Shown here in pieces: positions 1-24,530 of a stretch of DNA of 24,530 nucleotides. The notes below the pieces were generated by a model. That model was not told where the DNA came from. It did no database searches and saw only the letters and a list, made by a program, of their open reading frames with translations. Positions within the stretch are counted from its first letter, which is position 1. Every line of letters starts with the position of its first letter. Source of the stretch: a virus. The position numbers were made by a program, and so were the translations under genes. Where the stretch lies: IMG/VR virus record IMGVR_UViG_3300030388_000049, positions 1 through 24,530 of that record. One strand, given 5' to 3'.

Positions 1-775
1 TGGCTGTAGCGGGTGATATTGAGGCCAGTGTAACGCCTCTAGCGGATAGCCCTGACGTTGCATCCCAGTAGTATATAGGCCCACCGCGAGGCCCAAATAT
101 GAGGTCTTCTCCAAAGTTTATCTGCGACCATAGGCGTATCTGAGTGTCAGATGTACCGCCAGTGCCCCATGTTCCAGCACCCCACGAACCCGCTCCCCAA
201 CCTGTTAAAGGTACTACGTAGGCCGATCCGGTGTTAATTTGGTAAGCAGCAGATACTGTACCGCCCCCAGTTGCCGCAGAATTGGCGTTATTAGGAGCCG
301 TTATAAAGTACCTATTAGTGCTTGCTGTATCAATAGTTATCTGAAATTCACCGTTTAAAGTAAGCCCACCAACGGCAGATGCACCCGAAAAAGTGACGAA
401 ATCGCCTGATACGTACCCCCCACTAGCGTCTAAAACACTGACCGTAGGAGAACCGCTTGTGGTGGTAAACGGGTTAGTAAGGCTGACTGTAGCCCGTAAA
501 GGTGTTATATCGTTGTATGCACCGCCGTTCTCGATATAGAACTTAAGATTAGTGCCTACGCCAATTAGGTTTTGACTACCTAATGTTACCCAGTTCCACA
601 AGGATCGGCAGACACCAAGGAAGGTAGCGTCAGATATACGCTGCCACCCGCCAATCTTCTCTGGAGTGCCCTGCCTGAACCGTATTTTATCGGATTCGTA
701 CCATCCACCTTCACTGGTGTAACGAGTATTCTCCCGATTAACCCCCGGTTTTAACGCTAGTTTCTGTAGTGGCAT
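1..775 (-). CDS. Hub/DNA-stabilisation-like structural protein, C-terminus cut by window edge
   Basis: An open minus-strand frame runs from an ATG at 775 to the window edge with no stop, giving about 258 residues that begin MPLQKLALKPGVNRENTRYT. The opening, with the downstream GGWYESDKIRFRQG and PEKIGGW motifs, is a pattern I recognise from structural proteins of uncultured marine phages. The rest is Gly/Ser/Thr-rich and looks beta-stranded, with repeated WGAGSWGAGTWG. By position (after the lysis genes, in a phage with a P22-type portal) and by its short basic start followed by beta structure, it could be the counterpart of the P22 gp10 packaged-DNA stabilisation hub. That is inference. A closer start is unlikely because an ATG at 786 is in another frame and stops after a few codons. 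It starts 10 nt after the zinc-ribbon gene stops. Confidence 0.7.
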   Translation of the reverse strand, partial: MPLQKLALKPGVNRENTRYTSEGGWYESDKIRFRQGTPEKIGGWQRISDATFLGVCRSLWNWVTLGSQNLIGVGTNLKFYIENGGAYNDITPLRATVSLTNPFTTTSGSPTVSVLDASGGYVSGDFVTFSGASAVGGLTLNGEFQITIDTASTNRYFITAPNNANSAATGGGTVSAAYQINTGSAYVVPLTGWGAGSWGAGTWGTGGTSDTQIRLWSQINFGEDLIFGPRGGPIYYWDATSGLSARGVTLASISPATA

Positions 776-785
776 AAGGAACCCA

Positions 786-998
786 TCACATTGTCTCGCC
801 AAATACCGGCGGTAGGGTTGTTACTTGGATAGAAGTATTCTGTTTCAAGTTTAAAGAAGCACCGCAATCAGAACAAGTATCTGCTTCTAATTCACTCTCG
901 TCTACATCGTATCCACATTCGACACAGAGTATTTCTACCTCATGGGCAGGTTCAACGTTACCATCAGCTAATGTTTTTGGTGCATATGACGTTTTCAT
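786..998 (-). CDS. Small zinc-ribbon protein, 70 aa
   Basis: A 70-residue acidic protein with two CxxC knuckles, C25-V-E-C28 and C42-S-D-C45, 13 residues apart, which is the spacing of a rubredoxin-like zinc ribbon. It has no signal peptide or membrane segment. Its ATG overlaps the stop of the lysozyme gene upstream (ATGA at 995-998), so translation is probably coupled. The zinc-ribbon fold is inferred from the cysteine pattern alone and I do not recognise a function. Small zinc ribbons can act as structural or nucleic-acid-binding modules. It sits between the lysis cassette and a structural gene, so it is a late gene. Confidence 0.75.
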   Translation of the reverse strand: MKTSYAPKTLADGNVEPAHEVEILCVECGYDVDESELEADTCSDCGASLNLKQNTSIQVTTLPPVFGETM

Positions 999-1420
999 CG
1001 TTTTTGATATTCCCCAGAACTAATCATTTGGCAAACTTCCAACGAGCGATCACCAACCTGTTCAGCCCAGCGACTACGGTAAAATTCTTGACCAGCCTCT
1101 TCGTAGTTACCTGCAGCCATGTGACCTAGTGCTTTAACAAACGTACGTAGTCGGGTCTGTCCAAGATTGAATGACAAGTCAATCAGAGCCTCTTGCCGCA
1201 CGCTATCTAAGTCTTTAAACCAGTCGTACTCACCCCGTAACTCTTGTTGGCACCGCATAATGTCGTTCTTTAGTAGGTATTCAATTTCATCGTTAGACAA
1301 GCCAAGACCAGACTCGCTAATATTCCTACCAACGCCAATGGTTTCGTACCCAGCAGAACACATATAGACCTTATCTCTAACGCCTTCGTGTCGCTTTAAC
1401 ATGTTAACTAATCGCATCAT
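995..1420 (-). CDS. Phage lysozyme (endolysin), GH24 / T4-lysozyme type
   Basis: A peptidoglycan muramidase that cleaves the MurNAc-GlcNAc bond to release progeny. The catalytic pattern E-8aa-(D/C)-5aa-T is complete as E12, C21 and T27 in HEGVRDKVYMCSAGYETIGVG. The middle residue is Cys, a known natural alternative to the Asp of T4 lysozyme. At 141 aa it is somewhat shorter than T4 lysozyme (164 aa). The N-terminus has no hydrophobic signal-anchor, so it should be cytoplasmic and need a holin for export, and a holin gene lies directly upstream. The ATG at 1420 overlaps the holin stop; M7 is a possible alternative start. This is the last gene of a three-gene lysis cassette. Confidence 0.93.
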   Translation of the reverse strand: MMRLVNMLKRHEGVRDKVYMCSAGYETIGVGRNISESGLGLSNDEIEYLLKNDIMRCQQELRGEYDWFKDLDSVRQEALIDLSFNLGQTRLRTFVKALGHMAAGNYEEAGQEFYRSRWAEQVGDRSLEVCQMISSGEYQKR

Positions 1421-1893
1421 TCAACATGCTTATGGGAAGCCCCGTAATAAAAAGATATGATACTGCTGACAATACCGCCAAGATAACCGAGAACAAGATT
1501 AACAACGCCGCTATCTGTATCAGCGGAATCTTGTATCGTAACCAAAGCAATGTAGGCACCGAAGAACAAAACGCAAGCAACCGCAATAAACTTTGGCGTC
1601 CAGTCCCCTTTAAAAGCCATTCGCGCATTCTGAATATCATCTGTTTCAAGTTTAAAAACATCTACATCTAACTCCTTCATCCGCGCCTGAAAATTAAATT
1701 CCGCTTTTTTAATTTCTGCAAGTTGCTCGGGGGTCGCCGCTTGGACAGCCTTCTCAATACTTTTTTCATCAGCCTTACAACCTAAAACTGCGGCTATTGT
1801 TTGAGCAGCAGCACCACCTAAAGGCCCACCGAGCGCCTTCCCAATAGTAGGTGCAAGCGTACCGATCAAGCCTTTGATCGCGCTAAATTTCAT
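1417..1893 (-). CDS. Holin, GTA-type three-transmembrane family
   Basis: A 158-aa membrane protein with a glycine/alanine-rich hydrophobic N-terminus (residues about 6-38, LIGTLAPTIGKALGGPLGG). A charged middle holds ATPEQLAEIKKAE, followed by DWTPKFIA leading into a membrane segment (about 98-120) and a second one (about 131-150). This order matches the family annotated as three-TM holins for gene-transfer-agent release, which also carry the ATPEQ...ELKKAE and W-TP signatures. It would form the inner-membrane lesion that lets the lysozyme reach the wall. It overlaps the lysozyme start downstream and the XhlA-like gene upstream (ATGA at 1890-1893), so the three are translationally coupled. 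Confidence 0.85.
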   Translation of the reverse strand: MKFSAIKGLIGTLAPTIGKALGGPLGGAAAQTIAAVLGCKADEKSIEKAVQAATPEQLAEIKKAEFNFQARMKELDVDVFKLETDDIQNARMAFKGDWTPKFIAVACVLFFGAYIALVTIQDSADTDSGVVNLVLGYLGGIVSSIISFYYGASHKHVE

Positions 1894-2090
1894 TTCGTCA
1901 CCACCAACCCAACAATAGCAATTAAAGAAGCAATCATTACAGGGTAGATGCCCCAGATCATACGCTCCAACTTATCGAATCGTTGTGACCCGGAGTCTAA
2001 CCGTTCTTTGATTGAGTCATATCTCAAGGCGCATTCCGCTTCATGTATATCAATCTTCTTTAGGGCTTTGTTCGCGTCAGTCTGAGCCAT
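1890..2090 (-). CDS. XhlA-like small membrane protein of the lysis cassette
   Basis: A 66-aa protein with a charged, heptad-like N-terminal half (residues about 5-44, coiled-coil character, KKIDIHEAECALRYDSIKERL). A single C-terminal membrane anchor follows (about 46-64, IYPVMIASLIAIVGLVV). This is the layout of haemolysin XhlA-type proteins that accompany holins and endolysins in many phages. It is probably an accessory lysis factor or antiholin, placed N-in at the inner membrane. The Shine-Dalgarno-like AAGGATAAATAATC lies just before the ATG, and nearly the same leader precedes the next gene upstream. The role is inferred from shape and neighbours. Confidence 0.75.
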   Translation of the reverse strand: MAQTDANKALKKIDIHEAECALRYDSIKERLDSGSQRFDKLERMIWGIYPVMIASLIAIVGLVVTK

Positions 2091-2103
2091 GATTATTTAT
2101 CCT

Positions 2104-2346
2104 TTACGCGGCTTCTGCGGCTGTAATAGCGGCATTGATGGTTGACATATCTTCACTGCCCCAATCTGTTAGTGCTACACCTGCACTGCAATATCCTGAG
2201 CTACGCATAACACGCTTTTTCTTTTCTGCGCCTGTCATGTCGTTGCAAAAATCGTTGCTTGCATCTAGGACGTTTGTAATAACACTAACGCTTCCTAGCA
2301 TTGCGCTGTACATTTTTGCTTTTTCTTCTGCTGTACGTTCTGCCAT
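2104..2346 (-). CDS. Conserved marine-phage small protein, 80 aa, function unknown
   Basis: An 80-residue soluble protein beginning MAERTAEEKAKMYSAMLGSV, with a central SNDFCNDMTGAEKKKRVMRS and ALTDWGSEDMSTINAAI near the end. It has no membrane segment and looks mostly helical. Similar proteins with MLGSV and DWGSEDM motifs are familiar next to tail-fibre genes in ocean viromes, but I know of no function. It lies 6 nt downstream of the tail-fibre gene with a good ribosome-binding site (AAGGATAAATAAAC then ATG), and 13 nt upstream of the lysis cassette. It could be a fibre-associated factor or a lysis regulator; neither is shown by the sequence. Confidence 0.75.
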   Translation of the reverse strand: MAERTAEEKAKMYSAMLGSVSVITNVLDASNDFCNDMTGAEKKKRVMRSSGYCSAGVALTDWGSEDMSTINAAITAAEAA

Positions 2347-2352
2347 GTTTAT

Positions 2353-5229
2353 TTATCCTTCTAAGGTTGCGATTCGTGCGGTGAGTGCCTCGATCAAGGA
2401 GTTTTGTTCTTGCATAGCTTTGACTAGGATAGGTACAAACTTGCTGTACTGTAAGCCCATCTGCTTGCCATCATCAGTGTGGTTAGAGACTAGGTTGGTC
2501 TTGTTGTCTTTGTTGTAACCTGCCGCTATTTCAAGGGCTTCTACTTCTTGTGCCTTGAAGCCTATGTCTAACCAATCTTCTTTGTGGGTTCCGTCTGGAG
2601 TCTGTTCGGCTAGATCATAGTCTTCAGCAGACTTATCACCATACTTAGAGCGCATGTCCCACTTGTAAGTAACAGGTGCTAGAGCTTTAACAAAGTCTAA
2701 ACCTAAGTCTAATGGCGTAAAGTCTGTTTTGTCTCGCGCATCGGAACCTACTGACCAATCTACTTTAATATAAGCAGAAGAAATATTTTCATCTCCAAGA
2801 ACGATATTATTGCTACCTGTAGTTATACTGCCTCCGGGGCTTCCTGAGCGTCCTGAGTCTGTACCTAAGAACATATTGTTACTACCGCTAGTAAGAGCAT
2901 TACCTGCCGCTTGGCCCAGAGTTGTGTTATTGTCACCAGTGACAGTTGCGGCACCCATAGAATCTTTACCAACGGCGGTGTTACCACTTCCAGTTGTAAG
3001 AGAATCCCCTGCAAGAGCACCTATGAGGGTGTTAGCTATGCCTGTGGTTACTGCTGTACCAGCACTATGCCCTACTGCTGTGTTAAACGCATCTGTAGCA
3101 CTGCCAAAGTTTTGCGTCATTAATGTTGCTGTACCTAGCGCAACAGACTTACTACCTAGCGTATCGGCAGTTAATGCCTGATAACCTACAGCTACATTTA
3201 AGTCAGTATCCGTTAGCGCATCACCTGCCAAAGCTCCAATGAGGGTGTTGCTGATGCCTGTGGTTACTGCTACACCTGCGTTATGACCTACTGCTGTGTT
3301 GTGAGTAGCAGTAGCTGAAGTAAAGTTTTGAGCAGTTAATGCTTGCCTACCTATTGCTACAGATTTACTACCTTTTGTGTCATCAGTTAAAGCGCCTTGT
3401 CCAATAGCTATATTGTCACTAGCCTCAGTTAATGCGTCACCAGCAACCATCCCAACTATAACGTTAGAATCACCAGTAGTAATCGCCGTACCTGCTTGAT
3501 CGCCCACGACAGTATTAAAATTACCACCGTCTTGAATGCTGTTACCTGCGTCAACACCTGCGCGGAAGTTGCTTGTGCCTGCTGAAGCAGTAATTATGTC
3601 TGCTCCATTTGCAAAGGTTACGTCTGCTGCAAAGTTAACTGCACCGTTTGCGGCTATGCGCATGGCCTCAACACCAGCCCCAGATGCCAAAGATAGCACT
3701 CCTCCAGAAACCGCCGTACCAATTTGCATTGTGTTGATATTCTGTCGGTAGAATATGAAAGCGCCGCCCACATCAGTGTTGGTGGAGGGGCTTGTGAACC
3801 TAATACGCGCTGACTGATTGTCGGGCGTAATGATCGTCATGCCGCCTTCTCCACTGTTTTCCACCACCAAGTCATCTGCTTGGCTTGATGCAGTGACAGT
3901 CCCTGCGGTTGCTGTGTGAACGTGTAAAGTACCATCTGGCGCATTAGTACCAACACCAACCCGATTATTGCCACCATCAACGAACACCATATTAGCGTTG
4001 CCGTTTGATTCGATTCTAAAGTCTACATCTGCGGATGCTTCGTTAAAGACTGCCCCACCGTCTTGAGTTAAAGCGCCAACAAGATCTGTAGTACCGGTAA
4101 CATGTAAGCCTTTACCTGCCCCAGACTGAGTAATCTCAAGCCCGTCAATGGCACTATTAGCGGCAATGTTAAGGGGGCCGTTCATCTGGTTGAGGGCGGT
4201 ACCACTAGCATTAAGGTTGTACACAATTTCGGTTGTAGAACCACCGCTCGATGATGCGTTTGCGGCTGTTTGACTAAAGGTAAATACGGTAGTGCTAGAT
4301 ATTGCGGTTACAGTAAAATAACCGTTAAAAGAAATATCAGTAACCCCATTAAGGTTTACTAAATCGTTTACTGAAAGGCCGTGAACCGCAGAAGTTGTTA
4401 CCGTGACGGTGTTTGATGATCTAGCAACACTCGAAATCGCAACCGATGCAATAGCATTTTTTGTAAACGTAGTAGACCCGCTGATGTTAGTTGTTCCTGA
4501 TACATCGAGGTTGCCGTTGATATCTACTAGAGCCGTAGCAATCTGCACTTCACCATCGGCAACGATATCAAGCTGGCCGTCTGCGCTTGAGTTGATGTAG
4601 ATCGCTGCATCGCGGAACTGAATTTTTTGATCGGTGGTGGTCGTATTGCCAACGGCGAGAACCTCAGCTAGTGTGTCAAAGCGAACGACTTGGCTGTCTA
4701 CATAGGCTTTAATTGATTGTTGCGTAGCAATGGCTGTGGCGCTGTTAGAAGACATATCGTCTTGGTCTAATACACTACTTACAGTGGTAGTGCTTGTACC
4801 CAGACTTAAGCTATTAGCGTGGGTAACACCTTCTACAACGTTAGTGCCATCACAATAGACCAGCATGGTTTTGCCAACGGGCACAGCAACACCGGAGCCA
4901 CTAGCAGTCTTGACGGTAACAACTTTTGCGGTGTTGTTATCTACGATATAAAGTTTTGAGAGTGCGGGGCAAACAACAGTACCTACACCTGATAGCTGCG
5001 TGTTTGTATCTGTAAGTTCTAAAATAGCGCAACGAGATTCTGAGGTTGTACCATCGGCAGTGGTTAGCGTATGAGAATTGCCGCTCCACGTATTGACTAC
5101 AGCCTTACCTGCAACAGCCTGCTCTACCATCTGCGTGATATTGTTGTTTACAACATCGCCCCAAGTACCGCTCAATTCCCCCTGAACAGGAAGAGCTAGT
5201 TTTAGGATCGTAGTGTATTGAGTTGTCAT
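2353..5229 (-). CDS. Trimeric tail fibre with YadA-like head repeats and S74 self-cleaving chaperone domain
   Basis: A 958-aa host-recognition fibre in three parts. The N-terminal part (about 1-180) has the virion-proximal look of marine phage fibres (LPVQGELSGTWGDVVNNNI). A long beta-rich Gly/Ser/Thr shaft follows. From about residue 575 to 815 there are repeats of the type NTAVGHNAGVAVTTG, S/NTLIGALAGDALT and SVAIGRQAL, which resemble left-handed YadA-like head repeats. The C-terminal about 130 residues carry GSDARDK (S829-D830), the autocleavage motif of the peptidase-S74 intramolecular chaperone, and end in a coiled coil (AMQEQNSLIEALTARIATLE). In that family the C-terminal domain trimerises the fibre and is then cut off before the Ser. 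Start: GAGGTTAAGAAT precedes the ATG. The repeats include a 216-nt (72-codon) duplication. Confidence 0.92.
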   Translation of the reverse strand: MTTQYTTILKLALPVQGELSGTWGDVVNNNITQMVEQAVAGKAVVNTWSGNSHTLTTADGTTSESRCAILELTDTNTQLSGVGTVVCPALSKLYIVDNNTAKVVTVKTASGSGVAVPVGKTMLVYCDGTNVVEGVTHANSLSLGTSTTTVSSVLDQDDMSSNSATAIATQQSIKAYVDSQVVRFDTLAEVLAVGNTTTTDQKIQFRDAAIYINSSADGQLDIVADGEVQIATALVDINGNLDVSGTTNISGSTTFTKNAIASVAISSVARSSNTVTVTTSAVHGLSVNDLVNLNGVTDISFNGYFTVTAISSTTVFTFSQTAANASSSGGSTTEIVYNLNASGTALNQMNGPLNIAANSAIDGLEITQSGAGKGLHVTGTTDLVGALTQDGGAVFNEASADVDFRIESNGNANMVFVDGGNNRVGVGTNAPDGTLHVHTATAGTVTASSQADDLVVENSGEGGMTIITPDNQSARIRFTSPSTNTDVGGAFIFYRQNINTMQIGTAVSGGVLSLASGAGVEAMRIAANGAVNFAADVTFANGADIITASAGTSNFRAGVDAGNSIQDGGNFNTVVGDQAGTAITTGDSNVIVGMVAGDALTEASDNIAIGQGALTDDTKGSKSVAIGRQALTAQNFTSATATHNTAVGHNAGVAVTTGISNTLIGALAGDALTDTDLNVAVGYQALTADTLGSKSVALGTATLMTQNFGSATDAFNTAVGHSAGTAVTTGIANTLIGALAGDSLTTGSGNTAVGKDSMGAATVTGDNNTTLGQAAGNALTSGSNNMFLGTDSGRSGSPGGSITTGSNNIVLGDENISSAYIKVDWSVGSDARDKTDFTPLDLGLDFVKALAPVTYKWDMRSKYGDKSAEDYDLAEQTPDGTHKEDWLDIGFKAQEVEALEIAAGYNKDNKTNLVSNHTDDGKQMGLQYSKFVPILVKAMQEQNSLIEALTARIATLEG
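2950..3500 (-). repeat. 72-codon repeat units inside the tail-fibre gene
   Basis: The DNA encoding the YadA-like head repeats contains recent-looking duplications. For example ATGCCTGTGGTTACTGCT occurs at 3038 and again at 3254, exactly 216 nt apart, with similar flanks on both sides. The period is a multiple of three, so unit gain or loss keeps frame and would change fibre length. Confidence 0.7.
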
Positions 5230-5239
5230 ATTCTTAACC

Positions 5240-5944
5240 TCATGCGGCTATGTCTTGCCAGTTTGGATTTTGAGCTGTATTTATATTACCCCAATTTGGA
5301 GTTTGTGCATCACTAATATCTTGCCAGTTGGGGACTTGGTTGGGGACTATAACATCCCATATGTTAATAGTTCCTACTGCTCCCGTGCCTACAACGCCCG
5401 TTACAGCAACATTTGCACCAGTGGTGACAACTACAGAACCTAAAGCTGTAGTTCCTACGACACCCGTTACAGTAACATTTACATCAGTGGTGGCAACTAC
5501 AGAACCTAAAGCTGTAGTCCCTACAACGCCCGTTACAGCAACATTTGCACCAGTGGTAACGATTACAGAACCTAAAGCTGTGGTCCCTACAACGCCCGTT
5601 ACAGCAACATTTACATCAGTGGTGGCGACTACAGAACCTAAAGCTGTAGTTCCTACGACACCCGTTACAGCAACATCTGCACCAGCGGTAACAATTACAG
5701 AACCTAAAGCTGTAGTTCCTACGACACCCGTTACAGCAACATCTGCACCAGTGGTAACGATTACAGAATTTATTGCACCAGTAGCAGCTAAACCTGATGG
5801 AAAAACATTTGCACCAGTGGTGACGACTGCGTTACCGACTGCCCCAGTCATACCGGGGACTAGGACATTCTGACCCCAACTACTATCGCCCCAGCCTTGG
5901 GTAGAAGACCCCCAGCCTTGAAAGACAACGACAGCATTAGCCAT
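5240..5944 (-). CDS. Repetitive virion-associated protein, 22-residue tandem repeats and PNW motifs
   Basis: A 234-aa protein built almost wholly of repeats. The N-terminus has GWG/SWG motifs (about 10-25). Then come degenerate copies and five clear 22-residue units VVGTTALGSV(I/V)..., probably one or two beta-strands each. The C-terminus has three PNW(Q/G)(D/N)I motifs. It has no signal peptide. PNWQ-type C-termini are familiar from hypothetical proteins of marine phages beside the tail fibre. I infer a structural or receptor-facing role from the beta-repeat character and position. Its ATG overlaps the stop of the upstream gene by one base (TAATG), and it ends 11 nt before the tail fibre. 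The repeat coding is also open on the opposite strand, which I take as an artefact of the 66-nt period. Confidence 0.8.
   Translation of the reverse strand: MANAVVVFQGWGSSTQGWGDSSWGQNVLVPGMTGAVGNAVVTTGANVFPSGLAATGAINSVIVTTGADVAVTGVVGTTALGSVIVTAGADVAVTGVVGTTALGSVVATTDVNVAVTGVVGTTALGSVIVTTGANVAVTGVVGTTALGSVVATTDVNVTVTGVVGTTALGSVVVTTGANVAVTGVVGTGAVGTINIWDVIVPNQVPNWQDISDAQTPNWGNINTAQNPNWQDIAA
5373..5768 (-). repeat. 66-bp in-frame tandem repeat array
   Basis: CCTAAAGCTGT recurs at 5439, 5505, 5571, 5637 and 5703, exactly 66 nt apart, with a degenerate unit on each side. Units alternate between two versions, one with GCACCAGTGGT and one with ACATCAGTGGTGGC, which gives a second-order 132-bp period. 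Confidence 0.95.
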
Positions 5945-6375
5945 TAGGCTATCCTGATAATCGCGTTACTAGCATTTACAGCCGGGAATGTAATTTGGAA
6001 AGTACCCCCTGAAGCCGTTTTATCAGTACCAAAATTAAGTACCGCAACAGCCGGGGTAGTTCCCCCTACTTGGTAGATTAAAGCCCCACGCGCTGTAAAC
6101 GAAGCGGTATTCCACGTAGTATTGGCAAAACTAAGAAACGCAGTGGTTCCATTAACGGCAGGTACAACGATTGTTAACGGATTACCACCTGTACTGTATC
6201 CGTCACCGTTTGCCACTTCGCCACCCGTAATATACGCATCAGTAGCAGCACTCAAATTTGCGCTGCTTGTATATAACGCAATCTTATAAGACTGCCCCGT
6301 GTTACTACTAAAATCCATTTCCCCGTCCAAAAGTGCTTTCTTGAACGAAGTACACATCGCTTGTGCAATTGCCAT
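5944..6375 (-). CDS. Conserved marine-phage structural protein, 143 aa
   Basis: Begins MAIAQAMCTSFKKALLDGEM and continues with SYKIALYTSSANL, GTTAFLSFANTTW and ARGALIYQ, a beta-rich pattern I recognise from a very common hypothetical protein of ocean phages found between head-tail adaptor and tail-fibre genes. It has no transmembrane segment or catalytic motif. A virion component (tail or neck) is the likeliest role, from the beta content and the structural neighbours. The ribosome-binding site AAGGAGTTTAAC precedes the ATG. The stop shares one base with the ATG of the repeat protein gene downstream. Confidence 0.8.
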   Translation of the reverse strand: MAIAQAMCTSFKKALLDGEMDFSSNTGQSYKIALYTSSANLSAATDAYITGGEVANGDGYSTGGNPLTIVVPAVNGTTAFLSFANTTWNTASFTARGALIYQVGGTTPAVAVLNFGTDKTASGGTFQITFPAVNASNAIIRIA

Positions 6376-6385
6376 GTTAAACTCC

Positions 6386-7015
6386 TTAAGTTACCGCAAC
6401 TTTATACTGACCTGAACGGAAAGCATCTTCGCGTAGTTTACCGTCACCCAAATTCTTGAGTAACCCTATAGCCTGTACATATAACCGTTCGTACATGGCT
6501 ACCATATCAGGCTCACCTTTCAAGAACCGGATAGCCTCAATTAACGCACCATTCAATAGTGCACTGTCAAATTCATCCCCAAGCCACGTCGTACCAGCCG
6601 TCACAATCGTAGTAGGGTAGTATCCGTAATGCAGCTCCACAGCGTAATTACTGTCTGGCGTTGGGCCAACAATAAACGCGTCATCGTTAAAGTACGCATA
6701 GTGTGCAGGTAACCCTGTGGAGGTGGCCTTCGGGTATGCTTCGCGGATGAAATTAACGTCTTTATTAATTAAAAACGAGTAATTGCCGTCACCATCAATA
6801 ATCGCTAAAGAATACGACCATAAAAAGTCCGTGGGGATGTCTAAATATGTATTGTTAGCTGTTACTACCCCAGTTACATTTCTACGCAACGCAGGGATCT
6901 GAACCGTATTGTAGATCTTCTGCTCGGCCTGTTCGGTAAACATAGCAAGTTGGTCATCTGTAAAAGTTGTTTCACAGATGTCTTGGATGTCCGCTTTTAG
7001 CTGCGTGTAGTTCAT
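6386..7015 (-). CDS. Head-tail adaptor / tail-completion-type protein, 209 aa
   Basis: Begins MNYTQLKADIQDICETTFTD and has FTEQAEQKIYNTVQIPALRR, YLDIPTDFLWSYSLAI and, near the C-terminus, an amphipathic helix (ALLNGALIEAIRFLKGEPDM, then YERLYVQAIGLL). This arrangement (N-terminal helices with AE-x-x-IY, a beta core with PTDFL, C-terminal helices) is the one I associate with small adaptor or tube-like proteins of marine phages placed near the portal-tail joint. The assignment to a connector ring is by pattern and position and has not been tested. No ribosome-binding site is visible, and the ATG lies 3 nt after the stop of the 57-aa gene, so re-initiation is likely. Confidence 0.75.
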   Translation of the reverse strand: MNYTQLKADIQDICETTFTDDQLAMFTEQAEQKIYNTVQIPALRRNVTGVVTANNTYLDIPTDFLWSYSLAIIDGDGNYSFLINKDVNFIREAYPKATSTGLPAHYAYFNDDAFIVGPTPDSNYAVELHYGYYPTTIVTAGTTWLGDEFDSALLNGALIEAIRFLKGEPDMVAMYERLYVQAIGLLKNLGDGKLREDAFRSGQYKVAVT

Positions 7016-7018
7016 GGT

Positions 7019-7192
7019 TTAGGCCATTGGCCCTCGGCACATACGGCCCTTAGTCGCTGCGCCGTACCCACGCATCATAATCCCAGAAGTCTTAACGCCT
7101 TTCATGCTTGGCTTAGGGCCGTAAGACTGGACGCCTTTATTCTTTTGAACTTTGACTTCTTCCATCCCAAAAACGTTTTTAGGGTTGTACAT
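7019..7192 (-). CDS. Small basic protein, 57 aa, tagged C-terminus
   Basis: A short gene found by hand translation: MYNPKNVFGMEEVKVQKNKG, then a Lys/Gly-rich stretch ending RGYGAATKGRMCRGPMA. It has a good ribosome-binding site (GTAGGAGTAATACT then ATG) and fits neatly between two genes with 3-10 nt gaps. The C-terminal RG-x-G-x-A-x-KG is a version of the tail motif seen in the proteins at 9105, 9698 and 10081, though without the GG-x-V start of the motif. No fold or enzyme is recognisable. It is probably a virion-associated or assembly factor of the same small basic family. Confidence 0.75.
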   Translation of the reverse strand: MYNPKNVFGMEEVKVQKNKGVQSYGPKPSMKGVKTSGIMMRGYGAATKGRMCRGPMA

Positions 7193-7202
7193 AGTATTAC
7201 TC

Positions 7203-7565
7203 CTACGTCGTTACTGTAACGGTTCCTAATAGCCCACTAGCTACTAAGTTGTTAGGGGTCAAGTTAAACGGGTCATCTCCGCCGCCTACTGGGTACCAAC
7301 CCCACTGTATGTTTCTACTACTAAAGTCTCCTGATACCCCAAGACTTGTATCAGGTCTTGGATTCCTAATCGCTTGCGGATCGTTTACCGGAAAATCCCC
7401 TAGTTTAAGCTGGGGTTGACCCGGATTCCAACACTCAGAACACGCTTTTATCTGCGTATCCCTACCTTTAACCATTAAACTTTTTAACGTCTTTAGTTTA
7501 AACTGGAACCCACACACATCGCACATGGCGATGGCTTTTTTGTCTGAAGCAAATGCGGTGCCCAT
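7203..7565 (-). CDS. Zinc-ribbon protein of the head-tail gene block, 120 aa
   Basis: Has C15-D-V-C18 and C42-S-E-C45 knuckles with FQFKLKTLKSLMVKGRDTQI between them, a clear zinc-ribbon spacing. PGQPQLKLGDFPVNDPQA and IRNPRPD follow, then a C-terminus rich in W, G and T. The combination MCDVCGF...C-x-x-CW...HPQ/QPQL...DPQAxRxPRPD is familiar as a conserved hypothetical in marine phages next to adaptor genes. Its function is unknown; a structural zinc site in a neck or tail component is my inference. It begins 2 nt after the stop of the 308-aa adaptor gene. Confidence 0.8.
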   Translation of the reverse strand: MGTAFASDKKAIAMCDVCGFQFKLKTLKSLMVKGRDTQIKACSECWNPGQPQLKLGDFPVNDPQAIRNPRPDTSLGVSGDFSSRNIQWGWYPVGGGDDPFNLTPNNLVASGLLGTVTVTT

Positions 7566-7567
7566 TG

Positions 7568-8494
7568 CTAGACTCTACCCATACGAGGCACGAACCTAAT
7601 CGGGGCTTTCTCCCTATCTTCTTCAGCAGCCAGTGCAAATTGCTCATCATATACGGCTTTTAACATTGGCACCCTGTCAACAAGCTCGGGTACTTTCATA
7701 GCAATGTAATAGGCCAGACCCGCAACTAGACACGGGAAAAACCTGAAATTCATGTCAGATGTCTCAATACCGCCGCCAGCGTCTTGCACACGTCGCATAC
7801 GCCAGTAAACAATCTGATAGCTTTGAACATTGTCCGGTACAGGCCACACGGTAACCGCAGGGACTTGTTCTCCAAAAATAGGTATTGCTATACCACCAAC
7901 CGTATGAGTAGCTGCTGTAGTCCCTTGTTGGCCCCTAAAGCAATTCTGTAACACGTTACCTTCAATAAACCCGTAGTTGATGATCTCGTTTTGTATCTTT
8001 ATAAACCCCGCAGGAGGTAAACCCGCTACACCACTAAGCGTGATTGTCGTGGCAGTGCTCGTTGCAGTAGCCCCTAACGTAATGCCGGTTGGGTACGTCT
8101 GCCCACTATCCCTATGTATAACAACCTGTATAGGGCGCGACTGCGTAATTTTGTTGGGGATGGACGCGTAAGTACTAATGCTAATCCGACTTAATGTTAG
8201 GTCAGCTTGCGTAGATGAATTATGTGCGCCTGTACGAACGCTCTGCTCTAAAAGGTCGATGGTGTCATCAGGTAACGCGTAGGTTGCTTGGCCTTGTACT
8301 AGATCAAGGACACCCTGCTCAATCGTCCACATGTTAATGCCACGATTCTGCCACTCAATCGTCATGAGGTTCATAGAACGGCGTGCAGTCTGGAGATCAT
8401 ACCCTGACCGTAACTCGCGTCCTGCGCGTTCCCACGCCTCTTCAGCGATGTCTGTAAACGGCATATTGAATGCTGTTGTACCTGATGTAGCCAT
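7568..8494 (-). CDS. Head-tail adaptor, P22 gp4-like N-terminus with inserted beta domain, 308 aa
   Basis: The first about 80 residues (DIAEEAWERAGRELRSGYDL, then ARRSMNLMTIEWQNRGINMW) have the helix-loop-helix pattern of gp4-type adaptors that plug onto the portal: A/L-x-x-AG, L-N-x-M-x-x-EW, G-x-x-x-W. A beta insertion follows (about 110-220) with TTITLSGVAGLPPAGFIKIQ, then NEIINYGF and CFRGQQGTTAATH, a module of the form edge-strand, G-x-I-x-I-x-x-E-I-I-x-Y, RG-x-x-GT-x-x-x-H. C-terminal helices contain AGLAYYIAMKVPEL. It would join the portal to the tail machinery. The gp4 link is a pattern judgement. Its ATG overlaps the stop of the 59-aa gene (TAATG). Confidence 0.75.
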   Translation of the reverse strand: MATSGTTAFNMPFTDIAEEAWERAGRELRSGYDLQTARRSMNLMTIEWQNRGINMWTIEQGVLDLVQGQATYALPDDTIDLLEQSVRTGAHNSSTQADLTLSRISISTYASIPNKITQSRPIQVVIHRDSGQTYPTGITLGATATSTATTITLSGVAGLPPAGFIKIQNEIINYGFIEGNVLQNCFRGQQGTTAATHTVGGIAIPIFGEQVPAVTVWPVPDNVQSYQIVYWRMRRVQDAGGGIETSDMNFRFFPCLVAGLAYYIAMKVPELVDRVPMLKAVYDEQFALAAEEDREKAPIRFVPRMGRV

Positions 8495-8673
8495 TATGTA
8501 TTCCCGCTGTTCTTAGCTTTGGCTTTGGCTTTTGCAGAAAGATCTTTCATATGAAATAACTTTACACTAGTTTTGGTGTGAGTCTTGTTGGTGTGTAGGG
8601 TGCCATCACTCATCTTATGGCTTGAACCTCTGTGCTCAGTGCCGTCTCTTTTGTAGTGTTTTACACCTTTCAT
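8494..8673 (-). CDS. Small basic protein, 59 aa (MKGVKHYKRDG family)
   Basis: Hand-translated: begins MKGVKHYKRDGTEHRGSSHK, then MSDGTLHTNKTHTKTS, then FHMKDLSAKAKAKAKNS. It is strongly basic and His-rich. Related sequences with HKM-x-x-GTLH-x-x-x-THT are common small hypotheticals in marine phages. The ribosome-binding site AAGGACATAAGCT lies before the ATG, and the stop overlaps the adaptor start. The alternating K/A C-terminus is probably disordered or helical. Function unknown; perhaps nucleic-acid contact inside the virion, judged by charge only. Confidence 0.75.
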   Translation of the reverse strand: MKGVKHYKRDGTEHRGSSHKMSDGTLHTNKTHTKTSVKLFHMKDLSAKAKAKAKNSGNT

Positions 8674-8684
8674 AGCTTATGTCC

Positions 8685-8954
8685 TTATCTTTTAGCGGCT
8701 GTTACTCGTTTGGGCTTACCCGCTGGTTGCCCTAGTTTCCTCTTTTCAGCTACTTTCTTCTTCTTCTCAGCACTAGTCATCTCAGAAGATGTTTTAGGTG
8801 TCTTAGCAGATATCCGCTTTGTAGGTCTACAGTACGGCGTACCACGCTTATCACCCTTCTTTCTACCACAGGCTTTACCCGTCTTAACGTCTTTCCAGTC
8901 TTCTTTAAACCAACGTTTTAACGATGCGCCTTTCGCGGTTTTTCTAACTGCCAC
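8685..8954 (-). CDS. DUF5872-like basic protein, 89 aa, GTG start
   Basis: Reads MAVRKTAKGASLKRWFKEDW, then KDVKTGKACGRKKGDKRGTP, YCRPTKRISAKTP, and a lysine-rich tail GKPKRVTAAKR. The K-x-W-F-x-EDW-x-D...CGR...R/K-x-x-P-x-C motif order is that of the DUF5872 family, frequent in ocean phages. I choose GTG at 8954 because family members start close to V-R-K-T-A-K. The longer in-frame extension to 9014 has no family resemblance and overlaps most of the gene upstream. The GTG overlaps the stop of that 52-aa gene by 11 nt in another frame. The C-x-R...P-x-C pair could bind metal. No function known. Confidence 0.78.
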   Translation of the reverse strand: MAVRKTAKGASLKRWFKEDWKDVKTGKACGRKKGDKRGTPYCRPTKRISAKTPKTSSEMTSAEKKKKVAEKRKLGQPAGKPKRVTAAKR

Positions 8955-9102
8955 TCTTGTTACCCCAGTTCTTAGCGCCTTTCTTACGACACTTCGCAAT
9001 AGCACCTGAAGCATAGGCGGAAGGGAAGACCTTATAGCGAGACTTAACCTTGCTATAACACGCGTCTTTAACCGAACCGCCTTTTTTATAGTAACAGCGC
9101 AT
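8944..9102 (-). CDS. Small basic protein, 52 aa (KVFPSAYASGA family)
   Basis: Hand-translated: MRCYYKKGGSVKDACYSKVK, then SRYKVFPSAYASGAIAKCRK and KGAKNWGNKSGS. The core KVFPSAYASGAIAKCRKKGA is one of the most recognisable short motifs of marine phage genomes, usually beside DUF5872. Ribosome-binding site GAGGTAACA before ATG. Two internal cysteines (C15, C38) besides C3. The start YYKKGGSV matches the start YYKAGGSV of the DUF6321-like gene at 10491-10802, so these small proteins share modules at both ends. Role unknown; a virion or assembly component is likely from context. Confidence 0.82.
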   Translation of the reverse strand: MRCYYKKGGSVKDACYSKVKSRYKVFPSAYASGAIAKCRKKGAKNWGNKSGS

Positions 9103-9104
9103 TG

Positions 9105-9695
9105 TTACCTCATTCTAGCCGGACGGGTACCTTTAGTAGCAATACCGGTACCACGGACACTTCCACCTGCAGCATACTTAGCCACGTCGCCGCCTTTCTT
9201 CATAGCAGGTTTTTTACGTGTCTTACCTTTTTGTTTATTAAGGTAATCCCGTAAAGACAACCCAGAAGCCTCTAACTCTTCTTTAGTAACGGCGGCTTTC
9301 TTCCTACCGTCTTTACCAATAAACGTATCAGAACCTTTTTTCTTAGCCGCAGCGATTGACCGGGGGTTCTTCTCCGCAACCATGCCCTTACCGGTGGCAG
9401 ATTTCCTACGCATCATATCTGCTGGGCCAGTCCTAGCTTTACCGTCCATACCTGTTTTAGGTGCTGCAGCAGTTCTTTTAGGTGCTGGAACCGTAGCTTT
9501 CTTAGCTTTTAACTCTTGGCTTTCGTTAGGTCTACGTTTACCAGTAACTTTAGTCCCTAGATCTTTTACTTTTTTACCCGACGCTAACTCTTCTGGGGCA
9601 TCATCTTTGCGAAAAGATCTAGTCCTACTAGCTTTACGTTTAACTTTGGGCTTCTTTTTATCTTTCTTACTCCTAAACATGTCAAACATACCCAT
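9105..9695 (-). CDS. Lysine-rich protein with SGLSLRDYL motif and tagged C-terminus, 196 aa
   Basis: Extremely basic, low-complexity protein: MGMFDMFRSKKDKKKPKVKR at the start, alternating K/A/P segments, then ELEASGLSLRDYLNKQKG (about 138-155), RKKPAMKKGG, and a C-terminus SVRGTGIATKGTRPARMR. The SGLSLRDYL segment and the tail motif both recur in the next gene upstream (9698-10048), so the two are paralogues. Ribosome-binding site AAAGGAGCGTAGTC, which overlaps the end of the upstream gene. It is probably disordered and DNA-binding, or an internal head/scaffold-like protein. This is inferred from composition, as no enzyme motif is visible. Confidence 0.75.
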   Translation of the reverse strand: MGMFDMFRSKKDKKKPKVKRKASRTRSFRKDDAPEELASGKKVKDLGTKVTGKRRPNESQELKAKKATVPAPKRTAAAPKTGMDGKARTGPADMMRRKSATGKGMVAEKNPRSIAAAKKKGSDTFIGKDGRKKAAVTKEELEASGLSLRDYLNKQKGKTRKKPAMKKGGDVAKYAAGGSVRGTGIATKGTRPARMR

Positions 9696-9697
9696 GA

Positions 9698-10048
9698 CTA
9701 CGCTCCTTTCATCGTTACCATTTTAGCAGCACGAGTACCTTTGGTAGCGCAACCAGAACCACGGACTTTGCCGCCTTTCTTCATACCGCGTGGCTTACCT
9801 TGCCCCATAATTTCTTCTGCTGTTTTACCTTTCCCAATAAAACCGGGTTTTTTACGTGGCTTACCTTTTCGAAGATTTTTATCGAGGTAGTCTCGTAAAG
9901 ACAGCCCAGAATCTTCTAGTTCTTTATTTGAGGGTAGCGAATCGTAATCATAATCATATTCAAGTGAAAATTTTGAATTGGCAAGCTTACTCTCTATGGT
10001 ATCAGAATCTTTTTTCTTATCTTTTAACGCTTGGCTTTTATTACCCAT
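9698..10048 (-). CDS. Paralogue of the SGLSLRDYL lysine-rich protein, 116 aa
   Basis: Begins MGNKSQALKDKKKDSDTIES. After an acidic/tyrosine stretch (YDYDYDS) it has ELEDSGLSLRDYLDKNLRKG, PRKKPGF, and the C-terminal tag GGKVRGSGCATKGTRAAKM, followed by a short extension VTMKGA instead of ending in KMR. Compared with its 196-aa neighbour it lacks the long basic middle. The last codons double as the ribosome-binding site of that neighbour. Ribosome-binding site AAAGGAGCTTAGTC. Tandem duplication followed by divergence explains the pair. No known function. Confidence 0.75.
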   Translation of the reverse strand: MGNKSQALKDKKKDSDTIESKLANSKFSLEYDYDYDSLPSNKELEDSGLSLRDYLDKNLRKGKPRKKPGFIGKGKTAEEIMGQGKPRGMKKGGKVRGSGCATKGTRAAKMVTMKGA

Positions 10049-10050
10049 GA

Positions 10051-10077
10051 CTAAGCTCCTTTATAGTAACAGCGCAT
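10051..10077 (-). other. Eight-codon micro-ORF, apparent remnant of an MRCYYK-type gene start
   Basis: Between two basic-protein genes the minus strand reads M-R-C-Y-Y-K-G-A-stop. The 19 nt TTTATAGTAACAGCGCATT (plus-strand order) here are identical to those at the start of the 52-aa gene (9086-9103 on the plus strand). After the shared start codons the two diverge. It looks like a duplicated 5' end left behind by rearrangement, now serving as the leader of the 116-aa gene. Confidence 0.5.
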
Positions 10078-10080
10078 TAG

Positions 10081-10491
10081 CTATCGCATTTTACAAGGCT
10101 TCACGCCCTTCTTTGCTATGCCAGCACCGCGGACTTTACCACCGTTATTCATGCGGGGCATAGCCTTATCACCAGCAAACTTACGTTTGCCCATAGCTTT
10201 TTCCATACCTTCGCTTTCGTTACGACGGGCTTGCATGCCTTGCATTGCGGGGCCATTGCGTGCACCCATAGAGTCGTCCAAACGAGCATTATCGCCTTGC
10301 TTACCCATCTTGCTCATGGCTACATCTTTCATAGACATACCACCTTGCTGGTATTTCTTCATTCCTTTCATCTTATCAGCCTTTTCATAGTCTTTGCCTA
10401 CTGACTGAGGTACCCCAGTTTTTTCGGCAAATTTAGGGTTATTGGCTACCGCAGCCATAAAATCTTGTTGTTTCTTGCTTTTGCTAGGCAT
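10081..10491 (-). CDS. DUF3008-like N-terminus basic protein with tagged C-terminus, 136 aa
   Basis: Starts MPSKSKKQQDFMAAVANNPK, the MP-x-KSKKQQ opening of DUF3008-type small phage proteins. It continues FAEKTGVPQSVGKDY, a Met/Gly/Lys-rich middle (QQGGMSMKDVAMSKMGKQG) and a C-terminal tag MNNGGKVRGAGIAKKGVKPC then KMR. I choose ATG at 10491 over the GTG four codons earlier because the family begins MP-x-K and because this ATG overlaps the upstream stop as TGATG, which favours coupled translation. Unusually rich in methionine. Function unknown; the shared tag links it to the proteins at 9105 and 9698. Confidence 0.78.
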   Translation of the reverse strand: MPSKSKKQQDFMAAVANNPKFAEKTGVPQSVGKDYEKADKMKGMKKYQQGGMSMKDVAMSKMGKQGDNARLDDSMGARNGPAMQGMQARRNESEGMEKAMGKRKFAGDKAMPRMNNGGKVRGAGIAKKGVKPCKMR

Positions 10492-10802
10492 CAGCAATTC
10501 CACTTCCGCAAGCTCTTGTTGATCCTGCTATTAGGATCTTTTGCTGTCTTAGAGCTGGTGTTACGTTTCTTCATACCTTCCATACGAGCACAGAAAGACT
10601 TGCGACGTTTGGCGGCTTTGGAACCTTTTTTCAGCTTGCTTGGCTTCGTAGTAACAGCAGTTTTTAACTTGCTGCCGGGGTTAGCCTTACGATAACTAGC
10701 AACGCCTTTTTTGTTCAAACCGCCAGATTCGCTCTTACCTTCCTTACGCGTCCACGCAGGAGACTTAGAAACACTGCCCCCTGCTTTATAGTAGGCGTGC
10801 AT
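10491..10802 (-). CDS. DUF6321-like basic protein, 103 aa
   Basis: Begins MHAYYKAGGSVSKSPAWTRK, then EGKSESGGLNKKGVASYRKA, NPGSKLKTAV, RRKSFCARMEGMKKRN and ends SRINKSLRKWNC. The order SPAWTRKEGK, GGLN-x-x-G-x-x-S, R-x-SFCARM-x-GMK, LRKWNC is that of DUF6321, a short family of phages. An in-frame TTG at 10814 would add four residues. The ATG at 10802 is preferred because it lies 5 nt after the stop of the upstream gene and begins the YYK-x-GGSV module shared with the 52-aa protein. No catalytic function known. The conserved W, C and basic residues suggest nucleic-acid or head-protein contact. Confidence 0.83.
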   Translation of the reverse strand: MHAYYKAGGSVSKSPAWTRKEGKSESGGLNKKGVASYRKANPGSKLKTAVTTKPSKLKKGSKAAKRRKSFCARMEGMKKRNTSSKTAKDPNSRINKSLRKWNC

Positions 10803-10807
10803 AGGTA

Positions 10808-11398
10808 TCAGCAATAAAACAAAGTTATTGACGACATGTTTGCTGCGGAATAATCTAAAAATCCCCCACCAACAAACAGAATACCGTCATCTGGTACGTC
10901 AGGGTATTCCGAGCTTGTAGCAGAACCTACCGTAGCGAACTGCATACGAATAGCTCCTGTCGGGCTAGTATCCCTAAAGGTAATAGTCCCTGCACTGGCA
11001 GTGTTAACCGCGTACAGACCTTGTAAACGCATACGCCCAGCAAATATAGTTGCGAATACTTCATTTCCAGTACCTGCGGATACATTAGCAGCGGGGTCAC
11101 CCACGGCGGTAATAGAAGTAACTGAACTATAGTAATTAGCAGTAGTAGCTACTCCAGAGTTTGCCCCTGTAACAGCCTCAGTAACTGCCGCACCATTTTC
11201 GTTTAGACCTACAACGGTAAACGATATGCCCGAATCATTCCCAGCCGAAGTTATAGTGATCTTCCTAGGGAAATCAGGGACATAAGGACTAGTCGTTAGT
11301 GTAAGTGCGGCGTTATTACCTACTGCCGCAGATGTAGACACTGCCGCTGCACTTGCTACTGCCGCATCTATAAACGTCGATTGAATGTCAGAGGACAT
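10808..11398 (-). CDS. Beta-rich structural protein, 196 aa
   Basis: A protein rich in Ala, Ser, Thr and Gly with little charge: MSSDIQSTFIDAAVASAAAV, then PRKITITSAGNDSGISFTVV, NEVFATIFAGRMRLQGLYAV and a hydrophobic C-terminus SAANMSSITLFYC. The alternating pattern implies a beta-sandwich. It has no signal peptide. It follows another beta-rich protein after the major capsid gene, so a head decoration or stabilising protein is a fair guess. I recognise no named family. Ribosome-binding site ATAAGGAGTAGATA before the ATG. Confidence 0.72.
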   Translation of the reverse strand: MSSDIQSTFIDAAVASAAAVSTSAAVGNNAALTLTTSPYVPDFPRKITITSAGNDSGISFTVVGLNENGAAVTEAVTGANSGVATTANYYSSVTSITAVGDPAANVSAGTGNEVFATIFAGRMRLQGLYAVNTASAGTITFRDTSPTGAIRMQFATVGSATSSEYPDVPDDGILFVGGGFLDYSAANMSSITLFYC

Positions 11399-11408
11399 TA
11401 TCTACTCC

Positions 11409-11879
11409 TTATGGCAGAACAACCGTGTTAAACGCTTGTGCATACATTACTGTAATGCGAACAGAACCTGCGTTAGTAGCAGCAGAAGTCGTTACGGTTA
11501 AACGCTTGTCTGAAGTGCCAATATTACCCCACTCTAAGGTTCCACCACCGCCAACACCTAAAGCCTTGATACCAACAGTAGTACCCGATGCTACAGCGTT
11601 AATAATTGTATTATTATTGCCACCTACTTCGCCAACGCTGATGTTGGTAGTAGTGTTAGCCGCTGCTACAAGATCAATAATGCAGTTAACGATCTTAGAG
11701 TTAGCGGGGATAACAATATCTGTTTGTTTCGCTGTAAGTGCGCCAGCCGCAAGATTGTCCAATGTGTCTTGACACATTACAACGTAGCCTACGTTAGCAA
11801 CGTCTGTGCCAACCGTAGTTCCTACAGTATTACGAATATTACCAGCCCGGATTGGGCCAGAGAAAGTTGTGTTCGCCAT
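11409..11879 (-). CDS. Beta-rich structural protein, 156 aa, possible head decoration
   Basis: Begins MANTTFSGPIRAGNIRNTVG. The ANTTFSGP-x-R opening is common in marine phage proteins encoded beside the major capsid gene. The body alternates hydrophobic and small residues (IVIPANSKIVNCIIDLVAAA, TLEWGNIGTSDKRLTVTT, GSVRITVMYAQAF), so it is probably a beta-barrel or sandwich. A decoration or minor head protein is suggested by composition and position. Ribosome-binding site CAGGAGATACTC. It is the first gene after the capsid terminator and probably the first gene of a transcript from the promoter predicted at 11938-11966. Confidence 0.72.
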   Translation of the reverse strand: MANTTFSGPIRAGNIRNTVGTTVGTDVANVGYVVMCQDTLDNLAAGALTAKQTDIVIPANSKIVNCIIDLVAAANTTTNISVGEVGGNNNTIINAVASGTTVGIKALGVGGGGTLEWGNIGTSDKRLTVTTSAATNAGSVRITVMYAQAFNTVVLP

Positions 11880-11937
11880 GAGTATCTCCTGTCGTGGCTA
11901 GTGTCAGGTACGGGATGCACCTGTCAGGGATAAGTTC

Positions 11938-11966
11938 TTTATACTACATAAAAAAGAAAGGGGCAA
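11938..11966 (-). promoter_or_regulatory. Candidate sigma70-type promoter overlapping the capsid terminator
   Basis: On the minus strand TTGCCC (-35, plus-strand 11961-11966) and TATAAA (-10, plus-strand 11938-11943) are separated by exactly 17 nt. Matches to TTGACA/TATAAT are 4/6 and 5/6. The -35 lies within the terminator stem. It would restart transcription about 50 nt before the 156-aa gene. Confidence 0.4.
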
Positions 11967-11976
11967 CAAGTGCCCC
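11950..11976 (-). terminator. Rho-independent terminator after the major capsid gene
   Basis: On the minus strand the stem GGGGCA / TGCCCC with a 5-nt loop (CTTGT) is followed by TTTCTTTTTT. It lies 18 nt beyond the capsid stop codon. Read-through would be needed for, or an internal promoter must serve, the genes further left. Confidence 0.9.
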
Positions 11977-11993
11977 CCCTTCCTATACCAGCA

Positions 11994-12902
11994 TTATGCG
12001 CCGGGTGAACCATAAATCCCGAGGGGATCAGATACACCAAACGAGTAACGCTCACGAGCTTTGTAACGACTGTTGCCAGTATCGAAATCAGCATCCATAG
12101 ACGTTGACATCGGTGAACGGACAAAGTGCTTCAAGCCATTAGGCACGTCAGTCATTAAGAACCACGCATCTGGATCTGTCAGATAGTGATTGACTGAATA
12201 CCCTTCAGGGATGTTACCGTTGTTTTTGATTGCGTTAAGGTCGTTATCCGCAGTACCAACGCGTCCTTCTGTCTCTAGCAAACGAGTTACTACAAACTGG
12301 AGGTTGGGTGGGATAATTAACTTACGAGGCTTTGCAGCAATCAACAAGCTACGCTCATCAGTCCAGCCAGCAATCTGAATAATAGCCGCTTCCAGAGAAG
12401 TTTCATTAAGGTCAGCCGCAACAGCAGGACGGTTTGAGTTAGTGCCACCAGAAACAAGTGGGTGAGCCGTTGAACACAACACAACCCCGTCACCGTAAGT
12501 GGTGCCAGCAGCAAACGCGTTGTTCAAGATGGTAGCACCTTTAACTTGCTTGGTGTACGCCATAGCGCGAGCGAGAGCTTTCGTATAACGAGCAGACAGT
12601 GAGTCATACAAGTTATCTTCGATGGCTTCTTCAGTTATACTGAACCCCATCGCAATTGTCTCATGCGTGTAACGTGCACTCCATGCTTCTTGTGCATTGT
12701 CATATTCGATGGCAGAACCTTCGCCTTTGACAGGTGCAGCTTGGAAGCCAGACAGCTTCGTTTCTTCTTCAAAAGAACGGTCTGAAGATTCTGTTTCAAA
12801 AATCTCCTTCGTTTCTTCCCCATACTTAGCATACTCTAAACCAAAAAGAGCATTAAGACCGGGAAGTAGTTCTTTTAATAACTGGGCTCTTGAAATAGCC
12901 AT
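11994..12902 (-). CDS. Major capsid protein, Mu gpT-like HK97-fold type
   Basis: A 302-aa head shell protein. It begins MAISRAQLLKELLPGLNALF, has the charged region EIFETESSDRSFEEETKLSG and the conserved VKGEGSAIEYDNAQEAW, then ARYTHETIAMGFSITEEAIE. Later come a loop with LCSTAHPLVSGGTNSNRP, KLIIPPNLQFVVTRLLETEG, and a C-terminus with RYSFGVSDPLGIYGSPGA. This is the pattern annotated as Mu-like major head subunit gpT in many marine phages. There is no N-terminal delta-domain extension, in keeping with the separate scaffold gene upstream. Strong ribosome-binding site (AAGGAGAGTAGATC), and a strong terminator follows directly, both fitting very high expression. Confidence 0.9.
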   Translation of the reverse strand: MAISRAQLLKELLPGLNALFGLEYAKYGEETKEIFETESSDRSFEEETKLSGFQAAPVKGEGSAIEYDNAQEAWSARYTHETIAMGFSITEEAIEDNLYDSLSARYTKALARAMAYTKQVKGATILNNAFAAGTTYGDGVVLCSTAHPLVSGGTNSNRPAVAADLNETSLEAAIIQIAGWTDERSLLIAAKPRKLIIPPNLQFVVTRLLETEGRVGTADNDLNAIKNNGNIPEGYSVNHYLTDPDAWFLMTDVPNGLKHFVRSPMSTSMDADFDTGNSRYKARERYSFGVSDPLGIYGSPGA

Positions 12903-12914
12903 GATCTACTCTCC

Positions 12915-13523
12915 TTACAAGCCAACGGCATTAGTGGCGCTGCTATAACCGCTATTGAAGCGGACAAGAACGTCAGGAAATGCGTCAGAGATGGGTGAAA
13001 CGGCAGACACGATTCTGAATGCCGCAGTGGTTACAACCGTTGTTGCATCCATTGCACTAGTAGAGTTACCAGTCCGGGTATTACCCGTGGTGGTGCTCTG
13101 AAGAGCCGCAAAAAATGTATTAGCGCCAATGTCAGTTTGATCAGCAGCGCCGTCTAACTGGACTTGGAACAATACATTTGGATCGTCTACAACATATGCT
13201 TTTACGACGCCGGTAGTGCCAGAGGGGTAGTACTGACCAAAGATCGTTTGACCTTGGGCATTTACATACTCACATCCGACGAACACGCCTAAAGCACCGG
13301 AAAACTGGTTAGCAACTGGGAACGCTTGCGCCCCAGCATTAGCGCCAGTACCAGTAGCGATAGCAATGTAGCCATCAGCGCCGATAAATACAACCGAGCC
13401 GTAGAAGATATTAGTTGCTTCTCCAGCGGGGTCGATCAAGTACTGAGTGGTGGCACCCGCATAGGGCATACCGTCAGCACGTTTAATGGGACGTAGCCCA
13501 TATGGTGCGGAAATTAAAGCCAT
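12915..13523 (-). CDS. Conserved head-region structural protein, 202 aa
   Basis: Begins MALISAPYGLRPIKRADGMP and has QYLIDPAGEATNIFYGSVVF, AVANQFSGALGVFVGCEYVN-like beta strands and ends SDAFPDVLVRFNSGYSSATN. The opening P-x-G-x-RP-x-x-x-x-G-x-P and the ending D-x-LVRFN are shared by a widespread marine phage protein encoded directly upstream of the capsid gene. It probably forms a beta-barrel decoration or head-completion protein. The exact role is not known to me. Ribosome-binding site TAAGGAGTCTCTA. It starts 21 nt after the 149-aa gene and ends 12 nt before the capsid gene. Confidence 0.8.
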   Translation of the reverse strand: MALISAPYGLRPIKRADGMPYAGATTQYLIDPAGEATNIFYGSVVFIGADGYIAIATGTGANAGAQAFPVANQFSGALGVFVGCEYVNAQGQTIFGQYYPSGTTGVVKAYVVDDPNVLFQVQLDGAADQTDIGANTFFAALQSTTTGNTRTGNSTSAMDATTVVTTAAFRIVSAVSPISDAFPDVLVRFNSGYSSATNAVGL

Positions 13524-13544
13524 TAGAGACTCCTTAAATTAAAG

Positions 13545-13994
13545 TTAAGATCCTTTACCGAAAGTAACCCGCGTCTTTCGCTCATTAAATAGCGGCATGC
13601 GGGGGTCATTTTCTCTCATAAGACTGTTATCTACAGAATGGATTTGAGCATTATTTTGAGCTTCATAATGTGCATTTCTTTCTTCTGGTAGATCAATTGC
13701 AGCCTTGCACAGCATCAAACCGCCGATTAAAACATTGTCTTTGAACCGTTCATTTTCAACGGTGACCATTGTTATTTCAGGATGATCTTCTGCTCGTACA
13801 GGCTCCCAGCCTTCACGTAATTTTGAAGACACGTTAGTGGCATCAACATGACCTTGTGTACTAACACGAACCCATTTAAAAGCGTACCCGTCTTCTGGAG
13901 TAGGCGAAGGCAGAACTTCTGGTCTTTGCCACCCTTTCTTACGAACATCTTTTTCGCGGGTTGATTGTTCACGGTCTATTCTGTTTGTAGCCAT
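13545..13994 (-). CDS. Conserved head-assembly-region protein, 149 aa
   Basis: Hydrophilic: TREKDVRKKGWQRPEVLPSP, GYAFKWVRVSTQGHVDATNV, SSKLREGWEPVRAEDHPEIT, IGGLMLCKAAIDLPEERNAH and NSLMRENDPRMPLFNERKTR. The motifs SSK-x-REGWEPV-x-AEDHPE, IGGLMLCK and RENDPRMPL mark a conserved family of marine podovirus-like phages located between scaffold and capsid genes. No enzyme motif. The position suggests a role in procapsid assembly or a minor head protein. Its ATG shares one base with the scaffold stop (TAATG), implying coupled synthesis. Confidence 0.8.
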   Translation of the reverse strand: MATNRIDREQSTREKDVRKKGWQRPEVLPSPTPEDGYAFKWVRVSTQGHVDATNVSSKLREGWEPVRAEDHPEITMVTVENERFKDNVLIGGLMLCKAAIDLPEERNAHYEAQNNAQIHSVDNSLMRENDPRMPLFNERKTRVTFGKGS

Positions 13995-15007
13995 TATTGA
14001 TTCCTCATGTCTATAGCCGCTTGTAAAGCGTACTGTTTCGGTGTTAGCCCTAAACGTTTTGCAAGTGCGACTTGCGTGGGCGAAAGAATGATCTTCTTAG
14101 GAGCTGAACTTCGCGTTGCGGGAGCCACTATATTAGATTGTCTTTTCGGTTTGTTAGCTACTTCACCTTGTCCCTCAAATTGTTCGGGAAATACTTGTTT
14201 CATGCGAGCATCAATTTGCTCGTAGTATTCACTGCTCTGGGGGTTTATTCCCAGTTTGACAAGTTTAGTGTGCAGCCCCAATGCTAGGCTTGTCATTTCA
14301 TCGTCTTGGCCGAACCATGTGTTGGACGCTGCCCAACTGTTTGCTCGCTCATCGACGGGTACTGGAGCTGTAATTTGTTCTTCTGTTTGTACAGGATCTT
14401 CACCCTCTTGTAAAGCAGGTGGTCTGAGGGTACTTAACCTATCCGTTTTAATTTTGGCATTGGTTAACTTCTCTTGAGCTTCTATTAGCTTATCCGCATC
14501 CCCTGCTTCGTATGCTTGTTTGTAAGCACGTTTGGCGAGGATAGCCTCACCCGCAGCGGTTCGTTTAGCTTGTTCTAGAGCAGCCTCTTGACCTTCAACA
14601 ACTGAGTTCTGCAGTATCTTATTCTTTTCCATAAGTTGTTTAGTGAACGTTTCAAGTTCTTGACGTTCCCGTAGGACGTTATCTTTCTCTCTAGACGCTT
14701 CACGACGTTGTGCAGTGAGCTTGTTAATACGTTTTTGTACTTTCTTAGAGTACTCACCAAGCTCCTCTTCAGTAACGTCATCTGATACATCTTGATCGTC
14801 CTCGTCCTGTGTGGAAGAATCGTCAACAACTTCAACCTCATATTCATCGTCATCGTCGTCCACAAGAACTTGAGGTTTTTCTGCCTCTGCTTTAGGCTCA
14901 ACTTTGCCCGATAGGTCGATTGTTTCTGCGCTAGATGGTTCAATTTCGATCTCAAAGTTTTCCTCTGCTTCATCAGGGAAACTAAATTCTACTTTTTGAA
15001 AAGGCAT
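13994..15007 (-). CDS. Scaffolding protein, acidic coiled-coil type, 337 aa
   Basis: The first about 85 residues are strikingly acidic (VLVDDDDDEYEVEVVDDSST). A long predicted coiled coil follows (about 85-190, EYSKKVQKRINKLTAQRREA ... QELETFTKQLMEKNKILQNS), then a mixed region with WAASNTWFGQDDEMTSLALG. The basic C-terminus is SAPKKIILSPTQVALAKRLG, then LTPKQYALQAAID. Acidic N-terminus, helical middle and basic capsid-binding C-terminus between portal and capsid genes is the standard arrangement of phage scaffolds, which guide capsid assembly and then leave. S-x-x-Q-x-x-LA-x-x-LGLT-x-x-QYA is a typical C-terminal helix pair. Ribosome-binding site AAGGAGTAATAT. Confidence 0.88.
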   Translation of the reverse strand: MPFQKVEFSFPDEAEENFEIEIEPSSAETIDLSGKVEPKAEAEKPQVLVDDDDDEYEVEVVDDSSTQDEDDQDVSDDVTEEELGEYSKKVQKRINKLTAQRREASREKDNVLRERQELETFTKQLMEKNKILQNSVVEGQEAALEQAKRTAAGEAILAKRAYKQAYEAGDADKLIEAQEKLTNAKIKTDRLSTLRPPALQEGEDPVQTEEQITAPVPVDERANSWAASNTWFGQDDEMTSLALGLHTKLVKLGINPQSSEYYEQIDARMKQVFPEQFEGQGEVANKPKRQSNIVAPATRSSAPKKIILSPTQVALAKRLGLTPKQYALQAAIDMRNQ

Positions 15008-15017
15008 ATATTACTCC

Positions 15018-15410
15018 TTATGCTCGCGTGATACCACGGGGGTCTGCCACAATAGCTTCAATAGAGTCATCGTTCATCAAACGATACTCCACCCCACCAA
15101 CTTTAAACCGAGTGCCCGTGTTCATACGGAACATCACATAGTCACCCGTCTTACACCACGGGCCTGACGGGAACCGATCTTCGTCAGAATAGGCTTGCTC
15201 ACCCATATCCAACACAAGGCCGATAATCGACATAATGTGTTCTTGGTTCATCGTTGTATTAGATTTAAGCAGTCCGGTCTCCCCGAACGTCTCTTCTACT
15301 TGCGGTAACGCGACTAGCACCCTATACCCTACAGGTTTCGGTAACTGCGCCTCGATCTCTTCCGGTGTCAACATATCTTTCGGTTCTAACATTTCTATTG
15401 CTTCACCCAT
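15018..15410 (-). CDS. GroES-like co-chaperonin, 130 aa
   Basis: Contains PVGYRVLVALPQVEETFGET, then TGLLKSN, HIMSIIGLVLDMGEQAY, FPSGPWCKTGDYVMFRMNTG and TRFKVGGVEYRLMNDDSIEA, followed by VADPRGITRA. The order (a strand with RVLV-x-LP, a G-ETGLL mobile-loop-like segment, a -GxV-x-x-MG turn, KTGDYV-x-F and a final E-x-x-x-x-NDD-x-I) is that of the GroES/Cpn10 fold, as in the phage-encoded GroES-like proteins of pelagic phages. It probably helps the host GroEL fold capsid or other virion proteins. It has an about 25-residue N-terminal extension compared with bacterial GroES. It overlaps the 64-aa gene by 8 nt and precedes the scaffold by 10 nt. Confidence 0.82.
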   Translation of the reverse strand: MGEAIEMLEPKDMLTPEEIEAQLPKPVGYRVLVALPQVEETFGETGLLKSNTTMNQEHIMSIIGLVLDMGEQAYSDEDRFPSGPWCKTGDYVMFRMNTGTRFKVGGVEYRLMNDDSIEAIVADPRGITRA

Positions 15411-15597
15411 CGTACTCTTCCATATTGCGTGAGAGGTCTTCTACATAATTGATACAGGTTTCGAGACCCCGAACCATACCTGTAACCTCCTTGTACTGAG
15501 CGAAGTCTTTAGCTCCACCCCCTCCAAGAAACTGTAGTGCAGAGGATTTATCTTCCTCTAGCTTATCTTTAAGCACGTCAAAAATGGTTTTAGCCAT
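15403..15597 (-). CDS. Small conserved protein between portal and co-chaperonin, 64 aa
   Basis: MAKTIFDVLKDKLEEDKSSA, then LQFLGGGGAKDFAQYKEVTG, MVRGLETCINYVEDLSRNME. Helix, glycine linker, helix; acidic. Similar short proteins sit at this place in other marine phage genomes, but I know no function. Its ATG overlaps the portal stop (TAATG at 15597) and its 3' end overlaps the co-chaperonin start by 8 nt, so all three are co-translated. A head-assembly cofactor is a guess from position. Confidence 0.75.
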   Translation of the reverse strand: MAKTIFDVLKDKLEEDKSSALQFLGGGGAKDFAQYKEVTGMVRGLETCINYVEDLSRNMEEYDG

Positions 15598-18074
15598 TAC
15601 TCACCCTTATCTTGCTGCTCTATAAGTCGCATGAGCTCCACATCTAACTTGTTTTCATCAGTACGTTTGCTGATAGCTATCTTGATCCCCTCTTTCTGGG
15701 CCTCAATAGCAAGTTCTTGTTGGTCGAGCTTAAGTTGTTCCGCGTCCAAGGTTGCATCAATCGCATCTTTCTGCGACTTGCGTTCTTGTTCTGATTGGCG
15801 GATCTGAATATCAGCCGCGTCTTTCTGCATCTTGCGTTGCATGTCCTGCTGTTTAATTTGCAGTTCCGCTTGTTGCATCTGCACGATAGGATCTTGCGCT
15901 TGTTGCTGCGCTTCCGTCTGTGCTTGTTGCTGCTGGTGGTTTTGAGTAAGTTGGGTACCTGCTTGGGCCATTAATTGCGCCAAGGATATTTCGATACTCT
16001 CGGGGAGTTCTTCGTTAGGTGCAGGGAGCGGTGCTCCAAGTTTTTCTTCCATCTGCTTACGGTAATTAAACCCTAAGTGTTGCGCTAAATGCGCTTGCAG
16101 AGCAGCCATAATGGCTTGTCCCTGTGGGTTCTGGCCGATCATCTGAGCGACCATAGGATCTTGCATAAACGCTTGGTGCGTCGTTATATGTGCGTCGTGA
16201 TCTTGGTGGATAAACGCTTTCAACGGTTTCCCGTTCAACGCATCCATATTCTCACTAACGGGGTCAGTAGGTTTGAGATCGTCCTGAGTCGGAACTAACT
16301 TATCCGCATTCTTAACGCCCAATACCTCAATCATCTGCCGGTGTAGCTGTGGCAGGTCATATATCTGTGGGGCAGACTGGGCCATCTGGAGTACCGCTTG
16401 GTACTGTACAACCCGCTGCGCCATCGTAGAGCTGTTAGGATCACTGACGGGGATCACGTCCACCATCATATAGTCCGCTACCCTAGCACTAACTTCTCCA
16501 CGCATGGGGATATAGTCGTACTCAGTGGGCGCATACTCAGACATAATCGTCTTGAGCATCTTAAACTCTTGCTTCATAGCGTAATGAACACGCGCTTGTA
16601 CTGCAGCCATTGGCTTCAACGTACGTTCTAGCAGTGCCAGCGTCGTTCCTACTGGAGCATTAGCCGACATGTCAGAGATGTTCATATCACTGATAGCCCC
16701 TAACCGACGACCCTCAGTGGTGATCTGGTTAAGCAGCGCAAGCAATGTCTGGCTTGGCTCTTTGTACGGAAGTGGCATGATGTTGTCACGGATACTACCA
16801 GACGGCACATCCACGTCCTTCCACTCTCCCGGTTCAATCGGCGTATCATCACCCTTGATCCGTAAGCCACGAGACTTCAACCCGCCGGGAAGGTTAGACA
16901 GCGTACCTGCATCAACCAACTGACGAATGAGTGAGGTACCTGCGCGAGCATATCCACCGATGATATGAATCAAACCAAGACCGTAGAACCCAAACCCCGG
17001 CACATAAACGTAGTGCACAAAGTGTTGACGTTTCAACATCAACGGATCTTCTTCGCTCCAGTTCCGTCGGATCGCCAGAATATTGTTCGTACCACGTTCA
17101 ATCGTAATAACGTACGGTTTTGCAATATCATCTTCATCTTCGTCGATGCCCTCAATAATAAGGTCGGCATGGACTTCGTATATCGCATATCGATCATCGT
17201 CAGTAATAGAGTAGCCACCCTCTTCGGCCTTCCTCTTCTCGATGTCTGTATGGAACGGTTGTGGATCACCGAGGTCTACCTCTTTATAGAACCCCATAGC
17301 CTGAAGTTTCTTCAGCTCGTTCTTGGTCTTCCGCATGACGTGGGTGACACGCTCTGCAGTCTCAATGTGGGACGCGCCGTAGGGTACAATAACGTCCTCT
17401 GCAGGGACATAAATAGCAACCTGCCGACCTAGGTTAGGGTCGAAATACACCTTCTTAAACGCAGACCCCGCTAGTCCTAGGCTATACAACATCCGTTCAT
17501 GCTCTGGCCGGTACTCAACCATGCGCTCAGTTAGCTCGTAGTTCATATCCGCTTTTACTCTTTCAGCGGCTTCAGCTTTCTCGGGCGTTTCTGCTCCTAG
17601 GATCTTTACACGTACGGGGCCAGCGGCTGGGAAAGTCTCGCTCATCGTCTCTGCTTGGAAACGTATCGCGGCTTCGGCCAGTACAGTAGAGTAAACCCCG
17701 CAGGCACCTTCCCACGGGTCTGTGCGCTCTTCGTACTTGAACCCTAATACGTCCAGTCCTTTGACAAACGTATCAGCCCAATCTTTTCGGCTTTCGGTAT
17801 CTGCATCGATCAGCCCAATTAAATCCTGTGCAAGTTCCTGTAGATCATTGTCATCTAACGCTTCAGCAAGGTTGGCATCAAACCCCATTAGGTCTGCTTC
17901 GTTTGCATCAGGGATTAACGTAATCTCCATGCTGCCATCAGACAACGTAACCATCTCAGGATCGACAATCTCGATCTCTAACTGTGCACCCATCATATCG
18001 CCGTCCATCATCTCGCCTTCGAGCAGATCATCGATACCTTCTGGTGCCGCGTACAAACCTTTTTCAATAGCCAT
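15597..18074 (-). CDS. Portal protein, P22-like, 825 aa
   Basis: Forms the dodecameric ring at the unique vertex through which DNA enters and leaves. The body has ESRKDWADTFVKGLDVLGFK, then WEGACGVYSTVLAEAAIRFQ, ETMSETFPAAGPVRVKILG, YELTERMVEYRPEHERMLYS, FYGLGLIHIIGGYARAGTSL, NLPGGLKSRGLRIKGDDTPI and SAPQIYDLPQLHRQMIEVLG. These are the hallmarks of the P22-type portal family in marine phages. The C-terminal about 135 residues are Gln-rich and coiled (QNHQQQQAQTEAQQQAQDPI), like the P22 portal barrel. Its length is at the long end of the range, as in P22 (725 aa). It lies 11 nt downstream of the terminase large subunit. Confidence 0.92.
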   Translation of the reverse strand: MAIEKGLYAAPEGIDDLLEGEMMDGDMMGAQLEIEIVDPEMVTLSDGSMEITLIPDANEADLMGFDANLAEALDDNDLQELAQDLIGLIDADTESRKDWADTFVKGLDVLGFKYEERTDPWEGACGVYSTVLAEAAIRFQAETMSETFPAAGPVRVKILGAETPEKAEAAERVKADMNYELTERMVEYRPEHERMLYSLGLAGSAFKKVYFDPNLGRQVAIYVPAEDVIVPYGASHIETAERVTHVMRKTKNELKKLQAMGFYKEVDLGDPQPFHTDIEKRKAEEGGYSITDDDRYAIYEVHADLIIEGIDEDEDDIAKPYVITIERGTNNILAIRRNWSEEDPLMLKRQHFVHYVYVPGFGFYGLGLIHIIGGYARAGTSLIRQLVDAGTLSNLPGGLKSRGLRIKGDDTPIEPGEWKDVDVPSGSIRDNIMPLPYKEPSQTLLALLNQITTEGRRLGAISDMNISDMSANAPVGTTLALLERTLKPMAAVQARVHYAMKQEFKMLKTIMSEYAPTEYDYIPMRGEVSARVADYMMVDVIPVSDPNSSTMAQRVVQYQAVLQMAQSAPQIYDLPQLHRQMIEVLGVKNADKLVPTQDDLKPTDPVSENMDALNGKPLKAFIHQDHDAHITTHQAFMQDPMVAQMIGQNPQGQAIMAALQAHLAQHLGFNYRKQMEEKLGAPLPAPNEELPESIEISLAQLMAQAGTQLTQNHQQQQAQTEAQQQAQDPIVQMQQAELQIKQQDMQRKMQKDAADIQIRQSEQERKSQKDAIDATLDAEQLKLDQQELAIEAQKEGIKIAISKRTDENKLDVELMRLIEQQDKGE

Positions 18075-18085
18075 AATTTATACTC

Positions 18086-19639
18086 TTAGTAATACCCGCC
18101 ACGTCGTTGTTTAAAGTAACGTATGTCATCAGGTTCATCAGTTGGTAGGCGTATGAATCCACCTTGCCTAAAACGCATTAGTGCCATGACTGTCGAATCC
18201 ACTAGGTCATCATGGCTCATAAACGGGAATCCAGCAATCTCTTCAACTAACTCTTCCGCCCAGCGAGTTTCGGGCACCCACACTATACCTGATGCTACAA
18301 TATCTGCTACCGAGTTTAGACGTGCTAGTTTATCACCAGATCCTCTGTGAGGGGTATATTCCTGCACTGGCAATCCCATACGACGCATCTCTTGGTAGAT
18401 CGCTACGCCCGAGCTTTTCTTCTCCACAATAAACGCATCAGGTTCCCAGTCAGCATACTCTTCCATTGCCAACTCTTTTAACTCAGGAAACTCCAACCGC
18501 TTCTTAATACTGTTCAACAAGATGATGTTGTACGCTTCTATCTCTTCATTGAAGAAAACACCCCACGTAGTGAGCGCCGTAAAGTCAGCACGGTTGTGCT
18601 TCTCCGCAGCAGAGTCTAACGACATGATAATGTATTCGCACTTGGGCGGATCTTCCTTCGTCCAGATACTCCACCAATCCCTTTTAATCAGGGCAGCTTC
18701 TTCTGCCGTTGGTTCCTGCTGGTACTGTGCATTCCACTGGAAGGCTGGCATCGATGCCTTAGTCCGTAGCAAAGCGTCTAAGTCAAAGAACTCAGGCCAC
18801 AGTGGTTTCTGTATAGGTTTACCCGTCTCCTTATCGTCCACCTCTAATATGGCGGGGAACTCAATCACCTCAAACTCATCCGCTCTGTCGTTCTGGCCCA
18901 TATCCCGCACTACACGACCTGTCAGGTCATCCATGTGCCAACGAGTCTGGATAATCGCTACCCGCCCTCCGGGCATAAGACGCGTACGCGCCCCAAACGT
19001 GTACCACTCATAAGCCTTCTCAAACACAGAGAAGTTACCGTTAATAACATCTTGTTCAGAGTGCGGATCATCTACTAGGAGCAGGTCAGCACCACGTCCA
19101 GCAAGGGCAGAACCAACCCCACAAGCGTAGTATTCGCCCCCTACACTGGTGTTCCACCGACCCGCAGACTTGGAATCAGAGGCTAGTCTTACAGTCGGAA
19201 ACACCGACCTATAGCCGTCAGAATTGATTAAATTACGTACTTTACGCCCAAAATCTACCGCTAAATCAGTAGTATGCGACACCATCATGACTTTTTTATT
19301 AGGATTACGTCCTAAGTACCATGCTGGGTAGAAGATAGACACTAACTGGGACTTACCGTGGCGTGGGGGTATGTTTACGCATACCCGATCTTTGTCCCCA
19401 CCCTCAATTGCCATGAGCATATCAGCCAATATGCGGTGGTGCTTACCCACAATGAACTCAGGCATCATTGCCTTGCAGAATTCTATAAGGTCATCGTACG
19501 CCAGCTTACTTCTTTTACGTGTACTTAGTTCCTCGACCAGTTTATCAATCTCAACGACTTCATCTTGGGTATAATCGTCAAGGTTATCCAACATCACTTG
19601 GATTTCACCCTCAGTAAAGTCAAATGCGACCTCACTCAT
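18086..19639 (-). CDS. terL: Terminase large subunit (DNA-packaging ATPase/nuclease)
   Basis: Motor that pumps DNA into the prohead and cuts the concatemer. Counting from the upstream ATG at 19654: Walker A PPRHGKS at about 96-102, Walker B LLLVDD at about 191-196, coupling motif IIQTRWH at about 233-239. The RNase-H-like nuclease has D346 (IMSLDSAAEK), E410 (FIVEKKSSG) and the D pair near 481 (MSHDDLVDS). All key residues are present and the length is normal. I prefer the ATG at 19639 (MSEVAFDFTE), which overlaps the small-subunit stop in the usual coupled way. The ATG at 19654 would add five residues and is also possible. The C-terminus YFKQRRGGYY is a typical portal-docking basic tail. Confidence 0.95.
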   Translation of the reverse strand: MSEVAFDFTEGEIQVMLDNLDDYTQDEVVEIDKLVEELSTRKRSKLAYDDLIEFCKAMMPEFIVGKHHRILADMLMAIEGGDKDRVCVNIPPRHGKSQLVSIFYPAWYLGRNPNKKVMMVSHTTDLAVDFGRKVRNLINSDGYRSVFPTVRLASDSKSAGRWNTSVGGEYYACGVGSALAGRGADLLLVDDPHSEQDVINGNFSVFEKAYEWYTFGARTRLMPGGRVAIIQTRWHMDDLTGRVVRDMGQNDRADEFEVIEFPAILEVDDKETGKPIQKPLWPEFFDLDALLRTKASMPAFQWNAQYQQEPTAEEAALIKRDWWSIWTKEDPPKCEYIIMSLDSAAEKHNRADFTALTTWGVFFNEEIEAYNIILLNSIKKRLEFPELKELAMEEYADWEPDAFIVEKKSSGVAIYQEMRRMGLPVQEYTPHRGSGDKLARLNSVADIVASGIVWVPETRWAEELVEEIAGFPFMSHDDLVDSTVMALMRFRQGGFIRLPTDEPDDIRYFKQRRGGYY

Positions 19640-20258
19640 CGTCGTACTCTTCATCTACCTCGGGTTTCACTTCTTTTAGCCCGAGTTCCGCGTCAATATC
19701 GATTACTTCGCCTTCAAATACGATAGGGGCACCCAGTTCTTCGGGCGGATTGACCAACTTCTCTAGCTTCTGACGCAGCTTGGCACGTAGGTCGTCCGTA
19801 GACTGGTGCGTTATAGTGACCTCTGACTTCTCCGCAAACAAACTAACGTCTGAAATCTTGCCCAACAGCTCTAGGGCACGGATTCTTACCCGTGGGTCTG
19901 GGTTCTCTGACTCTAACAGGAGCTTATTAGTGACTAGGTGGCGTATCTGGGTAGCACTTTCAGCTACAGACTGTCCAAACTCTTGCAGGATACTGTTAGT
20001 AAGTACTAATGAAGCAGGTGTTAGCTTAGAAGAGCGGGTAACTGATAGTGTCTTAGAGATTTTTTCTGGGTTTTCTGCGTAATCTATTGCTATACCAGCC
20101 GCTACGTCTTTGTCTTCTTTGTTTGGGGTGATGTCTAGCCCGTGTTCTGCCAATAACAAAGCAGTGTTGCACGCAGCTTCCGCACGAACTTTAAGATCTA
20201 GGTACGGCATGTCTGCTGATATGGGTATACCGACTTCTGGCTGAAGCATCACTGTCAT
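19632..20258 (-). CDS. terS: Terminase small subunit-like protein
   Basis: About 208 aa: MTVMLQPEVGIPISADMPYL, LKVRAEAACNTALLLAEHGL, LTPASLVLTNSILQEFGQSV and VRIRALELLGKISDVSLFAE, followed by KSEVTITHQSTDDLRAKLRQ. An acidic tail (VDEEYDDE) completes it. The RALELLGKI-x-DV-x-LF-x-EK-x-EVT motif and the place directly before terL identify it as the DNA-recognition small subunit of a marine phage terminase. I use the ATG at 20258; a longer frame begins at a TTG (20291) and a shorter one at ATG 20249. No strong ribosome-binding site is visible. It is the first gene of the leftward late region. Confidence 0.8.
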   Translation of the reverse strand: MTVMLQPEVGIPISADMPYLDLKVRAEAACNTALLLAEHGLDITPNKEDKDVAAGIAIDYAENPEKISKTLSVTRSSKLTPASLVLTNSILQEFGQSVAESATQIRHLVTNKLLLESENPDPRVRIRALELLGKISDVSLFAEKSEVTITHQSTDDLRAKLRQKLEKLVNPPEELGAPIVFEGEVIDIDAELGLKEVKPEVDEEYDDE

Positions 20259-20289
20259 AGATATACACTGGTTAGTATCTAATGACACC

Positions 20290-20317
20290 AATGTACACCA
20301 AAAATAATTTTTTGCAA
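20290..20317 (-). promoter_or_regulatory. Weak candidate promoter for the leftward late operon
   Basis: On the minus strand TTGCAA (plus-strand 20312-20317) and TACATT (plus-strand 20290-20295) are 16 nt apart, each matching 4/6 of the sigma70 consensus. The predicted start would give a leader of about 25 nt before the terS ATG at 20258. Support is only the match and the position. Confidence 0.25.
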
Positions 20318-20338
20318 CAAGAAGTTGGGACTCCTACC

Positions 20339-20372
20339 GGGGGGGTGTTCCTATATATAGGGGGGTGGGGGG
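20339..20372 (+). other. G-run cluster with CCTATATATAGG palindrome in the divergent control region
   Basis: Plus-strand runs G7 (20339-20345), G6 (20360-20365) and G6 (20367-20372) surround the 12-bp palindrome CCTATATATAGG (20350-20361). Four or more G3 tracts are available, so a G-quadruplex is possible. The leftward and rightward gene sets diverge here. The rest of 20259-20648 holds an 11-bp tandem repeat, a 14-bp palindrome and one of the four shared inverted repeats. Confidence 0.5.
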
Positions 20373-20408
20373 TCTGAACTCAAAAAAACGGTCACTATTC
20401 GTGTAAAT

Positions 20409-20430
20409 TAGTAATGCTATAGTAATGCTG
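20409..20430 (+). repeat. 11-bp tandem repeat TAGTAATGCT(A/G)
   Basis: TAGTAATGCTA is followed at once by TAGTAATGCTG. This is one helical turn apart, in the divergent control region, so a pair of protein-binding half sites is possible. Confidence 0.6.
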
Positions 20431-20561
20431 GAGTCCCTGTAGGAGAAGTGGTGCATAGGGGGTAGGTAGGGGTCGCCATGTCAGAAAACAGGCATCCAGC
20501 CAGCCAGATCCAGATCATCCATAGGGTCACTTATTACTAGACTATCCACCGTCTCGTGTTA

Positions 20562-20575
20562 ACTTGTTAACAAGT
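20562..20575. promoter_or_regulatory. 14-bp perfect palindrome, possible operator
   Basis: ACTTGTTAACAAGT is perfectly self-complementary and lies about 75-85 nt before the ATG of the rightward 194-aa gene. A second GTTAAC starts at 20558. Its length and symmetry fit a dimeric repressor site, but no regulator gene is seen in the window. Confidence 0.4.
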
Positions 20576-20598
20576 CGGAGGGATTAACCCTTGGCCTA

Positions 20599-20618
20599 CA
20601 GTATGGGTTTCCATACTG
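20599..20618 (+). promoter_or_regulatory. Shared inverted repeat, copy 1 (variant centre)
   Basis: CAGTATGG-GTTT-CCATACTG: both 8-nt arms match the perfect copy 3, while the centre is GTTT instead of AATT. Its right end is 30 nt before the ATG of the 194-aa gene at 20649. As RNA it folds to an 8-bp stem with a tetraloop. Confidence 0.75.
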
Positions 20619-20648
20619 TCACTTAAACTTAAATGAGATATAAAACTT

Positions 20649-21233
20649 ATGGTCAATTCAAAATCAGCAGGTACGTTAACAATGGGTTTCACTGGTAAGA
20701 TGTCTCTGGCACTGGCCAAGGATATAGAAAGCCATCAACGCAAAGAAATGGCGGGAATGACGGCGCGGGGGATAGTGCTTGACCGCCTCGAGTCTGACGG
20801 CTGGACGCCCGATGACTTCGCTAGTGGCACTGAGTCTAGGGAATGGATCAAGCAAAGGATCATATTGGCGCTATACAATAAGGCTGGCCTCAATAGATAC
20901 CTAAGCAAGAAGCCCGACATGAAGGCCGAACAATGGGATACGAGGGACCGAGAACAAGCAGCGGTATCTAGCAAGCTGAGGGACTATAAGGATTCCCTAG
21001 GTAAGCGGCTGGTCAAGGCTGAGTTAATATCTCAGGGGGTTGACCCTGCAGAGGCGGCGAAACAGGCCAGCGAGAAATCAGCGGCTGAGAAGCTGGCGAC
21101 AATGCTAGACTCTGCTAAGAAGCTGTTATTGAATCCTGAAAACGAATTGCCAAAAGGGTTCAAGACTCAGCAACACATTAGCAGGCTGAATGATATCTTG
21201 GCTGACCTAGGCAAGACTGAACCCACCCACTAA
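20649..21233 (+). CDS. Unknown early protein, 194 aa
   Basis: A soluble, helical, charged protein: MVNSKSAGTLTMGFTGKMSL, then ALAKDIESHQRKEMAGMTAR, GWTPDDFASGTESREWIKQR, AQQ-free Lys-rich segments and a C-terminus QHISRLNDILADLGKTEPTH. I recognise no domain. Its high K/E content, alone on its own transcript at the edge of the rightward region, suggests an early function such as a host-takeover or replication-accessory protein, but nothing shows this. M12 is an alternative start; no strong ribosome-binding site precedes M1 (leader GAGATATAAAACTT). It is bounded by inverted repeat copy 1 upstream and a strong terminator downstream, so it is a one-gene unit. Confidence 0.8.
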   Translation: MVNSKSAGTLTMGFTGKMSLALAKDIESHQRKEMAGMTARGIVLDRLESDGWTPDDFASGTESREWIKQRIILALYNKAGLNRYLSKKPDMKAEQWDTRDREQAAVSSKLRDYKDSLGKRLVKAELISQGVDPAEAAKQASEKSAAEKLATMLDSAKKLLLNPENELPKGFKTQQHISRLNDILADLGKTEPTH

Positions 21234-21240
21234 CCAACTG

Positions 21241-21266
21241 GCCCCTCTCCGGAGGGGCTTTTTTTT
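21241..21266 (+). terminator. Rho-independent terminator after the 194-aa gene
   Basis: GCCCCTC-TCCG-GAGGGGC followed by eight T residues (21259-21266), 8 nt beyond the stop codon. A textbook intrinsic terminator for rightward transcription. Confidence 0.95.
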
Positions 21267-21281
21267 GTCTCAAATAAATTT

Positions 21282-21378
21282 GATACCAGTTCCCGTAGTA
21301 GCGTGCCGCATCAGGTCGCGTTATGCGACCTAAAGGATTATAAAGACACTCTTTGTCGATACCAGTTCCCGTAGTAGC
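21282..21378. repeat. 21-bp direct repeats flanking a hairpin
   Basis: A 21-nt sequence containing ATACCAGTTCCCGTAG occurs identically at 21282-21302 and 21358-21378, start to start 76 nt. Between them AGGTCGC-GTTAT-GCGACCT (21313-21331) forms a 7-bp hairpin with no T-run, so it is not a terminator. Confidence 0.85.
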
Positions 21379-21393
21379 ACGGCGCGTCTGGCG

Positions 21394-21413
21394 CAGTATG
21401 GAATTCCATACCG
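21394..21413 (+). promoter_or_regulatory. Shared inverted repeat, copy 2
   Basis: CAGTATGGAATTCCATACCG: the 16-bp core GTATGGAATTCCATAC is perfect, with one mismatch in the right outer arm. No long gene follows; a 25-codon ORF begins 33 nt after its right end at 21447. Confidence 0.75.
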
Positions 21414-21446
21414 GTAATGTTCCGCAATGTTCGGTAAAAAGGGGTA

Positions 21447-21524
21447 ATGTTCCTGCAATGTTCGGTAATCACAACTACGTTCTACTACATTATGTTTGGT
21501 GTATTTCCGTGTAATCTCGTGTAG
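21447..21524 (+). other. 25-codon ORF in the repeat region, doubtful
   Basis: MFLQCSVITTTFYYIMFGVF, then PCNLV. It is hydrophobic and preceded by AAAAAGGGGTA. It lies inside the second iteron-like repeat and the GTGTA array, so it may be chance. It is noted because it sits 33 nt after inverted repeat copy 2, about the distance at which genes follow copies 1, 3 and 4. Confidence 0.2.
21499..21523. repeat. GTGTA elements phased at exactly 10 nt
   Basis: GTGTA starts at 21499, 21509 and 21519 (units GTGTATTTCC, GTGTAATCTC, GTGTAGTTGG). One-turn phasing places them on the same face of the helix between the iteron-like repeats and the AT-rich tract. Confidence 0.5.

Positions 21525-24530: not shown

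Follow-up and report, generated by a model that had tools for sequence, protein, structure and literature searches.

Why should small basic proteins with unrelated bodies, encoded by the same virus, end in the same short peptide? The question is raised by a 24.5-kb virus record (the window, which is the whole stretch of DNA analysed here) whose late genes lie on the minus strand, as do all features described below. In the order of transcription they code for the terminase (18086-19654), the portal (15597-18074), a GroES-like protein, a putative scaffold, the major capsid protein (phrog_371; 11994-12902), two capsid-side proteins, several small basic proteins in a row (10802 to 8494), neck/adaptor-type proteins and the tail spike. 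The island of basic genes, positioned 3' of the capsid gene, borders on a neck/adaptor-type structural protein (7568-8494), which is followed by another neck/adaptor-type protein (7203-7565) and by a putative head-tail adaptor (phrog_2941; 6386-7015) with a weak match to adaptor gp12. The nearest cultured relatives, as judged by the capsid protein, are Planktothrix phage Pag-Yong1 and Pelagibacter phages HTVC023P and HTVC027P, together with phage DSL-LC04 and Roseobacter phages CRP-901/902. The explanation that we favour, with confidence that is about even, is that the end peptide RGxGxAxKG acts as a virion-incorporation (cargo) tag for proteins that face the DNA or are ejected.

A preliminary description of this DNA had reported the tag at the carboxyl terminus of three proteins and a shorter version in a fourth. 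All four are present, and RGxGxAxKG ends 7-12 residues ahead of the stop codon in each of them. The 196-aa protein (9105-9695; net charge +39, pI 10.9) carries the tag GGSVRGTGIATKGTRPARMR (9108-9167, core 9130-9155) and a module SGLSLRDYLN, of which SGLSLRDYL occupies 9240-9266. The 116-aa protein (9698-10048; net +13) has the tag GGKVRGSGCATKGTRAAKMVTMKGA (9701-9775, core 9738-9763) and, as had also been described, shares SGLSLRDYL (9884-9910) with the former. The third protein (10081-10503; net +17), whose true start is probably the ATG at 10491, combines a SKKQQDFMAAVANNPKFA N-terminal domain (phrog_16759), a predicted disordered middle and the tag GGKVRGAGIAKKGVKPCKMR (10084-10143, core 10106-10131). 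The fourth, a 57-aa protein (7019-7192) ending in MRGYGAATKGRMCRGPMA, is encoded next to the putative adaptor gene and represents the type-B tag family (tag KTSGIMMRGYGAATKGRMCRGPMA, 7022-7093, core 7047-7072).

The N-terminal motif YYKxGGSV was correctly assigned as well. It is found as YYKAGGSV (10771-10793) in a protein of net charge +26 (10491-10802) that belongs to DUF6321 (PF19846; 66.9 bits, above the Pfam gathering score of 28.5) and is devoid of the C-terminal tag, and as YYKKGGSV (9070-9093) in a 52-aa RYKVFPSAYASGAIAKCRKKGAKNWG protein (8944-9102; net +13) related to phrog_727. The latter gene is overlapped by one coding a DUF5872 protein (PF19197; 8685-9014, start uncertain; net +29; 56.7 bits, above the gathering score of 27.5), a homologue of which bears the N-terminal tag in another locus (L064). 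A 59-aa protein (8494-8673; net +10) lacking any tag completes the island. The eight basic proteins have pI values of 9.9-11.4 and a summed net charge of +156, while the window's remaining structural proteins are mostly acidic or neutral and none is strongly basic. Pfam and PHROGs hold no family for the 57-aa protein or for the protein at 9105, and a PDB sequence search with the tag and with the 57-aa protein returned nothing at E 10. The back-translated core occurs four times in the window, always on the minus strand and within the tagged genes, while dinucleotide shuffles expect 0 occurrences; in 20,000 trials of composition-preserving shuffles of the eight proteins there were 0 copies near the carboxyl terminus, against the 4 observed.

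The back-translated pattern GGxVRGxGxAxKG was then run over 2.9 million IMG/VR contigs. At least 120 stretches matched in each of three tag scans, a lower bound on an abundance that is large in total. The loci were selected by the motif and not by its position. Among the matches listed for GGxVRGxGxAxKG, 131 of 132 are C-terminal (19 residues or fewer before the stop) and in 110 of 132 exactly seven residues separate the motif from the stop codon. Of a second flavour of the tag (...FKGV), all 123 matches listed have a single residue before the stop, and a third, flavour D (DGxAxxGKTKG), lies within 20 residues of the protein end in 128 of the 152 listed, 70 of them at exactly three residues. 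A tag-blind test gave the same picture: when 80 relatives were picked by their capsid protein and then searched for a loose core, 61 of 62 occurrences were within 20 residues of the carboxyl terminus and all were on the coding strand. Random occurrence of the motif in Lys/Gly-rich proteins with no preference for the carboxyl terminus, which had been named as a refutation of the tag, thus clearly fails. A tblastn search of phage records with bare tags found nothing, which is not evidence of absence, since low-complexity masking probably removes the tags. The IMG/VR loci are mostly fragments and numbers of tags per genome are therefore lower bounds; tandem copies of the motif are found in two loci (L420 and L492). 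Sister clades, and these exclusively, feature an N-terminal form of the C-terminal tag motif (MAGRGMGAATRGGGAV, found in eight loci and in phage DSL-LC04).

The bodies to which the tag is attached are highly diverse. The 360 tagged bodies form 108 sequence clusters, rich in Lys and Gly with K/G repeats, and 99% of the tagged proteins are net positive, with a median of +16 charges per 100 aa. A given body can occur with or without the tag. The DUF6321 body, which has no C-terminal tag in the window, has a C-tagged homologue in another locus (L090). The N-terminal tag MRxYYKxGG[STK]V is found in the first 10 residues of 39 out of 46 proteins, on at least six kinds of body, and SGLSLRDYLN recurs in 15 proteins that all have the C-terminal tag or a close variant at their end. 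One locus (L110) codes for a single protein with both a transglycosylase SLT domain (PF01464, 1.4e-18) and the C-terminal tag, which matches also phrog_342, 'internal virion protein with endolysin domain'. A dedicated search found the tagged SLT transglycosylase in no fewer than three different genomes (L518, L519 with 77% and L521 with 64% identity), while in L520 and L522 the middle and the tag of this protein are kept without the enzyme domain and in L524 they follow another amino terminus. The tag is thus kept when the body is exchanged.

Tags also resemble each other within a genome. When tags on different bodies are compared, identity at the variable positions is 0.636 within a locus versus 0.30 between loci (0 of 500 permutations). 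Recent copying of DNA was considered as the cause of this likeness and rejected. Where tags of one genome have the same residue, the codon is the same in a fraction of 0.535, versus 0.406 in the control; codons are only partly shared, and conservation is at the level of the peptide. Among the tags of the window the codons differ. Copying of DNA may still contribute to the similarity within a genome. On structural-gene trees, the number of changes between flavours A, C and D is 6-15, versus about 30-80 with shuffled labels; comparison of the flavour changes with the gene trees of the major capsid protein, scaffold, portal and neck did not single out any of these as partner, several of the genes being tracked by flavour to a similar degree. 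Concordance and flavour phylogeny are compatible with a common virion receptor evolving along with the genome, and vertical descent with the host would yield a similar pattern. The tag is real, anchored at the carboxyl terminus, common to unrelated bodies and concordant within a genome, and the idea of a sorting or binding signal put forward in the preliminary description is strongly supported by these properties and by the domain exchanges that preserve it.

That description had offered, as a second possibility, a nucleic-acid-binding tail. In such a rival explanation the RG/K-rich peptide would bind DNA or RNA directly, without a protein partner, and the tagged proteins would coat the packaged genome or act as nucleoid proteins. 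The strongly basic character of the proteins, their K/G-repeat bodies and the presence of R, K and G within the tag itself are in keeping with such a role. However, composition would set neither the distance to the stop codon (seven residues in 110 of 132 and one residue in 123 of 123 of the matches listed) nor the identity of the last residues, which are fixed as FKGVF, CKMR or RGPMA. Flavour D has an aspartate at one tag position, and a flavour specific to each genome is not expected from a generic DNA binder. We consider this explanation unlikely because what is fixed is the position and the end residues rather than the composition. Proteolysis at the GG, also envisaged previously, is not favoured: a prohead protease was not identified among the window proteins scanned, about one tag in three has an incomplete GG, and the residues that follow the GG are the most conserved part.

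The tag is found in short-tailed, mostly aquatic phages. Structural genes like those of the window are present in 119 of 120, 108 of 111 and 116 of 119 loci listed by the three tag scans (343 of 350 altogether), the first count being based on a slightly wider gene list than the other two and the HMMs having been built from the same loci as were counted. Since nearly all tag loci have at least one window-like structural gene, the tag is, within the sampling, restricted to a single virion lineage. Of 30 loci of the window's clade that extend at least 5 kb beyond the capsid gene, 27 carry tagged genes downstream of it, and no tagged gene was found upstream of the capsid gene in 52 loci.

This position between capsid and adaptor genes would also suit a structural hook, in which the tagged proteins are minor neck or capsid parts, for instance on the outside of the particle, and the tag is a strand that fits into a site repeated on the capsid or neck. 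The type-B family, which 26 of 30 loci of the window's clade possess and whose tag flavour is the most conserved, is in keeping with such a part. Against this, the number, size and bodies of the tagged proteins vary freely among close relatives and include an enzyme. The CRP-902 clade, which has the same neck and capsid genes, manages without the tag (none in 41 loci) and has 0.9 basic genes per 5 kb versus 4.5; the tag system is thus dispensable for the architecture. A hook seems to us quite improbable.

Still less probable, in our opinion, is a signal directed to the host, that is a peptide read in the infected cell (at a membrane, by degradation or by another target) and carried by effectors or lysis-associated proteins. 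Flavour tracks clades, hence probably hosts, and one of the tagged proteins is a cell-wall enzyme. The genes belong nevertheless to the late structural module and a hydrophobic amino terminus is found in just 8 of 225 tagged proteins. Comparable C-terminal peptides are moreover absent from cellular genomes: a scan of 257 Gb of bacterial and archaeal genomes with the GGxVRGxGxAxKG pattern yielded 42 matches that lie at variable distances from the following stop codon, about 40 of them chance-like, and only two resemble the phage tag (L219 and L228), these being probably viral contigs in metagenome bins. Finally, that K/G-rich bodies match the motif repeatedly by chance or low complexity is rejected as next to impossible, considering the empty shuffles, the fixed distance to the stop and C-terminal anchoring in viral contigs, and the tag on non-repetitive bodies (transglycosylase, DUF6321).

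Entry of the tagged proteins into the head, the first use proposed for the tag in the preliminary description, is supported indirectly by gene position, basicity, the tagged transglycosylase and a virion homologue of one body. The model of the protein at 10081 has a confident three-helix domain at about residues 5-50, while the remainder, including the tag, is predicted to be disordered. The 40-residue core of this domain shares 77% identity with a small protein of phiKZ (165.1), and its N-terminal body is homologous to the amino terminus of GAP32_317 and of CBB gp322 (CBB_322). CBB_322 was identified in purified CBB virions by mass spectrometry with 30 unique peptides and 43.6% coverage (PMC5259590); the gene numbering was checked (CBB_318 is IF-3 in both the paper and the record). 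By homology, the three-helix domain is thus one that can be part of a particle, as found for CBB_322 rather than for a tagged protein, and because CBB_322 has its own large C-terminal body the support extends to the presence in virions of the shared N-terminal domain alone. A fold search with the models of 10081 and of the DUF6321 protein gave nothing significant, and a limited search of the open-access literature found no tagged protein identified in virions by mass spectrometry.

According to the cargo-tag explanation, the region between the capsid and the tail genes of this lineage would code for small proteins, very basic and for the most part disordered, the set of which varies and sometimes includes enzymes. 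Each cargo would have a body of its own, joined by a flexible Lys/Gly linker to the common short terminal peptide. The tag would dock on a component common to the lineage, which may be the inner face of the capsid, the scaffold or the portal-adaptor region, and the cargo would for this reason be incorporated in the head either ahead of DNA packaging or in the course of it. Inside the head the basic cargo would rest against the DNA, and part of it, like the transglycosylase, would be ejected upon infection. Virion location, docking partner and ejection are inferred here. With confidence somewhat short of even we extend this to an open cargo slot: the lineage would load exchangeable basic proteins and enzymes through a C-terminal address that co-evolves with one virion receptor, and a gene that gains about 20 codons would become virion cargo.

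If correct, this would account for a large group of small basic genes that lack annotation in aquatic phages and would provide a sequence rule to predict virion cargo in uncultured ones. The short C-terminal address would be a candidate for loading proteins into phage heads, and what these phages deliver alongside their DNA could be tested in HTVC023P, Pag-Yong1 and DSL-LC04. In HTVC023P the tagged proteins include gp32 and gp51, and in Pag-Yong1 UMO75986.1.

Known systems share some of these features. The bodies of the proteins at 10491 and 8685 belong to families found in cyanomyoviruses (DUF6321, DUF5872 and phrog_727 proteins), while the tags are additions found in the present lineage. A limited search of the open-access literature found DUF6321 absent and DUF5872 nearly absent, and a term search of the HTVC023P-type genome paper found no mention of such proteins. 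Through its match to phrog_342, the tagged SLT protein resembles the ejection proteins of podoviruses (T7 gp16 type, P22 gp7/16/20). To our knowledge the latter have no common terminal tag, while here the tag is found on many small proteins.

Each of the small, basic internal proteins of phage T4 occurs in about 300 copies, and many of these proteins are ejected; the ten N-terminal residues of their targeting signal (CTS) suffice for head entry, also of foreign proteins (PMC9026906). As in the T4 proteins IPI-III and Alt, a short terminal peptide is common to differing small basic proteins in the phages studied here, and the transglycosylase that bears the tag would be a natural analogue of foreign protein targeting in T4. 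The T4 signal is however N-terminal and removed by the protease gp21, while the present tag is mostly C-terminal (131 of 132 and 123 of 123 matches listed), is unrelated in sequence and has a putative role in virion entry. No separate prohead protease was identified among the 10 window structural proteins scanned with PHROGs, the capsid protein overlapping weakly with capsid/protease families. For its mostly C-terminal position and its unrelated sequence, and with no protease identified in that scan, we do not regard the tag as a member of the T4 CTS family, even if it should act in a similar way.

The cargo-loading peptides of encapsulins are C-terminal, contain Gly, are attached to unrelated cargo by a flexible linker and are read by a shell of HK97 fold. 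Their consensus looks different from RGxGxAxKG, and the present system is that of a phage, unlike encapsulins. With a C-terminal peptide that follows a flexible linker on unrelated proteins, encapsulins are nevertheless a closer positional analogue of the tag than T4.

The RGxGxAxKG motif, which lies close to the C-terminus of small basic proteins encoded between the capsid and adaptor genes of the window, occurs elsewhere in other arrangements. Sister clades carry it at the amino terminus: the motif lies at the extreme N-terminus (MAGRGMGAATRGGGAV..GP) in comparison loci L490, L497, L499, L501, L505, L507, L513 and L514 and in phage DSL-LC04 (L005, 23016-23243), whose gene directly precedes an adaptor gene. 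Tandem copies (RGGGIALRGKGVALRGGGIALRG) are found within proteins of L420 (6489-7525) and L492 (2163-3159).

DUF6321, the family of the protein encoded at 10491-10802 in this basic island, is present in 504 phage records, chiefly of Synechococcus and Prochlorococcus phages. The ORFs 8685-9014 and 8944-9102 overlap in different frames, and the start of the DUF5872 protein encoded by the former is putative.

Two neck genes flank a gene (7203-7565) whose 120-aa product contains a zinc-ribbon-like arrangement of two CxxC pairs; this protein was found in 29 of the 30 loci of the window's clade. The 234-aa product of 5240-5944 contains repeated VTGVVGTTALGSV units and is nearly devoid of Lys and Arg.

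The head genes include one for a GroES-like co-chaperonin (15018-15410; phrog_3188), annotated also in every cultured relative whose head region was read. The 40-residue SKKQQDFM domain, the N-terminal body of window protein 10081-10503, is common to window-type podoviruses and to phiKZ-like and Rak2-like jumbo phages (L357 6010-6186, phiKZ 165.1; L358 4001-6535; L361 3001-5544); in some of these phages an abundant virion protein carries it N-terminally.
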